64,000 nt of DNA from Deltaproteobacteria bacterium (GTDB taxonomy: Bacteria; Myxococcota; UBA727; VGSZ01), in contig JACOUT010000009.1 of the NCBI GenBank assembly GCA_016177705.1, positions 769,519 to 833,518 of the forward strand. Direction: 5' to 3'. The notes below the pieces were generated by a model. The model made no database searches and was not told the DNA's origin. It saw nothing but the letters and a program-made list of their open reading frames with translations. The position numbers were made by a program, and so were the translations under genes. Shown here piece by piece: positions 1 through 64,000 of this stretch (position 1 is its first letter; every line of letters starts with the position of its first letter).

Positions 1-92
1 CCGCAATTGCCACCGCGCGCGCCGCACGACAGCTCGCGACCGTCGCGCACCGCCGCGAGCAGGCGCCCGACGCCAAGCGTCCCGCGCCGCGC

Positions 93-707
93 ATGGCGGC
101 GGTCGCGCCCGCGCCACCCACGCGCCTTCCCAAGCTGATCAACCTGCCCGACGTGCGCCAGGGCACCAGCTACACCTGCGGCACCGCCTCGCTGATGTCG
201 CTGATGGCGTACTGGGGCTGGAAGGGGAACGACCCGAACGAGAAGGAGTTCGCGAAGGAGCTCGGCACCTCGTGGAAGAACGGCACTGAGCCGGGCGAGA
301 TCATGCGCATGGCGCGCAAGCTCGGCTTGCGCGTCAGCAAGCACGAAGGCCTCACGCTCGGCGACCTCGCGCGCGAGGTGAAGGCCGGCCACCCCGTCAT
401 GGTCGCCTACCAGGCCTACGCCGACGAGGCCGGGCCCTACCCCCACAAGAAGCCGTGGAAGGACGACTGGGGCGACGGTCACTGGTCGCTGGTCATCGGC
501 ATCGACGAGCACAACGTCTACCTCGAGGACCCGTCGATGCTCGGCAAGCGCGGCTTCATCCCACGCGCCGAGTTCCTCGAGCGCTGGCACGACACCGATC
601 GCGGCAACCGCCCCGTCTACCAGCACCTCGGCCTGGTGTTCTCGGCGGACACGCCGAAGAAGAACCTGAACGAGGTGGTGGTGAAGAAGTTCGCGTACGT
701 GCCCTGA
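93..707 (+). CDS. C39-like (papain-fold) cysteine peptidase
   Basis: A 204-residue protein with the layout of a peptidase C39-like domain. The sequence starts the fold with INLPDVRQ, then SYTCGTASL carries the probable catalytic Cys, DGHWSLVIG the catalytic His, and YLEDPS the Asp. The domain looks complete. Such domains cleave double-glycine leader peptides when fused to ABC exporters, but stand-alone versions like this one have no agreed substrate. The reading frame stays open upstream to base 3 of the window, so the true start (and possibly a signal peptide) may lie outside; the ATG used here is the first in-window start that keeps the domain whole. It converges on the lipoprotein pair that follows. 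Family assignment is firm, role unknown. Confidence 0.8.
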   Translation: MAAVAPAPPTRLPKLINLPDVRQGTSYTCGTASLMSLMAYWGWKGNDPNEKEFAKELGTSWKNGTEPGEIMRMARKLGLRVSKHEGLTLGDLAREVKAGHPVMVAYQAYADEAGPYPHKKPWKDDWGDGHWSLVIGIDEHNVYLEDPSMLGKRGFIPRAEFLERWHDTDRGNRPVYQHLGLVFSADTPKKNLNEVVVKKFAYVP

Positions 708-724
708 CCCGACGGGAGCGCGCG

Positions 725-740
725 CACCCGTCCGCGGGTG
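725..740. terminator. Hairpin between convergent genes
   Basis: A perfect 6-bp stem (CACCCG / CGGGTG) closed by a TCCG loop, of the stable UNCG type, sits in the 53-bp gap between two convergent genes. There is no T-tract on either side, so it would be a U-less terminator at best. Placement is the main argument. Confidence 0.3.
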
Positions 741-760
741 GACCGGTGCGGGGTGCCGCT

Positions 761-1945
761 TCAGAAGCTCGGGCAGTCCGCCGGCAGCGCGGGCGCCGGC
801 ACGCGCGCCTGCAAGTCGGCGGTGGCGCCGCGCAGGTCGCCGCAGTCGAGCGCGCCGTCGGCGCCCCGCAGGTCGAGCGCGCCGTTGCCGCCGTCGGCGC
901 GCACCATGCCGAAGGTGGACGGCAGTCCGGCGCCGGTCGGCACCAGGAACGCGAAGGGCGACAAGAGCGAGGAGTCGCTGTCGACGCGGTAGCTGCCCTC
1001 GGCAGCACCATCGATCTCGTCGCTCGACACCACGGTGCCGGCGAGCGCGCGCACCACGCGGCGCACGATGACGTTCTGCGGCCCGAAGGTGCTCTCGATG
1101 GACACGCCGGGCTCGCCGTTGTTGTCGTCGTCGGTGACGCGCTCGTCCATGGCGTCGGTCGGCAGCGCCTCGCTCGGGCTCGCGAGCGACGCGCCGAGCA
1201 CCTGCGCCGCCGCCAAGGCGGCCGCCGGGGGCGCGAAGGCGGCGCCGGTCTCGGCGCGCTCGAGCTGCCAGGTGATGGGGCCGAGCACCGGCATGGCGTC
1301 GACCACCGCGTCGGGGACCGTGCTCACCTGCAGGCCGGCAAGCCACACCTGCACGGTCGGCAGCGTCATGACGCAACTTCGCACCGTCATCGACACCTGG
1401 TCGCCCGTTTGCTCGAGGTGCACCATCGAGATCGTCGGCGCCGCGGCGCACTGGCGCGCGGGGTCGAGCGCGGCGCCCTGCAGCTCGGGCCGGTCGTAGG
1501 CGACCAGCGCGAAGTCGCCGTTCAGGTCGATCGGCTGCCCGGGTGCAGTGGGGTCGCTCGGATCGGTGGGATCGGTGGGATCGGTGGGATCGGTCGGACC
1601 GTCGCCGGCGCCGCGCACCAGCAGGCGGCACCTCGCCTCGGCGACGTTGCCGTCCCCGTCGGTCACCACCAGCGCGGCGGTGGCGATGCCGGAGGCGGCC
1701 GACGTGAAGGTGCCGGACAGCTCGGCAAGCTCCTGATCGCCCGGCAGCACGCGCAGCCGCACGTCGGCGAACGGACCGTCGAGGTCGCGCGAGGCGGTGC
1801 CATCGACGACGAAGGGCTCACCCACGCGTGCCTCCGCCGGACAGGTGAGCGTCGCCACCGGCAGGCTCGGTCCAAGCTCGGCCGGGCTCACCTCGCTCGC
1901 GCAGGAGCAGAGGACGACGACACCGGTGATGACGATGGCTCGCAT
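761..1945 (-). CDS. Lipoprotein, second of a tandem paralogous pair
   Basis: A 394-residue predicted lipoprotein. The N-terminus has a hydrophobic stretch ending in LCSC, a passable lipobox. Residues ~20-110 look like a beta-rich Ig/PKD-type domain (VDGTASRD, VVTDGDGN). A Thr-Asp-Pro repeat linker follows, then a C-terminal domain of about 230 residues that resembles the C-terminus of the gene just upstream: both have DP..QC...P, a following V.LEQ/V.VEQ segment, a DD(N/G)(N/D)G.PGV.I segment, and a Cys near the end. The frame extends upstream but only this ATG gives a signal peptide. It starts 8 bp after the stop of its paralogue, so the two are co-transcribed. No known function was recognised. 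Confidence 0.78.
   Translation of the reverse strand: MRAIVITGVVVLCSCASEVSPAELGPSLPVATLTCPAEARVGEPFVVDGTASRDLDGPFADVRLRVLPGDQELAELSGTFTSAASGIATAALVVTDGDGNVAEARCRLLVRGAGDGPTDPTDPTDPTDPSDPTAPGQPIDLNGDFALVAYDRPELQGAALDPARQCAAAPTISMVHLEQTGDQVSMTVRSCVMTLPTVQVWLAGLQVSTVPDAVVDAMPVLGPITWQLERAETGAAFAPPAAALAAAQVLGASLASPSEALPTDAMDERVTDDDNNGEPGVSIESTFGPQNVIVRRVVRALAGTVVSSDEIDGAAEGSYRVDSDSSLLSPFAFLVPTGAGLPSTFGMVRADGGNGALDLRGADGALDCGDLRGATADLQARVPAPALPADCPSF
1552..1596 (-). repeat. 9-bp in-frame tandem repeat (TDP linker)
   Basis: Five adjacent 9-bp units, three identical (GATCGGTGG on the plus strand) and two variants, encode the linker TDPTDPTDPTDPSDP in the minus-strand lipoprotein. Because the unit is three codons long, gain or loss of units changes linker length without a frameshift. 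Confidence 0.85.
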
Positions 1946-1953
1946 GATGGACC

Positions 1954-3402
1954 TCACTGGCACGCCGTGGCGCGGTCGGGGCCGGGGGCGGCGGCGGAGA
2001 GCTCTGCGGCGTAGGCGCGCACGTCGGCGCACGAGACGCTCGCGGGGTCGCCGTCGCGCGCGGCGATGTTGGGCGCGCCGTTCCTGCCGTCGACGCGGCG
2101 CAGGTGCGAGGGCGAGGGCATCGGCGTGATGATGGGGCTCAGGCCGCCGCTGCCGCCGTTCAGGATGACGCTCTCGGTTTCGGCCGTCTGCACGGCGTCG
2201 AGCGCGTCCGAGTCGACCACCGCGCCGTCCATGGTGAGCAGGCGCGTGCGGCTGACCGTGTACTGGTCGCCCTGCGTCGAGTTGTGGATGGTGACGCCGG
2301 GGTGACCGTCGCCGTCGTCGTCGCGCACGCGCGGGTCGTCGGCGCTCGTCGGCAGCGCCTCGCCGGCGCCGGTGAGCTCGGCGCCCATCACCGAGGGCGG
2401 CAGCGACGCCACGTCGGGCGCGAAGGCGCCGTCGGCGCCCACCTCCATGGTGAGCACCTCGCCGCCGGCGGCGTTCATGGCGGCGACGAACGACGGGTCG
2501 ACCCAGGTGCGGCTCTCGCCGATCAAGACCACGTTGACCGACGGCATGGCGATGTCGCACAGCTCCGCGGTGGTGGTCACCTGCATGCCCTGCTGCTCGA
2601 CGCGCACCAAGCCGAATGACGGCGCCACCACGCACTGCGGATCGGGATCGAGGAAGATGAGGCCGCCGATCTCGACCACACTGTAGGAGACCTGCGCGAA
2701 CGTGCCGGTGACGTCGAACGCCGCGTCGTCGTCGCCGATGAAGTGCAGCGCGATGACGACGGGCGGCGCGCCGCCGCCGCTGACGGTGACCTCGACGACC
2801 GTGGGCTCGGCAGGTGGCAACACCTCGATCTCGGCGTGAAAGAGCGCGCCGTCCTGCGTGAGCGTGATGGACTGCGGCAGCTCGACGGCGGCGCTGTCCG
2901 CTGCCAGCGCGACCACGGCGTCGGTGAGGCGGCGCCCCTCGATGACGAGCACGATCGGCTCGCCGCTGCTGGCGCGCACGCGGTCGGGCGTGGCGCGCGC
3001 GAGCAGCACGGGCGGCCCGCCGGTGGGGATGGTGAAGGACAGCTCGGCGCTGCCGACCACCGGCAGCTCGTCGACGATGGCGCTGGCGGTGACGGTGGCG
3101 CCGGCGGCACCCGCCGTCAGCTCGCTCTCGAAGGGGGCGTAGACCTCGGCCGTGGCCACGCCGTCCTGCACGCGCGCCTGCGTGGCGGACAACAGCCCAG
3201 GGCCGGCGAGCGTGAAGGAGACGACCGCCGTGGCGTCGAGGCCGGTCGCGCGCGCGCTCACGGCCACCCGCGAGAGCCCGTCGGCAGGGGCGCTCGGCCC
3301 CGACAGCGAGACCGTGAGCGCCGGCGGCTGCGACGGCGCGCACGCGAACGCGCACGCGAGCGCGGCGCCGGTGATCGTCGAGGTGAGCGGAGCGTGGCGC
3401 AT
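1954..3402 (-). CDS. Lipoprotein, first of a tandem paralogous pair
   Basis: A 482-residue lipoprotein: basic start, hydrophobic core and lipobox AFAC with the acylated Cys at position 21. The ATG chosen has a GGGAGG ribosome binding site a few bases upstream; an upstream GTG is possible but weaker. Two bacterial Ig-like regions appear to fill residues ~30-220 (SGPSAPADGLSRVAV is Big_1-like), followed by a C-terminal domain shared with the downstream paralogue. The acidic DDDGDGHPGV loop looks like a calcium-binding type turn. The gene is transcribed divergently from the kinase-FGE gene, with 136 bp between them. Likely exported to the outer envelope; function not known. Confidence 0.8.
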   Translation of the reverse strand: MRHAPLTSTITGAALACAFACAPSQPPALTVSLSGPSAPADGLSRVAVSARATGLDATAVVSFTLAGPGLLSATQARVQDGVATAEVYAPFESELTAGAAGATVTASAIVDELPVVGSAELSFTIPTGGPPVLLARATPDRVRASSGEPIVLVIEGRRLTDAVVALAADSAAVELPQSITLTQDGALFHAEIEVLPPAEPTVVEVTVSGGGAPPVVIALHFIGDDDAAFDVTGTFAQVSYSVVEIGGLIFLDPDPQCVVAPSFGLVRVEQQGMQVTTTAELCDIAMPSVNVVLIGESRTWVDPSFVAAMNAAGGEVLTMEVGADGAFAPDVASLPPSVMGAELTGAGEALPTSADDPRVRDDDGDGHPGVTIHNSTQGDQYTVSRTRLLTMDGAVVDSDALDAVQTAETESVILNGGSGGLSPIITPMPSPSHLRRVDGRNGAPNIAARDGDPASVSCADVRAYAAELSAAAPGPDRATACQ

Positions 3403-3538
3403 CGGGCCTCCCACGGGCGTTATCGACCCGCGCAGACCGCGGTCCTCCGCGCGAGCGGACGATGGGAGAGGCGGCGCCGATGTAGGGCACCTTCGTCGTC
3501 CGTCACCTGACCGACCATCGACGGTCTATCGTGGTCGC

Positions 3539-5062
3539 GTGGCGCGCCCCACGCCTCCGCGCGGCGTTCGACCCGGCACCGTCTTGGCCGGGCGCTTCTC
3601 CATCGTCGAGCCGATCGGCGCCGGCGGCATGGGCACGGTCTTTCGCGCCGTGCAGCTCGAGCTGCAGCGCGAGGTGGCCGTCAAGCTGATCGGCAGCGGG
3701 CGCGGCGCCACCACGGAGCAGGAGACCCGCTTCGAGCGCGAGGCCCGTCTGCTGGCGCGGCTGTCGCACCCGGCGATCGTCACCGTGCACGACTTTGACC
3801 GCACCGACGACGGGAGCTGGTTCTTGGTGCTCGAGCTGGTGCCCGGCGAGAGCGTGCAGCGCCGCATCGAGCGCGACGGCCGCCTGCCCTGGCAAGAGGC
3901 GCTCGCCGTGGGCGCGCGCATCGCGGAGGCGCTCGGCTACGCGCACGAACAGGGCGTGCTCCACCGCGACCTCAAGCCGGCCAACGTCATGCTCGCCACC
4001 GGCGCGTCGACCTCGGTCAAGCTGATCGACTTCGGCCTGGCGCGCCTGGCCGACGTCGCCGGCGGCGCGCCGCTCACCGAGTCGGCCTACGTGATGGGCA
4101 CGCCCGGCTACATCGCGCCTGAGTACGTGTGGAGCGGCACCATCGGGCCGCCCGCCGATCACTACGCGCTCGGCGTAGTGCTGTTCGAGATGCTCACGGG
4201 CGTGCACCCCTTCGCCGAGGCCGCGACCGATCGGATGCAGGCGGCGCGCGAGCTGCTCGCCGCGCGCGCACCGGAAGCGCCCTCCGAGCTGAAGAGCATC
4301 GTGCTCGCGTTGATCGAGCAGGATCCCGCTCGCCGGCCGGGCGCCCCGCGGCGGCTGCTCGGCGCGCTACAGGACACGCTGCTGCGCGGCGGCGCACCCA
4401 CGCCCATGACGCCGTCCCTGCCGCGCGCGGTGTCCGGCGTCGATCGCACCGGGCGGCCGATGGTGTCGGTGGCGGGCGGTCTGGTGCAGCTCGATCTCGG
4501 GCATGGCCGCGCGGTCGAGGTGCGCTTGCGGCCGTTCGCCATCGACAAGCACCTGGTCACCTGCGCCGACTGGCTCTCCTTCATGCGGGAGACCGGCGCC
4601 GCGGCGCCGGCGTCGTGGGACGGTCCGAAGCCGGGGCGCGCGCGCCTGCCGCTGCCGGTCGTCGACGTCTCGTTCGCCGACGCGAGCGCGTACGCCGCTT
4701 GGGCGGGTCGCCGTCTGCCCACCGAAGCAGAATGGGAGCTGGCGGCGCGCGGCCCCGAGCGTCGGCTCCATCCGTGGGGCGACACCTGGCAGAGCGGGCT
4801 GTCGCACCCGAGCCACGAGCTGCCGCTCGAGCGCCGCACACCCGGGCCCATCGGCCTGTACTCGCCGCAAGGCGACAGCCCGCTCGGCGTCCGCGACCTG
4901 CTGCAGATCTGGGAGTGGGTGGTCGCGCCCTACCAGCCGTCGGGGAACCTGGTGCGCGGTGGCCCCTGGCGCGACCGCAACGTGCCGCCGCTTCTGACCA
5001 ACCGTAGCTGGGAGGATCGTCCCGCGAAGGACGTCGGCTTTCGCTGCGCGCGCGACGGGTAG
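3539..5062 (+). CDS. Ser/Thr protein kinase fused to FGE-sulfatase-like domain
   Basis: A 507-residue fusion. Residues ~21-285 are a complete Hanks-type kinase: GAGGMG glycine loop, VAVKL lysine, HRDLKPANV catalytic loop, LIDFGLA magnesium motif and GTPGYIAPEY activation segment. From ~310 to the end is a formylglycine-generating-enzyme-like domain (IDKHLVTCADW, RLPTEAEWELAARG, VRGGPW, VGFRCARDG). The Cys that normally follows the GGSW motif in active FGE enzymes is absent (here GGPWRDRN), so sulfatase activation is unlikely and a binding or sensing role is a better inference. No transmembrane segment is evident. The GTG start is the last in-frame start before the kinase domain; no clear ribosome binding site is visible. 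Confidence 0.88.
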   Translation: MARPTPPRGVRPGTVLAGRFSIVEPIGAGGMGTVFRAVQLELQREVAVKLIGSGRGATTEQETRFEREARLLARLSHPAIVTVHDFDRTDDGSWFLVLELVPGESVQRRIERDGRLPWQEALAVGARIAEALGYAHEQGVLHRDLKPANVMLATGASTSVKLIDFGLARLADVAGGAPLTESAYVMGTPGYIAPEYVWSGTIGPPADHYALGVVLFEMLTGVHPFAEAATDRMQAARELLAARAPEAPSELKSIVLALIEQDPARRPGAPRRLLGALQDTLLRGGAPTPMTPSLPRAVSGVDRTGRPMVSVAGGLVQLDLGHGRAVEVRLRPFAIDKHLVTCADWLSFMRETGAAAPASWDGPKPGRARLPLPVVDVSFADASAYAAWAGRRLPTEAEWELAARGPERRLHPWGDTWQSGLSHPSHELPLERRTPGPIGLYSPQGDSPLGVRDLLQIWEWVVAPYQPSGNLVRGGPWRDRNVPPLLTNRSWEDRPAKDVGFRCARDG

Positions 5063-5071
5063 CGCGCGCCT

Positions 5072-6487
5072 TCAGCGCTTGCCTGGGCGCTCGATGCCGA
5101 ACGCGTCCATCTTGGCGACCAGCGTGTTGCGCGCCACGCCGAGCGCGCGCGACGCGTGCTGGAGGTTGCCGCGCGCCTCCGAGACCGCCGCGGCGACATC
5201 GTCACGGGTGAGCTGGCGCGGCTTCTTTTGCTCGAAGCTCGCCTCGCCGCGCACCGACGTGCGTGGGCGACCGAGCGCGCGCGCTTGTGCGGCGATGCGC
5301 TCACGCATCTCGTCGGCCTCGACCGTGTCACGGCCGTCCTCGAGCGCCTCGCGCGCCAACAGCCGCACCACGCCGCGGAGCTGTCGCAGCTCACCGGGCC
5401 ACTCTGCATCGACGCACGCGCCGAGCGCGCCCGCCGAGAATGACGCGGCAGCACCGTCCTCGCGGCGCAGCTCCTCGAGCAAGCCGCGCACCAACGCCGG
5501 GATGTCCTCCTTTCGCTCGGCGAGCGAGGGGATCTCGACGATGGCGCCGTCGGCGAGGCGGAACGCCAGGTCGTGACGCAGCGCCGTCTCGGCGAGCGGC
5601 TTCTTGGTGGCGGCGACCACGCGCACGTCGAGCAACCCGGGCGCGTCCGCCTGCGTGCCGCCGAGCGGCACCAGGTCGCCCGACTGCTCGAGCAAGGTCA
5701 AGAGGAAGCCCTGCGCCGGCGGGGCGAGCGAGTCGACCTCGTCGAGGAACAGCGTGCCGTGCTCGGCGGCGCGGAACGCGCCCGGCACGTCGCCAGTGGC
5801 GCCGGTGAAGGCCCCCTTCTTGTGCCCGAGCAACGTGCTTCGGAGCTGCGCCGGATCGTGCGGCAGCGCCGCGGCGTTGAGGGCCACGAACGCACCCGAC
5901 CGGCCGCTGTCGTCGTGGATGCGGCGCGCGGCCCAGGTCTTGCCCGTGCCGGAGGCGCCGAGCAGCAGCACCGGGCCGCGCCCGCGGCCGGCGCGCGCGA
6001 GCTCACGCGCGTAGCGATCGCCGCGCGCGCTGCCGCTCGCGTCGGGCAAGCTCGGCGTGGTCGCGGTCGCGGTCGCCTCCACCGCCGCGTGCGCGTCTCC
6101 GAGGAAAACCACGTCACCGACGCCGAGCACGAGCGGCTCGCCCGGCGCCAGCCGCCGGGCGGCGGCGAACAGGCGCGCGCGGCCCAGGTCGGAGTGCACG
6201 CCGCCGCCCTCCGCAACGTAGCTGCCGTTGGCAGAGCGCGCGTCGACCAGCACCCAGGCGCCCTCTTCCTCCTTCAGGTGCGCGTGGACGCGCGACACGC
6301 CGTCGTCGTCGAAGCACAGGTCGGCGCCGGCGCTGCGGCCGAGCGTGTACGCGACGCCGCTCGACAGGCGCAGCTCGCCGGCGGGACGTCCGCGTCGGTG
6401 CAGCACGAGCGCACCGGGCGCTAGCCGCGTCGACGGCTCGATCGGCTCGCCGGGGCGGCGCTTGCGGGTGGGACGGTCGCGCACCAC
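5072..6487 (-). CDS. FHA-domain sigma54-dependent activator
   Basis: About 471 residues. An N-terminal FHA domain (residues ~26-130) keeps the phosphothreonine-binding positions: TLGRS, VSRVHAH and SANGSY. The AAA+ domain has Walker A GASGTGKT (177-184), the sigma54-contacting GAFTGA loop (225-230) and Walker [11 protein letters not shown] Fis-type helix-turn-helix closes the protein ([20 protein letters not shown]). It should read a phosphorylated partner and open sigma54 promoters. A string of GTG codons near 6487 is the likeliest start; an extension upstream to 6556 encodes an uncharacteristic Cys-rich segment. It converges with the kinase-FGE gene (9-bp gap) and is divergent from the pseudokinase gene. 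Confidence 0.88.
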
Positions 6488-6506
6488 GGGCGCAAGGATA
6501 GCCGAC

Positions 6507-6519
6507 TGGCAATTTGCCA
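6507..6519. promoter_or_regulatory. Palindrome TGGCAA-T-TTGCCA, possible activator site
   Basis: A perfect inverted repeat of 6 bp arms around a single T lies in the divergent region, ~20 bp from the activator start and ~67 bp upstream of the -24/-12 element. Dyads in this place often serve as enhancer sites for sigma54 activators, here possibly for the adjacent FHA protein. Confidence 0.4.
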
Positions 6520-6573
6520 CGCAGCACGGCGACCGACCGAGGGCCGGGTGGCACACGGACGCGGCGGTCGTGG

Positions 6574-6589
6574 TGGCACGCGCGCTGCT
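6574..6589 (+). promoter_or_regulatory. Candidate sigma54 (-24/-12) promoter
   Basis: TGGCAC, five bases, then CTGCT: the invariant GG and GC are separated by the required 10 bases and only one core base differs from the TGGCAC-N5-TTGCA consensus. The predicted transcription start near 6600 would leave a 12-base leader containing the GGAGG ribosome binding site (6602-6606) before the ATG at 6612, so the geometry fits well. Confidence 0.55.
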
Positions 6590-6611
6590 TCATGGAGCCG
6601 TGGAGGTGCGC

Positions 6612-8093
6612 ATGTCCGACGTCGCCATCACGGTCCACTGGCAGTCCATTCACTTGGTTCAGGAGGCGCTCAAGGTCGTCGACCGCGCGCGCCTGCTCGA
6701 GCTACCGGACGCCTGCGTACCCGTTGGAACTGCCCCGGACGGCCTACCGTTGGTGGTGCGCGTCGACCGCTCGGCATCGATCATCGAGCCCGTGCTGCGC
6801 GCGGTGCATGCCGTCGAGATTGGCAACCTCTCCCCTGAGGCGAAGAAGCTCCTGCTCGAGTTGAACAAGCGCCTGCAGCACGAGCGGCGCGCGCTCGGCA
6901 TCGTCCCCAAGGGCCCGCAGAGCGACTCGCCCCACTACATCTCCATGCAGTCGGTGCCGGCGCTGTTCGGCGAGACGCTCTTGTGCCGGCTGCTCGGCGC
7001 GACGAGCCCGCTGCTGCTGCCGGAGGACCGCTTCAGCTTCGCGGGCAAGAGCGACGAGTTGGCGGCGAGGACCTCGTGCGGAGTGTTGATGCCGGTGGTG
7101 GAGCGGCTGCGGCTCGCCGACGACCTGCAAACGCGGCAGCACGTGGCGCTGCCGCTCGACGGTGGCGCGGCCCAGGTGGTGCGGCAGCGCGACGCCCTCG
7201 TGCTCGACGTGGGCGACGGGCGCCCGCTGGTCTTCGAGGATCTGCGACACCTGCCCTCGGCAATGTTCCACGCCTATCGGCGCGAGGGCGGCTGCAACCA
7301 GCTCATACACTTCCAGGGCAAGCTCGGTGACAACGAGGACTACCGCGCAGCGGTGCGGCGCGCGCATGCGGTCGGCTGGTCGGTGAGCCGCATGGACCTG
7401 TTGCACGCGGTCGCCGAGGTCGCGCGCGCGCTCTCCACCTTGCACGCCGAGGGATTGGTCCACGGCGACATCAAGCCGGCCAACATCCTGCTCACTGACG
7501 AGGGCGCGCTGCCGCACGACTCGCTCGACGTGAAGATCGGCACGATCAGCGCCGCCGGCACCAAGGGTTGGAACGCGCCGGAACAAGTGATCGCGCGCGA
7601 GGTCAGCCCGGCCACCGACGTGTTCTCGCTCGCGCAGCTCGTGGTGCAGATCCTCGAGGCGGCGGTGTTCGGCGACGAGCGCGCCTTTGTGGTGCCGGTG
7701 GGCGGCGGCCAGCGCATCAGGGAGCGCCTCCTGCCCGAGCCCGACGTCTACCTCGACCCCAACCTGATCACGTTCAGCGACGCCGCCGTGACCGCCTGGC
7801 GTGCGTTCTTGCGCCGCTGCCTCGCGCTCGACGCCGGCAAGCGTCTTCAGACCAGCGCCGCCTTCGCCGACGAGCTGTGCGACATCTGCGCGCGCCACCC
7901 CGTGCCCGGCCGCCGCGCCGTCTCCGGCCTGGCGGGTCGCCTGACGCGCCACGCCATCGGTGCTGGGCTCGGCGATCGCTTGCGCCGCCTCGCCGGGCGC
8001 GACAACGACGACGCCGTCGTGTGGGAGATGCACGACAGCTACAGCCACGTGCACCGAATGCCGTGGCGCATGGTCTTCGGGGTCGCCGCCTGA
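6612..8093 (+). CDS. Pseudokinase (protein-kinase-like, DFG lost)
   Basis: A 493-residue protein. The catalytic loop is recognisable as VHGDIKPANI near residue 283, and a GTKGWNAPEQ activation-segment end and ATDVFSLAQLV helix follow as in Hanks kinases. But the DFG motif is replaced (VKIGTISAAG), no glycine-rich loop is seen, and the first ~200 residues do not match a standard N-lobe. Magnesium-dependent catalysis is therefore doubtful; a scaffold or regulatory role is inferred. The ATG has GGAGG five bases upstream. The gene lies just downstream of a -24/-12 promoter candidate and opposite the FHA-sigma54 activator, which suggests it is that activator's target. Confidence 0.75.
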   Translation: MSDVAITVHWQSIHLVQEALKVVDRARLLELPDACVPVGTAPDGLPLVVRVDRSASIIEPVLRAVHAVEIGNLSPEAKKLLLELNKRLQHERRALGIVPKGPQSDSPHYISMQSVPALFGETLLCRLLGATSPLLLPEDRFSFAGKSDELAARTSCGVLMPVVERLRLADDLQTRQHVALPLDGGAAQVVRQRDALVLDVGDGRPLVFEDLRHLPSAMFHAYRREGGCNQLIHFQGKLGDNEDYRAAVRRAHAVGWSVSRMDLLHAVAEVARALSTLHAEGLVHGDIKPANILLTDEGALPHDSLDVKIGTISAAGTKGWNAPEQVIAREVSPATDVFSLAQLVVQILEAAVFGDERAFVVPVGGGQRIRERLLPEPDVYLDPNLITFSDAAVTAWRAFLRRCLALDAGKRLQTSAAFADELCDICARHPVPGRRAVSGLAGRLTRHAIGAGLGDRLRRLAGRDNDDAVVWEMHDSYSHVHRMPWRMVFGVAA

Positions 8094-8156
8094 TTCGCGT
8101 GAGGGCTTGCTCGCAGGGCGCATTCACGCGACCGTGCGGGCCAACCTGGAGGTCTT

Positions 8157-8738
8157 ATGCCCCGTCTCTCGTCGCTCGCACTCGCACTCGCCCCGCTCGC
8201 GCTCGCGCTCGTCATCCCGACAGGATGCAAGAAGGCGGTCGAGACGGCCGAGAGCGCGGCCATCGCCGCGGCCTCTGGCGGCAAGGCCTCCTTGACCGCA
8301 GACGGCAAGATCGAGGTCAAGACCGACGAGGGCACCGCCAAGATCGACCTGGCAGGAGACAAGGGCGTCGCCACCATCACCGGCACCAACGCCGACGGCA
8401 CCAAGTTCAACGCGGCGTTCGGTACCGCCGCCAAGGCGCCCGAGGGCTTCCCTTTGCCGATGATGGACGGCCTCAACGTCGTGCAGGGCGCGGTCTCCGA
8501 CAAGGGTGGCAAGAAGAGCTACGCGGTCATGGGGCAGATCGCCAAGACGGCCAAAGAGGTGGCGGACTTCTACGAGCCGGCGATGAAGAAGGCGGGCCTG
8601 ACCGTCACGCGCAGCGAGACCAACCTCGGCGGCCTGGTGATGCTCGCGCTCTCGGGCGAGGGCGGCGGCCACAAAATGGGCGTGGCGGCGCAAGAGGCCA
8701 AGGGCCAGACCACCGTGACCTTCGGCGGCGAGTGGTAA
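8157..8738 (+). CDS. Small lipoprotein of unknown function
   Basis: A 193-residue protein with a long hydrophobic signal peptide and a lipobox ending in Cys24 (IPTGC). The mature part is rich in Gly, Thr and Lys, with short beta-strand-like repeats (GKIEVKT, AKIDLAG, GVATITG) and then an alpha/beta region around residues 100-193. A GGAGG ribosome binding site sits just upstream of the ATG. It follows the pseudokinase gene by 63 bp and may share its transcript. No family was recognised. Confidence 0.8.
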   Translation: MPRLSSLALALAPLALALVIPTGCKKAVETAESAAIAAASGGKASLTADGKIEVKTDEGTAKIDLAGDKGVATITGTNADGTKFNAAFGTAAKAPEGFPLPMMDGLNVVQGAVSDKGGKKSYAVMGQIAKTAKEVADFYEPAMKKAGLTVTRSETNLGGLVMLALSGEGGGHKMGVAAQEAKGQTTVTFGGEW

Positions 8739-8768
8739 CGGCTTGAGGTGAGCCGATCGCGACGCCCG

Positions 8769-9497
8769 TCAACCGCCTCGGCGATCGATGGTGCCGAGCG
8801 TCCCCGACGGCGGCGCCGGGTCGCCGGAGGCTTGCAGCGCCACGATCGTGATGGTCGCGACCGCAGCGATCAACACGGCGCCGGCCCCGGCGCCACCCCA
8901 GATGGCCCACTGCAGGGCCGCGTCGCGTTCGGCGGCGTCGGCCTGCAGCTTTGCCTGTGCCTCGGTCGCGCGGCGCGACGACTCGGCGGCCCGCTGCCGA
9001 GCCGCGGCGACGCGCTCCTCCTCGAGGAGGCGCGCGATGGCCGCGTCGGCTTCCGCGGCGGCACGCTCCTGCACCGCGGCCTCGGCGGCCAGGCGGTCGG
9101 CCTCGAGCCTGGCGGCTTCGAGCTTCAGCTGCTCCGCCAGGCGCGTCTCGGCCTCGGCCAGGCGCCGCGCGGCGACGTCGCGGTTGGGGCTGTCGCCGGC
9201 CTCGGCCAGGAAGCGCTGATAGAAGAAGGTCGCTCGTTCGAAGCTGCCGAGCTGGAAGTGGCACTGCCCGATGTTGAACAGCAGCTCGGGCAGCGCCTTG
9301 TTGCGGTAGGCCTCGTCGTAGGCCGCGAGCGCCTCGTCGAAGGCGCCGCGCTTGAAGGCCTCGCTGCCGCGGGCGAAGGCGGCGCGCGCAGCGGCGACGT
9401 CCTCCACCGGGCCGGCGGCGTTCGCGTCCTCGGCACGCACGGAGCCGGCGATCAGCAGGGTCGCAAGCGCCGCGCACGCGGAGCGCCACGCCGTCAC
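8769..9497 (-). CDS. Secreted TPR protein with C-terminal membrane anchor
   Basis: About 242 residues. The GTG start gives a clear Sec signal peptide (cleavage near SVRA-ED). Residues ~45-115 carry tetratricopeptide-like helices (AFARGSEAFKRGAFDEALAA, LLFNIGQCHFQLGSFERA), then a long Ala/Glu/Arg-rich coiled coil, and finally one hydrophobic helix near residues 195-220 and a short tail. The pattern of TPR, coiled coil and one membrane helix is common in myxobacterial envelope proteins that accompany kinases. A start at 9539 is possible but has no signal peptide. The gene is convergent with the preceding lipoprotein and downstream of a kinase gene. Confidence 0.75.
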   Translation of the reverse strand: MTAWRSACAALATLLIAGSVRAEDANAAGPVEDVAAARAAFARGSEAFKRGAFDEALAAYDEAYRNKALPELLFNIGQCHFQLGSFERATFFYQRFLAEAGDSPNRDVAARRLAEAETRLAEQLKLEAARLEADRLAAEAAVQERAAAEADAAIARLLEEERVAAARQRAAESSRRATEAQAKLQADAAERDAALQWAIWGGAGAGAVLIAAVATITIVALQASGDPAPPSGTLGTIDRRGG

Positions 9498-9603
9498 GCC
9501 GCCGGGCCCACGCGCTTGCTGCACCGGGCAACCATGCACCCTTCCCGCGGCCTCGACCAGCCGCGGGCGCGGCTCGTCCCGAACCGAGACACGTCGAGGA
9601 GAC

Positions 9604-11079
9604 CTAGCGGGCGAACGGGTCGAGGATCACGGTGTCATCGTGCTCCCGCGTGGCGCCGGGCGACCTGCCCGGTCGCTTGCCCGGCTGCTTCTCGACCGGC
9701 GTCGGCTCCTCCGGCACCGGAGCGGGCTCGGGGATGACCACGGCGATCGTGGCGGAGCTTGCCAGTGACACGCGCGACTCGACGGGCGGCCGCCCCGGCA
9801 GCGTGAACACGAAGGCCGCCTGCTCCTCGCTCCTCGGCAGCGACAGCGTAAACGGCGTCAAGCCGAGCGGCGTCGCGCCTCCCGCGCGCGTCACCGCTGC
9901 GGCCGCCGGGGTCGACTCGAAGCGCAGCGTCACCTCGGCGGGCAGAGCGACGTGCTGCGCCGGCGCAACCGCCACGTCGGTCTGCAGCAGAGTGACGCCG
10001 CCCACGACGGCGAGCACGCCGAGCGCGGCGGCGAGCAGGGCAGCGACCAGCGGACGCCGCGGCCCGCGCACAGGCGACGGAGCGGGCGCGGCCGCCGGCC
10101 CGACCGCGAGCGCGTGCAGCGACGACGCCATCGCGCCCGCGGTGGGGCGCGCCCCGGGTTCCTTGGCCAGGCAAGCGAGCACCAGGCGCTCGAGGTCGGG
10201 CGGCGGCGCCGGCACGCCGGCGCGCGCCATCGGCGGCGGCATCTCGAGCAGGTGCTTGATCACGAGGTCGCCGCGGCTCACGGCCGAGAAGGGGCGAGCC
10301 GCGGTGAGCATCTCGTAGAGCGTGACGCCGAGCGAGTAGATGTCGGAGGGTGCGTCGGCCACGCCCTTGGCGAGCTGCTCGGGGGACATATAGGGCGGCG
10401 TGCCGAGCACCGCGGCGTCCTCGACGGGTTGCGCGGGATCGCCCGCCACCGCCGGGCTCAACTTGGCGACACCGAAGTCGAGCAGCTTGACGAAGTCGCT
10501 GCGCTCGCCGCGCGTGGTCAGAAAGACGTTCTCCGGCTTGAGGTCGCGGTGGACCACGCCGATGGCATGGGTGGCCGCGAGCGCGCTCGCCACCTGCGCG
10601 CCGATGGCCGCGACCCGTTCGGGCGGGAGCGGCCCACGCGAGACGCAAGCCCTCACCGTCTCTCCCTGCAGCAGCTCCATCACGTAGCAGGCGACGCCTT
10701 CGGGCGGGTCGAGGAAGTCGGTGATCTCGATCAGGTTCTCGTGGTGGATCTGATTGACCGCGCGCGCCTCACCGAACAGGCGCTGCACCGCCTCCTTGTT
10801 GTTCGAGTACCGGCGGTTGAGCACCTTGAGCGCGACCGCGCGTCCGAGCTTGGTGTGCTCTGCGCGAAAGACCCGGCCCATGCCGCCCGTGCCGAGCAGC
10901 TCGATCAGGCGGTAGGAGCCGACGACGTCGCCGACGTTGACCGGCTCCGGCGCGCCCTCCGCGCTCTCCGGGCCGTTGCCCAGGGAGCCGCTGCCGGTGA
11001 CATCGTCCGCCACCGGATCGGTGGGGGCCGTCCGCGCCGCGACGCCTCCGGTGTCGGACTCGTCGGTCATCGCGACCAT
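9604..11079 (-). CDS. Transmembrane Ser/Thr protein kinase with PEGA-like domain
   Basis: About 491 residues. The kinase domain (residues ~50-320) has GTGGMG, VALKVL, HRDLKPENV, LLDFGVAK and GTPPYMSPEQ, so it should be active. A single membrane helix follows near 340-366, then a ~75-residue PEGA-like region (FESTPAAAAV, GLTPFTLSL) and a charged tail. Cytoplasmic kinase with an external PEGA domain is a typical myxobacterial receptor-like design. Several in-frame ATG codons (11103, 11079, 11070) are close together; 11079 has the best, though weak, purine-rich upstream sequence. It lies between the Cys-rich lipoprotein gene and the TPR gene, all on the minus strand. Confidence 0.88.
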   Translation of the reverse strand: MVAMTDESDTGGVAARTAPTDPVADDVTGSGSLGNGPESAEGAPEPVNVGDVVGSYRLIELLGTGGMGRVFRAEHTKLGRAVALKVLNRRYSNNKEAVQRLFGEARAVNQIHHENLIEITDFLDPPEGVACYVMELLQGETVRACVSRGPLPPERVAAIGAQVASALAATHAIGVVHRDLKPENVFLTTRGERSDFVKLLDFGVAKLSPAVAGDPAQPVEDAAVLGTPPYMSPEQLAKGVADAPSDIYSLGVTLYEMLTAARPFSAVSRGDLVIKHLLEMPPPMARAGVPAPPPDLERLVLACLAKEPGARPTAGAMASSLHALAVGPAAAPAPSPVRGPRRPLVAALLAAALGVLAVVGGVTLLQTDVAVAPAQHVALPAEVTLRFESTPAAAAVTRAGGATPLGLTPFTLSLPRSEEQAAFVFTLPGRPPVESRVSLASSATIAVVIPEPAPVPEEPTPVEKQPGKRPGRSPGATREHDDTVILDPFAR

Positions 11080-11162
11080 CGTTCCACAACGCGTGAGCGC
11101 CATGGGACGCTGAGACGCCCCACCGGCCAGAGCGGCGTCGTCACCGAGCTCGCCCGTCGACG

Positions 11163-14100
11163 TCACGGGCAGCTCGACGGCGCGCCGCCGTAGCTGCGCG
11201 TGCTGCCTGCCTCGCGGGCGCCCACGTCCGGCGACGGGCCGAAGAAGCGCGCTGCATCGGCGTCGACGTGGTCGAGGCCGACGTCGGCGCCCGCGTCGAC
11301 GAGCGACGAGCCCGAGGGGAGACACAGATCGGCGTCGAGCGCCGGGTCGATGGTCAACTCGCACAGCGGCCCGGCGCCCGAGCAGAGCGCCGCGCAGGAT
11401 CCGCCGGTGCAGACGATGCCGCCGAAGACGTCGTTGCCACCCGACGCCGGCGCGCAGGCGGCGCTGAGCGCGACCGCGGCGTCGAGCTGCCAGACCTCCC
11501 CGACCGCGGAGGTGCCGGCGATGTTGCCGCGCACACAGGCGTCGCTGAGGGTGCGCATCTCGACGGCGACGCCGTCACCTACCACCACGGTGTTGTGGTC
11601 GAGGCGGACGCCGTTCGCGGCCACCGCCTCTACGCCGACGGCGTAGTTGCCGCTGATGGCGTTCATGGCGAGGACGATGCCGGGGTGGGTGTTGGCGGCG
11701 AGCGCCTTGCCGTCGGGCCCCCCCGTGCCGGCGTGCGAGAAGAAGCACGCGCTCACCAGCGCGTCGGGCGCCTTGACGTCGACGAGCACGTCGGGGTCGC
11801 GGGCCACGTTGTCGAAGCGGCAGCCGGTCACCACGTTGCCGCTGCTGAAGCCACCGAGCCCCGGCTCGGAGATGCGGACGGCCCGTCTCACCTCATCGAA
11901 GGCGAGCCCGTCGAGCACGTTGCTGCCGCTCACGATCTGGAAGATCGGCAGGTCGTTACCCGTGGTCATCGCGACCGTGCCCGAGAGCGGCCGCAGCGTC
12001 ACGCCGTAGGGCTCGCCGCCAACACACGGCGAGCCGCCCGTCAGGCCGCACTCGTCGAGCACGATCGGGTCGCCGACGTTGTAGCTGCCGGGGGCGAGCG
12101 CGATCACCTCGTGACCGGCGCGGGCGTAGGTCTCGGTCAGCGCCAACTCCAGCGCAGCGACGGAGTCGATGGCGCCGCCCGTACAGCCGCCGAGATCCAA
12201 GGTGCAGGCCCCGGTGCACGCAAGGCCACTGCCGCCGCCGAGCAGGCGCCCCCGGCTCCAACAGGTCTCGCCGGCGAGGTTGACGCCGTCGCACTGCTCG
12301 CCGTCGGTGACGGCGCCGTCGCCGCATTGCCCAGCGACGCACACGCTTGGCTGGCCGCCGCACACGAAGCCCGGCTCGATCGCGCACGAGGCCGAGCAGC
12401 CGTCGCCACCGAGCACGCCGCCATCGTCACAACCCTCCGTGCCCTCGAGCGCGCCGTTGCCGCAGCGCTGGCAGACGCTCGGCACGCCGAGGCAGCCCCA
12501 GCCAGGCTCGATGGTACACGTCGCGGAGCAGCCGTCGCCGCTCGTGGTGTCGCCGTCGTCGCACGGCTCGCCGGTTACGATCACGCCGTCCCCGCACACG
12601 TTGCTGCACGACGACGGCGCGCCGGTGCAGGTGAAGCCCGCCTCGCGCACACAAGTGCTCGAGCAGCCGTCCAGGTTCGCGAGGTTGTTGTCGTCGCATT
12701 GCTCGCCGCCGAGCACGAAGCCGTCGCCGCACAGGGGCGTGCAGCTCGATGGTGCACCAACACAGCTCCAGCCGTCCTCGAGCGCGCAGCTCGGGCTACA
12801 GCCGTCACCGGCAGCGGCGCCGCCGTCGTCGCACGGCTCGCCGCCCACGCGCATCCCGTCACCGCATACCGGCGTGCAGGTCGAGGTGGGCGCGCCGGTA
12901 CACGCATGGCCCGCCTCGGTGCGGCAGCTCGCCGAGCAGCCGTCACCGGCGCTCGCGTTGCCGTCGTCGCACTGCTCACCCGCTGCGCCGTTCACGACGG
13001 CGTCACCGCAACCGCCGGTGCACACCGAGGGCTCGCCCGCGCACGACCAGCCGGCCTCGGTCTGGCACGTCGTCGAGCACCCGTCGCCACCGGCGACGCC
13101 GCCGTCGTCGCAGCTTTCCCCGCCGGTGATCCTGCCGTCGCCGCAGCGCACGCACACGCTCGGCACGCCGGTGCAGACGTAGCCGGGCTCGATGACGCAG
13201 GCGGCCGAGCAGCCGTCGCCCGGGGCTCGGTTGGCGTCGTCGCAGCCTTCGGCCCCGACGAGCGCGCCGTCGCCGCACACCGGCGCACAGGGCTGCCCGG
13301 CCGCGCAGACGTAGCCCGGCTCGAGCACGCAGCTGCCGCTGCAGCCATCCGACGAGGCGGTGTTGCCGTCGTCGCACGACTCGGGGCCGGCGACGATGGC
13401 GTCGCCACAGGTGGTGGTGCACACGCTCGGCGCGCCGGCGCAGGCGAAGCCGGGCTCCCGCAGGCACAGCGACGAGCAGCCGTCGCCGCCGTCGACGTTG
13501 CGGTCGTCACACTGCTCGCCGGCCACGATCAGGCCATCGCCGCAGTTGGCGAGGCAGACGGTGGGGTCGAGCCCGGTGCAGGAGAAGCCGATCTCGACCG
13601 TGCAGAACTCCGAGCAGCCGTCGCCATTGTCCAGGTCGCCGTCGTCGCACTGCTCGGCGTCGCGCGTCAGGCCGTCGCCGCAGGGGTAGGTGCAGTAGGA
13701 GGGCTCGCCTTCGCAGGCCCACTGCGGGTCGATGCGGCAGCTCGCGTCGCAGCCGTCCACGGCGGCGTCGAGGTCGCCGTCATCGCACTGCTCGGTGCCG
13801 CCGACGCGTCCGTCGCCGCACACCGAGCAACCCGACGGCTCGCCGTCGCAGGTGTAGCCCGGTTCGATGGTACACAAGCCGTCGCAACCATCGCCGGTCG
13901 CGAGGCCGCCATCGTCGCACTGCTCGCCGGGGCGCACCCAGCCATCGCCGCACACCGGTTCGCACGTCGAGGGGAAGCCCGTGCAGTCCCAGCCGGTCTC
14001 GACGGCACAGAAGCGCGCGCAGCCGTCGCCGTCGTCCTGGTCGCCGTCGTCGCAGGCCTCACCGGCGCCCTGGTCGCCGTCGCCGCAGGTCTCGGCACAG

Positions 14101-15428
14101 CTCGACGGCTGGCCCCAGCACACCCAGCCGGCCTCGCCCTGGCAGTCGCCGTTGCAGCCGTCGCCGGGCGCGATGTTGGCGTCGTCGCAGGTCTCGCCGA
14201 GCTCGAAGACGCCGTTGCCGCAGCGCGCGCACCTGCTCGGGCTGTCCGAGCAATGCCAACCGTTCTCGACGAAGCAGGTGCGCGTACAGCCGTCGCCACC
14301 CACGTCGTTGCCGTCATCACACGCCTCGCCGGGCAGCACCAGCGCGTCGCCGCAGACGGCCCGGCACAGTGACGGTGCGCCGACGCAGGCGTAGCCCTCT
14401 TCGAGGCGGCAGTAGGCGTCGCAGCCGTCGGCAGCGACGATGTTGAGGTCGTCACATTGCTCGGCCAGCCGCAGAAAGCCGTCGCCGCACACGGCGCGAC
14501 ACACCGAGGGCTCGCCGAAGCACACCGCGCCGGGCTCGAGCGCGCAGATGGAGGAGCAGCCGTCGGCGGGCGCCGCGTTGCCGTCGTCGCAGCTCTCGAC
14601 GCCGCGGATCAGGCCGTCGCCACACACAGGCGCGCAGCTCGACGGCTCGCCCTCGCAGACAAAGCCCACCTCGAGCGCGCAGTCGGCCGCGCAGCCGTCG
14701 CCGTCGAGGGCGCCGCCGTCGTCGCACGCCTCGTCGCCGGCCGGCACGCCGTCGCCGCAGCTGGTGGTGCACGACGACGGGCTACCAGCACACGCGAAGC
14801 CGTGATCGACCACGCAGTCCCGACACCCGTCGACGAGCTCGGCGTCGTCGCCGGCGCCGCCATCGTCGCATTGCTCGATCGGCGTGACGACGACGCCGTC
14901 GCCGCAGAAGGCGCACACGCTCGGCTCTCCCTGACAGCGCGCGCCCTCCTCGAGGGCGCAGGCGCCGTCGCAGCCGTCCCCGGCGGTCGCGTTGCCATCG
15001 TCGCACGCCTCGAGCTCGCTCTCGACGGCGCCGTCGCCGCACAACACCGGGTCGCCGATCGGCACCTCGACCGGCACCACGCTGTCCGCGACCACGCGCA
15101 CGGTCTCGCTGCCGGTGCCGACCAGCTCGCCGCCGAACAGGGCGTCGACGCGCACGCGCAGCACGGCGTCGCCGAGGCTTCGGTCGACCAGCAGCACGAC
15201 GCTCTCTCCGGTCGGCTGCAGCGGGCGAGGCTCGAGCGGCGCCAGGCCGGGCTCGATCACCACCACGCCGTCGACGAGGCCGCTGATGGAGAGCTGGTCG
15301 ACCGCGAGCGCGGGGTCAAAGGTCGGCAGCACCTCGACGCCGGTGAGCCCGGACTGCACTGGGCCGGCGCAGGTGCAGGAGGTGACCGTGCACCATACGA
15401 GCAGCAGCGCCAGTCCAGGCTTGGTCAT
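11163..15428 (-). CDS. Giant Cys-rich DUF4215-repeat / beta-helix lipoprotein
   Basis: A 1421-residue secreted protein. Residues 1-18 form a signal peptide with lipobox VTSC; ~20-128 is a beta-rich lead domain. From Cys130 to ~1085 come 20 DUF4215-type (myxobacterial Cys-rich) repeats of about 45 residues, each CGDG...E.CDDGN...GDGC...C..E.G..C.G.PS.C, plus a degenerate 21st. Each repeat holds about six Cys and an acidic loop likely to bind calcium. The rest looks like a right-handed beta-helix with regular short strands and Asn/Asp turns. It is probably a surface adhesin or matrix protein; that role is inferred. A GTG six bases upstream is an alternative start. Confidence 0.9.
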   Translation of the reverse strand: MTKPGLALLLVWCTVTSCTCAGPVQSGLTGVEVLPTFDPALAVDQLSISGLVDGVVVIEPGLAPLEPRPLQPTGESVVLLVDRSLGDAVLRVRVDALFGGELVGTGSETVRVVADSVVPVEVPIGDPVLCGDGAVESELEACDDGNATAGDGCDGACALEEGARCQGEPSVCAFCGDGVVVTPIEQCDDGGAGDDAELVDGCRDCVVDHGFACAGSPSSCTTSCGDGVPAGDEACDDGGALDGDGCAADCALEVGFVCEGEPSSCAPVCGDGLIRGVESCDDGNAAPADGCSSICALEPGAVCFGEPSVCRAVCGDGFLRLAEQCDDLNIVAADGCDAYCRLEEGYACVGAPSLCRAVCGDALVLPGEACDDGNDVGGDGCTRTCFVENGWHCSDSPSRCARCGNGVFELGETCDDANIAPGDGCNGDCQGEAGWVCWGQPSSCAETCGDGDQGAGEACDDGDQDDGDGCARFCAVETGWDCTGFPSTCEPVCGDGWVRPGEQCDDGGLATGDGCDGLCTIEPGYTCDGEPSGCSVCGDGRVGGTEQCDDGDLDAAVDGCDASCRIDPQWACEGEPSYCTYPCGDGLTRDAEQCDDGDLDNGDGCSEFCTVEIGFSCTGLDPTVCLANCGDGLIVAGEQCDDRNVDGGDGCSSLCLREPGFACAGAPSVCTTTCGDAIVAGPESCDDGNTASSDGCSGSCVLEPGYVCAAGQPCAPVCGDGALVGAEGCDDANRAPGDGCSAACVIEPGYVCTGVPSVCVRCGDGRITGGESCDDGGVAGGDGCSTTCQTEAGWSCAGEPSVCTGGCGDAVVNGAAGEQCDDGNASAGDGCSASCRTEAGHACTGAPTSTCTPVCGDGMRVGGEPCDDGGAAAGDGCSPSCALEDGWSCVGAPSSCTPLCGDGFVLGGEQCDDNNLANLDGCSSTCVREAGFTCTGAPSSCSNVCGDGVIVTGEPCDDGDTTSGDGCSATCTIEPGWGCLGVPSVCQRCGNGALEGTEGCDDGGVLGGDGCSASCAIEPGFVCGGQPSVCVAGQCGDGAVTDGEQCDGVNLAGETCWSRGRLLGGGSGLACTGACTLDLGGCTGGAIDSVAALELALTETYARAGHEVIALAPGSYNVGDPIVLDECGLTGGSPCVGGEPYGVTLRPLSGTVAMTTGNDLPIFQIVSGSNVLDGLAFDEVRRAVRISEPGLGGFSSGNVVTGCRFDNVARDPDVLVDVKAPDALVSACFFSHAGTGGPDGKALAANTHPGIVLAMNAISGNYAVGVEAVAANGVRLDHNTVVVGDGVAVEMRTLSDACVRGNIAGTSAVGEVWQLDAAVALSAACAPASGGNDVFGGIVCTGGSCAALCSGAGPLCELTIDPALDADLCLPSGSSLVDAGADVGLDHVDADAARFFGPSPDVGAREAGSTRSYGGAPSSCP
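12175..15041 (-). repeat. Tandem array of ~135-bp DUF4215 repeats
   Basis: Twenty full units and one diverged unit encode ~45-residue Cys-rich repeats inside the lipoprotein gene. The units share the protein pattern CGDG...CDDG...DGC...C but differ in DNA sequence, so the array appears old rather than recently amplified. Confidence 0.9.
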
Positions 15429-15600
15429 GCTCACGAGCTACGCACCACTCGCCTTCCTGCGCTCATCGCCGGCAGCCGCAGGATCACCTCCGGCCGAGGG
15501 AGCCGCCAAGGGCGGCGTTCCGGGTGCATCGGTCCGTGCGGTCCACCCCGCGCAATGGCGCCCCATGTAGGCAAGTGTCACGCGCGAGGTAGCCTGCGTC

Positions 15601-16269
15601 GTGCGCATCGCCACCGAAGGCGCCATCCGCCGCGACGACTACCCCCGCGCCTCGCGCTCCTTCTTCGCGCGCGAGGCGCCGGTGGTCGCACGTGATCTGG
15701 TCGGCGCGCTCTTAGTGTACGACGACGTGGTGGTGCGCATTACCGAGGTCGAGGCCTACTGCGGCCCGACGGACAGCGCGAGCCACGCCCGCCATGGCCG
15801 CACGGCCAGGAACGCGCCGCTGTGGGGCCCGCCCGGCCACGTCTACATGTACCTCTGCTACGGCCTGCACCAGATGCTCAACCTGGTCACCGCCGACGAG
15901 ACCGGCGCGAACGGCGTCGGGCAGGCGGTGCTGGTGCGCGCCGGCGAGGTGCTCGAGGGGATGGAGGTGGTGTGCGCGCGGCGTGGCCGCGCCCGCGCGA
16001 CGCCCGACTTGCTCGCGGGCCCGGGCAAGCTCGCGCAGGGGCTGGGGCTCGACCTCGGCTTCAGCGACCACGACGTGTGTGCGCCGGGCGGCCTCGAGGT
16101 GCGTCTCGTGAGACGTTCCGACCACGCTGCTGCCGTGATCACCGGGCCGCGCGTCGGCATCGACTACGCGCGCGCCACCGACCGGCGCGCGCCGCTGCGC
16201 TTCGCGCTCGCCGGCAGCCGCGCCGTTACGGTGGCGCGCGCGCTGCGCCTCGGCCGTCGACCCGCTTGA
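15601..16269 (+). CDS. mpg: 3-methyladenine DNA glycosylase (AAG/MPG family)
   Basis: A 222-residue enzyme of the alkyladenine glycosylase family, which removes 3-methyladenine and other alkylated or deaminated purines to start base-excision repair. Visible family features are the RITEVEAYCGP strand with the catalytic Glu, SHARHGRTARN, the HVYMYLCYGLHQMLN segment with the conserved Tyr, and LLAGPGKLAQGLG near the C-terminal half. Length fits the bacterial family. The start is GTG, upstream of the conserved core. It is divergent from the Cys-rich lipoprotein gene and stands alone. Confidence 0.93.
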   Translation: MRIATEGAIRRDDYPRASRSFFAREAPVVARDLVGALLVYDDVVVRITEVEAYCGPTDSASHARHGRTARNAPLWGPPGHVYMYLCYGLHQMLNLVTADETGANGVGQAVLVRAGEVLEGMEVVCARRGRARATPDLLAGPGKLAQGLGLDLGFSDHDVCAPGGLEVRLVRRSDHAAAVITGPRVGIDYARATDRRAPLRFALAGSRAVTVARALRLGRRPA

Positions 16270-16302
16270 CCGCGGCCTCGAGTCGGCGAGCCTGATCGCG
16301 GC

Positions 16303-16443
16303 ATGGCCCATCACCCCGCCGCGCTCCTGGCCCCTGGCCGTCCCCTGCTCTCCTGCACGCCCTTCGAGGAGTTGAGCATCAACTACAACGGAGACCCCAA
16401 CGATCGAGCGCCGCCGTGCTTCGAGGTCGTCGACCAGGACTGA
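16303..16443 (+). CDS. Possible small protein, 46 residues
   Basis: An ATG-started frame 33 bp after the glycosylase gene. About 40 of its 46 codons end in G or C, as in neighbouring genes, and the composition (two Cys, acidic C-terminus, segment FEELSINYNGDPNDRAPP) is not the Arg/Ala/Pro-rich look of chance frames in this DNA. Against it, no ribosome binding site is clear and no family is recognised. It could be a real small protein or the remnant of a longer gene. Confidence 0.35.
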   Translation: MAHHPAALLAPGRPLLSCTPFEELSINYNGDPNDRAPPCFEVVDQD

Positions 16444-16463
16444 GCGAGGCGCGGGGAAGCCGC

Positions 16464-16492
16464 TCGATGCAGGCATCGACGTGCATCGATGC
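16464..16492. promoter_or_regulatory. Inverted-repeat cluster of GCATCGA half-sites
   Basis: Within 29 bp there are four copies of a GCATCGA-type half-site: TCGATGC-AG-GCATCGA (perfect 7-bp dyad) and then the 10-bp palindrome GCATCGATGC. It lies in the 191-bp gap before the giant ASH/FG-GAP lipoprotein gene, ~140 bp upstream of its start, and could be a repressor or activator site. The rest of 16444-16634 is visibly less GC-rich than its surroundings around 16530-16610, as expected for a promoter, but no confident -35/-10 pair was found. Confidence 0.4.
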
Positions 16493-16634
16493 CGCACCGC
16501 GCAACACCGTCCCGGAATGACACGGTGCATCATACAGCAAATACCGGCGGATCTGACTCCAATTATGCACTGAGGCGGCCTTTGAGGATCGCGTTTCGAG
16601 GGATAAACGCAGCACCGGCTCCCAGGAGACCCCC

Positions 16635-19600
16635 ATGCTGCTCCGCCGATCCGTCCTCGCCGTCGCCATCGGGCTCGTGCCCGTTTCCGCCTGCAACTGC
16701 GACGAGCTGCTCGGCAAGCTGCCGGCGCCCATCGCCATCCTGACGCACGGCGAGGACGAGACCCCGCCCCTGCCCTACCTCGAGGTGGGCATCGCGCCCA
16801 CCGCGCTCGGGCAGACCGCTGCCGTCACGCTGGTGTTGAAGAACGTCGGCAACAAGGCGCTCGTGGTCAGCGACGTCACCACCGCGGCCGACGTCGAGCT
16901 GTGCCCAGCGCCGTCGGCGGCGTTCCAGATCAGCGAGCCCGCCGGCCCGACGCGCGCCTTCACGCTCGAAGACGGCAGCGAGCAGACCATCACGGTCGGC
17001 TTCACGCCGACGAATGGCGCGCCCTCCTGCACCGTCGTCGAGGTCAGGAGCGACGACGCGGTGAGCCCGGTGTTGCGCGCGGTGCTGTCCGGCCAAGGCG
17101 ACGCGCCGCAGCTCTGCGCCGATCGCGCCATCATCGACTTCGGCGAGGTCTTCGTCGGCGACAGCGCGGACGACGTGGTGCACCTGACCTCGTGCGGCAC
17201 CCGACCCATCACCATCACGCAGGCGGCGCTCGACGAGCAGTTCCCCGACCCTTTCACCGCCGGCGGCGTCGCCACCGGCTCGCCCTTGGCGCCCGGCACC
17301 GCCATCGACATCCCGGTGACCTTCGCGCCGCTCATCGTCGATAGCTGGTCGCTCGCCAACGGCACCAGCGGCACGGTCACGCTCACCACCGACGCCGCGC
17401 AGTCCGCGGACTACAGGATCGAGCTGATCGGCACCTCGCGCCGGCCGCCCTCGTGCGTCATCCAGGTGGTGCCCGAGAGCGTCCAGTTCGGCAACGTCGG
17501 CGAGGGCAGAAGCTCCACGCAGCGCGTGTTCGTGCGCAACATCGGCGAGCTGCCCTGCACCTTCACCTCGGCGACCGTGCGCGCCCCCGCGGGCTCCTTC
17601 TCGTCGGCGCTGGTCGATCTGGCGGGTGGCACCGTTTTGCAGCAGGCGCAGTCCGGCTCCATCGACGTCACCTTCGCGCCCACCGCTATCGCCGGCACCG
17701 AGAGCGGCTTCCTCGACGTCGTCACCGACGACCCCATCAGCCCGAACATCGCCGTGCCGCTGCAAGGGACCAGCGTCGAGGTGACGCCGTGCTTCCTCGA
17801 GGCCACGCCCACCGCGCTCAACTGGGGCGCGCAGCCGCTGTTCCGCTCGAGCGAGCGCGAGGTGGTGCTGACCAACGTCGGCGTCGAGGACTGCGTCGTC
17901 ACCGACCTCGACTTGAACCCGGGCGAGCCCGAGTTCCGTCTGATCGAGCCGCCGCTCACCCAGCTCGGCGACACGCTGCCGCCGCCCTTCGACACCATCT
18001 TCGGCGGCATGTTCGGCGCCTTCGTGCCCTCGGGTGAGACCGTCACCTTCATCGTCAGCTACCGACCCGAGAACGTGGCCGCCCACGCCGGCAACGTGCA
18101 CTTCACCTACAAAGAGCTCGGCGGCAGCATCATCAACCCGAACCCGGACCAGGGCCTCGACGTGCCGCTCTCGGGCAACGGCCTCGCGCCCTGCATCAGC
18201 GTGACGCCGCTCGATGTCGATTTCGGCACCGTCGCCACCGGCGCGACGGCCGATCAGAACGTGCAGGTGAGCAACTGCGGCGGCGTCGAGCTGTTCGTCC
18301 GTGGCATCAACATCCGCGCCGGCTCGCACCCCGACTTCCATGTGCAGGCGGCACCCACGATTCCGTCCTCGATCCTGCCGGGCCAGGCGGTCACCGTCAC
18401 GGTGCGCGCGGCACCGACGGCCACCGGCATCGCGCAGGCGGGCAGCGCCATGTACGGCCAGCTCGAGGTGCTCTCCGACGTCGATCCGGAGCTGGTGGGC
18501 CTGCGCGCCAACGCACCCGGCACCTGCTCGGGCCTGTTCTGCTCGCCCACCACCATCGACTTCGGCGAGGTCATCGTCGGCGACTCGCTGGTGCGCAGCT
18601 TCGTGTGCCAGAACCCGACCGGCGCGCCCATCCCGATGGCGCCGACGATCGCGGCCCCCTTCGAGATCCTGAGCGCGCCCGCGTCCATCCCTGCGGGCGG
18701 CGCCGGCGTGTTCACGGTGCGCTACACGGCGGCCGACACCACGCTCGACACGGCGACCATCGCCGTCGGCGCCAATACCTGCACCGGCGGCGCCGCCACC
18801 GTGGCGGTGCGCGGCAACGGCACGAACGACGAGCTGCCGCCCTGCCCGCAGCCGACCTCGTTCACCCCCGAGACCCTGTGGGAGTGGGACGGCGACGGCC
18901 AGGCGCCCGCCTCGCGCCAGAGCTGGTCGACGCCCTTGGTGTCGCGCCTCGAAGACGACGACGGCGACGGCTTCGTCACCCGCGCCGACACGCCGCGCGT
19001 GGTGTTCATCTCGTTCGACCCGAACGACGCGCCCGACTACCTGACCACGGGCGGCGTCTCGGGCTCCGAGGAGCAGGTGAATGACCCGGTGCCCGGCGTG
19101 CTGCGCGCCGTCGACGGCGCCAGCGGCACCGAGGTGTGGACCAACACCGTCGAGGCCGCGCGCCTCAACTCCTCGGTGACGCCGGCCCTGATGGACCTCG
19201 ACGGCGACGGCTGCGTCGAGATCATCGGCCAGAAGTGGGTGCTCTTGCCCGGCGTCGAGGCCATCCCCAACGGGCCCAAGGTGCACGGCAAGTTCGCCCG
19301 CGGCAATCTGCTGGCGTTCGACTGCACGGGCCGGGTCAAGTGGGAGTCGCAGGAATGGACGCGCGACCCGAATGAGCTCGAGGACGCGGGTGGCATCGCC
19401 GTCGGCGACGTCGACGGCGACGGCTTCGGCGAGGTCGCGGTCGGCGATCACCTCTACGACCACAACGGCCGCCTCTTGTGGCGCGGCGGGCGCGGCACCG
19501 GCTCGGCCGGCCACGGCCCCACCAGCGTGCTGGTCGACGTCGACGGCGTGCCGGGCCTCGAGCTGGTGGCGGGCGCCACCGCCTACCGCGCCAACGGCAC

Positions 19601-20372
19601 CATCCTGTGGGACAACCTCGACAACGTGACCTTTGACGGCCACCCGGCGGTGGCCGACCTCGACGGCGACGGCACCAACGAAGTGGTATTCCGCTCGGGC
19701 GAGCTGGCCGTGTTCGACGGCGTCAACGGCGCCATCCGCTTCGGTCCGCTCGCGCCGCCCACGCGCATGGCGATGGGCCCCACCTGCGAGAGCGGCACCG
19801 GCGGCGGCGGCGGGGAGGAAGAGGATCCCTGCGACATCATCCCCAACAACCCGGCCATCCTCGACGTCGACGGCGACGGCGACCTCGAGATCGCCGTCGC
19901 CTCGCAGGAGATCCTGATCGTCTACCAGCACGACCTCACTGAGGTGTGGCGCGCCACTATCTGGGACGGCACCGGCGCCTCCGGCCCGGCCGGCTTCGAC
20001 TTCGAGGCCGACGGCACGCAGAACGTCGTCTACTCCGACGAGGGCAACGTGTGGTCCTACGGCCCGACCGGCTCGCCGGTGTACGACGCCGATCGCCAGA
20101 GCGTGACCATGTTCGAGTACACGCCCATCGCCGACATCGACAACGACGGCCACGCCAACCTGCTCGCGGGATCGAACGAGCCGCAGTTCGCCACCGCGCA
20201 GGGGCTCGACGCCTGGCAGAACGCGGGCACGCGCTGGGCGCAGGCGCGCGGCATCTGGAACCAGCACGCCTATGTCGAGGAGATCGTGAGCGAGCTGGGC
20301 GCGCCGGTGTGGAACGACAGCGCGACGCCGCTGCCGGGCTTCCGCACCGCCTCGGCGCAGTGCGTGCCCTGA
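16635..20372 (+). CDS. Giant lipoprotein with ASH-type and FG-GAP/VCBS repeats
   Basis: A 1245-residue lipoprotein: lipobox PVSAC with Cys20, and AGGAG just upstream of the ATG. Residues ~50-730 contain about six Ig-like domains of the ASH / choice-of-anchor D type, each opening with a strand such as IIDFGEVFVGDS, VQFGNVGEGRS or VDFGTVATGAT and followed by a Cys or NVG turn. From ~760 to the end are FG-GAP/VCBS-like propeller repeats with calcium-type loops: LMDLDGDGCVEIIG, GDVDGDGFGEVAVGD, DLDGDGTNEVVF, DVDGDGDLEIAVA, DIDNDGHANLLAGS. This architecture fits a cell-surface protein, possibly adhesive, with the propeller near the C-terminus. No direct neighbour shares its strand or function. Confidence 0.88.
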   Translation: MLLRRSVLAVAIGLVPVSACNCDELLGKLPAPIAILTHGEDETPPLPYLEVGIAPTALGQTAAVTLVLKNVGNKALVVSDVTTAADVELCPAPSAAFQISEPAGPTRAFTLEDGSEQTITVGFTPTNGAPSCTVVEVRSDDAVSPVLRAVLSGQGDAPQLCADRAIIDFGEVFVGDSADDVVHLTSCGTRPITITQAALDEQFPDPFTAGGVATGSPLAPGTAIDIPVTFAPLIVDSWSLANGTSGTVTLTTDAAQSADYRIELIGTSRRPPSCVIQVVPESVQFGNVGEGRSSTQRVFVRNIGELPCTFTSATVRAPAGSFSSALVDLAGGTVLQQAQSGSIDVTFAPTAIAGTESGFLDVVTDDPISPNIAVPLQGTSVEVTPCFLEATPTALNWGAQPLFRSSEREVVLTNVGVEDCVVTDLDLNPGEPEFRLIEPPLTQLGDTLPPPFDTIFGGMFGAFVPSGETVTFIVSYRPENVAAHAGNVHFTYKELGGSIINPNPDQGLDVPLSGNGLAPCISVTPLDVDFGTVATGATADQNVQVSNCGGVELFVRGINIRAGSHPDFHVQAAPTIPSSILPGQAVTVTVRAAPTATGIAQAGSAMYGQLEVLSDVDPELVGLRANAPGTCSGLFCSPTTIDFGEVIVGDSLVRSFVCQNPTGAPIPMAPTIAAPFEILSAPASIPAGGAGVFTVRYTAADTTLDTATIAVGANTCTGGAATVAVRGNGTNDELPPCPQPTSFTPETLWEWDGDGQAPASRQSWSTPLVSRLEDDDGDGFVTRADTPRVVFISFDPNDAPDYLTTGGVSGSEEQVNDPVPGVLRAVDGASGTEVWTNTVEAARLNSSVTPALMDLDGDGCVEIIGQKWVLLPGVEAIPNGPKVHGKFARGNLLAFDCTGRVKWESQEWTRDPNELEDAGGIAVGDVDGDGFGEVAVGDHLYDHNGRLLWRGGRGTGSAGHGPTSVLVDVDGVPGLELVAGATAYRANGTILWDNLDNVTFDGHPAVADLDGDGTNEVVFRSGELAVFDGVNGAIRFGPLAPPTRMAMGPTCESGTGGGGGEEEDPCDIIPNNPAILDVDGDGDLEIAVASQEILIVYQHDLTEVWRATIWDGTGASGPAGFDFEADGTQNVVYSDEGNVWSYGPTGSPVYDADRQSVTMFEYTPIADIDNDGHANLLAGSNEPQFATAQGLDAWQNAGTRWAQARGIWNQHAYVEEIVSELGAPVWNDSATPLPGFRTASAQCVP

Positions 20373-20394
20373 TCTCGTAGGCCTGGGCGCGCGT

Positions 20395-22311
20395 TCAGGG
20401 GCGTGCGCGAGGCGCGGCGATGGCGCGCAGCAACTGCTCGCCGCTGACGGGCTTCTTGACCACGCCATCGACGAGCGCGGTCTCGTCGTCCGTCAGCTCG
20501 TCGCCCGTGAAGAAGAGTAGCTGCGCGCTCGGCGCCAACTCGCGCAGGCGCGCCACCGCGCCGCCGCCCGCACCACCGGCGAGCGATCGATCGAGCAGGA
20601 TGACGTCGAAGCGCTCGGCGCGCGCCGCGGCCTCCGCCCTCTCCCGATCCTCGGCGCAACAGACGTGGTGCCCCTTCAGCTCGAGCAGGCGCGAGGTGGC
20701 GCGCCGCACCAACGGGTCGTCGTCGACCAACAGCACACTTGCGCGCGACGCGCTCGTGGCGGCTGCCAGCGTTGGCGCCGCCGCCGCCGACGCGGCGAGA
20801 GCGGGAAGCCACAGTGTCGCCGTGGTCCCGTGACCAAGCTGGGACGCCAGCTCGAGGCCGCCGCCCAGCTCCCGTGCGATCGCCGTGCTGGTGGCGAGCC
20901 CGAGCCCGGTGCCGGCGCCGATCGGCTTGGTCGTGAAGAAGGGTTCACAGGCGCGCCGCAGCGTCTCGGCGTCCATGCCGGGGCCGTTGTCGACGACGCG
21001 CAGCACAACACGCCGTGACCCGTCCGCGTCGTCGGCGCAGCCCGCCTCGACGACGATGCACGGTCGCTCGCGGCCGCTCGACAACAGCGCGTCGCGCGCG
21101 TTGAACAGCAGGTTCATCAGCACCTGCTCGATGTCGGACCCATCGGCGCGCACCGCCGGCAACCCGGCATCGATTCGGTGTGCCACCTCGATGGCGCCGC
21201 CCAGAGTGGGAGCGCAGATGGAAACGCAGCGCTCGACCACCGCGCCAAAGTCGCACGCCGTCGGTGCGCGCCGCATGCGCTTGCCCGCGTAGGTCATGAG
21301 CTGGTGCACCAGGTCTGCGGCGCGCGTAGCAGCGCCGTGTGCGTCGTCGACGATGGCTACGTGGCTTGCCGGCACGACGCGACGGAGCAGCTCGAGGTTC
21401 GGCAGGATGACGGTCAAAAGGTTGTTGAAGTTGTGCGCGATGCCAGCAGTCAGCGTGCCGACCGCGTGCAGGCGATGGGACTGGCGCAGCTCGTCTTCGA
21501 AGCGTCGCTGGCTGGTGACGTCGATCAGCCCACCCACCGCAGCGGCCGGCTTGCCATCCGGCCCACGCGTCATGCGGCCCATGGCGAGCACCCACCGCTC
21601 CGAGCCGTCGGGGCGGACGATGCGGTGCGTGCGCTCGACGGGCTCGCCGGCGAGCAGGCGTGGCCCATCGGAGGCGACGGCCTCGCGATCGTCGGGGTGC
21701 ACCAGGCGCTCGGTGTAGACCTGCATGGCGAGCGGCTCGTCGACGCCGAGGATCTCCAGCATCCGCTCGTCCCAAGTGATGCGGTCACCCGCGATCTCCC
21801 AGCTCCACAAGCCAACGCCGGTGGCGGTGAGCGCCATGTTGAGCAATGCTTCACGATCGGCGACGGCGCGCTCGCGGCGCTTGACCGCGGTGACGTCGGT
21901 GACCGACAGGCAGCCGCTCAAGGTACCGTCGGCCTCGCGGATGGCGACCACGTCGGTGTGATACTGGGCCACTGTGCCGTTGGGGCCTTGTCCCTCGCTG
22001 TCATAGGCGGCGGGCACGCCCGTCTCGAGCACGCGCGCGATGGCCGGCAGCGCGATCTCGAGCGACGACGGCGCGATGAAGTCGGCGAGTGGCCGCCCGA
22101 GCGCCGTCGCCGCCGTCAGCGGCGGAACGTAGTGGTTGACCCAGGTGAGGCGCAGCGCGCGATCGAAGCGCGCCACGATGTTCGGGATCTTCTCGAGCAG
22201 TGGCTCGAGCAAGGCGGCACCGCGCTGCAAATCCGCGACCTCGCGCTCCAGCTCTCTCAGCCGTGCTTGCAGCCGCGCGACCTCGCCGCTCGTGTTCTCG
22301 CGCTCCACCAT
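20395..22311 (-). CDS. Hybrid PAS sensor histidine kinase with receiver domain
   Basis: A 638-residue protein without evident membrane segments. An N-terminal coiled coil (~5-45) leads into two PAS domains (~50-165, with VARFDRALRLTWVN; ~170-290, with GLWSWEIAGDRITWDERM). The phospho-acceptor box is GIAHNFNNLL, followed by an HATPase domain with NLLFNARDAL (N box), VVDNGPGM (G1) and GAGTGLGLA (G2). A receiver domain closes the protein: LLVDDDPLVRR, phospho-acceptor Asp in ILLDRS, and the lysine in VVKKPV. It belongs to the HFNN class of soluble hybrid kinases, which sense cytoplasmic signals; partner regulator unknown. The ATG at 22311 is preferred; an upstream GTG adds only Arg-rich residues. 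Confidence 0.9.
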   Translation of the reverse strand: MVERENTSGEVARLQARLRELEREVADLQRGAALLEPLLEKIPNIVARFDRALRLTWVNHYVPPLTAATALGRPLADFIAPSSLEIALPAIARVLETGVPAAYDSEGQGPNGTVAQYHTDVVAIREADGTLSGCLSVTDVTAVKRRERAVADREALLNMALTATGVGLWSWEIAGDRITWDERMLEILGVDEPLAMQVYTERLVHPDDREAVASDGPRLLAGEPVERTHRIVRPDGSERWVLAMGRMTRGPDGKPAAAVGGLIDVTSQRRFEDELRQSHRLHAVGTLTAGIAHNFNNLLTVILPNLELLRRVVPASHVAIVDDAHGAATRAADLVHQLMTYAGKRMRRAPTACDFGAVVERCVSICAPTLGGAIEVAHRIDAGLPAVRADGSDIEQVLMNLLFNARDALLSSGRERPCIVVEAGCADDADGSRRVVLRVVDNGPGMDAETLRRACEPFFTTKPIGAGTGLGLATSTAIARELGGGLELASQLGHGTTATLWLPALAASAAAAPTLAAATSASRASVLLVDDDPLVRRATSRLLELKGHHVCCAEDRERAEAAARAERFDVILLDRSLAGGAGGGAVARLRELAPSAQLLFFTGDELTDDETALVDGVVKKPVSGEQLLRAIAAPRARP

Positions 22312-22403
22312 GCGCCGTCGCCGGTAGCATGCGCGGCCGCCGGCGGCGACCACCGTGCGGCGCCCACATCGACAGCGAACGCGGTGGCGACTAGCGTTCG
22401 GGC

Positions 22404-23228
22404 GTGCTGCTGATTGCCTTCTTGCCGCTGCTCGCCGTGGCGGAGCCCCCCGGCGCCGACGTCGAGGTCGACAAGGTGACGTCCACGGCGGAGCCCCCCG
22501 CCGACAGCTTCTCGCTCGAGCTTGCGGGCGCCGAGCAGGTGGTGCTGGTGACCACGCGCGGCTGGCGCGACGAGGTCGCCCGGTTGACGCGCCACGAGAA
22601 GGTCGGCGGCGTCTGGATGCAGGTGGGCCAGGCTATCGAGGTGGTGGTGGGCGAGAGCGGGCTCGGCTGGGGCCTCGGGCTACACCCGCTCGGTGTCGGC
22701 GAGCCGAGGAAGACCGAAGGCGACGGACGTGCGCCGGCAGGCGTGTTTCGGCTGCTCTCCGCATTCGGGCCGATGGCGCCGCCGATGAAGACGCGCATGC
22801 CCTGGCTGCGCACGCGCGCCAAGCTGGTGTGCGTCGACGATCCTCGCGGCGGCGCCTACAACCGGCTCGTCGACGAAGCGGCGGCGACTGCCGCCACCGC
22901 CCCCGACGGCGGCATCGACCCGCCGCAGGAGCGCCGCTACCGGAGCGCCGAGCCGATGCTGCGTGACGACGGGCTCTACGAGGTCGGCCTGCTCATCGAC
23001 CAGAACGGCTTCGGCGACACGTCGGCGCAGGTGATCCCGGGGCGCGGAAGCTGCGCCTTCCTGCACGTCTGGAAGCGCAAGGGCCGCGGCACGCAGGGGT
23101 GCACGGCCATGGCCCGGCCCGACCTCGAGAAGCTGGTCGAGTGGCTCGACCCCGCGCGCCACCCCGTGCTGGTGCAGTTGCCGCTCGAGGAGTTGGTCAA
23201 GCGGCGCATCCCTTGGCGCCTGCCCTAG
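22404..23228 (+). CDS. L,D-transpeptidase (YkuD-like) catalytic-domain protein
   Basis: A 274-residue secreted protein (short hydrophobic N-terminus ending near AVA-EPP). The core matches the YkuD-like L,D-transpeptidase family of the type with KTEGDGRAPAGVF and, near the end, SCAFLHVW...GTQGCTAM: the His and the Cys of the TQGCT box are the probable catalytic pair. Family members make or edit 3-3 peptidoglycan crosslinks or attach envelope proteins. The GTG start lacks a clear ribosome binding site. It is divergent from the hybrid histidine kinase gene, with 92 bp between them. Confidence 0.8.
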   Translation: MLLIAFLPLLAVAEPPGADVEVDKVTSTAEPPADSFSLELAGAEQVVLVTTRGWRDEVARLTRHEKVGGVWMQVGQAIEVVVGESGLGWGLGLHPLGVGEPRKTEGDGRAPAGVFRLLSAFGPMAPPMKTRMPWLRTRAKLVCVDDPRGGAYNRLVDEAAATAATAPDGGIDPPQERRYRSAEPMLRDDGLYEVGLLIDQNGFGDTSAQVIPGRGSCAFLHVWKRKGRGTQGCTAMARPDLEKLVEWLDPARHPVLVQLPLEELVKRRIPWRLP

Positions 23229-23358
23229 CGCCGGGGTCGGCAGGCGACTGCCAGGCATCGGTCGGATTACGTAGCGCCGTCAACCGACGCGGGCCTGCGG
23301 AATCGGTGGCCCAATCGTCGCGATTTCGAGCCACGCCACGCCCGCTCTTGGAGCACCC

Positions 23359-24297
23359 ATGATCTCTCTCCTCCTCACCGTCGCCTTGCCCGTGGCGTCG
23401 CCCGCCGCGCTCGTGCTGCGCGCCGGCGCCGCGCCCGAAGCGCTCGGCGTCTCGCGCGACGACGAGTCCTCGCCCGAGGGACCCGGCAGCCTCGCCGTCG
23501 ACGCCGACGGCCGCACCTTCGTGCTCGACGCGGTGCATGCGCGCGTGGCCGTGCTCGGCAAGGGCGGCGCGCTCGAAGCGAACGTGCCGCTGCCCTCCGA
23601 CACCGTCGAGGACATCGCGCTCACGCCCGCCGGCGACCTGGTGGCGCTCGACCGCCTGGTGGCCCGGCGCGTGTACGTGATCGCGCCGAACGGCTCGCTC
23701 GTGACCAGCGCCCCGGTCGAGGGCGCCGGCGTCGACGACGGCGGCCTCGTCACCGCGCTGTTCGCCGACGCGGACGGCGTCTGGCTCGAGGTGCTGCACG
23801 GCGCCCAGGTGCGCGTGCTCGACGCCGCGCTGCGCGAGGACGCGGCGCGCACCGTGCGGCCCGGCATGCCGTTCGGCGGCGAGTACGTGCGTCTGCGCAA
23901 GGTCGGCGACCTCGCACAAGTGCTGTTCTTCGACGCGCGCGGCGCGCTCGTCGCCGACGGCGTGGTGCGCTTCTCGTCGCTGCTCGAGCTGTCCGGCCTG
24001 GTCGCCCAGGCTGGCAAGGCCGCAGCCAAACAGGGCGGCGAGCTGTGGGTGGCCGGGCACGAGCTGGTGCAGCAAACACCTGGAGAAACGCCGACGCGCG
24101 ACGCGGTGGTGGTGGTGCGGCTGTCGCGCGCCGCCGACGGTCGGCTCGTCGAGCGCGAGCGGCGCGAGCGGCGCGCCTCACCCGAGTTCGTGCCGCTCAA
24201 GCAGCTCGTGCCCGCCGGCGACGGCAAGGTCGCGCACCTGTACGTGGACACGCGCGTCACACGGGGCGCTGCCGCGGCGGAGGTGACGTCATGGTGA
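23359..24297 (+). CDS. Secreted beta-propeller (NHL-like) protein
   Basis: A 312-residue protein with a signal peptide (cleavage near ASPA). The mature part has regular propeller-blade motifs: GSLAVDADGRTFVLD, RVAVLGKGGALEANV, IALTPAGDLVALD, RRVYVIAPNGSLV. That pattern of G-x-hydrophobic-D/N-G-x with a trailing ALD/VLD resembles NHL or six-bladed propellers, though the blades are diverged. It overlaps the next gene by 7 bp in a translationally coupled layout, so the two proteins probably act together outside the cytoplasm. Ribosome binding site GGAG upstream of the ATG. Confidence 0.8.
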   Translation: MISLLLTVALPVASPAALVLRAGAAPEALGVSRDDESSPEGPGSLAVDADGRTFVLDAVHARVAVLGKGGALEANVPLPSDTVEDIALTPAGDLVALDRLVARRVYVIAPNGSLVTSAPVEGAGVDDGGLVTALFADADGVWLEVLHGAQVRVLDAALREDAARTVRPGMPFGGEYVRLRKVGDLAQVLFFDARGALVADGVVRFSSLLELSGLVAQAGKAAAKQGGELWVAGHELVQQTPGETPTRDAVVVVRLSRAADGRLVERERRERRASPEFVPLKQLVPAGDGKVAHLYVDTRVTRGAAAAEVTSW

Positions 24298-25781
24298 GCG
24301 CGCTCCTCCTCGTCCTGTCGCTCTCGGGCGCGCCGCCGGAGATGACCCGCGACGACATCGTGGCGCGCGGCGGTACTGGCGTCGGCTACTCCTATTGGTG
24401 GGGCGGCGGCTGCTGGCAGTCGGACGGCGGCGGCAACCACGGCGCGTGCTCGGGCAACTGCCCCGACTGCACGCACAGCGGCAGCTACGGCGCCGACTGC
24501 AGCGGCTTCGTCTTCAAGAGCTGGAAGATCAACGGCGAGGCGCTCTCCACCTGCAACCACGGGCCCTACACCGCGAACTCCTACCGCACCACCGAGACCT
24601 GGTGGACGCACGTGAACCGCGGCGACGCGCGCAAGGCGGACATCCTGGCCTCGTCGACGCACGTGGCGTTGCTGCAGAGCGGCGACCCTTGGGGCACGCC
24701 CACCGTCCTCGAGGCACGGGGCTGCTCCTACGGCGTCCAGCGCAACACGCGCTCGCTCGGATCGGAGTACGTCGCCTCCGAGCGCGACAACCTCGGCTCG
24801 CCCGCGCCGCCAGACTGGCAGGCGACCTACGTCGACCAGTCCTTCCCCTACGCGAGCCAGCCCGCCATCGAGCTGAAGGAAGGCGAGACGCTCGACGGCT
24901 ACTTCGACCTGAGAAACGACGGCGCTCGGAGCTGGAGCGACGACACCAAGCTCGCGCCGACGCCGCGCGATCAGCCGTCGGTGTTGGGCGACGACAGCTG
25001 GCTGTCCGACACGCGCATCGTCTCGCCAGGCGCGGTGGCGCCCGGCGCCGTCGGGCACTTCCCGGTGCGCATCAAGGGGAACGTGCCGGGCGAGCACCTG
25101 CAGACCTTCGGCGTGGTGCAGGAGGGCGTTTCCTGGTTCTCGCAGTCGGGCGGACCGCCCGACACGCAGCTCGCCATCCTGGTCAACGTCACGCCGCGCG
25201 ACTACGCGGGGACGCTGGTCGCCGACGGCTTTGCACACGCCGCCGACGGCGCCGTGGAGATCGGGCTCGGCAGCGTGACGCAGGGCTACATCGAGGTGAG
25301 AAACGACGGCCACGTCACCTGGGACGACACCGTGCGCCTGGCGCCGACGCCGCGCGATCAAGCCTCGGCGCTGGCGGCGCCGTCCTGGCTGTCGCCGACG
25401 CGCGTGGCCACGCCCGACGCCGCGACACCCGAGGGCACGGTGGCGCGCTTCACCTTCGAGGTCACCGGCGCCGCGCTCGGCGAGAGCACGCAGCGCTTCG
25501 GCCTGGTCCACGAGGGCGTCACCTGGTTCGCGGACGCGGGCTTCGGACCCGCGGACGACTTCTTCTCGCTGACGGTGCGCGTGGTCGAGCCACCGCCGCC
25601 GGACGAGCCGAACGACGACGGCGCCGACGACGAGCACGACGACGGCCACGCCGATCAACAGGGTGCCGGGGGCAAGCGGCCGCTGCCGAACAGCGTCGAC
25701 GACGGGGGCTGTGCGCAGGTGCCTGCGGCGCCGGCGGCGCTGCTGGCGCTCGTTGTGCTGCTGCGGCGACGCCGTCGCTGA
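24291..25781 (+). CDS. NlpC/P60-like secreted protein with Ig-like domains and MYXO-CTERM tail
   Basis: A 496-residue exported protein. After the signal peptide an NlpC/P60-type papain-like domain runs to ~residue 170: GYSYWWGG, GADCSGFVFKSW with the likely nucleophile Cys, and SSTHVALLQSGD with the His. Two Ig-like domains of the NBR1-like type follow (both contain LAPTPRDQ and a W..WLS..R stretch). An acidic linker leads to GGCAQVPAAP, a hydrophobic helix and a run of Arg, the layout of the MYXO-CTERM sorting signal. GGAGGTGA lies just upstream of the ATG, and the start overlaps the propeller gene stop. Likely peptidoglycan or surface-protein processing, anchored at the cell surface. Confidence 0.88.
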   Translation: MVSALLLVLSLSGAPPEMTRDDIVARGGTGVGYSYWWGGGCWQSDGGGNHGACSGNCPDCTHSGSYGADCSGFVFKSWKINGEALSTCNHGPYTANSYRTTETWWTHVNRGDARKADILASSTHVALLQSGDPWGTPTVLEARGCSYGVQRNTRSLGSEYVASERDNLGSPAPPDWQATYVDQSFPYASQPAIELKEGETLDGYFDLRNDGARSWSDDTKLAPTPRDQPSVLGDDSWLSDTRIVSPGAVAPGAVGHFPVRIKGNVPGEHLQTFGVVQEGVSWFSQSGGPPDTQLAILVNVTPRDYAGTLVADGFAHAADGAVEIGLGSVTQGYIEVRNDGHVTWDDTVRLAPTPRDQASALAAPSWLSPTRVATPDAATPEGTVARFTFEVTGAALGESTQRFGLVHEGVTWFADAGFGPADDFFSLTVRVVEPPPPDEPNDDGADDEHDDGHADQQGAGGKRPLPNSVDDGGCAQVPAAPAALLALVVLLRRRRR

Positions 25782-25829
25782 CGCCGCTCGACGCCGTTCG
25801 GCCGCGCCGGACTGTGCTAGACCGCGCAC

Positions 25830-26552
25830 ATGGCGCAGGTCATCCCCGAGAGCTGGCAGGTGCCGCAGCGCTTCCGCCAGCGTGTCGGCGCGTCTGCCGG
25901 ACGGCAGCGCGCCATGCACGATGGCGGCCACCTGCTGCTGATCCTGCACGACGTCCCCAAGCCCGGCGACGACGAGCGCGCGCCGCGCATCTTCTGGCGT
26001 GCGCCCGACGGCAGCTTCAAGGCCAAGGAGAGCCGCGGCGATGGGCTGCCCTCGCTCAAGCGCCACGTCGAGGGCTTCAAAGCCGCGGTGCACGACCTCG
26101 ACGAGAAGGTCGATCGCGCCAAGCTGGCCGAGGAGATCTATCAGGTGCTGCGCGCGGCCTCGCCGCTGGCGCGCACCACGCGCAACCTGCACAAGGCATT
26201 GCAGGAGGCGCGCGAGGGCATCGAGGACAAGGACATCATCTCGCTGCGCGACGCCGCCGGTGAGATCGAGCGCACCGCCGAGCTGGTGGTCTCGGACGCC
26301 AAGAACGCGCTCGACTACCTCGAGGCCAAGGCCGCCGAGGAGCAAGCTGCCTTCGCCAAGAAGACCGCCGAGGCGCAGCACCGGCTCAACCTGTTGGCCG
26401 CGCTGTTCTTCCCCATCACCGCCATCGGCTCGGTGCTCGGCATCGAGCTGACCAAGGGGCTCGAGAGCCAGGGCGCGTGGCTGTTTTGGGGCATCGTCAT
26501 CGCCTCGCTGGTGGTCGGCGTGGCGGTGCGCGCCAGCGTCAACAAGGGCTGA
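25830..26552 (+). CDS. Coiled-coil membrane protein with CorA-like C-terminal hairpin
   Basis: A 240-residue protein. The N-terminal ~75 residues are mixed alpha/beta (HLLLILHDVPK, FWRAPDGSF), followed by a long helical, coiled-coil-like segment to ~190, then two membrane helices at ~190-210 and ~217-237 that end the protein. The spacing and composition (ALFFPITAIGSVLGIEL, then AWLFWGIVIASLVV) recall the CorA magnesium-channel C-terminus, but the GMN signature is missing, so transport is not claimed. Its 3' end overlaps the convergent pabB gene by 14 bp. Confidence 0.72.
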   Translation: MAQVIPESWQVPQRFRQRVGASAGRQRAMHDGGHLLLILHDVPKPGDDERAPRIFWRAPDGSFKAKESRGDGLPSLKRHVEGFKAAVHDLDEKVDRAKLAEEIYQVLRAASPLARTTRNLHKALQEAREGIEDKDIISLRDAAGEIERTAELVVSDAKNALDYLEAKAAEEQAAFAKKTAEAQHRLNLLAALFFPITAIGSVLGIELTKGLESQGAWLFWGIVIASLVVGVAVRASVNKG

Positions 26553-27735
26553 CGTCGCCGAAGGCGCGCGCCTTGGCGATGGTCTCGGCCCACTCAGCCT
26601 CGGGCTCGCTGTCGACCACGATGCCGCCGCCGACGTGGAGCGCGCCCTGGCCCTCATCGGGGCGCAACCACGTGCGGATCAGGAGCGACGAGCGCAGCGC
26701 GCCATGTTCGTCGACCACGGCGAGCGCGCCGGTGTAGAGACCGCGCGGCCCGTCCTCGAGCGCCGCGATCGACTCGATCGCGCTCGACTTGGGCGCGCCG
26801 GTGATCGAGCCGCCCGGCAGGGTCGCGGCGAGCACGTCGGAGTTTCGCAGACCGTCCCCCAGGAGCGCCGCCACTGTGCTCTCGAGGTGGTGGACGTTCT
26901 TCACACTGACGACGTCGAGCAGGCGCTCGACCGTCACGCCGCCTGCCACCGCGAGGCGGCCGAGGTCGTTCCTCAACAGGTCGACGATCATCACGTGCTC
27001 GGCGGCGTCCTTCTCGGAGGCGCACAGCTCAGCGAGGCGCGCGCGGTCCTCGTCGGGCGTGGCGCCGCGCGGGCGCGTACCCTTGATGGGGTAGGCGCGC
27101 GCGGTGGTCGTCGCCGGGTCCACGGTGACGAAGCGCTCGGGCGAGAGGCTGACGACGCTGCCGAATCCGTCGAGGTCGAGCCAGGCGGCACAGGGGGGCA
27201 GGCCGCCCTCGAGCGCGGCCTGGAAGAGGCCGAGCGCCTGCGCGCGCGTCGCCGGCGCGACCGCCATCCGGTGCGCCAGGTTGGCCTGGTAGATGACGCC
27301 GTCGAGTAGCAGCTCCTTGGCGGCCTGCACGCGCGCGAGGTGGTGCGTGTGCGCGCGCTCGCCCACGGCGAGGCGCAGGCGATGCGGCGGCTCGCGTGTC
27401 GGCGCCGTCGTCGGGCGTGCGCGCCACACGGCGAGGTCGGGGCCGAGCGCCGGGTCGCGGGCGCGGCGCGGCGCGCGCCCGTCGAGCGCCACGCCGGCCT
27501 CGTAGCCGATGAGCGCGACCGTGAGCGTGCCCGGCGGCGGCGCGTCGTCGAGCAGGTGCAAGAGCGCGCGCACACGGTCGGCGTCGCCGAGGTCGCCGGC
27601 CAGATCGAGGGTCGCGGCCCGCTCGACCAGCCGAAACCATGCACCGCCCAGCGGCGCCGGCCCGGCAGGGGGGGCGGGAGCAAGAGCGGGGCCGAGGAAG
27701 GCGAGGCCGGTCACGCTCGCCGCGATAGCGCTCAC
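26539..27735 (-). CDS. pabB: Aminodeoxychorismate synthase component I (PabB)
   Basis: A 398-residue chorismate-binding enzyme. It makes 4-amino-4-deoxychorismate from chorismate and ammonia for folate synthesis. The AYPIKGTRPRG box has Lys where anthranilate synthases have Ala (PIAGT), which marks PabB rather than TrpE. Other motifs are IYQANLAHR, SLSPERFV, EHVMIVDLLRNDLGRLA and GGSITGAPKSSAIESI. The N-terminal part is shorter than in TrpE-type proteins. A GTG at 27714 is an alternative start. No pabA or pabC is beside it. It is divergent from the fused dehydratase gene, with a 42-bp gap. Confidence 0.85.
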   Translation of the reverse strand: MSAIAASVTGLAFLGPALAPAPPAGPAPLGGAWFRLVERAATLDLAGDLGDADRVRALLHLLDDAPPPGTLTVALIGYEAGVALDGRAPRRARDPALGPDLAVWRARPTTAPTREPPHRLRLAVGERAHTHHLARVQAAKELLLDGVIYQANLAHRMAVAPATRAQALGLFQAALEGGLPPCAAWLDLDGFGSVVSLSPERFVTVDPATTTARAYPIKGTRPRGATPDEDRARLAELCASEKDAAEHVMIVDLLRNDLGRLAVAGGVTVERLLDVVSVKNVHHLESTVAALLGDGLRNSDVLAATLPGGSITGAPKSSAIESIAALEDGPRGLYTGALAVVDEHGALRSSLLIRTWLRPDEGQGALHVGGGIVVDSEPEAEWAETIAKARAFGDVSPC

Positions 27736-27777
27736 GCGCCGGTTGTCGAGTGCCCCCCGACACGTTAGGCGCCCCTC

Positions 27778-29784
27778 ATGTCCCCGACGTCGACGAGCGT
27801 TTCGCCGGCGGTCCAAAAGCGCGACCCGCTGGTGCGCTTCTCCGGCCGCGTCTTGTACCTGACGAACGACCTCGAGCTGCTCGAGCGCCAACTCAAGGGT
27901 GAGGTGCTGCGGCACGATCCCGACCGCGCGCTGATCGACAACATCTCGACCGACGAGCTGACGCCCGGCTGGGTCTGCTTCTGGTACGACGAGACGCTCG
28001 GCGACTACTGCCTGGTGGGCTTGCGCGGCGGCAAGGTGGGCAAGGACTCGATCAAGAACGCCCGCGCCGCGGTCATGGTCAGCGGCCTGTCCAAGGGTTG
28101 CGGCAGCTCCCGCGAGACCGCGCCCTACGCCGAGAAGGTGGCCGGCGTCCAACTCGTCGTCGCCAAGACCATCGAAAAGATCTACGGGCAGAACTGTCGC
28201 AACATCGGACTGCTGACGACGACCGACTTCTCCGTGCTCGCGCGCATCGAGAAGGGCGAGGCGGTACCGCTGGCCGAGTTCACCGAAGGGCTCAACGACA
28301 TCGAGAAGGGCATCGTCGAGTACGGCGGGCTGTTCACCTACAACAAGGCGCGCCTGGCCGGCGAGGTGACGCCGCCCGCCATCACCACGGCGCCGCGCCC
28401 CATGACCCTGGTCGAGAAGATCGTCGCGAGCCGCGCCATCGCGGACGCCAGGAGCGGCACGCTCGGCGTCCCCGCGGTCGAGCCGGGAGACGCGCTCTTC
28501 TGCCGCACCGACGTGCGTTTCAGCCACGACTACACCACCGCCATGTGCGACTCCCTGTTCACCGCCGGCTACGGCAAGGACGCAAAGCTGCGCGACCCGT
28601 CGTCGGTGTTCGCCATGCGCGACCACCTGACCTTCAGAAACAAGATCATGTCCGACGCGGATCGCGCGAAGGGCCTGCACGTGCTCGTCGACAACCTGGG
28701 CACCGAGCAGGAGCGCTTCGTCAAGAAGCACGGCATCCGCTATTTCGGCCTCACCGACGACGGCACCGGCTCGCAGGCGATCTGCCACAACGCGGTGATG
28801 GAGGAGCTCGGCGGCCCCGGCGACATCATCGTCGGCACCGACAGCCACACCTGCACCGCCGGCGCGCTCGGCGCCTTTGCCTTCGGCGTCGGCAGCACCG
28901 ACATGGCCAACGCCTGGTACACCGCCGACATCCAGGTGAAGGTGCCGGCCAGCGTCAAGTACCTGCTCACCGGCAAGCCCGCGAAGGGCGTCACGGCCAA
29001 GGACGTGATGCTCTACGTGATGTCGCAGCAGTACGCCAAAGACGGCCACTGCATCGGCAAGGTGCTCGAGCTGTCGGGGCCCGGCCTCGCGCACCTGAAC
29101 ATGGACGAGCGCGCCACGCTCACCAACCTCGCCGTCGAGTGCGGCGCCACCACCGGCATCATCGAGGCGGACCTGGTCACCACGCAGTACCTGATGAAGT
29201 TCCGCGGCTGGTCAGAGGAGCGCGCGTCACGCGGGCACCTCAAGGCCGACCCGGGCGCGCACTACGACGCTACCTTCACCATCGACCTCGCCGCGGTGCC
29301 GCAGATGGTGGCGACGCCCGGCGATCCGCGAAACGGCGTCGCCGTCGAGGCGCTGCGCAAGGCGCAGGGCGCCGTGAAGATCGACATTGCCTACGGCGGC
29401 TCCTGCACCGGCGGCAAGATGGCCGACATGGACATGTACGCCGAGGTGCTCGCCCATGGCCTCGAGCGCGGCATGCGAGTCAAGGACGGTGTGCAGCTGT
29501 TCATCCAATTCGGCAGCCAGCGCATCAAGCGTTACGCAGTCGACAAGGGCTACCCCGAGCTGTTCGCGAAGGCGGGCGCACACGTTATTGAGCCCTCCTG
29601 TGGCGCCTGCATCAACGCGGGGCCGGGTGTGTCGCGCACCAAGGAGACGGTGACGGTGAGCGCCATCAATCGAAACTTCCCTGGACGCTCGGGGCCGGGA
29701 CAGGTCTACTTGGCGTCGCCGCGCGTGGTGGCGGCGAGCGCGCTGTCCGGTACCATCGTGACGCCGGAGGAGTTGTTCGGGTGA
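27778..29784 (+). CDS. Fused isopropylmalate-isomerase/aconitase-family enzyme (small domain first)
   Basis: A 668-residue fusion of the aconitase superfamily. Residues ~20-200 are the swivel (small-subunit) domain, with SKGCGSSRETAPYA matching the substrate-binding GSSRE loop. From ~210 to the end is the [4Fe-4S] large-subunit domain: DSHTCTAGALGAFAFGVGSTD, cluster Cys in GGSCTGGK and the pair in PSCGACINAGPG. The order small-then-large is reversed relative to aconitase and to LeuC plus LeuD. It should dehydrate and rehydrate a tricarboxylate such as isopropylmalate, homoaconitate or methylcitrate; the exact substrate cannot be read. The next gene starts inside its stop codon. Confidence 0.85.
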   Translation: MSPTSTSVSPAVQKRDPLVRFSGRVLYLTNDLELLERQLKGEVLRHDPDRALIDNISTDELTPGWVCFWYDETLGDYCLVGLRGGKVGKDSIKNARAAVMVSGLSKGCGSSRETAPYAEKVAGVQLVVAKTIEKIYGQNCRNIGLLTTTDFSVLARIEKGEAVPLAEFTEGLNDIEKGIVEYGGLFTYNKARLAGEVTPPAITTAPRPMTLVEKIVASRAIADARSGTLGVPAVEPGDALFCRTDVRFSHDYTTAMCDSLFTAGYGKDAKLRDPSSVFAMRDHLTFRNKIMSDADRAKGLHVLVDNLGTEQERFVKKHGIRYFGLTDDGTGSQAICHNAVMEELGGPGDIIVGTDSHTCTAGALGAFAFGVGSTDMANAWYTADIQVKVPASVKYLLTGKPAKGVTAKDVMLYVMSQQYAKDGHCIGKVLELSGPGLAHLNMDERATLTNLAVECGATTGIIEADLVTTQYLMKFRGWSEERASRGHLKADPGAHYDATFTIDLAAVPQMVATPGDPRNGVAVEALRKAQGAVKIDIAYGGSCTGGKMADMDMYAEVLAHGLERGMRVKDGVQLFIQFGSQRIKRYAVDKGYPELFAKAGAHVIEPSCGACINAGPGVSRTKETVTVSAINRNFPGRSGPGQVYLASPRVVAASALSGTIVTPEELFG

Positions 29785-30638
29785 GAACGCGCCTAGTCCA
29801 CGCGGTGTCCTCGAGCGCGCTCGCGCTCGTCGTCGCCGCCGCAGGCGCCTGCCCCGCCGAGCAGCCCATCTACGACGACGACATCGGGGTGCAAGCCATC
29901 CCCGCGCCCGAGGGCGCCCTTGCGGGCACCTTCGCGCTCAAGACGCGCAACCAGACGCTGGTGCACGTGCCCGTGCTCGGCGACTACGAGGGCGGCGGCG
30001 ACAACTTCCGCCTGGTGACGCGCACCTGGGACGACGACGCCGGCCTCTACCGCCAAGAGAGCGTCTTGTGCGGCGGCTACAACTTCGAGGTCGCGGGCGT
30101 GGTCACCGAGGCGCCGCAGTCGACCTACCGCGCCGTGCCGCAAAGCCCGCCGGAGCAGGTGGTCATCGACCACCAAGCCGGCAGCTACGTCGCCACGGGC
30201 CACCTGCAGCTTTGGGCGCTGCAGGATCTGCCGGACCCGTACTCGACGCCGCTGCCCACCACCAAGGAGGAGGCCGCGGTGGCCCCGTGGGATCAGCGCA
30301 TCTACGACATGGACGGCGACGAGAACCCCGCCATGACCCTGTTCGTCAGCGGCGCGGTCGAGGGCGAGGTCTATGCATTCCAACGAAAGACCGTCGAGCT
30401 GGAGGGCGTGATCCTCGGCCCCGATCGAGCGGTAGGGCTCGCACACAACAGCAACGAGGCGCTGACGGTGGCGGCCAACAACCCCTTGGTCGATCGGCAG
30501 AGCGAAGGCTCCTCGGAGCCACACCCCGACCCCAAGCGCTCCTTCTTCGAGGAGGTGCGCATCGAGGACGGCGCCGACTGCGACGACGTCATGCTGGCGT
30601 CCGAGGACGGCACCCTCTCCGAGCTGCCGCCGTTCTGA
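29781..30638 (+). CDS. Lipoprotein, unknown function
   Basis: A 285-residue lipoprotein with lipobox AAGAC (Cys24). The GTG start overlaps the stop of the dehydratase gene in a GTGA arrangement, so the two are translationally coupled although nothing suggests a shared pathway. The mature part is beta-rich and acidic (LVHVPVLGDYEGGG, QLWALQDLPDPY, YDMDGDENPAMTLFV) and contains only a few Cys. No family was recognised. A terminator-like hairpin follows its stop. Confidence 0.78.
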   Translation: MRTRLVHAVSSSALALVVAAAGACPAEQPIYDDDIGVQAIPAPEGALAGTFALKTRNQTLVHVPVLGDYEGGGDNFRLVTRTWDDDAGLYRQESVLCGGYNFEVAGVVTEAPQSTYRAVPQSPPEQVVIDHQAGSYVATGHLQLWALQDLPDPYSTPLPTTKEEAAVAPWDQRIYDMDGDENPAMTLFVSGAVEGEVYAFQRKTVELEGVILGPDRAVGLAHNSNEALTVAANNPLVDRQSEGSSEPHPDPKRSFFEEVRIEDGADCDDVMLASEDGTLSELPPF

Positions 30639-30643
30639 CCATT

Positions 30644-30675
30644 CGGTCACGCATGACCGTTCGTTCTTCCTTCTT
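30644..30675 (+). terminator. Hairpin with T-rich tail
   Basis: A perfect 6-bp stem CGGTCA-CGCA-TGACCG right after the lipoprotein stop, followed by a run of T and C ending in TTCTT. It looks like an intrinsic terminator with a weak tail. Because it is also ~50 bp upstream of the winged-helix gene, an operator role for the dyad is the alternative. Confidence 0.45.
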
Positions 30676-30709
30676 GTAGTCTGCTGAATGTGGAGGTATT
30701 GGCGCCGGA

Positions 30710-31069
30710 ATGAATGATCAATTGCAGCAGCAGCTCCACAATCGCATCCAGGCCTTCGCGACCGACATCACCTCGCTCCTGCAGGGCGCCGTGGCGGACG
30801 CCGTCGCCTCCGCGCTCAAGGTCACGCCCACCGGCTCCCCCGGTCGCCGCGGCGCGCGCCCGGTAGCCGCCCTGAGGGCAGGACCGAGCATCGACGCCAA
30901 CGCGCTCTTGCGCGAGGTCGCGCGCAAGCCCGGCCGTGGCGTCGAGGAGATCGCGAGCAGCCTGCGCATGAACTCCAAGCGGCTGCGCCCGGTGATGGCC
31001 AAGCTGCTCAAGGCCGGCAAAGTGAAGCGCAGCGGCAAGGCGCGCGGCAGCAAGTATCGCGCGGCGTGA
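30710..31069 (+). CDS. Small winged-helix DNA-binding protein
   Basis: A 119-residue basic protein. Residues ~1-40 form an amphipathic helix suited to oligomerisation; ~41-60 is a flexible Pro/Gly/Arg linker; ~62-119 is a winged helix-turn-helix (NALLREVARKPGRGVEEIAS, then LRPVMAKLLKAGKVKRSG and a basic tail). The layout resembles small nucleoid-associated or regulatory proteins common in this group of bacteria. Its target is unknown. The upstream region is less GC-rich and contains a dyad that may belong to it or to the previous gene. It is convergent with the SRPBCC gene. Confidence 0.8.
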   Translation: MNDQLQQQLHNRIQAFATDITSLLQGAVADAVASALKVTPTGSPGRRGARPVAALRAGPSIDANALLREVARKPGRGVEEIASSLRMNSKRLRPVMAKLLKAGKVKRSGKARGSKYRAA

Positions 31070-31087
31070 GCCGTCCGGCAGCGCGCG

Positions 31088-31651
31088 TCAGCGGCTCGCC
31101 AGCACCGCGGTGCGGCAGGCCGCGCGCACGCGCTCGGCCATGTGATCGACCTTCTTGAGCGCCGTGTCGCGCACCATGCCGGTCGGCACCGCGTAGCCGA
31201 TGTCGACGAAGCTGGTGTAGGTCACCGTGGACACCATGGGGTCGGCGGTCGGCGACACCTGCCAGCCGCCGCGTACGTCTTTCAGATCGCCGGCGATTGA
31301 TTGCCAGCGCACCGAACGCGCGGACCGATCGATTTCTCGGTGCAGCGTGTAGTGGACCTTGGCGAGCACCGCGTCGACGGTGAAGCGCGCGTCGAAGAAG
31401 CCCGGCCCGGCAGCGACCACCTCGAGCGCCTCGATGTCGGGGAAGATCTGTCGAAAGCGACGCACGTCCCACAGCGTGTCGAGCACGACGTCGGGCGGCG
31501 CCTGCACGACGAAGGTGGCGCGCAGGCCCTGCGTGCCGTCCGGCGCGGCCAACTGCTGCACCACCGGCGCGGCGGAGAGATCGGGGGGCGGGGCCGCGGG
31601 CGAGGAAACACTCGGATCGGCGGCGGCGAGCAGGGCGAGCAGCACCAGCAC
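31088..31651 (-). CDS. Secreted SRPBCC (START/polyketide-cyclase fold) protein
   Basis: A 187-residue protein with a signal peptide and an SRPBCC domain: PPDVVLDTLWDVRRFRQIFP, VDAVLAKVHYTLHREIDR, then a long C-terminal helix (ALKKVDHMAERVRAACRTA). The fold binds hydrophobic ligands. It is the last gene of a minus-strand run and starts 9 bp after the vWA gene. A second secreted SRPBCC protein is at 55279-55908 with similar layout, so the genome uses this fold repeatedly in the envelope. Start is GTG. Confidence 0.8.
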   Translation of the reverse strand: MLVLLALLAAADPSVSSPAAPPPDLSAAPVVQQLAAPDGTQGLRATFVVQAPPDVVLDTLWDVRRFRQIFPDIEALEVVAAGPGFFDARFTVDAVLAKVHYTLHREIDRSARSVRWQSIAGDLKDVRGGWQVSPTADPMVSTVTYTSFVDIGYAVPTGMVRDTALKKVDHMAERVRAACRTAVLASR

Positions 31652-31660
31652 CCCACAAGC

Positions 31661-33829
31661 CTAGCCCGTTTCGCCCTCGACGTCGTCGGGCTCGGGGTCC
31701 ACCGGATCCGCCTCGACCGGCTCCGCCGGGGTCGCCTCGGCGCGCACCTCGAGCCGCAGGCGCCGCTCGAAGACACGCTCGACCTCGAGGCCGCCGTACT
31801 CCGCGATCTGCTGCAGATCCCAGCGCCAGGCCTGCTCGACCACGCAGTCGCCGCCGAAGATGCCGACCACGTCGAGGATCTCCTTGTCCTCCAGCTCGAT
31901 GGACACCGCTGCGCGCGGTACGTGGCAGCGATCCGCCGCCGCGGTCAGCTGCTCTTGGAGGGCCTCGAGCTCGCCGACGATGGGCTTGGCGGTGCCGATA
32001 CCGCAGGTGATGCCGCGGCCGCTGTAGCCGCCGCAGCAGCCGCAGCCGCAACAGCCGCAGCCGCAGCCGCTCATACCAAAGCCCATGCCGTCCGGTTCTT
32101 GCGGCCGATAGTCGGGCACGGCCACGAGCGAAGTGACGCGTGAGACTGCGCCCACCGCCTTGGCTGCCGCGCGCACCACCTCGTCGTCGAGCTCGCGCGC
32201 CACCGGACCGTGCGCGGTGCGCGCCAGCGACAGGCGCTTGGTGGTGGCGGCCTCGTCGAGCGGCAACGCCAGCGGCTGCGCCCACAGGAAGCCGGTCAAG
32301 AACGACGGCGCGCGCGTGCCCACCGGCAGCACGCTCTGCACGCGCACGCCCCGGCCGGCGAGCAAGATGGCCGGCACCTCGCCGGACGACGTCACAGCGC
32401 CCTCGAGCGGATCGCGCCCCCCCACCTCGAGCGACACGTCGTCGATGCGCGTGGGCGCCACCAGGTGCGGCCACAAAAGGCCCTCCGGCTCATCGCCGGC
32501 GCCCAGGTCGACGAAGATGCCGCCGGTGCCCTCCACCGCCTCGGCGCGCGGATCCTCGTCCGGCACCACGCGCACCCACGAGAGCGGCTCGTCGACCGTC
32601 ACGTCCTCCGGCAGCGCGACCACGTGGGTGAGCACGCCGCCGCGCTCGAGCGCGTTGCCCAAGTGCACCTCACTGTCGGCGCTCCTCTGCACCAGGTCGG
32701 AGAGCACCACCACGCGCGGCGTCTCCTCGGGGGCGACGTCGTGCGCCAGCCGGTGCGCGAGCGCAAGGGCGCCGAGCAGGTCGCTGCCGTTTTGCGGCGC
32801 TACCTCGGGGAAGAAGCGCTCGCGCGGCGAGGCCCACGGGTCGACGACCAGCCAGGGGCGGCGCGCAAACGCGATGGCCGCGTAGCGCGCGTCGTCGGGC
32901 AGAGCGTCGAGCACGCCCTCCATGGCCGCGCGCGCCTTGGCGATGCCCTCGACGCCGGCGCTCTTGGACGCGTCGAGCACGAACACCACGCGCAAGGCCG
33001 GCGCCGGATCGGCGAGCGGGCGCGGCACGTCTATCTCGACGCGAACGGTGTCGACCGGGGCGACCGGCTCGAGCACCTCGGCGCCGTCCACCTTGCCCCA
33101 CTCCTCGTGCGGCGGAGGTGACAAGGGCCCAAGCGGCATCAGCCGCTCCAGGCTGACGCGCCCGCGCAGCGTGTCGGCCGCGTCCGGCACGACGTCGATG
33201 ACCGCGTCGCCCTCGCCGGCCTCGATGACGCGGGCGCGTGCGCCGTCGACGAAGAAGCGCCGCACCGAGGCGCCGCGCACCTCGAGGCGCTGATCGAGAT
33301 CGTGGTGTCGCGGCACGCGAAAGCGCCAGGCGCCGTCCACCGGCTCGCTCTCCACCACCCAGGTGCTCTCGACCACGATGGCGTCGGCGCCACAGGTGGT
33401 CGCTACCTCGAGGCTCACCTGATCGGTGTCGGTGCTGCAGCAGCCGTCTTCCAGCTCGGCCAGGAGCGCGGTGCGGCGCTTCCCTCCCTTGGCCTCTTCG
33501 GCGGGCACGCCGGTCATGAGCGCGGTCGAGAACGCGCCGAAGCGCTCGGCGGCGACGTCGTCGTCCTCGAGCGACGCCGCCGTGGTCGCGCCGTCCGCCT
33601 CCACTTTGGCGCCCACGGCGGTGCCGCCCGGCATCATCACCAACGTCGCGTAGTGGCCGGCCCCTGCTGGGTCGCGCCGCACCGTGTCGCGCAGCACCAG
33701 CACCGCGGCGCCGTCTCCCACCTCGAGCGAGACGGCGCGGGCGGTCTGCTCCAGCTCGATGAGCGACCCGTGCGGGGCACAGGGGGTGGCGTTGACGGCG
33801 AGGGCAAGGAGGGCGGCGGGGGAGAGCAT
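31661..33829 (-). CDS. vWA-domain secreted protein with a Cys-rich cluster
   Basis: A 722-residue protein with a signal-peptide-like start and an AGGGGG ribosome binding site. Residues ~30-240 resemble a beta-rich VIT-type domain. The central vWA domain has the metal-ion-dependent adhesion site DASKS (DxSxS) after [10 protein letters not shown]. Near residue 590 a compact Gly/Cys stretch packs about nine Cys into ~20 residues (CGCGCCGCGCCGG) followed by RGITCGIG. A further ~100 residues are alpha/beta ([13 protein letters not shown]). Surface adhesion or scaffolding is likely; the Cys cluster may bind metal or be crosslinked. Its stop is followed after 9 bp by the SRPBCC gene. Confidence 0.85.
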
Positions 33830-33853
33830 GCCCCCTGGGACCACGAGCGACCG

Positions 33854-34771
33854 TCAGGGGTTCCCGGCGCGCGCCCGCGGGTGGTGCTGGCCGTAGAGCT
33901 GGCGCAGGCGCTCGCGGTTGACGTGCGTGTAGATCTCGGTGGTCGAGAGATCCGCGTGGCCGAGCATTGCCTGCACCGCGCGCAGGTCGGCGCCGCGCTC
34001 GACCAGGTGGGTGGCGAAGCTGTGGCGCAGCTTGTGTGGCGAGATGGGCTTGGTGACACCGGCCGTGCGCGCATAGCCCTTGAGCGCCTTCCAGAAGCCC
34101 TGGCGCGTCATCGGCTCGCCGCCCGCGCGCAAGAACAGCGCGGCGACGTCAGCGCCCGCCTGGCGCTCGAGGAAGCTCGCGCGCGCGCCGGCCAGGTACT
34201 CCTTGAGCGCGGCCACCGCCGCCTGCCCGAGCGGCACCACGCGCTCCTTGTTGCCCTTGCCGCGCACGAGCAAGAAGCCGCGCTCGAGGTCGACCGCGTC
34301 GCACGGCAGCTCCACCAGCTCGGTGACGCGCAGCCCGGTGGCGTAGAGCACCTCGAGCATGGCGCGGTCGCGCACGCCGCGCGGCGTGGCGGCGTCGGGC
34401 GCGGCCAACAGCCGCTCGACCTCGGCGACGTCGAGGAAGGTCGGCAACGTCTTGGCGGCGCGCGGCAGCTCGATCTCGGCCGCGGGGTCGTCCTTGAGCA
34501 CGCGCTCCTTCATGAGGAAGCGGAAGAGCTGGCGGATGGCGACCAGGTGGCGCGCCTGGCTGCGCACGCCGAGCCGGCCCTTGGACAGCTCGATCAGGTG
34601 CTTGAGGATGTGGGTGGGACGCACCGTCGAGGCCTCGGCGATCCCTTGCTTGTCGAGCGAGCGCGCGAAGTCGGCCAGGTCGCGCCCGTAGGCCTCGAGC
34701 GTGTTGGTGGCCAGGCCGCGCTCCACGCGCGCCCATGACAAGAACGAGTCGATGGCGGAGTCAACCTGCAC
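33854..34771 (-). CDS. xerD: Tyrosine recombinase, XerD-like
   Basis: A 305-residue phage-integrase-family recombinase. It has the SAM-like N-terminal domain ([20 protein letters not shown]) and the catalytic residues Arg in GLRVTEL, Lys in [12 protein letters not shown], His-x-x-Arg in [12 protein letters not shown], His in [16 protein letters not shown] and the final Tyr. The combination with [17 protein letters not shown] boxes and no extra domains fits XerC/XerD, which resolve chromosome dimers at dif; whether it is XerC or XerD cannot be settled from sequence alone. Start is GTG. It is 21 bp after the amidase gene in a minus-strand run. Confidence 0.87.
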
Positions 34772-34792
34772 GGTGGCAGCGAGCGTACGACG

Positions 34793-36622
34793 CTACTGCG
34801 CCTGGTAGAAGGCCTGCCGTTCCTCGACGAAGCCGCGCACACCGGCGACCAGGCCGTCGGCGATGCTGTCCTGGTAGGCCGCCGACGCGAGCCGCTGCTC
34901 CTCGGTCTTGTTGGACAGGAAGGAGGTCTCGACCAGGATCGACGGCATGTGCGTGCCCATCAGCACGTAGAACAGCGCGTGCTTGAGCCCGAGGTCGGGC
35001 ACGTCGGTCCAGCGCTTCTTCAGGTGGCCCATGATGGAGCGCTGCACCTGCTTGCCCAGGCGCAGGCTGTCGTCGACGTTCGACTTCATCGCCAGGTCGG
35101 CCAGGATGAACTCGAGATCGGAGATGGAGCCCTCGCCGGCCTCGGCGTTCTCGCGCGCGGCCAGTTTCATGGCGTAGCGGTCGTGGGTGATGTTGAGCGT
35201 GTAGGTCTCGACGCCGCGCACGCGCTTCTGCGGGCTCGCGTTGCAGTGGATGGAGATGAACAGGTCGGCGGCGGCGGCGTTGGCGGCGTTGGTGCGGTCT
35301 TGCAGCGCGAGCGTGGCGTCGCCGTCGCGGGTCATCACCACCTCGACGTCGGGCATCTCGGCCATCAGCCGGTCGCGCACGCGCCGCGCGATCTGCATGG
35401 TGATGTCCTTCTCCTTGATGCCGGACGGTCCGATGGCGCCGGTGTCGTTGCCTCCGTGGCCGGCGTCGATGACCACGCGGTGCACCGCCAGGCCGAGCTG
35501 CTGCGAGATGGAGACGCCGCCCGGCGTGCCCGACTCGATGCGCTTCTTGACCTCGGCGGCCGTCGGCGCCTCCTTGGCGACGGCGCCCGCGACCACGTCG
35601 ACCGCGGGCGGCGCTACCGGCACCACCAGCCGCACCTCGAAGGGGTGGCGCACCACGTGGAGCGCAGGCTCGACGTCGCCCTCGAGCTCGACCACCAGCC
35701 GCACCACCTCGGTGTCGTACTGACCGGCGCGCACGCGGCTGATGACGCCGTCGTGCACCTCGATTGGCTGGATGTTGCGCTGGCCGAGCTTGGCCGGCGC
35801 CAAGTCGTAGAACACCCTGCGCGCGCCGCCGTCGGCGACCGGCACCTCGCCGCGCGTGATGCCGACGTCGCCAGAGACGCGCAACGTCACCACCGACTCG
35901 CCCGGCGTCTTCTCGTGCTTGATGACCATCACCTTGCGCGTCGGCGTGCCGGCGGGCGGCGTCTCGGGCAGCACCTCCACCGGCGTCAGCCGAGGCGACG
36001 CGGCCGCGGCCGGAGCTGCCGCAGGCGTGGGCGGTAGTGCCGCCGCCGGCGCAGCGGCCGGCTCGGTGACGCGGGCGATGGCGTCGCGCAGCGGCTCGTC
36101 GTTGGTCTTCGCAGGGAGCGCGCCCAGCTCCCGCTGCGCCTCGGCGCGCAGGTCGGCCTTGTCGCCCAGGGCGACCACGCGCTCGAGCATGGCGCGCCGC
36201 TTGCGGGGCTCGGGCGCGAGGCGCGCCGCGGCGAGCAGCGCGTCGTCGACCAAGGTCGAGCGCGGGAATCGATCGGCGCACGAAAGGAAGGCGTCGACGG
36301 CGGCCGTGCGATCGGCGTCGAGGCGCGAGACGTAGTACAGCTCCTCGAGCAACTGCGCGGCCACGAAGGCGGCGTCGTCGGCCTTGTCGCCCTCCTTGTG
36401 CGTGTTGGCCACCGCTTGCAGGCGCACGATCAGCTTCTCGTAGTGGTGCCGGAAGCGCTTCTTCTCCGGGTCTTTGCGCAGCGCCTCGACGTCCTTCTTG
36501 AGCGCCACGAAGGCGGGCAGCGACGGGTCGGGGTCGGCCGCGTGGACCGGCAGCGCGACCATCACGGCGAGCAGGAGCGGGAGCGCCGCCCTACAACGGG
36601 AACGGAGCCGGAGACGCTTCAC
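34793..36622 (-). CDS. N-acetylmuramoyl-L-alanine amidase (AMIN plus Amidase_3)
   Basis: A 609-residue exported amidase that cuts the stem peptide from MurNAc during cell separation. Signal peptide at ~1-28; a helical region to ~180; Pro/Ala linker; an AMIN domain at ~225-330 (VTLRVSGDVGITRGEV, VFYDLAPAKLG) for septal targeting; and Amidase_3 at ~385-600 with VVIDAGHGGNDTG (zinc His), GIKEKDITM (Glu), FISIHCNA (His) and ILVETSFLSN (catalytic Glu). GGAGG lies upstream of the GTG start, which overlaps the stop of the permease gene by 4 bp. AmiC-like. Confidence 0.92.
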   Translation of the reverse strand: MKRLRLRSRCRAALPLLLAVMVALPVHAADPDPSLPAFVALKKDVEALRKDPEKKRFRHHYEKLIVRLQAVANTHKEGDKADDAAFVAAQLLEELYYVSRLDADRTAAVDAFLSCADRFPRSTLVDDALLAAARLAPEPRKRRAMLERVVALGDKADLRAEAQRELGALPAKTNDEPLRDAIARVTEPAAAPAAALPPTPAAAPAAAASPRLTPVEVLPETPPAGTPTRKVMVIKHEKTPGESVVTLRVSGDVGITRGEVPVADGGARRVFYDLAPAKLGQRNIQPIEVHDGVISRVRAGQYDTEVVRLVVELEGDVEPALHVVRHPFEVRLVVPVAPPAVDVVAGAVAKEAPTAAEVKKRIESGTPGGVSISQQLGLAVHRVVIDAGHGGNDTGAIGPSGIKEKDITMQIARRVRDRLMAEMPDVEVVMTRDGDATLALQDRTNAANAAAADLFISIHCNASPQKRVRGVETYTLNITHDRYAMKLAARENAEAGEGSISDLEFILADLAMKSNVDDSLRLGKQVQRSIMGHLKKRWTDVPDLGLKHALFYVLMGTHMPSILVETSFLSNKTEEQRLASAAYQDSIADGLVAGVRGFVEERQAFYQAQ

Positions 36623-37821
36623 GCGGGGGCCTCCTGTGCAGCCATCTCGACCAACACGCCGCCACGGCGCCGCGACTCCTCGCGCAACACGAGCGCGAGC
36701 ACGGCCGCAGCGGGCAGCGCGAACACGACGCCGAGGAACCCCGCAGCCGTGCCGCCGAGCAGCACGGCGAGGATGGCGGCAAAGGGCGAGAGGCCGGCCT
36801 GCTCGCCGACGATACGCGGCGTCAGCAGGTAGCTCTCGACGAGCTGCACCACCACGGCGACGATCAGGGCGCCCACGCACGGCCACAGCGCCTGCTGCCG
36901 CAGCTCGAGCGCCGAGAAGGCGAGTGAGAGCACGATGGCGGTGGTGCCCGACGCGAACGGGATCAGGTAGGCGGCGCCGGCGAGCACGGCGATGGCGAGC
37001 GCGAGCGGCACGCCGGCGATGGAGAGGCCGACGGCGTACAGGCCCATCATGATGGCGGCGACCACCAGCTGGCCACGCACCAGGCGCGACAGCGTGTCGT
37101 CGACGAGCGGCAGGTAATACCCGAGCAGGCCGCGCGCGCCCTTGGGCACGAGCGGCGCCAGCACCTCGCGGATGCGCGGCAGCTCGTTGAGCGCGAAGAA
37201 GGTGAACACGGGCAGCAACAGCGCCTTGCCGATGAAGGCCGCGGCGCCGGCGGCGCCCTTCAGCATGCCGAGGGCGCCGGTCTTCACCGCCGCGCCGGTG
37301 CTCTTGGCGAACGGCAGCAGCTGATCGATCAGCTCCTTGCTGGCCTCGCTCGACAAGTCCGACACGCTCATGGGCACATCGACGCCGAAGCGGGTTTGGA
37401 TGAGCACACCCGCCTCGCGCAGCAGCGCCGGCAGGCCCGAGAACAACGCCACCAGGTCGGTGACGAGCGGCGGGATCATCAGCGAGGCGGCGAGCAGCGC
37501 GAGCACGGCGGCGCCGAGCACCACCAGGGCGGCGCCAGCGGCGCGCGGCATACGCCGCTCGAGCCGCGAGACCAGCGGGCCGCCAAGGAAAGTGAAGACG
37601 CCGACGAGCAGGAACATGATGAGCACGCCGCGCACGAGCCACAGCACGCCACCGACGGCAGCGAGCAGGAGCAGCGTCCACAGCAGGCGATCGTCGATCA
37701 GCACGGGGCGGGGTGTGCTGGCGGCCGCGGGCGGCGGCAGCGGCGGCGGCGGCGGCATCACCTTTTTCTTCTTCGACGCCACGGCGCCACCCTGCTCCAA
37801 GAGGTTCCAACCGTCAGACAT
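36619..37821 (-). CDS. AI-2E-family (TqsA-like) membrane permease
   Basis: A 400-residue integral membrane protein. After a Lys/Pro-rich cytoplasmic N-terminus come about eight membrane helices, including the paired N-terminal hairpins, the central amphipathic region (ALFSGLPALLREAGVLIQTRFGVDV) and the C-terminal pore-type segment (YLIPFASGTTAIVLSLAF; QLVESYLLTPRIVGEQAGLSP). These are family hallmarks. Substrates range from quorum signals to Na+/H+ exchange, so no substrate is assigned. It is first in the permease-amidase-recombinase-vWA-SRPBCC run and lies downstream of a strong terminator. Confidence 0.88.
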   Translation of the reverse strand: MSDGWNLLEQGGAVASKKKKVMPPPPPLPPPAAASTPRPVLIDDRLLWTLLLLAAVGGVLWLVRGVLIMFLLVGVFTFLGGPLVSRLERRMPRAAGAALVVLGAAVLALLAASLMIPPLVTDLVALFSGLPALLREAGVLIQTRFGVDVPMSVSDLSSEASKELIDQLLPFAKSTGAAVKTGALGMLKGAAGAAAFIGKALLLPVFTFFALNELPRIREVLAPLVPKGARGLLGYYLPLVDDTLSRLVRGQLVVAAIMMGLYAVGLSIAGVPLALAIAVLAGAAYLIPFASGTTAIVLSLAFSALELRQQALWPCVGALIVAVVVQLVESYLLTPRIVGEQAGLSPFAAILAVLLGGTAAGFLGVVFALPAAAVLALVLREESRRRGGVLVEMAAQEAPA

Positions 37822-37843
37822 AGGCCACCTGTGGCGGAGCCGC

Positions 37844-37873
37844 AAAAAAGCGGCGCGGCCTTGCGGCCGCGCC
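37844..37873 (-). terminator. Intrinsic terminator after the FecR operon
   Basis: On the minus strand, a perfect 9-bp GC stem (GGCGCGGCC, GCAA loop, GGCCGCGCC) is followed by GC and six T. It lies 39 bp after the stop of the FecR-domain gene and 23 bp before the permease start, so it ends the upstream three-gene operon cleanly. Confidence 0.85.
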
Positions 37874-37911
37874 CTGCTACCCGTCCCTACATGCCGTCGC
37901 CGGGGGCCGGT

Positions 37912-38706
37912 TCAGTCGCTCTTCTCGGTGTCCTTGCCGGCGTCCCTTGCCGCGTTCCAGCGCACCCACTCGGGCTCGGCCTTGCTGTCCTCTTCCTCGG
38001 TGAAGGGCGTCGGCGTCGACGCCGCCACCGTGCCGCCCTTGGCGATGCGGATCTGCATCATCTTGCCCAAGAGGTGTTCGAATTCCTTCTTGCTCACCTC
38101 GGTGAAGGGCTTGGCGATGGGCTTGCGATTGGGATCGATCGGCCCCGGCGGCGGCGCCTCCTCAGCAGCAGCCAACAGCGGCGCCGCCACCGCGACCGCG
38201 CCGTTGTAGACGCGCACCACGGTGGCCTCGTCGCGCTCGACGTTGACGCGGAAGACGGTGCCGCGCACGCCGGCGACGGCGTTTTGCGTCTTGACCTGGA
38301 ACTTCGAGTCGTCGCCGACCAGCTTCGAGACCTTGGCCCAGGCCTGCCCCGCTACCAGCGTAGCGTCGACCCTGACCTCCTTGGACTTGCCGTCGAACGA
38401 GGCGCCGTCGAGGCGCAGCTCGGCGGCCGGGCCGACGCGCACCACCGAGCCATCGGCGAAGGTGATCTCGGCGCGGGAGCCCTCACCGGTTTTGACGACG
38501 CTGCCGGGAGCGAGCTCCTGGCCGCGTTTGACGCGCGCGAAGGTCGGCTCGGCCTTGCCGTCGGCCGAGACGCCGGCGGTGACCTCACCCTTGACGAAGG
38601 TTGCCTTGGCGGCGGCCTTGGCGGCTCCGCCGGCCTCGGCGTGTCCGGCGAACAGCGCGAGCGCGCCGGCCGCGAGCAGCGGTGCCAGGAGGATTCGTGC
38701 GTTCAT
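37912..38706 (-). CDS. Secreted FecR-domain protein
   Basis: A 264-residue protein with a signal peptide (cleavage near AEAG) and a FecR-like domain at ~40-170: ITFADGSVVRVGPAAELRL, FQVKTQNAVAGVRGTVFRV. That box is typical of FecR-type domains found in exported proteins that are not sigma-factor regulators. The C-terminus is charged and carries no membrane helix. AAAGGAG sits upstream of the ATG. Third gene of a minus-strand operon, followed by an intrinsic terminator. It may work with the two LPP20/FlgT-type proteins upstream. Confidence 0.82.
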   Translation of the reverse strand: MNARILLAPLLAAGALALFAGHAEAGGAAKAAAKATFVKGEVTAGVSADGKAEPTFARVKRGQELAPGSVVKTGEGSRAEITFADGSVVRVGPAAELRLDGASFDGKSKEVRVDATLVAGQAWAKVSKLVGDDSKFQVKTQNAVAGVRGTVFRVNVERDEATVVRVYNGAVAVAAPLLAAAEEAPPPGPIDPNRKPIAKPFTEVSKKEFEHLLGKMMQIRIAKGGTVAASTPTPFTEEEDSKAEPEWVRWNAARDAGKDTEKSD

Positions 38707-38737
38707 GGGCGACTCCTTTGCTCGAGCACGCTGCGCG

Positions 38738-39892
38738 TCACTTGAGGACCAGCACGACCTTGCCGCGGGCGACCTCGGTCACTTCCACGGTGTATTTGCC
38801 GGCCTTCTTGCCCTCGATGGCCGCGGCCAGCGCCTCGGCGCCGCCCTCGACCTCGACGTCGTAGGTGGCGACCTTGTTCTTGACCTCGCGCTGCTCGATC
38901 TTGGACGAGGACAAGACGCGCTGCACCAGCTCCTTGAAGGACTTGGCAGCGCCGAAGCTCGGCACGTCGCGCACCACCACCTGCACGTGGCCCTCGTTGA
39001 CGAGATCACTCGACCAACGCGCCGTCACCTTCTTCATCATCTCGTCCATCACGGTGTCGACGATCATCTTGCTCTTGCCGCCGCCGTGCTCGACCGCCTT
39101 GAGCGCGTTCTCGGGGCTGATGCCGAGGATGTTGGTCGACTTGAAGGCGGTGGCCTCGATCTCGTTGGTGGCGGTATTGATCATCTTGACGTTGGCGCTC
39201 ACCGAGTAGCTGTTCATCTTGGTGCCCTCGGTGATGGCGTTCTTGTTCTCGCCCTTGATCACCTTGCCCTGGCCGAGCACCACGTACTGCGCGTTCGAGT
39301 TCTTCACGATCTTGTCGATGTCTTCCTGGGTCAGGTCGCCGTTGGCGCTGACCTCGGTGACCTTGATGCCCGGCTCGACGATGGTGAAGCAGGCGTCGCG
39401 GAACGCGGAGCTGAACATGGTCTCGATCATGCCGCGCTCGGTCGACCATTTGGTCTCGTCGCCGACCTTCTCGACGAACACCAGCGAGACCTTGGGGTTG
39501 TGGTTGGCCTTGATGACGGTGCAGATGGAGCCCTCGATGGCCTCCTTCGACACCTTGGCGGTCAGCTTGATCTTCTTGGTGGTCTTGGTGTCGCCGTCGG
39601 TGAGCGAACCCCACTGCTCGTCGCTGATGACGCCCTTGGCGGTGGTGGCGATCTCGTCGGCGACCATCTGGAAGTTGCGCACGATGGTGTTCGACTCGAC
39701 CAGGACGCCGATGCCCTGCTCGATGGCCTTGCGGCGCGCGTCGCGCTTCGCGTTCTTCTCGGTCTGGGCTGGGTCGCCGTCGAGGATGGCGGCCTCGCCC
39801 TCGACCGTGACGGTCTTGACGTCCGCGAGGACTGGGCTCGACGCGATGAGGGCGGCGAGGAGCCAGGGCGTGTGCTTCATGCGTGTAGTCAT
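38738..39892 (-). CDS. Secreted FlgT_N/LPP20-like protein
   Basis: A 384-residue exported protein. The region after the signal peptide (EGEAAILDGDPAQTEKNAKR, DARRKAIEQGIGVLVES) resembles the FlgT N-terminal domain, in which a similar helix packs against a beta-sheet. The middle contains an alpha/beta region resembling TolB-N or CsgG-type folds (SAFRDACFTIVEPG, NSNAQYVVLGQGKV), and the C-terminal ~100 residues have a second domain (KSFKELVQRVLSSSK). AAGGAG precedes the first ATG. No flagellar genes are nearby, so a flagellar role is not claimed. Second of three genes in the operon. Confidence 0.78.
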   Translation of the reverse strand: MTTRMKHTPWLLAALIASSPVLADVKTVTVEGEAAILDGDPAQTEKNAKRDARRKAIEQGIGVLVESNTIVRNFQMVADEIATTAKGVISDEQWGSLTDGDTKTTKKIKLTAKVSKEAIEGSICTVIKANHNPKVSLVFVEKVGDETKWSTERGMIETMFSSAFRDACFTIVEPGIKVTEVSANGDLTQEDIDKIVKNSNAQYVVLGQGKVIKGENKNAITEGTKMNSYSVSANVKMINTATNEIEATAFKSTNILGISPENALKAVEHGGGKSKMIVDTVMDEMMKKVTARWSSDLVNEGHVQVVVRDVPSFGAAKSFKELVQRVLSSSKIEQREVKNKVATYDVEVEGGAEALAAAIEGKKAGKYTVEVTEVARGKVVLVLK

Positions 39893-39903
39893 GGGTGGCT
39901 CCT

Positions 39904-40737
39904 TCAGTCGACGAGGATGACGACCTTGCCGTCCGCCAGGAACGACAAGTTCTGAGTGGGGTCGCGCAGCTTGTCGGCGTCGCCGTTGGCGATGACCAGG
40001 TCGGTCTTCGACTTGTCGACGAGACGGAGGCCCTTGACCACCAGCGGCTTGTCGCCGACGCGCTCGCCCGCCTGCGCGTCCGCCTTGACGTAGCCGACGA
40101 TGCCGCCCTGCTTGAGGCCCTTCTCCGAGACCACCTCGGTGCCGTAGACCTCCTTGCCGGCCTCGTCGACGACGCGCGGCGCCATCGACGGCGTCAGCCC
40201 GAGGCCGCGCGCGTTGATGATCAGGCCGGTCCAGTTGGCCGCCCCTTCGCTCGAGACCTTCTTCGGCTTCTTCGGCTTCTCGACCAGCGCGTTGGTCAGG
40301 TTCTCGTCGATGGGCATCTGCACCACGACGTCGACCGAGCCGTCCGAGTAGTACTTGGTGTCGACGACCTTGAAGCCCTGCGCCATGCCTTGGATGCGCG
40401 AGCGGATCTCGCCGTTCGACATCACGTCGCCGGCGCTCCGCGAGGCGGTCACCTGGATGCCCTGGATGGTCTCGATGACGTTCCTGAGGGCGTCGAGCTT
40501 GGCGGCGCGCTCGGCGTTCAAGCGCGCGACCGCGACCGGGCCGTCCTTGAGGTTGGCGGCGCCCGAGCCGGTGGCGGTGACGGTCTTCTTCGACCAGTTG
40601 ATCTCACCGTGGCCGACCTTCTGCACCACGCTCTCGTCGGCAGCGGCGGCAGGATCCTTGTCGCCCGCCCATGCGGGCAGCGCCAAACCGACGGCGAGCA
40701 GGCCCGCGGCGAGCGTCATGTTGATGGTCTTGAGCAT
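39904..40737 (-). CDS. LPP20-family secreted protein
   Basis: A 277-residue protein with a signal peptide (LALPAWA) but no lipobox. The first domain matches the LPP20 family (VTATGSGAANLKDGPVAVAR, AKLDALRNVIETIQG), the second half is a beta-rich region (TGLIINARGLGLTPSMAPRV) similar to others in this family. It belongs to the same fold class as the FlgT_N-like neighbour, so the operon may carry two related proteins plus a FecR domain. A GGGAGG ribosome binding site is upstream. First gene of the operon; 123 bp of upstream DNA before guaA's end likely holds the promoter. Confidence 0.8.
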   Translation of the reverse strand: MLKTINMTLAAGLLAVGLALPAWAGDKDPAAAADESVVQKVGHGEINWSKKTVTATGSGAANLKDGPVAVARLNAERAAKLDALRNVIETIQGIQVTASRSAGDVMSNGEIRSRIQGMAQGFKVVDTKYYSDGSVDVVVQMPIDENLTNALVEKPKKPKKVSSEGAANWTGLIINARGLGLTPSMAPRVVDEAGKEVYGTEVVSEKGLKQGGIVGYVKADAQAGERVGDKPLVVKGLRLVDKSKTDLVIANGDADKLRDPTQNLSFLADGKVVILVD

Positions 40738-40860
40738 CACTTCTTCCTCCCTCACATCTAGGGCGCGGTAGGCCGCTGTGCGCACCCGCAGGTCCAGCGA
40801 CCTTGGACGGGCGGGAGCCTAGCGGCATTCATGGGGTCCGGATCAACTGCGCTCCTCGAG

Positions 40861-42408
40861 CTACTCCCATTCGATGGTGCTCGGGGGTTTGGAGGAAACG
40901 TCGTAGACCACGCGGTTTACCCCCCTGACTTCGTTGATGATTCTGTTCGAGATCCGGCTGAGGACTGCATGTGGCAGCTCCACCCAGTCGGCGGTCATGC
41001 CGTCGGTGGATTTGACGCACCGCACGCAGACGGTCTCGTCGTAGGTGCGAGCGTCGCCCATGACGCCGACGCTGCGGACCGGCAAGAGCACCGCGAACCA
41101 CTGCCACAAGGGCCCCTGCACCTCGCCGCGCGCGAGGGCGGCCTCGATCTCGACGCGCACGACGGCGTCGGCCTGACGCAGCAGGTCGCAGCGCGCGCGC
41201 GTCACCTCGCCGAGCACGCGGATGGCGAGCCCCGGACCGGGGAACGGCTGTCGTTGCACCACGGCGTCCGGCAAGCCGAGCTCCTTGCCCAAGCGCCGCA
41301 CCTCGTCCTTGAACAGCTCACGCAAGGGCTCGAGCAACTTCAAGTGCATCTTCTCGGGCAAACCGCCGACGTTGTGGTGGCTCTTGATGACCGCGGTGGG
41401 CCCGCCGTGGAAGGAGACGCTCTCGATGACGTCGGGGTAGAGCGTGCCCTGGCCGAGCCAGTCGCAGCGCGGCAGATCCTTCGCCACCTCCTGGAACACG
41501 TCGATGAAGATGTGGCCGATGCGCTTCCGCTTCTGCTCGGGATCGGTGACGCCCTCGAGCGCGGCCATGAAACGATCGCTGGCGTCGAAGATGCGCACGT
41601 CCATCTTCAGGTCATCGACGAAGAGCTGGCGCAGCGCCTCCACCTCGCCCAGCCGATGCAGCCCGCTGTCGACGTAGACACACGTCAGGTGCTGACCCAT
41701 GGCCCTGTGCAACAGCACCGCCGCCACCGACGAGTCGACGCCGCCCGACAGCGCCATCACCGCGCGCGCGTCGCCGACGGTGCGCTTGATCTCGGCGACC
41801 TTGTCGGCGGCGAAGCTGCCCATCTTCCACGAGGGCGCCAGACCGCAGACGTCGAACAGGAAGCGCGCGAGCATGCTCTTGCCGTCGGGCGTGTGCACCA
41901 CCTCGGGGTGGAACTGCACGCCGAGCCAGCGGCGCTTGTCGTCGAAGGCGGCCGCGACGGGACAGGTATCGCTGTGCGCCGTCGCCACCATGCCGGCGGG
42001 GAGCGCCGCCACCTGATCGCCGTGGCTCATCCACACGTCGAGCTGGCGCGGCAGACCAGCGAACAGCCCGCCGTCCTTGTCGACGTGGATGCGGGCGCGG
42101 CCGAATTCGCGCGCGCGCCCCGGCTGCACCTTGCCGCCGTTCTCCTCGCTCATCACCTGCAGCCCGTAGCAGATGCCGAGCAGCGGCACGCCGAGCGACC
42201 ACAGCCCACGATCGGGGCGCGGCGAGCCGGCTTCGTGCACGCTCGCCGGCCCGCCCGACAGGATGATCGCCGCCGGGTCGAACGCCTTGATCTTGGCGAG
42301 CGGCGTCGTGCACGGCACGATCTCGCAGTAGACCTCGAGTTCGCGCACGCGGCGCGCGATCAACTGCGTGGTTTGCGAGCCAAAGTCGAGGATGAGGACG
42401 CGCGCCAT
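40861..42408 (-). CDS. guaA: GMP synthase (glutamine-hydrolysing)
   Basis: A 515-residue enzyme that aminates XMP to GMP using glutamine and ATP. The N-terminal glutamine amidotransferase domain has the nucleophile in LLGICYGLQ and the His/Glu pair in GVQFHPEVVH. The ATP pyrophosphatase domain has the P-loop LSGGVDSS, and the C-terminal dimerisation domain ends with the usual PPSTIEWE. Length and order are canonical. It is downstream of guaB but separated from it by an AgmX-like gene. Confidence 0.97.
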   Translation of the reverse strand: MARVLILDFGSQTTQLIARRVRELEVYCEIVPCTTPLAKIKAFDPAAIILSGGPASVHEAGSPRPDRGLWSLGVPLLGICYGLQVMSEENGGKVQPGRAREFGRARIHVDKDGGLFAGLPRQLDVWMSHGDQVAALPAGMVATAHSDTCPVAAAFDDKRRWLGVQFHPEVVHTPDGKSMLARFLFDVCGLAPSWKMGSFAADKVAEIKRTVGDARAVMALSGGVDSSVAAVLLHRAMGQHLTCVYVDSGLHRLGEVEALRQLFVDDLKMDVRIFDASDRFMAALEGVTDPEQKRKRIGHIFIDVFQEVAKDLPRCDWLGQGTLYPDVIESVSFHGGPTAVIKSHHNVGGLPEKMHLKLLEPLRELFKDEVRRLGKELGLPDAVVQRQPFPGPGLAIRVLGEVTRARCDLLRQADAVVRVEIEAALARGEVQGPLWQWFAVLLPVRSVGVMGDARTYDETVCVRCVKSTDGMTADWVELPHAVLSRISNRIINEVRGVNRVVYDVSSKPPSTIEWE

Positions 42409-42453
42409 GGGGCCGCGCTAGCAGAGAAGCCGCCGCTCGTCAGCCGCCGGCAG

Positions 42454-43722
42454 TCAGGTGCCCGTCGGCTCGTCGAAGTCATAGACCCGGACGTCCCGCG
42501 CCGGCTGCAACACGAACGGGAACGACAGGCGCTTGGGCTCGTCGACCAGGCCGTCGCCCAGGTACCAGTCGGCGGCCATCTTCTCGACGCACTCGCCGAC
42601 CAAGGTCAGGCCGGCGCCATCGACCTCGACGTGCGCATCGGCGACGCGACCGTTCGGCAGCAGGGTCAGCTCGAGCACCAAGCGGCCAGCGCGCGTCGGA
42701 TTCCCCGCCAGCCCCCAGCTCTCGTAGCAGTAGCGCACCGAGCCGTGGCGCTCGCGCACCTCGGTGGTCAGGTGCTTCTTCACCGCGGGGTCGAGCGCCT
42801 CCTCGATGGACACCGTGGTGACGTGGGCGTCGGGCACGTCGACGAGCTGCACCGGGATGGGCGCGCGCTCGATGCGCGGCGCCAAGCGGTGATCGCGCTT
42901 GGCCTTCTCCACGCGCTCCTTCAACATCTCGGCGAGCCGCGACTCGCCGATGCCGACCAGGCCGTTGCCGGCGCCGGTGGTGGCGGGATCGACGGGCACG
43001 AGGCCGCCGAGGCCGGCGCCGAGCTCGGGAGCGCGGGCCATCGACTGTGCCAGCTCGCCGAGCGCGTCACTCAGCTCGACGCCCTCGTTGCCGACGTTGA
43101 GGGCGCGGCGCATCTCGTCGAGCAACTGCTCGACGGTGGGCCCACCCTTGGTGCCGCGCGCCGGCGCGCTCGGCAGCCCCAACTGGCGTGTGAGCTCGAG
43201 CCGCTCGGCCTCCTCGGGCGCGTGGCCCGTGGCGGCGACCGCGGCGGGACCGCTCGTCGGCGCAGTGCCGCCGGTGACCAAGAGCCGGCGCAGATCGCCT
43301 TTGACGCCGCCGCCTGCCTCGGGGTCGAGCTGCGGGCGCGGCGCCAACACCAGCGCGGAGACCACGCACGCCTGCACCGCCGCGCCCACCATGGCAGCGT
43401 GAAACAGCGTGCCGTCGAAGGTCGAGAGACGGCCGGCGTCGGCCTCGGGCACGGAGCGGGAGGCGACGAGCGCATGGCCCGCGGGCAGCTCCACCAGCAC
43501 GTCGGCGTCGGCGTAGATGGGCTCCTTGCCCACGCCCGCAATCTCGATCTGCCCGCCGGTGGCGCGCGCCTTCAGGCGCTCCCCGGTGCGCAGCTTGAGG
43601 GTGGCGCGCCTACCTTTGACCGTCACGACATCGAGCACCGTGCCCTGCCAAAGCAGGGCCAGACGCCAGACGTCGCGGGAATGACGGGGCATGCGGGACG
43701 AGTCTGACAGATCGAAGCGCAT
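42454..43722 (-). CDS. AgmX/PglI-type protein with TonB-like C-terminal domain
   Basis: A 422-residue protein. Residues ~110-135 form one hydrophobic segment (HAAMVGAAVQACVVSALVLA) and the C-terminal ~120 residues match the AgmX/PglI C-terminal domain, recognisable by VRYCYESWG, GRLVLELTLLPNGRV and the final CVEKMAADW. In Myxococcus such domains occur in gliding-motility and envelope-associated proteins; related TonB-like domains transmit energy to outer-membrane partners. The N-terminal region is soluble and beta-rich. An ATG at 43692 is an alternative start. It separates guaB and guaA. Confidence 0.8.
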   Translation of the reverse strand: MRFDLSDSSRMPRHSRDVWRLALLWQGTVLDVVTVKGRRATLKLRTGERLKARATGGQIEIAGVGKEPIYADADVLVELPAGHALVASRSVPEADAGRLSTFDGTLFHAAMVGAAVQACVVSALVLAPRPQLDPEAGGGVKGDLRRLLVTGGTAPTSGPAAVAATGHAPEEAERLELTRQLGLPSAPARGTKGGPTVEQLLDEMRRALNVGNEGVELSDALGELAQSMARAPELGAGLGGLVPVDPATTGAGNGLVGIGESRLAEMLKERVEKAKRDHRLAPRIERAPIPVQLVDVPDAHVTTVSIEEALDPAVKKHLTTEVRERHGSVRYCYESWGLAGNPTRAGRLVLELTLLPNGRVADAHVEVDGAGLTLVGECVEKMAADWYLGDGLVDEPKRLSFPFVLQPARDVRVYDFDEPTGT

Positions 43723-43766
43723 CCGGGTTCCAACGCCCGGTGATCCGGATCCGGTCCCTAGCCAAA

Positions 43767-43802
43767 CGTGCCTGTGCCCGTGCCCGTGCCCGTGCCCGTG
43801 CC
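43767..43802. repeat. Hexanucleotide tandem repeat CGTGCC
   Basis: Six consecutive 6-bp units (five identical CGTGCC and one TGTGCC), beginning 4 bp past the guaB stop codon and filling most of the 84-bp guaB/AgmX spacer. Such short arrays can vary by slippage. Confidence 0.9.
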
Positions 43803-43806
43803 GCCG

Positions 43807-45264
43807 CTACTGCACGCGGTAGTTCGGCGCCTCGTTGGTGATGATCACGTCGTGCACGTGCGCCTCGCGCAGCCCCGCCGCGCTCACGCGCACGAAGCGC
43901 GCCTTGGCGCGCAGGTCGGACAAGGTAGGAGCGCCGAGGTAGCCCATGCCGCTGCGCACGCCGCCGACCAACTGGAAGAGCTGCGTTGCCACCGGCCCAC
44001 GGAAGGGCACGCGCCCCTCGATGCCCTCGGGCACGAGCTTGGCGGTCTCGTGCACGTCGGCCTGGCCGTAGCGCTCGCGGCTGCCCTGCCCGCTCGCCAT
44101 GGCGCCGAGGCTGCCCATGCCGCGGTACACCTTGAAGGACCGGCCCTGGTACAGCACCACCTCGCCAGGCGCCTCCGCGGTGCCGGCGAACAGCGAGCCG
44201 ACCATGACGGCGTCGGCACCTGCGGCGAGCGCCTTCACGCAGTCGCCTGAGACCTTGACGCCGCCGTCGGCGATGGCGGTGGCGCCGAGGCGATGCGCGG
44301 CGCCGGCCGCCTCGAGCACCGCCGTCACCTGCGGCACGCCCACGCCGGCGACGATGCGCGTGGTGCAGATGGAACCCGGCCCGATGCCGACCTTGACGCA
44401 GTCAGCACCCGCCTTGACGAGCGACGCGGCGGCCTCGGCGGTGGCGATGTTGCCGCCCACCAGGCACAGCTCGGGGAACCAGCGGCGCAAGGCGGCGAGC
44501 GCGTCGATGACGCCCTTGCTGTGGCCGTGCGCGGTGTCGACCACCAGCACGTCCACCCCGGCGTCGACGAGCGCGTGGGCGCGCCCCTCGAGATCGCGGC
44601 CTGGGCCCACCGCCGCGGCGCACAACAGGCGCCCCAGGTGATCGCGGGCCGCATGCGGAAACTCTTTGACCTTCTGCAAGTCCTTGACGGTGATCAGCCC
44701 CTTGAGCGTGAGGTCGTCGTCGACGACGAGCAGCTTCTCGATGCGGTGGCGGTAGAGCAGCTCGAGGCTCTCGTCCTTGCCGATGCCCTCGCGCGCGGTG
44801 ACGAGCTTGGTGGTCATCACCACGCTCACCGGGTCGGCGGGGTTGGCGGCGCGCAGATCGCGGCGCGTGACGATGCCTTTGACGCGCCCGGCGCCGTCGA
44901 CGACCGGGAAGCCCGAGACGCCGTGGCGCTCCATGCGCTCGAAGGCCTCGGCGGCCTTGGAATCGGGGCTGAGCGTGATCGGATCGCGGACGATGCCGGC
45001 CTCGTAGCGCTTCACGCGCCGCACCATCTCGGCCTGATCCTGCGGCCCGAGGTTCTTGTGCACGACGCCGAGGCCGCCCGCTTGCGCCATGGCGATGGCC
45101 ATCTCGGCCTCGGTGACGGTGTCCATCGCGGCCGACAGGAACGGCACCGGCAGCTCGACGCCGCGGCCGAGCGCGGTGACGGTTCTCACCTCGCTCGGCA
45201 GCACCGCGCTCTCGGCGGGCACCAGCGAGACGTCGTCGAAGGTGAGCGCGTCCTTGATCTCCAT
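43807..45264 (-). CDS. guaB: IMP dehydrogenase
   Basis: A 485-residue enzyme that oxidises IMP to XMP with NAD, the committed step to GMP. The TIM-barrel has VVDTAHGHS, the GPGSICTTR loop with the catalytic Cys, and the [17 protein letters not shown] phosphate site. Two CBS domains are inserted at ~95-205 ([38 protein letters not shown]). Its ATG lies one base after the stop of the preceding gene, so the two are tightly coupled. guaA is downstream. Confidence 0.96.
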
Positions 45265-45265
45265 C

Positions 45266-46405
45266 TCAACCCTTGCCCTTGCCCTTCTTGCCCTTGCCCT
45301 TACCGTCGTCGGGCGGCGGCGGCGGCGGCGCCTCGGCCGTCGGGGGTGCTGCCTCGAGCAGCTTGTCGATCGCCGCAGACAGCGCCACGGAGTCCTTGGC
45401 GAAGGCGTCGATGCGCGGCGCCAGCACCGCGAGCGCCTCGTCGGCGGCGGCCTCACCCGCGAGCGGCGAGCCCGTGCACGCGGCAGCGGCGCCGCGCACC
45501 TGGCGCATGAAGGCACAGGCGAGCAGCTCGGTGGCGAAGGCCTTGTCGTCGGCGAGCGCTGCGCGCGCCTTGTCCGACAGCTTCTGGCGCGCGTCGACCA
45601 GCGTGCCCGCCTTGGCGGCCTTGGCGGCGTCGCGCGCCACCAGCGTGCGCGCGTAGGCGGCCACCACGGCGTTCAGCGCCGCGTCGTCGTCGGCGGCGCC
45701 GCGCGACGGACCCGCCACCACGGCGGTCAGCTCGCCTCGGTGCACGCGCCCGAGCGTGCCGTGCGCGTCGAGCTGGTTGAGCACCAGCGACACGCGGCCC
45801 TGCGCGCCCGAGTCGTCGAGCAACTGGTCCTGCGCGTCGCCCAGGCGCACCAACGCGGTGGTCGCCTTCACCGGCTTGTCGAGCAGCGGCAACAAGCGCT
45901 TCTGCTCGGGCTTCACCTCTTCGCCGACCAGCTTGACCACCTGCGCGCCGCCCTCCTCGTTCAACCAATCGCGCATGGGTCCGGCGATGGCAGTTGCCAG
46001 CGCCGAGCCGCCCTTGACCTCGAAGTTCGGCGCCGGACCGAGCTCGAGCGCCGCCGCCAGGTAGTCGGCGCGCGGACGCGCGTTCTTGTCGACGACGGCG
46101 CCGAGGGCCTTCAGGGCCGCGCCCGGCCGGCCCAGGCTCGCGCGCGCGCGCTCGCGCGCCTTGGTGTGCTGCGGGCGCTCGAGCGGCAGCGGGCCTACCA
46201 GCGTGTCGCCGTCGTAGCCGAGCCCGTTCAGCATGACGAACAGGGTGGCCACGCGCGTGTCGATGCCGACCTCGACGCCGTCCTCGGTGTAGAGCGACTG
46301 CACCGACGACCACTGCGCGTGCGCCGGCGCGGCGACGAGCGCGAGCGCGCAGGCGAGCAGGGGGAACGTGGCGGTGGCGACGAGAGACGGCGGCGCGCGG
46401 CGCAT
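45266..46405 (-). CDS. Secreted protein with Lys/Gly-rich tail, unknown function
   Basis: A 379-residue exported protein (signal peptide ending AHAQ). The domain from ~35 to ~330 is mostly helical and contains [29 protein letters not shown] and [20 protein letters not shown]; no family was recognised with confidence. The end is a low-complexity Pro then Gly/Lys run ([18 protein letters not shown]), which could bind acidic polymers. GAGGTAG lies upstream of the ATG. The stop is one base from the guaB start, an unusual partner for a purine gene. Confidence 0.78.
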
Positions 46406-46595
46406 CGGCTACCTCGAGGGGTTTCGATAGCCGGGTAGCAGAGCCCGGGTTGCATTCAAGAGGGCGGTGCCGGACACCGCGCACATGCCAAGAACACCGA
46501 ACAGGTTGACCTCCCGTCGCCGGGCGCGCCCTCTTCGCCGATGGCTGCGTTGCCCCTCCCGTCGCTTGGACACCACCAAGCTCGGTCGGCGCGCC

Positions 46596-47243
46596 TTGCC
46601 ATCAGCGAAGAGGCCGCGCCGGGCTCGGTCCGGCCAACCTGATCGGTGTTCTAGCCGCGCCCTGGCAGCCGCGCTCGCGCTCGGCGCCCTCTCGCTCGCG
46701 TGCCCGCTGCTCGTCGCTTGTGAGGAGCCCAAGCCCGATCGCCTGGCGCTCGACCCGACGGGACCCTTCTCGTTCGAGAAGCGCGGCGAGCACGAGCAGG
46801 TGAAGGCGGCGGCGTTTCGCGGCCCCAGGCCGTACGTCAAGCCGGTGCCCGTCGAGTTCGCGTCGGCCGACACCACCGTCGCCACCGTCGACCCGGACGG
46901 CACCATCCGCGCTACCGGCTCGGGTACCACCACCATCACGGCGAGCGCGTGGGGGCTGTCGACCACGGCCGAGGTGAAGGTGCGCATCGTCGGCTCCATC
47001 GCGCTCGCCGACGACGTGCCCAAGCCCTACAAGATGAACGCCAAGCCGCGCGCGCTCAAGGCCGTCGTCAAGGACGACAAGGGCGTGGTCATCGAGGGCT
47101 ACAAGGTGGCCTGGCGCGCCACCGACTACTGCGTCGAGGTCGACGACGAAGGCGTCATCAAGCCGCTGTCGGACGGCGACTGCGACATCGAGGCACGCGC
47201 CGCGGATCAGTACGCGCGCATCAAGCTGCAAGTGCGCGAGTAG
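46596..47243 (+). CDS. Lipoprotein with Ig-like (Big_2-type) domain
   Basis: A lipoprotein with lipobox LLVAC and a mature part that reads as a bacterial Ig-like domain of the Big_2 type (FASADTTVATVDPDGTIRA, GSGTTTITASAWGLS). A second, shorter Ig-like region follows to the end. The start is uncertain: a TTG at 46596 gives a plausible 43-residue basic signal, while a GTG at 46467 and an ATG at 46485 would add an unlikely Arg-rich extension. The gene is divergent from the Lys/Gly-tail gene and converges on the pseudokinase gene with a 4-bp gap. Confidence 0.7.
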   Translation: MPSAKRPRRARSGQPDRCSSRALAAALALGALSLACPLLVACEEPKPDRLALDPTGPFSFEKRGEHEQVKAAAFRGPRPYVKPVPVEFASADTTVATVDPDGTIRATGSGTTTITASAWGLSTTAEVKVRIVGSIALADDVPKPYKMNAKPRALKAVVKDDKGVVIEGYKVAWRATDYCVEVDDEGVIKPLSDGDCDIEARAADQYARIKLQVRE

Positions 47244-47247
47244 CGCC

Positions 47248-48555
47248 TCACTCGGTCTTGTCCTCGTCGAACGGCGAGCGCATCTCGACGGTCGGCCCTG
47301 CCTCGACCTCGGAGGCCACGGGCGGTGGCGCCGCGGCCGGCCGCTTCTTCGAGTCCTCCACCGGCAGCACGTCCTTGGCCGAGGCCCACGGTGGGTCGGA
47401 CGTCGACGGGCGCGAGCTGCTCGCGCGCGAGGGCGGCATGGGCAGCTTCTGCGTGGTGTCGTCGGCCATCTCTCGGACGCGGCCGATCTCGACGCGACCG
47501 TGCTCGGCGCGCGCGACCTCGGGCGCGGCAGTGCCCTCGTCGGTGAAGACGCGATCGACCGCCTCGTGATCCGATCCCGAGCTGCGCAGCGCGAAGGCCG
47601 GCAGCGAACGCGCGGTGCGGACATCGTCGTCGGCCTCGGGGGGCCAGGCGATCCACGCCTCCTGCGCCACCTCGGCGGCGCGCGCGTCGTCCTGCGAGGG
47701 CTCCGGATCGGGCGCCGGCGGCGGTATCGCGACCTTGCGCTCGCCCGCCGTCGCCGCGTCGATCAGCTCGGCGGGCGACCGATCACCGGCCACGTCATGC
47801 AGCGCGCGCGCCAAGCGGTCGATGAGCAGGTCCAGGCCGGGTCGCTCGTCGGGGACCGCCGCCAGCCCGTCGGCCAGGATGGGCGCGAGCGCCGCGCCGC
47901 TCCTGCCGAGGCGCGGCGCGGCGGCCGCCGACGCATCACCGGCGCACAGCGCGCGCAGCACCTGCGCGATCAGGAAGACGTCGGTGGCGGCGTTGGCCGG
48001 CGCGTAGCGCGCGCCGATCTCGGGCGCGCGAAAGGGCGTGGGCGCGCTCGGATCGTCGGCGGCACCCGCGAGCGGGCGCAGCGAGACGCCCCCGCGCTGC
48101 AGCACCAAGGCGTCGAGCCGCAGGCCGGCAGCGAACAGGCTCGAGATGCCCGCGCCGCGCGCGCCCGCCCACACGTCCTTGTCGAGCAACTCGGCCGCCG
48201 TGCGCGCGAGCGCGAGCGCGACCGCGACCGCGAGCGCGACGTCGGGCGCGGCCCGGCGTGAGCGGTCGTGCTCGAGCAGCGAGCGCACGTCGAGCCCTTC
48301 GAGCGGATCGGCGACCGCATAGAGCGAGCCCTCGCAGCGACCCACCTCGTGAATGCGCGCCACCCGATCGTGGCGCGCGGCCGCGAGCGCCTCGGCGGAC
48401 GCGATCAGGCGCTGCTCGATCTTGGCGGGGCCATAGAGCGCGAGGTGGACCGCGCCCTCGAAGCGGCCGGCGCGCCAGCGCCGGGCCCGCACCACCTCGG
48501 CGCCGCCGTAGCTCGGCACGGCGCGCACGAGGGAGTACGCGCCGAACGTGCTCAT
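47248..48555 (-). CDS. Pseudokinase-like protein
   Basis: A 435-residue protein that resembles a degraded protein kinase. The first ~100 residues follow the N-lobe pattern (AYSLVRAVPSYGGAEVVRAR and ADPLEGLDVRSLLEH) but without a glycine-rich loop or a clear Lys. The HRDLKPxN, DFG and APE motifs are absent (only APEIGARYAPANAATDVFLI remains in the activation area). The C-terminal ~150 residues are charged and disordered-looking. Its ATG overlaps the stop of the HAMP gene (ATGA), so the two proteins likely act as a pair. Kinase activity is not expected. Confidence 0.7.
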   Translation of the reverse strand: MSTFGAYSLVRAVPSYGGAEVVRARRWRAGRFEGAVHLALYGPAKIEQRLIASAEALAAARHDRVARIHEVGRCEGSLYAVADPLEGLDVRSLLEHDRSRRAAPDVALAVAVALALARTAAELLDKDVWAGARGAGISSLFAAGLRLDALVLQRGGVSLRPLAGAADDPSAPTPFRAPEIGARYAPANAATDVFLIAQVLRALCAGDASAAAAPRLGRSGAALAPILADGLAAVPDERPGLDLLIDRLARALHDVAGDRSPAELIDAATAGERKVAIPPPAPDPEPSQDDARAAEVAQEAWIAWPPEADDDVRTARSLPAFALRSSGSDHEAVDRVFTDEGTAAPEVARAEHGRVEIGRVREMADDTTQKLPMPPSRASSSRPSTSDPPWASAKDVLPVEDSKKRPAAAPPPVASEVEAGPTVEMRSPFDEDKTE

Positions 48556-49133
48556 CCCGCCTTGGGTGCGCCCCCGGCGACACGCCCTTCGCGCTCGGCG
48601 ATCAGCTTCTCGAGCGTCGACTGCTCGGCGGCCGGCACGCCCGCCTTCTTGGCCGCGTCGAGCACCGCCTTGAGGCGCCCGACTTCGTCGTCGTCGCGTT
48701 TGCGCAGTGTGTCGATCATCTTGCCGAAGCTGTCGAACGCGTCGCGAAACTCGTCGCCGGCGCGCAGCGGGCGCATGGTGGGGTAGTTGCCGCTCGAGAT
48801 GCTCTCCATGTGGCGCTGCAACACGAAGATGGGGCCGCACACCCGGTGCGTGATCAAGAGGCCCATGACGCCGAGCACCGCCACCTCGACCGCGAGGAAG
48901 GCGAGCGTGATGGTGAAGACGAAGCGCGCGTCGTCGCTGTTGAGCTTGTCGTTGACCTCGGGGGACAGCGACGCGAGGTCGATGACCTCGTTCATCTCCA
49001 TGTAGCTCTTCCACAGGAAGTAGCCGAGCACGAGCGAGATCGCGGCCGCGATGCCGACGATGATGCCGGTGTACTTGAACTGGAACTGCCGATCGACGAT
49101 CGGGATCAGTCTTCGCTTGTAGGCCTGGGCCAT
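48552..49133 (-). CDS. Two-helix membrane protein with cytoplasmic HAMP domain
   Basis: A 193-residue protein. Membrane helices at ~20-42 and ~70-95 flank a ~30-residue external loop. A HAMP domain follows (~95-150): THRVCGPIFVLQRHMESISS, then MRPLRAGDEFRDAFDSF. A short coiled coil and tail finish the protein, with no kinase, cyclase or chemotaxis domain. It therefore needs a partner for output, and the overlapping pseudokinase gene downstream is the obvious candidate. GGAG lies upstream of the ATG. Confidence 0.82.
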   Translation of the reverse strand: MAQAYKRRLIPIVDRQFQFKYTGIIVGIAAAISLVLGYFLWKSYMEMNEVIDLASLSPEVNDKLNSDDARFVFTITLAFLAVEVAVLGVMGLLITHRVCGPIFVLQRHMESISSGNYPTMRPLRAGDEFRDAFDSFGKMIDTLRKRDDDEVGRLKAVLDAAKKAGVPAAEQSTLEKLIAEREGRVAGGAPKAG

Positions 49134-49152
49134 GCGGGTACTCCGACGACGA

Positions 49153-49171
49153 GCGGTCGCTGCGCGACCGC
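49153..49171. promoter_or_regulatory. Inverted repeat in a divergent promoter region
   Basis: A perfect 7-bp dyad GCGGTCG-CTGCG-CGACCGC lies 20 bp from the HAMP gene start, in the 182-bp divergent gap that also precedes the outer-membrane protein gene. It is a reasonable operator candidate; the base composition of the region makes chance dyads common. Confidence 0.3.
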
Positions 49172-49315
49172 CGACGGTCGCCGATGCTACGCGCGGGGGG
49201 TGCGGCGAGGCAAGGCTGGCGGTCGGCCCGCAGGCGGCGCGGCCGGCAGCACGCGCCGTCACCACGAGCCGACGCGAGCTTTTGCGCCGGGCCGGTCCTG
49301 GGCCAGGATGCCCCC

Positions 49316-50926
49316 ATGTCATCGCGCCTCCTCCCCCAGATCGCCGCAGCACTCGCTGCACTGCTCACCGGGCTGCTCGCGTGCGGCGCCGCCGCGGCGC
49401 TCGCGCACGTCGGCGACGGACGCTCCGCACAACCCGGCGACGTGGTGGAGCCGACACCGGCCGTCGACGCCACCGCGCCCATTCCGCAGGACGCAGGCCC
49501 CGTGCCGGTCGACGCCGGCCTGCCGCTCGTGGCGACCGAACAGCCGGTGACGGCGGAGCCGACACCGACCGCGATCGCCGACGACGGGACCACCGCACCC
49601 GTGCCGACCTCGACGCCTCGAACGAACGAGCCCGCGCCCGCCGTCGACGAGCCCGCGCCCTCGGTCGACGAGCGGGCACCGCGCATCGATCCTGCCGGCG
49701 AGCGCGCCCCGGAGACACCGCCGCAGGCCGCCGAGGAGGCCGTCGTGCCCGACGGCATCGGCTTCGGCGGGGTGCCCGCGCTCGCCTACGACGCCGACAA
49801 CGGCTTCGGCTTCGGCGTCATCGGCAACATGTTCATCCATGACGGCGAGACGCGCCCCTATCGCGCCTCGGTGATGCTGCAGCTCTTCATGACCACCAAG
49901 CTCGTGCACGACCACCACCTCACCGCCGACTGGCTCAAGGTGGCCGGCTTGCCGCTGCGCCTGTGGTCGCGGCTGGGCTACCTGCAGTCGCGCTCGCAGA
50001 ACTACTGCGGGCTCGGCGGCGACGTCGCGTGCGATCCGGGGCTGGCCGAGGCCGAGGCGGCGCGCCTGAACCTCGACGGCGACGAGGCCGACACCTTCGT
50101 GCAGCACTACTACCAGCGCCGCTTCATCAACCCCTACGCACAGCTCCAAGCGCGCTGGGCGCTGGTGGAGGCACCCGCGCGCTTCGAGGTGACCGGCGGC
50201 CTGCGCGGCGGTTGGTTCATCCCGGGCACCTGGGACGACGAGGACGGCGACGGCGGCGCCGACCTCGCCCCCTTCCCCGGCAGCCTGTACGCGGGCGAGT
50301 TCCCCGAGGGCGAGCCCGGCTTCGAGACGATCGCTCAGCTCGGCGTCATGCTCGACACGCGCGACAACGAGCCGGCGCCGAACGAGGGCGTGTGGCTCGA
50401 AGCGTCGGCGCGGGCGTCATCGCCGTTCATCGGTAGCGCCTGGCAGTGGGCGGGCGGCAACGTCACGCTGCGCGGCTACGCGCCGCTCGACGACGATCGC
50501 ACGCTGGTCTTGTGCAACCGCCTGATCTTCGACGGCGTCATCGGCGACCCACCGATCCAGTCGCTGGTGCGCCTGGGCGGCAGCAACGACTTCTACGTGC
50601 TCGGCGGCGCCGATCTCGGCCGCGGCATTCGCGCGCAGCGCTACATCGGCAAGCTGCGCGTCATCGACACCACGGAGCTGCGCTGGCGCTTCCTCGACAC
50701 CGAGGTGGTCGGGCAGCGGCTCGCGTTCGCGGCTGCCGGCTTCGTCGACGCCGGCCTGGTCGGGCGTGAGCTCACCGAGCCCGGCCCGATGCCGCTGCAG
50801 GCGGGCGGCGGCGGCGGCCTGCGCGTCGCCTGGAACGAGAACTTCATCATCCGCTTCGACGTGGGCTTCTCGTCCGTCGAGGCCTGGCAGCCGATGATCT
50901 ACCTGCTGATCGCCAACCCGTTCTGA
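49316..50926 (+). CDS. Outer-membrane Omp85/BamA-like beta-barrel protein
   Basis: A 536-residue protein. Signal peptide, then an Ala/Pro/Glu/Asp-rich segment to ~150 that contains a short repeat (DEPAPAVDEPAPSVDERAP), then a beta-barrel-like region with alternating aromatic strands: NGFGFGVIGNMFIHDG, VMLQLFMTTKLV, GLRGGWFIPG, FETIAQLGVMLDTRDNEPAP, VTLRGYAPLDDD, LRWRFLDTEVVGQRL, IIRFDVGFSSVEAWQPM. The closing Phe fits an outer-membrane barrel. It resembles BamA/TamA-type surface antigens without POTRA domains. ATG has AGGA upstream. Confidence 0.8.
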   Translation: MSSRLLPQIAAALAALLTGLLACGAAAALAHVGDGRSAQPGDVVEPTPAVDATAPIPQDAGPVPVDAGLPLVATEQPVTAEPTPTAIADDGTTAPVPTSTPRTNEPAPAVDEPAPSVDERAPRIDPAGERAPETPPQAAEEAVVPDGIGFGGVPALAYDADNGFGFGVIGNMFIHDGETRPYRASVMLQLFMTTKLVHDHHLTADWLKVAGLPLRLWSRLGYLQSRSQNYCGLGGDVACDPGLAEAEAARLNLDGDEADTFVQHYYQRRFINPYAQLQARWALVEAPARFEVTGGLRGGWFIPGTWDDEDGDGGADLAPFPGSLYAGEFPEGEPGFETIAQLGVMLDTRDNEPAPNEGVWLEASARASSPFIGSAWQWAGGNVTLRGYAPLDDDRTLVLCNRLIFDGVIGDPPIQSLVRLGGSNDFYVLGGADLGRGIRAQRYIGKLRVIDTTELRWRFLDTEVVGQRLAFAAAGFVDAGLVGRELTEPGPMPLQAGGGGGLRVAWNENFIIRFDVGFSSVEAWQPMIYLLIANPF

Positions 50927-50960
50927 GCGCGGCTCGTCGAGGCCGCTCCTTGAGGCCCCG

Positions 50961-52592
50961 CTACTTGAGGCACCGTGCGGCGCACTGGTTGACGCGCTCG
51001 GCGTAGGCGGCCTTCTCGGGCTTCTTGGCCGGGTCGAGCGCGAGCTTGCCCCACTCGTCTTTGCTGATCGACTTGGCGCAGGCCATCTTCGGGCACTGCT
51101 CCTTGGTGCGATCGATCTTCTCGATGGTGCTGAGCTTGTCGAGCGAGATCTTCTTGGGCGGCGGCGGGCGGCGCTTGGGCGGTGGATCCTTGGCGGGCAC
51201 TGGTTCGGGCTGGACCGGCGGCGGTACCACCACCACGGGCGGCGTCGGCGGCGGCGGCGGCGGCGGCTGGGGCGGCGGGTCCGGCTTGGTGATCACGATC
51301 TCCGGCTCCGGCTCCATCACGCGCACGCCGACCGCGACGCCGAGCGCGACCAGGCCGACCACGCCGAACAGCGCCGCCGCCATCGGCCAGCGCGGCTTGG
51401 CGGCCTTCGGCATCTCGAACAGGCCGCTCGTCGGGAAGATCTCGGTCGGGTCGTTGATCGACTTGGCATGCACCGAGGTGGCGATGGAGAAGACGGCGTC
51501 GTCGGTGGGGGCGCTGGTCGGCGCCACGAAGCCGGGCCGCGCCTGCGACGAGACGTGCGCGAACTTCTGCAACAGCTCGCGCGTGCCACGCAGGTCGTCG
51601 GAGAAGAGCGACGCCATGATCTCGCGCAGCTGCTTGGCGCCCGCGTGCAGGTCGCGCATGCGCGCATACCCCAAGATGGCCTCGCGCAGCTCGCCGCACG
51701 ACGGGTACCGGTTGGCTCTTTCGGGGTCGAGTGCCTTCTCGAGGATGCTGCGCAGCGCGGGCTCGAGGCGGTCCATGGCGGGGGCGCGGTAGGTGCCGGT
51801 GCCCGCCGTCAGCCACACCTCCTGGTTGCTCAGCCCGGCGTAGTAGCGCTCCTCGGTGAGCAGCTCGTAGGCGACCACGGCGGCCGAAAACTGGTCGGAG
51901 CGCGCGTCCACCGGGTCGCCGCGCGCGTGCTCCGGCGACATGTAGGAGATCTTGCCCATCACCGTCGCCTGGCTGCCGGCGTGCGAGTCGTCGGTCTCGG
52001 GGCGGCCCTTCTCGGCGAGGCCGAAGTCGATGAGCTTGACCTCGCCCTCGAGGTTGATCATGACGTTTTGCGGCGAGACGTCTCGGTGCACCAGGCGCAA
52101 GGGCTCGCCGCTCACCGGGTCGGCGTGGCGGTGCGCGTAGTCGAGCGCGTCCAGCATCTCGCAGACGATGTGCAGCGTGCAGGCCTCGGGCAGGTGGCGG
52201 CCGTGCTGCAACAGCTCGGTGTGCACGGTGCGCACGTCGCGCCCGATCACCAGCTCCATCGCCAGGTAGTAGCTGTTGCCCACGCGCCCGACGTCGAACA
52301 CCGGGCAGATGTTCCGATGCGAGAGCTGCACGACCACGCGTGCTTCGTCGACGAAGCGCTGCACGTACTCGGGATCGCCGGTGAAGCGGCTGCGCAGCGT
52401 CTTGACGACGCAGTGCTTCTCGATGCCCATCATGCCGCCGGTCTTGGCGAGGAAGACGTTGCCCATGCCGCCGCGCGCGAGTGGGTGGAGCAGCAGGTAG
52501 TGGCCGAAGGGTGCTGGGAAATCCGTAGCGGCTTCGGACTCTTGGTCCGGCAGCAACGGGTTCACAGGGGCGAAGGTTGGCTCGGTCACCAT
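50961..52592 (-). CDS. Membrane-anchored Ser/Thr protein kinase
   Basis: A 543-residue kinase. Kinase domain at ~29-305: GGMGNVFLA, CVVKTLRSR, LVHRDVSPQNVMI (the myxobacterial variant of the catalytic loop), LIDFGLAEKG and GKISYMSPEHARG. A helix at ~400-425 is the membrane anchor. The Pro-rich external part ends with a ~60-residue Cys-containing tail (four Cys, QCPKMACAKS and NQCAARCLK). The kinase lacks a recognised sensory domain, so the external tail may be it. ATG at 52592 chosen; an upstream frame is Arg-rich. Divergent from the next secreted protein. Confidence 0.9.
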   Translation of the reverse strand: MVTEPTFAPVNPLLPDQESEAATDFPAPFGHYLLLHPLARGGMGNVFLAKTGGMMGIEKHCVVKTLRSRFTGDPEYVQRFVDEARVVVQLSHRNICPVFDVGRVGNSYYLAMELVIGRDVRTVHTELLQHGRHLPEACTLHIVCEMLDALDYAHRHADPVSGEPLRLVHRDVSPQNVMINLEGEVKLIDFGLAEKGRPETDDSHAGSQATVMGKISYMSPEHARGDPVDARSDQFSAAVVAYELLTEERYYAGLSNQEVWLTAGTGTYRAPAMDRLEPALRSILEKALDPERANRYPSCGELREAILGYARMRDLHAGAKQLREIMASLFSDDLRGTRELLQKFAHVSSQARPGFVAPTSAPTDDAVFSIATSVHAKSINDPTEIFPTSGLFEMPKAAKPRWPMAAALFGVVGLVALGVAVGVRVMEPEPEIVITKPDPPPQPPPPPPPTPPVVVVPPPVQPEPVPAKDPPPKRRPPPPKKISLDKLSTIEKIDRTKEQCPKMACAKSISKDEWGKLALDPAKKPEKAAYAERVNQCAARCLK

Positions 52593-52675
52593 GCTCGGGC
52601 GGGTCGCCTGTCGGGCAGGTTCGGAGTATACCCGTCGCGGGGTTTGGAGGCGCTTTCCCCGCCCCGAGGTGAGAC

Positions 52676-53449
52676 GTGATCCTTTCGTTGGTGCTCGCTG
52701 GCGTCGCAACGGCCACCTCGCCGGTCGCTGTCCTACCCGTGGCCGCCGAGGGCCGGGTGACGCTCGAGGAGCTCCCACAGCTCACCAAGCTCGACGCAGA
52801 GATCCGCGAAGCCGCGCGCGCCGCCGGCGTCAACCTGCAGGACATGGACCGCACCAAGGCCAACCTCGAGTCGCTGCGCGGCATGGGCATCTCCTGCCCC
52901 GGCGAGGACGCCGCCTGCCTGTCCAAGATCGCGGTGCTCGCCGAGGTCGAGCGCGTGGTAGTGCCGGTAGCCATCGTCAAGGAGGGAAGCTGGGACCTGA
53001 AGCTGGTGGTCGTCGACACCACACAGAAGCTGCAGAGCTTCCCCGGCGAGGTGCCCTTCGAGCCGCCCGAGGCGATGCGCGCCACCGTGCGCGCGCTCGT
53101 GTCGGCGGCGCTGCGCAGCACGTCGTCGGTGGCGCCGGTGCCGACGCCGCCTGCCCCCGCGCCCACGCCCACGCCCGCACCCACCCCCGCGCCGGTCGCG
53201 CCGACGCCTGCGCCGGCGCCGGGCGGCGCCTTCCAGATGGCGGGCATCGGCCTGGCCGCGGCAGGCGGCCTGCTGTTCGTCGGCGGCGGCGCCGGCGCCT
53301 TGGTGGTCGACTCCATGCTCGCCGAGCCCGAGCCCTTCGTCGATCGCGAGCCCAAGCTCTTCCTCGGCCGCTCACTCCTGATCGCCGCCGGCGTCGGCGT
53401 GGTCGTCGCCGGCGTGGGCGGGACCCTGATCGCCGCGTCGATGAACTGA
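52676..53449 (+). CDS. Secreted protein with Pro-rich linker and C-terminal membrane helices
   Basis: A 257-residue protein with a signal-peptide-like start (GTG; GAGGTGAG upstream). Residues ~20-145 are alpha/beta (VAVLPVAAEGRVTLEELPQL, SCPGEDAACLSKIAVLAEVERV) with a two-Cys loop and resemble small periplasmic TolB-N-like domains. A Pro/Ala/Thr linker (~150-185) is followed by two hydrophobic segments near 190-215 and 232-255. It is divergent from the membrane kinase gene, 83 bp away, and could be its partner. Family not recognised. Confidence 0.72.
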   Translation: MILSLVLAGVATATSPVAVLPVAAEGRVTLEELPQLTKLDAEIREAARAAGVNLQDMDRTKANLESLRGMGISCPGEDAACLSKIAVLAEVERVVVPVAIVKEGSWDLKLVVVDTTQKLQSFPGEVPFEPPEAMRATVRALVSAALRSTSSVAPVPTPPAPAPTPTPAPTPAPVAPTPAPAPGGAFQMAGIGLAAAGGLLFVGGGAGALVVDSMLAEPEPFVDREPKLFLGRSLLIAAGVGVVVAGVGGTLIAASMN

Positions 53450-53527
53450 TCTGGCGCGCCGGCACGGTCGCTGCACGTGCTTACCGTGGCATTCGAACCC
53501 GACTAGGACCAACGGGCGGAGGACAGC

Positions 53528-54031
53528 ATGGCGTCGATCGATCTCAAGAAGTCCCTGGAAGAGGCCAAGGGCGATCTGGCCCAGGTGCGCGACGAGCTGC
53601 GGGTGAAGCTGCACCTCGCCAAGCAGGACGCGCAGGACGCGTGGAAGGCGATGGAGCCGAAGATCCAGACGGTCGAGCGGAAGCTCGAGGAGGTGGCGCA
53701 GAAGGCGGGCGCGGCCGGCGAAGAGGCTCGCCTGCAGGCGAGCCTCGGTGCTGCCGAGATCAAGGCGCGCTGGCCCGGCCTCGAGCGCGCGCTCGGTCAG
53801 CTGGTGGCGGACGTGAAGCGCGGCGCGCGTGACGTCGTCACCGAGGTCGATATCGCGCGGGTCAAGGCGCACCTCGCCGAGATGGACGCCGCCGACGCCG
53901 CGCAGAAGGCCGCCGGCAAGGCGCAGGGCGAGCTGAAGAAGGCCTCGGCCGAATTTGCCGCCGAGATGGAGAAGGCGGCCGCCGAGATCAAGACCTCGGT
54001 GGCGAGCCTGAAGAAGAAGCTCTTTTCCTGA
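53528..54031 (+). CDS. Long helical coiled-coil protein
   Basis: A 167-residue protein that is almost entirely amphipathic helix, rich in Ala, Lys and Glu (LEEAKGDLAQVRDELRVKL; KVKAHLAEMDAADAAQKAA-type heptads). It has no signal peptide and no Cys. GGAGGA precedes the ATG. The composition is of apolipoprotein-like or PspA-like type, but no family was recognised. Its last 44 bp overlap the convergent protease gene. Confidence 0.78.
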   Translation: MASIDLKKSLEEAKGDLAQVRDELRVKLHLAKQDAQDAWKAMEPKIQTVERKLEEVAQKAGAAGEEARLQASLGAAEIKARWPGLERALGQLVADVKRGARDVVTEVDIARVKAHLAEMDAADAAQKAAGKAQGELKKASAEFAAEMEKAAAEIKTSVASLKKKLFS

Positions 54032-55184
54032 GCGCACAGCGCCTGTGAAAGACGCGCGCCAGCGCGATGACGGCGAGCGCCAGCCCGTCGGCGCCGGCGC
54101 TGCCCTGCGTGCAACCGGGGCAGCCGACGGTGCGCGGCCCGGGGCCGTCGTCGTCATCATCGTCCTCGCCTTCGCCCTCGGCGCCCGCGTCGTAGAAGGA
54201 CGGCGGCACGATGCCCGGCACCTCGCACCACACACGCGTGCCGTTGTCGCAGCGCGCGCGCATGGCGGCGTCGAACCAGTCGCGGTAGGCGTCGACGCGG
54301 GTGTCGATGCCGCCCTTGTTGCAGTCGCTCTGGTCGTAGGCGTGGGAGGTGATGCCGACGACACGCGTGGCGATGTCGTGGGTGGTTTCGACGTCCAGGT
54401 AGGTCGGCCCACCGGAGTCGCCGTGGCACTTGCGTGTGGTGCTCGGGTCGGCGCCGATCTGCATCTCGGTGGCGCCAAGCTCGTTGACCGTGGTGTCGCC
54501 GCACACCTTGACGCCGACGGTGCCGGCGGGCGGCGTCTCGAACTGGCCGGTGACGGTCTGCTGGCCCCAGCCGGCGATGGCGACGGCGCTGCCGACCGCA
54601 AGCTGATCGACCTCGTCAGCGGCGATGACCACCGCCGGGGCGACGTCGTCGACGGTGACGGCGAGGAACAAGAGCGCCACGTCCTTGTAGTCACCGGGGC
54701 CGTCCACCTGGCCCATCGAGTCGAGCGAGAAATCCTCGTGGGCCAGGTACTCGCGCACGGGGACCGCCGACGCGGGGATCTCGGGCGGCGCGCCACCCCC
54801 TTGGCCGGCCTCGGCGAGCGCCGACAGGTCGGGGTCGAAGGTGATGTAGAAGTCGGCGCGTTGCACCTCGCCGAAGCCCATGGTGAGCGCGTTGACGTCG
54901 GTGCAGTGCGCCGCGGTCATGACCACGTCGGGGGCGATGAGCGTGCCGGTGCACAGCACCGTGGTGATGTCCTGGGTGCCACCGCCCATGGCCGAGAAGT
55001 CGACGGTGGCGTCGATCAGGATGGCGAGCGCCGTCGGCGAGGTGGTGGCCGGGCACTGCTCGCCGTTGATGATCGCCTGCTCTGCCATGCCAGCGGCGGC
55101 GCCGGCGATGGGCGCGGAGGCTGGGGCACAGGCCGAGAGCACGGCCAGCGAGAGCGAGGCGAGAGACACGTGGGACGCGCGCAT
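53988..55184 (-). CDS. Trypsin-like serine protease with MYXO-CTERM-like tail
   Basis: A 398-residue secreted protease of family S1. The triad is visible: His in VVMTAAHCTD, Asp in KDVALLFL, Ser in CHGDSGGP. The N-terminus ends with lipobox VLSAC (Cys19). The C-terminus has an acidic linker, then GCPGCTQGSAGADG, a hydrophobic helix and basic residues, which fits a MYXO-CTERM sorting signal; having both a lipobox and such a tail is unusual. GGAGGTAG precedes the ATG. The tail gene end overlaps the coiled-coil gene by 44 bp. Confidence 0.9.
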   Translation of the reverse strand: MRASHVSLASLSLAVLSACAPASAPIAGAAAGMAEQAIINGEQCPATTSPTALAILIDATVDFSAMGGGTQDITTVLCTGTLIAPDVVMTAAHCTDVNALTMGFGEVQRADFYITFDPDLSALAEAGQGGGAPPEIPASAVPVREYLAHEDFSLDSMGQVDGPGDYKDVALLFLAVTVDDVAPAVVIAADEVDQLAVGSAVAIAGWGQQTVTGQFETPPAGTVGVKVCGDTTVNELGATEMQIGADPSTTRKCHGDSGGPTYLDVETTHDIATRVVGITSHAYDQSDCNKGGIDTRVDAYRDWFDAAMRARCDNGTRVWCEVPGIVPPSFYDAGAEGEGEDDDDDDGPGPRTVGCPGCTQGSAGADGLALAVIALARVFHRRCALRKRASSSGSPPRS

Positions 55185-55278
55185 GGGGCTACCTCCGAGG
55201 CGCGTGCAGCGTCGGGCGCCGGGCGTCGACGTCAAGGCGCACACTGTCGCAGGGTGTCCTACCGGCGTGTGACCTGGC

Positions 55279-55908
55279 TCACGGCGCCGCGGTCGGCGTC
55301 GCCGTGGCCCCTGCGCTCGCGGCCTGGCGCACCAGCAGCTCGGCCCGCTCCTTGACCGCCTTGGTGGCCGCCATCAGGCTGACCACGTTGATGCCGATGG
55401 TGAGCGTCTGCTGCTCGTCCTCGAAGCTCTCGGCCAGGGACGAGAAGTTCTTCACCACACCCGAGTAGTGGATGCGCGCGCGGCCGGGGCCGAGCGGCAC
55501 CACCTTCCACAGGTAGTGGCTGCCGGTGAGGTCGCCCTTCACCTGGCGCACCGTCAGCACCTTGGTGGCGTGGTCGGGGCTCATGCGGTTGACGTAGCGC
55601 GTGGCGACGAGCGGCGTGTCGAGCTTGATGTCCATCAGGGCGTCGTTGCCCTCGCGGGTGACCTCGAGCTTCTTCATGCGCGGCATGAAGAACAGGTACT
55701 GATCGTAGTCGGTGAGCACGCGCCACACGGTGTCGGCGTCGGCGGCGACGTCGGCGATGCAGGTGGCCTGGCGGTACTTGCCGCCAGCGTCGGTCTCGAT
55801 GCGCACCAACGGCCCTTTGGCCAGCACCTCGCCGAGATCGTCGGCGCGCGCGCCGGGCGCCAACGTGGCAACGAGCAGAGAACCAAGCAGGATGTGGACA
55901 GCGCGCAT
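55279..55908 (-). CDS. Secreted SRPBCC (START-like) protein
   Basis: A 209-residue protein with a signal peptide (cleavage near GARA) and an SRPBCC domain: ADTVWRVLTDYDQYLFFMP, LMDIKLDTPLVATRYVNR, HYLWKVVPLGPGRARIHY. The ending helix (NVVSLMAATKAVKERAELLV) is typical. It is similar in layout to the secreted SRPBCC protein at 31088-31651. The fold binds hydrophobic ligands; the ligand here is unknown. GAGGTGG is upstream of the ATG. Confidence 0.82.
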   Translation of the reverse strand: MRAVHILLGSLLVATLAPGARADDLGEVLAKGPLVRIETDAGGKYRQATCIADVAADADTVWRVLTDYDQYLFFMPRMKKLEVTREGNDALMDIKLDTPLVATRYVNRMSPDHATKVLTVRQVKGDLTGSHYLWKVVPLGPGRARIHYSGVVKNFSSLAESFEDEQQTLTIGINVVSLMAATKAVKERAELLVRQAASAGATATPTAAP

Positions 55909-55999
55909 CGGCCACCTCGCGGCGAGCAAGCCAGTGGTGTCGCGCGCCCTTCGTGGTCTGGCAACGGGCAAGTGGCTGTTTCCATGAGGAAACCCACCC

Positions 56000-56015
56000 T
56001 GGCACTCGCTCTGCT
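56000..56015 (+). promoter_or_regulatory. Weak candidate -24/-12 element before nrnA-like gene
   Basis: TGGCAC-TCGCT-CTGCT matches the GG-N10-GC spacing of sigma54 promoters with the same -12 variant as the element at 6574. The transcription start it predicts (~56026) is only 1-2 bases from the GTG at 56028, so translation would be leaderless; a chance match is possible. Confidence 0.25.
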
Positions 56016-56027
56016 ACACTTCGCGCC

Positions 56028-57092
56028 GTGCATGGGACTGGCGCTCCCCTGGGTCGGCACACGACGGACGCCCCCGCCGAGGCCAGGGACGCGGCGCGGC
56101 TGGTCGCCCAGGCGCTCGAGAAGGCGCGCCGCGTGCTCGTGCTCGGCCACGCCGGCGCCGACGGCGACGTCTGTGGCAGCTCGCTCGGTCTAGCGGCGGC
56201 GCTCAGAGAGCTCGGCAAGGACGTCACGGTCTACAACGAGGAGCCCTACCCGAGCGCATACCGGTGGCTGCCGGGCGGCGCCGAGGTGGTGACCGAGCTG
56301 CCCTCGCGCGCGCGCTTCGACTGCACGGTGGTGGTGGACGCGGCGCGGCCCGATCGGCTGGGCCGCGACTTCCCGCCACCGTCGCGGCGCGGCACCTTCG
56401 TCTGGATCGACCACCACAAGATCGACCTGCCGCCGGGCGACGTCAGCTACGTCGACCCGACCGCCGCGGCGGTGGGCGAGCAGATCGCCGACGTGCTCGA
56501 CGTCATGGGACACCCGTTCTCGCTCGATGTCGCGCAGTGCCTGTACGCCTCGCTGCTCGCCGACACCGGCGGCTTTCGCTACGGCAACACCTCGGCGCGC
56601 GCCTTTCGCTTGGCGGCGCGCCTCGTCGAGGCCGGCGTCGACCCGTGGCAAATGACCGAGCGCGTCTACGAGTCGCAGGACGAGGCACGCATGCGGCTGC
56701 TCGGCAAGGTGCTGTCGTCGATGTGGCTGTCGCCGTGCGGCCGCGCCGGGCTCGTCGAGGTGCGTGCGCACGACATGTCGCAGCTCGGCGCGCGCGGCGA
56801 GCACGTGCAAGGGCTCGTCAACCACGTGCGCGGCATCAAGGGCGTCGAGGTCGCGGTGCTGTTGCGCGAGCTGCCCGACGGCACCGCGGTGGTGCTGCGC
56901 TCCCGCGGCAACATCGCGGCCGCGCCCATCGCCGCGGCGCTCGGCGGTCGCGGCCACAAGAACGCCGCCACCTTCACCGTCGAGACCGACCTCGCGACCA
57001 CGCGCAGCAAGGTGGTGGCCGCGGTGCTGGCGGCGCTGCCCGAGCGCACGCCCGACCGCGCGCCGGCCAAGGCCGAGCACGCCGCCGAGTAA
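56028..57092 (+). CDS. nrnA: DHH-family phosphoesterase, NrnA-like
   Basis: A 354-residue protein of the DHH superfamily, with GHAGADGDVCGSSLGL (metal Asp; the usual DAD/DPD motif is ADGD), VVVDAARPDRLG, WIDHHKIDL (the DHH box) and the DHHA1-type C-terminal domain with GRGHKNAATFTV. NrnA-type enzymes degrade short RNA oligonucleotides and 3'-phosphoadenosine-5'-phosphate. The position immediately before truB fits the common rbfA-nrnA-truB order. The GTG start is chosen because the upstream frame is poor; it leaves a 24-residue leader before the domain. Confidence 0.87.
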   Translation: MHGTGAPLGRHTTDAPAEARDAARLVAQALEKARRVLVLGHAGADGDVCGSSLGLAAALRELGKDVTVYNEEPYPSAYRWLPGGAEVVTELPSRARFDCTVVVDAARPDRLGRDFPPPSRRGTFVWIDHHKIDLPPGDVSYVDPTAAAVGEQIADVLDVMGHPFSLDVAQCLYASLLADTGGFRYGNTSARAFRLAARLVEAGVDPWQMTERVYESQDEARMRLLGKVLSSMWLSPCGRAGLVEVRAHDMSQLGARGEHVQGLVNHVRGIKGVEVAVLLRELPDGTAVVLRSRGNIAAAPIAAALGGRGHKNAATFTVETDLATTRSKVVAAVLAALPERTPDRAPAKAEHAAE

Positions 57093-57096
57093 GAGC

Positions 57097-57957
57097 GTGG
57101 TGGACGGCCTGCTCGTGGTCGACAAGGCGGAGGGGCCGACCTCCTTTGACGTGGTGGCGCGCGCGCGCCGCGCTCTCGGGACGCGCTCGATCGGCCACAC
57201 CGGCACGCTCGACCCGCTCGCGAGCGGCGTCTTGGTGCTGCTGGCGGGCAACTGGACACGCCTCGCCAACGTGCTGGTCAGCGACGACAAGCGCTACCGC
57301 GCCACCATCACCTTCGGCGCCGCCACCAGCACGGACGACCGCGCGGGCGAGGTGATCGCGCGCGGCGACCCGGCGACCGTGGACGAGGAGCGGCTCGCCG
57401 GCGCGCTCGCCGGCATGCTCGGCGTGCAGCGCCAGGTGCCGCCGGCGTTCTCCGCCATTCACGTCGAGGGCGAGCGCGCCTACCACAAGGCGAGGCGCGG
57501 CGAGGCGGTGGTGCTCGAGGCACGCGAAGTCGAGATCCGTGCGCTCGAGCTGGTCTCGTGGCGCGCGCCCGACGCGGTCGTCGACGTGCACTGTTCCAAG
57601 GGGACCTACGTGCGCGCGCTCGCGCGCGACCTCGGCCGCGCGCTCGGGGTGCCCGCGCACCTGTCGGCCTTGCGGCGCACCGCCGCGGGCCCCTGGACGC
57701 TCGACGACGCCATCCCGCTCACGGCGCTCGAAGACGCCGCGGCCGCCCGCGCCGCGCTGCGCACGGGCCCGGCTGCGCTGCGCGCGGTGACGCTGATCCC
57801 CGTCGACGAGGCGACGACGGCGGCGTTGCGCCAAGGAAAACGCGTGCCCTGGTCGGCCCCCGACACCGCCGCCGCGGTGGCGCACCACGGCGAGCAACTG
57901 GTCGCCATCGTCGCCGTCGAGGACGGCCGCCTGCGCGTGCTGCGCGGCTTCGGCTGA
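57097..57957 (+). CDS. truB: tRNA pseudouridine-55 synthase
   Basis: A 286-residue enzyme that makes pseudouridine at position 55 in tRNA T-arms. It has DGLLVVDKAEGPTSFDVV, the catalytic Asp in HTGTLDPLASGVL, the KRYRATITFG box, and the KGTYVRALARDLG stretch. C-terminal ~60 residues correspond to the PUA-like extension. GTG start four bases after the nrnA stop; two GTG codons are adjacent. Length fits the bacterial family. Confidence 0.94.
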   Translation: MVDGLLVVDKAEGPTSFDVVARARRALGTRSIGHTGTLDPLASGVLVLLAGNWTRLANVLVSDDKRYRATITFGAATSTDDRAGEVIARGDPATVDEERLAGALAGMLGVQRQVPPAFSAIHVEGERAYHKARRGEAVVLEAREVEIRALELVSWRAPDAVVDVHCSKGTYVRALARDLGRALGVPAHLSALRRTAAGPWTLDDAIPLTALEDAAAARAALRTGPAALRAVTLIPVDEATTAALRQGKRVPWSAPDTAAAVAHHGEQLVAIVAVEDGRLRVLRGFG

Positions 57958-58000
57958 CGCCAACCAAGACCCGTGCTAACGAGCGCCGCGGAGGTCGCTC

Positions 58001-58777
<777 letters not shown>

Positions 58778-58790
58778 CAGGGACGCCGAC

Positions 58791-60200
58791 ATGGCCGCAG
58801 ACCTCGCCACGCTCGTGATCTGGTCGGCGCTCACCGCTGCGCCGCCGCTCACGCCCTGCGTGCTCACCTCGCCTGGCCTGCCGGCGACGCGCGCACGGTG
58901 TGGCGCCGTCGAGGTACCGAAGGATCGCGCAGCGCCCGGCGTCGGACGTCTCTCGATCGGCTATGCGGTGCTCGAGGCCACCGGCGATCGCACCGCTCCC
59001 GACCCCATCGTGGTCCTGCCGGGCGGCCCGGGCCAGGCCGGCACCGAGGTCGCGGCCATCGTCGAGGCGGCGCTCGACCGCGCCCGCAAGGACCGCGACG
59101 TCGTGCTGTTCGACCCGCGCGGCACCGGGCGCTCGGGCAAGCTCAGTTGCAGCGACGGCGCGGACATCGCGACGCGCCTCGCGCGCACGCTCGAGGAGGA
59201 GCGCGCGCGCCTCGCGCGCTGCGCGGGCGCCCTGCCGCTCGATCCGCGCTTGATCACCACCGAGGCCATCGCGCGCGACCTCGAGGATCTGCGCATCGCG
59301 CTCGGCGCCGAGCGGCTCAACCTGGTGGGCATCTCCTACGGCACGCGCCTCGCGCTCACCTACGACCGGCTCTTTCCCGGCCGCGCACGGGCGCTGGTTC
59401 TCGACGGCGTGGTGCCGGCCTCGATGGTGATCGGCGAGCATGCGGCCAAGGACGCCGAGGCCGCGCTCGCGCTGCTCGACGCGCGCTGCGCCAAGACCCC
59501 GGGCTGCCCGCGGCGCGAGCCGTTGCCCGACCTGCTCCGGACACTGCTGCAACGCGCGCCCAGGGCCGGCCCCGTCGCGCTCGTGCACCCCACCACCGGC
59601 AAGCGCTTGAACGCGTCGCTCGACCGCCGCACGCTCATCGCCGTGGTCCGGCTCATGCTCTACGCGGAGGAGAGCGCGGCGCTGTTGCCGACGCTGCTCG
59701 CGCAGGCTGACGCCGGTGACGTCGCGCCGCTGCTGGCGCAGGCGCTGCTCGCCGAGCGGCTCGAAGCCGGCGTCGCCGACGGCATGCAGCTCGCGGTCTT
59801 GTGCGCGGAGGACCAACCCTTTCTCGGCGCGGGCGACGCCGAGGCCCTGTTTGCGGGCTTCGAGGCCGAGCTGCAGAGCGCATGCAGCGTGTTCCCGCAC
59901 GCCGCGGTGCCGCCCACCTTTCACGACGACGTGCCCTCGCCCACCCCGGCGTTGCTCCTTTCGGGCGAGGCCGACCCCGTGACGCCGCCCGCGTGGGGCG
60001 ACGCCGCGGCGCGCGCGCTGCCACGCTCAGTGCACGTCAAGGCCAGCGGCGTCGCGCACAACGTGGTGGTGCGCGGCTGCGCGCCCGAGCTGGTCGCGCG
60101 CTTCCTCGCTCGGCCCGACCCGGCCGCGCTCGACGTCTCGTGCGCCGCGCGCATCGGCCCCTTGCCGCTGTTCATCGACGCGCTGGGGCCCGCGCCATGA
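58791..60200 (+). CDS. TAP-like alpha/beta-hydrolase
   Basis: A 469-residue secreted or envelope alpha/beta-hydrolase (short hydrophobic start). It has the GGPGQAGTE oxyanion loop, DPRGTGRS, nucleophile Ser in GISYGTR, catalytic Asp in LLLSGEADPVTPP and His in GVAHNVV. The C-terminal cap and the LLSGxxDPVTP segment place it near tripeptidyl-aminopeptidase (TAP) and SCO-type peptidases. Substrate unknown. Its stop overlaps the start of the ABC ATPase by 4 bp. Confidence 0.88.
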   Translation: MAADLATLVIWSALTAAPPLTPCVLTSPGLPATRARCGAVEVPKDRAAPGVGRLSIGYAVLEATGDRTAPDPIVVLPGGPGQAGTEVAAIVEAALDRARKDRDVVLFDPRGTGRSGKLSCSDGADIATRLARTLEEERARLARCAGALPLDPRLITTEAIARDLEDLRIALGAERLNLVGISYGTRLALTYDRLFPGRARALVLDGVVPASMVIGEHAAKDAEAALALLDARCAKTPGCPRREPLPDLLRTLLQRAPRAGPVALVHPTTGKRLNASLDRRTLIAVVRLMLYAEESAALLPTLLAQADAGDVAPLLAQALLAERLEAGVADGMQLAVLCAEDQPFLGAGDAEALFAGFEAELQSACSVFPHAAVPPTFHDDVPSPTPALLLSGEADPVTPPAWGDAAARALPRSVHVKASGVAHNVVVRGCAPELVARFLARPDPAALDVSCAARIGPLPLFIDALGPAP

Positions 60201-60928
60201 TCGAGCTGGTCGAGGTCCACAAGCACTTCGGCGCGGTGCACGCGCTGCGCGGCGTCTCCTTTTCGGCGCGCGACGGCGCCATCACCGGCGTGCTCGGGCC
60301 AAACGGCGCCGGCAAGACCACGTCGCTGCGCATGGCCGCCGGCCTGTTGCTGCCCGACCAAGGCTCCGCCACCGTCGACGGCACCGACACCCGCGCGGCG
60401 CCGCTCGCCGTGCGCCGCGCCATCGGCGCCCTGCCGCACAGCCACGGGTTGTACGCGCGCCTGAGCGCGCGCGAGCACGTGTACTACTTCGGCCGCCTGC
60501 ACGGCCTCACCGACGACGTCATCGCTGCGCGACTCGACCACCTCACGGCCGTGCTCGACATGGGTGACTTCCTCGATCGGCGTACCGAGGGCTTCTCGCA
60601 GGGTCAGAAGCTCAAGGTCGCCATCGCGCGCGTGCTGGTGCACGAGCCGCAGAACGTCATCCTCGATGAGCCGACCGCCGGCCTCGACGTCAAGGGCACG
60701 CGCGCGATGCGCGAGCTGGTGCGCCGCCTGAAGGCGGACGGGCGCTGCGTGGTGTTTTCCTCGCACGTCATGCAGGAGGTCGCCGCGCTGTGCGACGAGG
60801 TGGTGGTGATCGCGGCCGGGCGCGTCACCGCCCACGGCACGCTCGAGGCCCTCAAGGAGAAGACCGGCAAGCAGCAGCTCGAGGACGCGTTCGTCGCCGC
60901 GGTCGGCACTGAGGAGGGCCTCGCATGA
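60197..60928 (+). CDS. natA: ABC transporter ATPase, NatA-like
   Basis: A 243-residue ATPase: Walker A GPNGAGKTT, Q-loop-like stretch, signature GFSQGQKLKV, Walker B NVILDEPTAG, D-loop and H-switch SSHVMQEV. The closest recognised type is NatA, which pairs with NatB for sodium export in Bacillus; relatives export drugs or lipids. Its ATG overlaps the hydrolase stop (ATGA), and its own stop overlaps natB, so the three are one transcription unit. Confidence 0.93.
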   Translation: MIELVEVHKHFGAVHALRGVSFSARDGAITGVLGPNGAGKTTSLRMAAGLLLPDQGSATVDGTDTRAAPLAVRRAIGALPHSHGLYARLSAREHVYYFGRLHGLTDDVIAARLDHLTAVLDMGDFLDRRTEGFSQGQKLKVAIARVLVHEPQNVILDEPTAGLDVKGTRAMRELVRRLKADGRCVVFSSHVMQEVAALCDEVVVIAAGRVTAHGTLEALKEKTGKQQLEDAFVAAVGTEEGLA

Positions 60929-62085
60929 GCGCCTTTGGCGTCGTCTTCACGAAGGAGTGCGTCGACAACCTGCGCGATCGGCGCGCGCTCTCGACCGCGC
61001 TGGTGATGCCGCTGCTCGGGCCCTTGATGCTGGTGGGTGTGTTCTTCGCCCTCAAGGACGCCGAGGTGAAGTCGCGCACGCCGCAGATCCCGGTGGTCGG
61101 GGGCGAGCACGCGCCCGAGCTGGTGCGCTGGCTCGGCCAGCAGGGCGTCGAGGTGCAGGCGCCGCCTGCCGATCCCGAGGCCGCGGTGAAGGAGGGCACG
61201 GTCGACCTGGTGCTGCGCCTCGACAGCTCCTTCGGCGCGGCGTTACGCGCGGGCACGCCAGCGCCGGTCGAGATCATCTGCGATCCCTCGCGCCAGAACG
61301 CTGCGCCCTTGCTCGATCGCACCGAGGGCCTTCTGCGTCAGTACGGCCAGACCATCGGCGCGCTGCGGTTGCTGGCGCGCGGCGTCGATCCCCAGCTCGT
61401 CGCCGCCATCGCGGTCTCGCGCGTCGACGTTGGCGCCAAGGACGCGAAGAAGGCGCTGTTGCTCGCGAGCCTGCCGCTGTTCTTGCTGATGGCCTGCTTC
61501 CTCGGCGGCACCTACGTCGCCATCGACGTCACGGCGGGCGAGCGGGAGCGCGGCACGCTTGAACCGCTGCTGTTGAACCCGGTGGCGCCGCGCGTGCTCG
61601 TGCTCGCCAAGATCGCGGCCACCGCGGTGTTCGGGCTGCTCTCGCTCGCCGTCGGGCTGCTCGCCTTCGCCGTCGTCGTGCCGGCCATCCCCTTCGAGGA
61701 GATCGGGCTCGATCTGCGCGTCGCCCCGCGCGTCGCCTTCGGCTACCTGGCGCTGTTCGTGCCAACCGCGCTGGCAGCAGCGGCGCTGCAGGTCGTGGTC
61801 GGCGTGCTGTCGAAGAACACCAAGACCGCGCAGGCGACGCTCGGCTTCATCATCCTGGTGCCGGTGCTGCCGGGCGTGATCGTGTCCCTGTTCCCGCAGC
61901 AGCCCTCGCTGTGGAACTGCGCCGTGCCATTCCTCGGCGAATCGATCCTGGCCATGCGGCTGTTGCGCGGCGAGGACGTCGAGCTGGTGCACTGGCTCGC
62001 AAACGGCGGCGTTCAGCTCGCGCTCGCGGCAGTGCTGACGGTGCTGGCCGCGCGGCTTTTCGGCGCGCGCATGCTGAGCGGGTGA
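60925..62085 (+). CDS. natB: ABC-2 type permease, NatB-like
   Basis: A 386-residue permease. One membrane helix near residues 22-42 (LVMPLLGPLMLVGVFF), a ~130-residue external domain (KSRTPQIPVVGGEHAPELVR), then five to six helices from ~180 to the end, including LFLLMACFLGGTYVAID and the ERERGTLEPLLLNPVAPR coupling segment that contacts the ATPase. This topology is that of NatB/ABC-2 permeases. It overlaps natA and ends 4 bp before the convergent sdhB stop. Confidence 0.92.
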   Translation: MSAFGVVFTKECVDNLRDRRALSTALVMPLLGPLMLVGVFFALKDAEVKSRTPQIPVVGGEHAPELVRWLGQQGVEVQAPPADPEAAVKEGTVDLVLRLDSSFGAALRAGTPAPVEIICDPSRQNAAPLLDRTEGLLRQYGQTIGALRLLARGVDPQLVAAIAVSRVDVGAKDAKKALLLASLPLFLLMACFLGGTYVAIDVTAGERERGTLEPLLLNPVAPRVLVLAKIAATAVFGLLSLAVGLLAFAVVVPAIPFEEIGLDLRVAPRVAFGYLALFVPTALAAAALQVVVGVLSKNTKTAQATLGFIILVPVLPGVIVSLFPQQPSLWNCAVPFLGESILAMRLLRGEDVELVHWLANGGVQLALAAVLTVLAARLFGARMLSG

Positions 62086-62089
62086 GCGC

Positions 62090-62857
62090 TCACTCCTCCC
62101 GCAGCGCGCTCGCCTCGATGTAGTCGCGATAGGCCTCTGCCATCACGCGGCGCGGGATGTCCTTGGGGCAGGCCGCCTCGCACTCGAAGTGATTGCGGCA
62201 GGAGCCGAACCCCTCCTGATCGGCGCGGTTGAGCATGTTGAGCGCGCGCTTCTTGCGCTCCGCCTCGCCCTGCGGCAGGTGCCGCAACTGTGAGATCTTG
62301 GCGCTGACGAACAGCATGGCCGACGCGTTCGGGCACGCCGCCACGCAGGCGCCGCAGCCGATGCACGAGGCCGCGTCCATCGCCAGGTCGGCGTCCTTCT
62401 TGGGGATGGGCACCGCGTTGGCGTCGGGAGCGCCGCCGGTGTTGACGCTGATGTAGCCGCCCGCCTGCACCAGTCGATCGAAGGAGGTGCGGTCGACGAT
62501 CAGGTCCTTCAAGACCGGAAACGGCTTGGCGCGCCAGGGCTCGATGGTGATCTCGTCGCCGTCCTTGAAGTGGCGCATGTGCAACTGGCAAGTGGTGGTG
62601 CCGGGGAAGCCGCCGTGCGGCGCGCCGTTGATGAACAGCGAGCACATGCCGCAGATGCCCTCGCGGCAGTCGTGATCAAACGCGATCGGCTCCTCGCCCT
62701 TGGCGATCAGATCCTCGTTCACGACGTCGAGCATCTCGAGGAAGCTCTGATCGGGCGAGATGTTCTTCGCCTGGTAGGTCTTGAAGCCGCCGGCGTCGCG
62801 CTTGGACTTCTGGCGCCACACCTGCAGCGTCAGGTTCATGTTCTTCTGCGTGCTCAC
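62090..62857 (-). CDS. sdhB: Succinate dehydrogenase / fumarate reductase iron-sulfur subunit
   Basis: A 255-residue subunit. The [2Fe-2S] ligands are in CREGICGMC plus a later Cys in TTTCQL; the other clusters are in [12 protein letters not shown] and the following C...CEAACPKD. It passes electrons from SdhA flavin to quinone. The start is a GTG overlapping the sdhA stop (GTGA) with GGAGC upstream; the ATG at 62839 is an alternative. The sequence is of the non-classical, short-linker type often found with sdhCAB order. Confidence 0.94.
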
Positions 62858-64000
62858 TTGTAGCTCCGCTGGCTCAGCTTGACGTTCTCGAAGGAGAGCG
62901 GCTCCTTGGCCAGGCTCGGCACCTTGCCGTCGCCGCGGTGCATCCAGGCCGCCACGTAGGCGAAGCCGTCGTCGTCGCGGCGCGCCTCGCCCTCCTCGGT
63001 CTGGAACTCCTCTCGGAAGTGACCACCGCAGCTCTCCTGGCGGTGCCACGCGTCGACGCACATGATCTCGCCGAACTCGAGGAAGTCGGCGACGCGGCCG
63101 GCCATCTCGAGCGAGGTGTTGACGGCGCTGCCGTCACCCAAGACCTTGACGTTCTCCCAGAACTCGGCGCGCAGCGCGCGGATGTCGGTCACCGCCTTCT
63201 CGAGACCGGCGGCGTTGCGCGCCATGCCGCAGCGCTCCCACATGATCTGGCCGAGCGCCCTGTGGAACTGCCGCGGCGACTTGTTGCCCTGGATGGAGAG
63301 CAGCTTGTGGCTACGCGACTTCACCGTCGACACCACCTCGCCGAACGCGGCGTGGTCGACGCCGGCCTTGCCCGGCTTCTCGCCCGCCAGGTAGCCGCCG
63401 ACGGTGTAGGGGATGACGAAGTAGCCGTCGGACAGGCCCTGCATCAGCGCCGACGCGCCAAGCCGGTTGGCGCCGTGGTCGGAGAAGTTCGCCTCGCCGA
63501 GCACGAACAGGCCGGGCACGTTCGACATCAGGTTGTAGTCGACCCACAGCCCGCCCATCGTGTAATGCACCGCGGGGTAGATGCGCATCGGCGTCGCGTA
63601 CGGGTCCTCCGCCGTGATCTTGGCGTACATGTCGAACAAGTTGCCGTACTTGCCCTCGATGTCGCGCTTGCCCTTCTCCGAGATGGCCTTGGCGAAGTCG
63701 AGGTAGACGCCGAGCCCGCCCGGGCCCACGCCCCTGCCCTCGTCGCACACCTGCTTGGCGGCGCGCGAGGCGATGTCGCGCGGCACCAGGTTGCCGAAGC
63801 TCGGGTATTTGCGCTCGAGGTAGTAGTCGCGCTCGGCCTCGGGGATCTGCGCTGCGCCGCGCGTGTCGCTCTTGGCCTTGGGCACCCAGATGCGCCCGTC
63901 GTTGCGCAGGCTCTCGGACATCAGCGTCAGCTTCGACTGCTGATCGCCGTGCACCGGGATGCAGGTCGGGTGGATCTGCGTGAAGCATGGGTTGGCGAAG
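62854..64000 (-). CDS. sdhA: Succinate dehydrogenase / fumarate reductase flavoprotein (3' part)
   Basis: The C-terminal ~381 residues of the flavoprotein; the frame runs open to the window edge, where [14 protein letters not shown] (minus strand, read from 64000) precedes [20 protein letters not shown], a stretch typical of SdhA of the non-classical type. Visible parts include the active-site-side [14 protein letters not shown], the flavin-domain [21 protein letters not shown] and [12 protein letters not shown]. The N-terminal FAD-binding part lies outside. It is followed by the overlapping sdhB gene. Confidence 0.94.

Follow-up and report, generated by a model that had tools for sequence, protein, structure and literature searches.

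The window, that is, the whole stretch of 64,000 nucleotides analysed here, belongs to contig C17 of the 6.9-Mb draft genome of an uncultured bacterium and contains three genes of relevance (Table 1), which encode a protein joining a Ser/Thr kinase to an FGE-sulfatase domain (kinase-FGE), a σ54 activator and a degenerate kinase. The kinase-FGE and activator genes are arranged tail to tail with a gap of 9 bp, and the activator and degenerate-kinase genes are arranged head to head with 124 bp between them; both the open reading frames and the Pfam matches agree with an earlier note on this DNA, in which the latter two genes were described as a divergent pair.

Table 1 Features of the three-gene locus, in window coordinates.
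Feature	Position	Strand	Evidence
Ser/Thr kinase fused to FGE-sulfatase (SUMF1-like) domain	3539..5062	+	Pfam; ortholog 63% identical
FHA-containing σ54 enhancer-binding protein	5072..6487	−	ORF, Pfam, ortholog alignment
Fis-type helix-turn-helix, P0001 residues 457-486	5099..5188	−	Pfam; ortholog alignment
AAA+ σ54-interaction and lid domains, P0001 residues 183-426	5279..6010	−	Pfam
GAFTGA loop, P0001 residues 248-253	5798..5815	−	Sequence motif
FHA domain, P0001 residues 70-115	6212..6349	−	Pfam; R74, S88, R89, H91, N110
TATCCT, probable −10 element of the activator gene	6495..6500	−	Predicted from position, 7 nt before start codon
Palindrome TGGCAATTTGCCA, candidate activator-binding site, centre −87	6507..6519	.	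Scan, ortholog comparison
−24/−12 σ54 promoter TGGCACG-CGCG-CTGCT	6574..6589	+	Pattern scan, shuffles, ortholog
Predicted 12-nt leader, Shine-Dalgarno GGAGG at 6602-6606	6600..6611	+	Predicted from promoter geometry
Degenerate kinase (predicted pseudokinase), 493 aa	6612..8093	+	ORF, Pfam, profile comparison, ortholog
Catalytic loop HGDIKPAN (HRD -> HGD)	7461..7484	+	Ortholog alignment
Asp306, aligned with DFG Asp; motif DVK, ortholog DIR	7527..7529	+	Two alignments

The activator (P0001) matched the Pfam families FHA (43.1 bits), Sigma54_activat (118.8 bits) and AAA_lid_14 (38.4 bits), and no receiver domain was reported by Pfam. All of the FHA residues G73-R74, S88-R89-x-H91 and N110-G111 are present, also in the ortholog from a related genome (see below), and Walker A, GAFTGA and Walker B (LFLDEVD) are intact and similarly kept in the ortholog; the phospho-binding FHA domain and the GAFTGA-bearing AAA+ domain that had been noticed earlier are thus both confirmed. 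The match to HTH_8 was borderline (21.8 bits, E = 1.6 × 10−4, just below the curated cut-off of 22); the segment is conserved in the ortholog, and the recognition-helix region VARNTLxAKM is common to the two proteins. The ortholog carries a Thr/Ala-rich linker of (TTTA)n amino-acid repeats, about 40 residues long, between the AAA+ domain and the helix-turn-helix (L018:6400-6510), which is absent from the window protein.

The start of the activator gene is most likely GTG 6487, rather than the start of the open reading frame at 6556, because homology begins at V24/V25, the position of the ATG of the ortholog. A start at GTG 6556 would bring the palindrome described below into the coding region, and the ortholog start argues against it. 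A TAnnnT hexamer is located exactly 7 nt before the activator start at both loci (TATCCT in the window and TACGCT in the ortholog), suggestive of an activator transcript that is probably leaderless and initiated from a housekeeping promoter.

The kinase-FGE protein (P0003; Pkinase 172.7 bits, FGE-sulfatase 114.6 bits) has intact kinase motifs (VAVK49, HRD144, DFG and APE). Near the C-terminus, at what we take, from human FGE, to be the place of the catalytic Cys pair, this pair is absent from both P0003 and its ortholog, and P0003 shows PWRDRNVPPLLTNRSWED there. Because the Cys pair is missing, the FGE-like domain (window 4480-5062) is probably a non-catalytic binding domain.

In the degenerate kinase (P0002), the kinase C-lobe was assigned to residues 258-419 by Pfam (PF00069, 50.6 bits) and to residues 242-438 by profile comparison. 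HGD286, K288, N291 and APE are retained, F and G of DFG are lost, and the activation segment is short. D306 occupies the DFG-Asp position in two alignments, although the motif reads DVK/DIR, and the 15 residues from N291 to D306 match the spacing from N149 to D164 in the neighbouring kinase-FGE; the metal Asp is probably retained. The N-lobe (Gly-rich loop and VAIK Lys) gave no profile match, and no lysine is conserved between the orthologs within residues 1-250, position 50 being Arg in the window protein and Lys in the ortholog. AlphaFold2 models of P0002 reached a pLDDT of 30 (2 sequences) and 44 (7 kinases, with confidence confined to portions of the C-lobe).

A scan of GTDB contigs yielded one relative, VGSZ01000037.1 (L018, labelled Deltaproteobacteria bacterium), in which the three genes occur in identical order and orientation with 60-63% identity (63% for the kinase-FGE ortholog). 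The open reading frames further left of the three-gene block differ between the two loci, the contig of the relative stops inside the pseudokinase gene, and its intergenic region, 224 bp in length, aligns poorly with that of the window. No further pseudokinase orthologs were detected in the genome sets at order, class or phylum level, so that conservation, with two comparable loci (the window and L018), rests on a single comparison. That comparison bears out the gene identities, and the module, the promoter box and the symmetric site described below are conserved across both loci. Among the 195 genomes of the phylum, 2 have the pseudokinase, and the kinase-FGE ortholog was found in the same 2 (of 193 genomes, with the best few candidates per genome scored), adjacent to the pseudokinase in both; G002 and G003, from the relative's own genus, are without either gene. 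The nearest relatives of the activator elsewhere are paralogs with much weaker scores. Because the pseudokinase and the kinase-FGE share the same 2 genomes, the three genes appear to behave as a unit with patchy presence, and the combination of these three parts appears to be rare. For all three genes dN/dS is about 0.5, and they look to be under purifying selection. A single rpoN gene was found in each of five genomes tested, those of the window and of the relative included.

Between the divergent genes, TGGCACGCGCGCTGCT at 6574-6589 is the sole match with zero mismatches to TGGCACRNNNNYTGCW in the 64-kb window. With GG at 6575-6576 and GC at 6587-6588, transcription is predicted to start at 6600, leaving the leader with GGAGG given in Table 1, as previously proposed for this element. 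The box of the relative, TGGCACGGCGCCTGCC, precedes the start codon by 41 nt (38 nt in the window), and its predicted start at L018:7986 leaves a leader of 15 nt, again with GGAGG. Owing to unequal spacer lengths, a MAFFT DNA alignment of the intergenic regions misplaced the boxes, and their positions served for the comparison instead. When the intergenic sequences were dinucleotide-shuffled, TGGCACR-N4-CTGC appeared in the last 60 nt in 6 of 20,000 cases for the window and in 1 of 20,000 for the relative, that is, a joint frequency near 10−8 if the two are independent.

The palindrome that had been pointed out upstream of this box was recovered as a 13-bp sequence that is unique in the 6.9-Mb genome, and a search for a wider regulon by the exact TGGCAATTTGCCA across the genome gave no further copy. 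Such 13-mers, with 5-bp arms and a 3-base loop, are common by chance (20% of shuffles); hence, the palindrome draws its weight only from comparison. The symmetric counterpart in the relative, CGTCATTTTGACG (L018:7861-7873), shares with it the core CA-wTT-TG, the outer positions having changed symmetrically, and is centred at −119 from the predicted start, a difference of 32 bp, or about three helical turns, from the window site. A resemblance this strong was observed in 704 of 20,000 shuffles (3.5%) without weighting and in 116 of 20,000 (0.6%) with weighting by composition. A pattern derived a posteriori from the two compared sites, GNCAWTTTGNC, has 6 copies in the window genome (G000) and 4 in that of the relative (G001); in each genome, the copy in the activator/pseudokinase intergenic region is the sole one with a σ54-like box within 250 bp. 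The palindrome is a probable activator site.

The recurrence of the genes, along with the promoter site, in a second species makes the three genes look like one small switch, and we consider it fairly probable, judging from sequence, that kinase-FGE, the FHA activator and the pseudokinase form a single transcription switch controlled by phosphothreonine. A low constitutive level of the activator would be supplied from the housekeeping, probably leaderless, promoter. The soluble kinase-FGE would autophosphorylate or phosphorylate a partner, in response to a signal perhaps sensed by the FGE-like domain, and the FHA domain of the activator would read the phosphothreonine and thereby license assembly of the AAA+ ring. 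Bound to the palindrome, some 90-120 bp upstream, the activator would then open the σ54 polymerase at the −24/−12 promoter. The output would be the degenerate kinase, probably a non-catalytic binding partner (a scaffold or a feedback element) in the same pathway.

Several alternatives bear on the regulatory region. The promoter match alone proves little because such strings are no commoner in the genome than the reversed pattern: a genome-wide motif search revealed no enrichment (17 matches vs. 28 for the reversed-pattern control), and the box might then be a chance GC-rich string, with the pseudokinase transcribed from another promoter. However, the promoter gains weight from the matching box in a similar place in the relative, with the joint shuffle frequency given above; in addition, a σ54 activator gene adjoins, and a crude scan of 6400-8800 found no σ70-like promoter. 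A chance match is thus very improbable, and the position and conservation of the box, as far as the two sequences can tell, are not chance-like. Instead of acting as an enhancer for the pseudokinase gene, the palindrome could be an operator through which the activator represses its own gene, given that the window copy, 20-32 nt upstream of the probable activator start, overlaps the promoter region of that gene; the symmetric site of the ortholog, however, lies 85-97 nt upstream of the activator start, outside the core promoter, and both sites fall in the usual enhancer range of a σ54 start, which makes an operator role unlikely. In this regulatory reading, the promoter is well supported and the upstream site moderately so. 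Similarly, the earlier proposal that the activator switches on the pseudokinase gene is well supported by the divergent arrangement, the box, the symmetric site and the single rpoN, although activation itself is a prediction.

Regarding the proteins, the nature of P0002 and the identity of the phosphorylating kinase both admit other readings. P0002 could be an active atypical kinase whose N-lobe has merely diverged, considering that it keeps HxD286, K288 and N291 along with D306, placed at the DFG Asp by spacing and by two alignments, that a β-hairpin (35-51) and a helix (75-94) are weakly predicted in both low-confidence models, and that the ortholog has Lys at position 50. Against this count the lack of a profile match for the N-lobe and, over residues 1-250, of any lysine common to both orthologs, the loss of F and G from DFG and the short activation segment; we regard catalytic activity as rather doubtful and 'predicted pseudokinase' as a fair label, the term used in the earlier note being favoured by the lack of a recognisable N-lobe and weakened by the probable metal Asp. 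As for the phosphorylator, previously suggested to be kinase-FGE or another kinase, we infer from linkage (the conserved block, the intact motifs and the occurrence in the same two genomes) that the neighbouring kinase-FGE controls the activator, phosphorylation being the predicted part of that claim. The promoter and activator could function as described, with kinase-FGE merely linked and the activity set by another kinase or by the level of the activator: the genome encodes many kinase paralogs and about 8 activators with an FHA-like domain, and FHA domains read phosphothreonine on many partners. But the phylum genomes with a kinase-FGE ortholog are precisely the two with a pseudokinase ortholog, the genes being adjacent in both, and in two genomes the gene of the nearest paralogous FHA activator likewise follows a kinase gene directly; control by something other than kinase-FGE is a possibility to which we give less than even weight.

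The genome has about 30 σ54 activators in all, the FHA-like ones included; therefore, another of them could act at the pseudokinase promoter. The linkage between a kinase and an FHA activator recurs, because the paralog just mentioned lies behind a kinase gene both in the window genome (L085/L089, G000:C11) and in G015 (L090, G015:C27), in two families. These pairs resemble the window locus in that a kinase gene adjoins the gene of a related FHA σ54 activator; they differ in being same-strand tandems and in their kinase, which lacks an FGE domain and extends at the C-terminus into a long HEAT-like region. Nor was a degenerate kinase found next to this operon. In another FHA activator paralog, from the genome of the relative (L025:1417-3000), GAFTGA is replaced by GAYTSA; therefore, this protein may depart from the usual mode of σ54 contact.

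FHA enhancer-binding proteins of Myxococcus xanthus were reportedly described by Jelsbak, Givskov and Kaiser in 2005, with the proposal that they connect Ser/Thr kinases to σ54 promoters. The window activator resembles these proteins in carrying an FHA domain on a σ54 activator and in the proposed path from a Ser/Thr kinase to a σ54 promoter, but comes from another lineage, and its gene shares a conserved block of three with a single kinase gene and a divergently oriented target gene for a degenerate kinase. To our knowledge, the activation of FHA-type σ54 activators, and the kinase responsible, are poorly defined because both kinds of protein are plentiful and their genes mostly lie dispersed. 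The activator type is thus already known from Myxococcus, and the new part would be the orphan degenerate-kinase target and the closed three-gene module. The paper of Jelsbak and colleagues is cited in PMC4320627. In Mycobacterium tuberculosis, phosphorylation by PknH enhances promoter binding by EmbR (PMC6213207). Like EmbR-PknH, the window locus pairs a transcription factor bearing an FHA domain with a Ser/Thr kinase, kinase control being predicted for the window activator; unlike the latter, EmbR is an OmpR-like regulator without a σ54 AAA+ domain, and its targets are arabinosyltransferase genes rather than a gene for a kinase-like protein (PMC6213207).

With one kinase, one FHA activator, one promoter and one output, a minimal block shared by two species would allow a direct test of the pathway by reconstitution, and the module would be a case of a σ54-controlled pseudokinase. 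More tentatively, the block might be a co-inherited, self-contained Ser/Thr switch whose single dedicated output, the lineage-specific pseudokinase, feeds back on the kinase or the activator; if so, it would correspond, on the Ser/Thr side, to a two-component system that has a pseudokinase modulator built in.

A small lipoprotein-like gene (8157-8738) lies 63 bp after the pseudokinase gene; no terminator was found between the two, and the lipoprotein-like gene could be part of the same σ54 transcript. Elsewhere in the window, a second Ser/Thr kinase gene (9604-11364, minus strand) adjoins the gene (11163-15434) of a 1423-residue protein with tandem Cys-rich repeats of the CGDGxxxxxExCDDGN type.

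Follow-up and report, generated by a model that had tools for sequence, protein, structure and literature searches.

What do three adjacent genes for exported proteins that resemble LPP20, FlgT, and FecR do in a member of the Myxococcota? The genes lie on the minus strand of the window (the whole stretch of 64,000 nucleotides that we analyzed) and encode an LPP20-like periplasmic protein (40737-39904; 277 amino acids), a FlgT-like periplasmic protein (39892-38738; 384 amino acids), and a periplasmic FecR-domain protein (fecR, 38706-37912; 264 amino acids). The original prediction described a same-strand trio with signal peptides, good ribosome-binding sites, and short spacers, and this was correct: the spacers are 11 nt (LPP20-like to FlgT-like) and 31 nt (FlgT-like to FecR), an AAGGAG- or GGAGG-type ribosome-binding site precedes each start, and each N-terminus looks like a cleavable Sec signal peptide without a lipobox cysteine. 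(The ribosome-binding sites and signal peptides were identified by eye.) By eye, the signal peptide region of the LPP20-like protein contains no cysteine at all, so it does not appear to be a lipoprotein. The trio is probably co-transcribed. The shared intrinsic terminator that was also predicted is present as a motif, namely a hairpin with a 9-bp all-GC stem followed by six Ts (37873-37852, minus strand) that starts 38 nt past the fecR stop codon, but its folding does not stand out. The 66-nt stretch at the hairpin folds no better than its own shuffles (z = -0.58), and a scan of the region gave 4 terminator-like sites versus 2.2 expected, so the terminator call rests on the GC stem and the T run.

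The downstream neighbor encodes an AI-2E family permease (36619..37809, minus strand; Pfam E = 2e-40). This is a frequent arrangement, as an AI-2E gene lies within 700 bp downstream of the FecR gene in 14 of the 25 trio loci with enough flanking sequence. In the window, an Amidase_3/AMIN gene comes after the AI-2E gene. The upstream neighbor is guaA (40861..42408, minus strand; GMP synthase by its translation). Of the 24 trio loci whose flanks are long enough, 6 have an open reading frame with a guaA-profile match that ends no more than 2.2 kb upstream of the LPP20-like gene; guaA is probably a positional anchor outside the trio system. We compared 24 of the other open reading frames in the window to Pfam; many of the 24 had no match to any family, and none matched flagellar, TonB-receptor, or sigma-factor families, in agreement with the original prediction that flagellar and iron-uptake genes are absent nearby. 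An Omp85-domain open reading frame lies about 8 kb from the trio, at 49184-50926. No RNA family reached its gathering score within the window. A phage origin was set aside, as the LPP20-like protein had no tblastn match in 50,697 phage records.

Profile comparison confirmed that the LPP20-like and FlgT-like proteins carry a homologous SHS2 domain of the FlgP/FlgT type (hhalign of the two N-terminal domains, 97.3%, E = 2e-11), so the two proteins do share an LPP20/FlgT-type fold, as predicted. In the window, the matches to Pfam LPP20 (E = 0.004) and FlgT_N (E = 0.008) are below cut-off. At the level of families (34 members each, with E up to 0.01), LPP20 is found in 20/34 LPP20-like proteins (best E = 1.5e-18) and FlgT_N in 32/34 FlgT-like proteins (best E = 3e-16).

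Among solved structures, the LPP20-like profile matches FlgP (1e-17), Vibrio FlgP (4e-13), and Tp0624 (6e-12). The AF2 model (pLDDT 89) is similar to Tp0624 (5jir) by Foldseek (E = 8e-16), VIA aligns it to 5jir_A over 228 residues (Z = 20.8, rmsd 3.0), and the HMMER alignment to 5jir_B reaches the last profile column. The protein thus has an SHS2/FlgP-type domain that corresponds to D1 of Tp0624 (40306..40626, minus strand; from the FlgP profile match, VIA, and hhalign) and a C-terminal domain like D2 of Tp0624 (39907..40236, minus strand; HMMER and VIA). It ends with D2, so the OmpA-like D3 is absent, and LPP20 was the only Pfam family matched. The SHS2 domain also aligns with Lpp20 from H. 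pylori (5ok8; VIA Z = 8.2, 94 residues, rmsd 3.1) and with FlgT (Z = 5.3 and 5.2, where Z under 8 is common according to the tool's note). (A family's absence from a VIA-align list does not show that the similarity is lacking.) Because the HMMER alignment to FlgP (9hmf) is gapless through the insert region, the insert between the SHS2 helix and the second strand is present. The segment equivalent to FlgP's hairpin is mainly helices in the AF2 model.

In the FlgT-like protein, the SHS2/FlgT_N domain is at 39548..39817 (minus strand; residues 3-92 of the AF2 model). By Foldseek, this model is similar to FlgT (3e-9 and 2e-8), CsgG (3e-5), and FlgP (9hmf; 8e-5, TMt 0.60), and TM-scores of the whole chain against FlgT are about 0.3. 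The domain contains a hairpin insert (39641..39703, minus strand; AF2 strands 41-49 and 52-61). The site of this insert within the SHS2 domain is tied to ring formation in FlgP (PMC12222027), and in the AF2 model the insert occupies the same place as that ring-linked feature, with low confidence for the two strands (block-mean pLDDT 62 and 55).

The SHS2 domain is followed by a CsgG/PelC/FlgT-M/TolB-N-like middle domain (38999..39517, minus strand; VIA and Pfam). Its best VIA matches are PelC (Z = 10.9), CsgG (10.4), and FlgT (8z5n_0; 10.2), the last covering 153 residues (rmsd 3.3) that span residues 102-351 of the model. Among the 34 family members, Pfam FlgO was found in 8, CsgG in 5, and LpoB in 4. 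The C-terminal beta-alpha-beta-beta-alpha-beta-beta domain (38744..38992, minus strand; AF2 residues 278-360) is modeled with block-mean pLDDT of 82-91 from residue 281, and FlgT_C (PF16538) was not among the Pfam families that the 34 members matched at E = 0.01.

These folds raise two alternatives to a ring. The FlgT-like protein might act like LpoB or TolB, by activating a cell-wall enzyme or by stabilizing the envelope. Both folds are among its matches, Pfam LpoB is found in those four members, the Amidase_3/AMIN gene is nearby, and the authors of the Tp0624 structure propose envelope scaffolding in the available text (PMC5104382). However, PelC, CsgG, and FlgT all outrank LpoB (Z = 7.7) and TolB (highest Z = 8.9), and we consider this role unlikely. 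It is more doubtful still that the trio is part of an export apparatus for polysaccharide or protein, as the PelC and CsgG matches and the CsgG genes in related clusters (described below) might suggest: no export or barrel gene directly adjoins the trio in the window, where the nearest one seen is the Omp85-domain open reading frame.

The FecR protein matches Pfam FecR above the cut-off (E = 1e-18; residues 70-171), and its C-terminal segment is conserved. The chain opens with a signal-peptide-like stretch (by eye) and has no match to an anti-sigma family in Pfam or to LysM. It therefore does not appear to have the cytoplasmic anti-sigma domain or the inner transmembrane helix of FecR anti-sigma factors. 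The nearest named NCBIfam matches, which are far below cut-off, are to Lsa33 and LipL45 of Leptospira. FecR-type iron regulation was rejected, given the lack of an anti-sigma part and of sigma-factor or TonB families among the 24 scanned neighbors. FecR could instead sense a ligand or the state of the envelope, with the LPP20-like and FlgT-like proteins as partners, and signal to a membrane sensor that is encoded elsewhere; this would be reminiscent of LysM-FecR proteins beside CHASE2 kinases, as in a Burkholderia biofilm operon. FecR adjoins a CHASE2 kinase according to PMC5192318. Similarly, a gene for a FecR-LPP20 fusion adjoins a CHASE2 gene at one locus (L119), and large proteins with regions like the M and C domains of FlgT adjoin CHASE2 genes at three loci (L130, which is in this same genome, L131, and L132; Pfam CHASE2 was checked for L132). 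The pairing of FecR and FlgT-type modules with CHASE2 genes elsewhere favors a sensory role. On the other hand, we found no CHASE2 match in any trio locus (133 records, with flanks of up to about 10 kb), so CHASE2 is not a constant partner of the trio, and the FecR protein's lack of LysM and anti-sigma matches and the absence of sigma factors among the scanned neighbors also argue against sensing. We think that sensing is improbable, at roughly one chance in five.

The trio is not confined to this genome, and the original prediction thus survives one of the refutations that it named. Among 116 genomes surveyed in the phylum Myxococcota, the order LPP20-FlgT-FecR was found in 51 of the 54 genomes with the FlgT-like gene (20 of 23 in the initial set of 39 genomes). 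A large group of bacteria from soil and water keeps the three genes together. In family f13, the FlgT-like gene and a strong, linked FecR match occur in the same 15 genomes, and the LPP20-like gene is in 52 of the 54 genomes listed. If there was no regain, then the FlgT-like and FecR genes were lost at least three times on the gene tree. One exception (L095) lacks the FlgT-like gene and keeps FecR. Masking does not account for the missing genes in some Corallococcus and Myxococcus records: there is no N in the nine loci checked, and the one-contig genome G054 is in the same state. Beyond this phylum, one Omnitrophota and one Auribacterota genome have fusions of FecR and LPP20 domains along with LPP20-LPP20-FlgT-CsgG clusters. 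A shared function for the trio is well supported.

Is that function flagellar? There was no match to flgI in the window's own genome (92% complete) or in either of the two genomes with fusions (whose completeness was not given). Perhaps the trio is H-ring-like, serving the flagella of those bacteria that have them and left over in the rest. Across the 116 genomes, trio and flgI are associated (odds ratio of 4, p = 0.004, uncorrected for kinship). This association arises because all six f13 genomes with flgI keep the trio, while 39 of the 48 f13 genomes without flgI lack it (p = 0.0002). Genomes outside f13 show no such association, with flgI in 13/37 genomes with the trio versus 8/25 without (p = 1.0). 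Furthermore, flgI was unmatched in 33 of 52 trio genomes (including this one and the one-contig genome G105); in the other 19, the trio is off the contig with flgI, although many contigs are draft and distant linkage is possible; and the trio is absent from 8 of the 27 genomes with flgI. (A second FlgT-like copy in G033 is on the flgI contig, about 70 kb away.) From this distribution and linkage we set aside a fully flagellar explanation, despite the association in f13, and regard a relic or still-flagellar module as quite unlikely. According to the available text of PMC5758724, that paper's homology searches recovered not one of the accessory proteins in delta-proteobacteria. Relatives of flagellar-ring proteins with no sign of a flagellum may build an unrecognized envelope structure.

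Our preferred explanation, which we hold tentatively and at a little under even chances, is that the trio encodes exported soluble periplasmic parts of a flagellum-independent, outer-membrane-associated ring or scaffold made of modules of the H-ring/basal-disk type. The FlgT-like protein would oligomerize like FlgT and FlgP, using its SHS2 domain together with the hairpin that follows the helix and precedes the second strand of that domain, and its CsgG/PelC-type domain would build or line a ring beneath the outer membrane. The LPP20-like protein, as a Tp0624 D1-D2 unit, might dock on or extend the FlgT-like protein through the homologous SHS2 domain. The FecR protein may be an exported partner that is required together with the FlgT-like protein, as an adaptor, cap, or sensor, and all three proteins would be in contact. 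With no lipobox cysteine in any of the three (by eye), the link to the outer membrane is unexplained. The original prediction of an uncharacterized envelope complex with two fold-sharing members is supported by the conserved gene order and the shared SHS2 domain; that the proteins bind each other physically is our inference.

More speculatively, and with perhaps a one-in-five chance, the trio could be a periplasmic ring machine in its own right that needs no flagellum, occurs widely in Myxococcota, and has relatives in other phyla. Flagellar H-rings and basal disks would then have been recruited from envelope rings of this type. FlgP- and FlgT-type proteins have been described as additions to flagellar motors, and here these modules form a conserved trio without detected flgI. 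Because this trio is coupled by co-loss and, elsewhere, by FecR fusion, the origin of flagellar rings becomes testable. The trio also puts the Tp0624 D1-D2 unit into a gene context; the available text by its authors leaves the role of this unit open (PMC5104382). In open PubMed Central, we found no paper with both LPP20 and FecR (as whole words); papers that join two of LPP20, FlgT, and the FecR domain concern flagellar motors, and the literature with LPP20 and Myxococcus concerns H. pylori.

How does the trio compare with known systems? The FecR protein shares its FecR domain with FecR anti-sigma sensors and LysM-FecR proteins. It differs from them in that its FecR domain follows a signal peptide, no cytoplasmic anti-sigma part was seen, LysM was not matched, and the scanned neighbors include neither a sigma factor nor a TonB receptor. 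The FlgT-like middle domain resembles the CsgG and PelC outer-membrane ring proteins (a fold match only), and CsgG genes occur in LPP20/FlgT clusters of two other phyla, but the FlgT-like protein differs in its lack of a lipobox cysteine, its N-terminal SHS2 domain, and its C-terminus. Like Tp0624 of Treponema pallidum (D1-D2 of 5jir), the LPP20-like protein has both domains in tandem, but it lacks the OmpA-like D3 and is linked to the FlgT-like and FecR genes. The H-ring of Vibrio contains FlgT, FlgP, and FlgO (PMC6375700). Unlike the H-ring or the basal disk, the trio lacks a lipobox cysteine, has the extra Tp0624-D2 domain and FecR as its third gene, has 33 carriers out of 52 (this genome included) with no flgI match, and was not found on the flgI contig. 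With FlgT, FlgP, and FlgO of the H-ring and FlgP of the Campylobacter basal disk (PMC12222027), the trio shares an SHS2 domain whose helix is followed by an insert, a CsgG/FlgO-like middle domain, export, and the adjacency of LPP20/FlgP-type and FlgT-type genes.

The three genes lie on the minus strand and encode an LPP20-like protein (39904-40737, 277 amino acids), a FlgT-like protein (38738-39892, 384 amino acids), and a FecR protein (37912-38706, 264 amino acids) that combines a FecR domain with a conserved C-terminal segment. The gaps between the genes are just 11 and 31 nt, and by eye, the N-termini of all three proteins look like signal peptides. A 9-bp GC hairpin and a T run are found 3' of the trio; this stretch folds no better than its own shuffles. 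The genome assembly is 6.9 Mb and 92% complete, and its nearest named relatives are mostly Myxococcales, Myxococcota or Deltaproteobacteria bacteria, including Corallococcus, Pyxidicoccus, Hyalangium, and Citreicoccus. Elsewhere in the window, the product of 42454-43722 (-) has a C-terminal domain of the AgmX/PglI type, which at 38.8 bits falls just under the NCBIfam cut-off of 40, and 31661-33844 (-) encodes a VWA-domain protein with a Gly/Cys-rich stretch, next to a polyketide-cyclase/lipid-transport-like gene.

The three genes belong together. In a first set of 39 genomes, 23 had the FlgT-like gene, and 20 of these had the order LPP20-FlgT-FecR on one strand. (This includes G019, where about 2.3 kb separates the FlgT-like gene from FecR.) In the other three genomes, the genes were cut off by contig ends (G003 and G024) or were unlinked (G016). 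Across 116 genomes that are each at least 90% complete, the LPP20-like gene was present in 92 and the FlgT-like gene in 54, with the full trio in order in 51 of those 54. The exceptions are a contig end (G003), a partial match inside another gene (G034), and a linked FlgT-like and FecR pair with no match for the LPP20-like protein (G076). In 14 of the 25 titled trio loci with enough flank, an AI-2E permease gene follows the trio within 700 bp, and in 6/24 an ORF matching the guaA profile ends within 2.2 kb upstream.

In one family-level group (f13, which from its titled relatives appears to be Myxococcaceae), 52 of the 54 genomes listed have the LPP20-like gene, and the FlgT-like gene and a strong, linked FecR occur in one identical set of 15. 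A tree built from the LPP20-like and AI-2E proteins of 14 titled loci shows FlgT-like and FecR both absent at three separate places (L089; L092 and L101; L091 and L105); barring regain, this implies at least three losses. The same loss is seen in a one-contig genome (G054), and L095, a tree neighbor of L091 and L105, lacks only FlgT-like. We also note that the Myxococcaceae loci that we read have a small, lipoprotein-like (by eye) PEGA-domain protein between FlgT-like and FecR (checked with Pfam in L087:10865-11239). The five loci with losses retain this PEGA-like ORF, the LPP20-like gene, and the AI-2E gene; FlgT-like and most of FecR are gone.

FecR and LPP20-type domains are joined in a single protein in the Omnitrophota record L110 and in the genome that the Auribacterota record L119 comes from. 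Their FecR domains are above the cut-off (5e-11 and 2e-7); the LPP20-type domains score 21.8 and 25.6 bits (Pfam cut-off 25.9), and the L110 protein matches our LPP20-like profile at 7e-18. L110 and L111 also contain LPP20-LPP20-FlgT-CsgG clusters.

The trio is probably not flagellar, with one caveat, an association in f13. We did not find the flagellar marker flgI in this 92%-complete genome. In the 39-genome set, flgI was present in 8/23 genomes with FlgT-like versus 5/16 without. In the larger set, 19 of 52 trio genomes had flgI and 33 did not; the trio was missing from 8 of 27 genomes with flgI. Trio and flgI were on separate contigs in all 19 genomes with both, and in G033, a second FlgT-like copy is about 70 kb from flgI. 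The whole-sample association (odds ratio 4, p = 0.004, uncorrected for kinship) is due to f13, which kept the trio in 6/6 flgI genomes (p = 0.0002); outside f13 we saw no association (p = 1.0). There may be an old link to flagella in f13.

Among solved structures, the LPP20-like profile matched Campylobacter FlgP (1e-17), Vibrio FlgP (4e-13), and Treponema Tp0624 (6e-12). The structure model (pLDDT 89) resembles domains D1-D2 of Tp0624 (Foldseek E = 8e-16; VIA Z = 20.8 over 228 residues, rmsd 3.0). By VIA, its D1 is similar to Lpp20 (Z = 8.2) and weakly to FlgT (Z = 5.3 and 5.2). PMC5104382 regards Tp0624 D1-D2 as a functional unit whose role is open, counts nearly 50 bacterial proteins that have D1-D2 but no D3, and sees in D1 a resemblance to trigger factor's ribosome-binding domain. 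In the FlgT-like model (pLDDT 79), an SHS2 domain carrying a predicted hairpin insert is followed by a CsgG/PelC/FlgT-M-like domain and then by a C-terminal domain; the top Foldseek matches of this model are FlgT (3e-9 and 2e-8). The SHS2 domain is common to both proteins (hhalign E = 2e-11, 87 columns). In this fold, an insert between the helix and the second strand correlates with ring formation, according to passages of PMC12222027. Both proteins have the insert region, and a hairpin is modeled, at low confidence, in FlgT-like alone.

From these folds, our best, still tentative, reading is that the trio forms a periplasmic ring or scaffold that is associated with the outer membrane and independent of any flagellum. 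The main rival, which we consider less likely, is a sensing module. In its favor, FecR and FlgT-type domains adjoin CHASE2 genes elsewhere, including at another locus of this genome, and PMC5192318 describes LysM-FecR proteins beside a CHASE2 kinase in a Burkholderia biofilm operon. We found no CHASE2 gene in any trio locus examined. As for those other loci, three Myxococcota genomes encode, next to a CHASE2-type gene, a protein of about 1000 amino acids with a FlgT M-C-like N-terminal region (L130, which is G000:C7 of this genome, with the gene at L130:1775-4840; L131; and L132); weak transglutaminase and TPR matches are seen in L130 and L132. In L119, the FecR-LPP20 fusion and a CHASE2 gene are divergent (L119:961-2274, -, and L119:2403-3698, +).

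Our literature searches (open PubMed Central papers) found no description of an LPP20-FlgT-FecR gene trio. The parts of the putative ring or scaffold are known folds; as far as these searches reach, the novelty lies in their combination, its setting, and the coupling to FecR.
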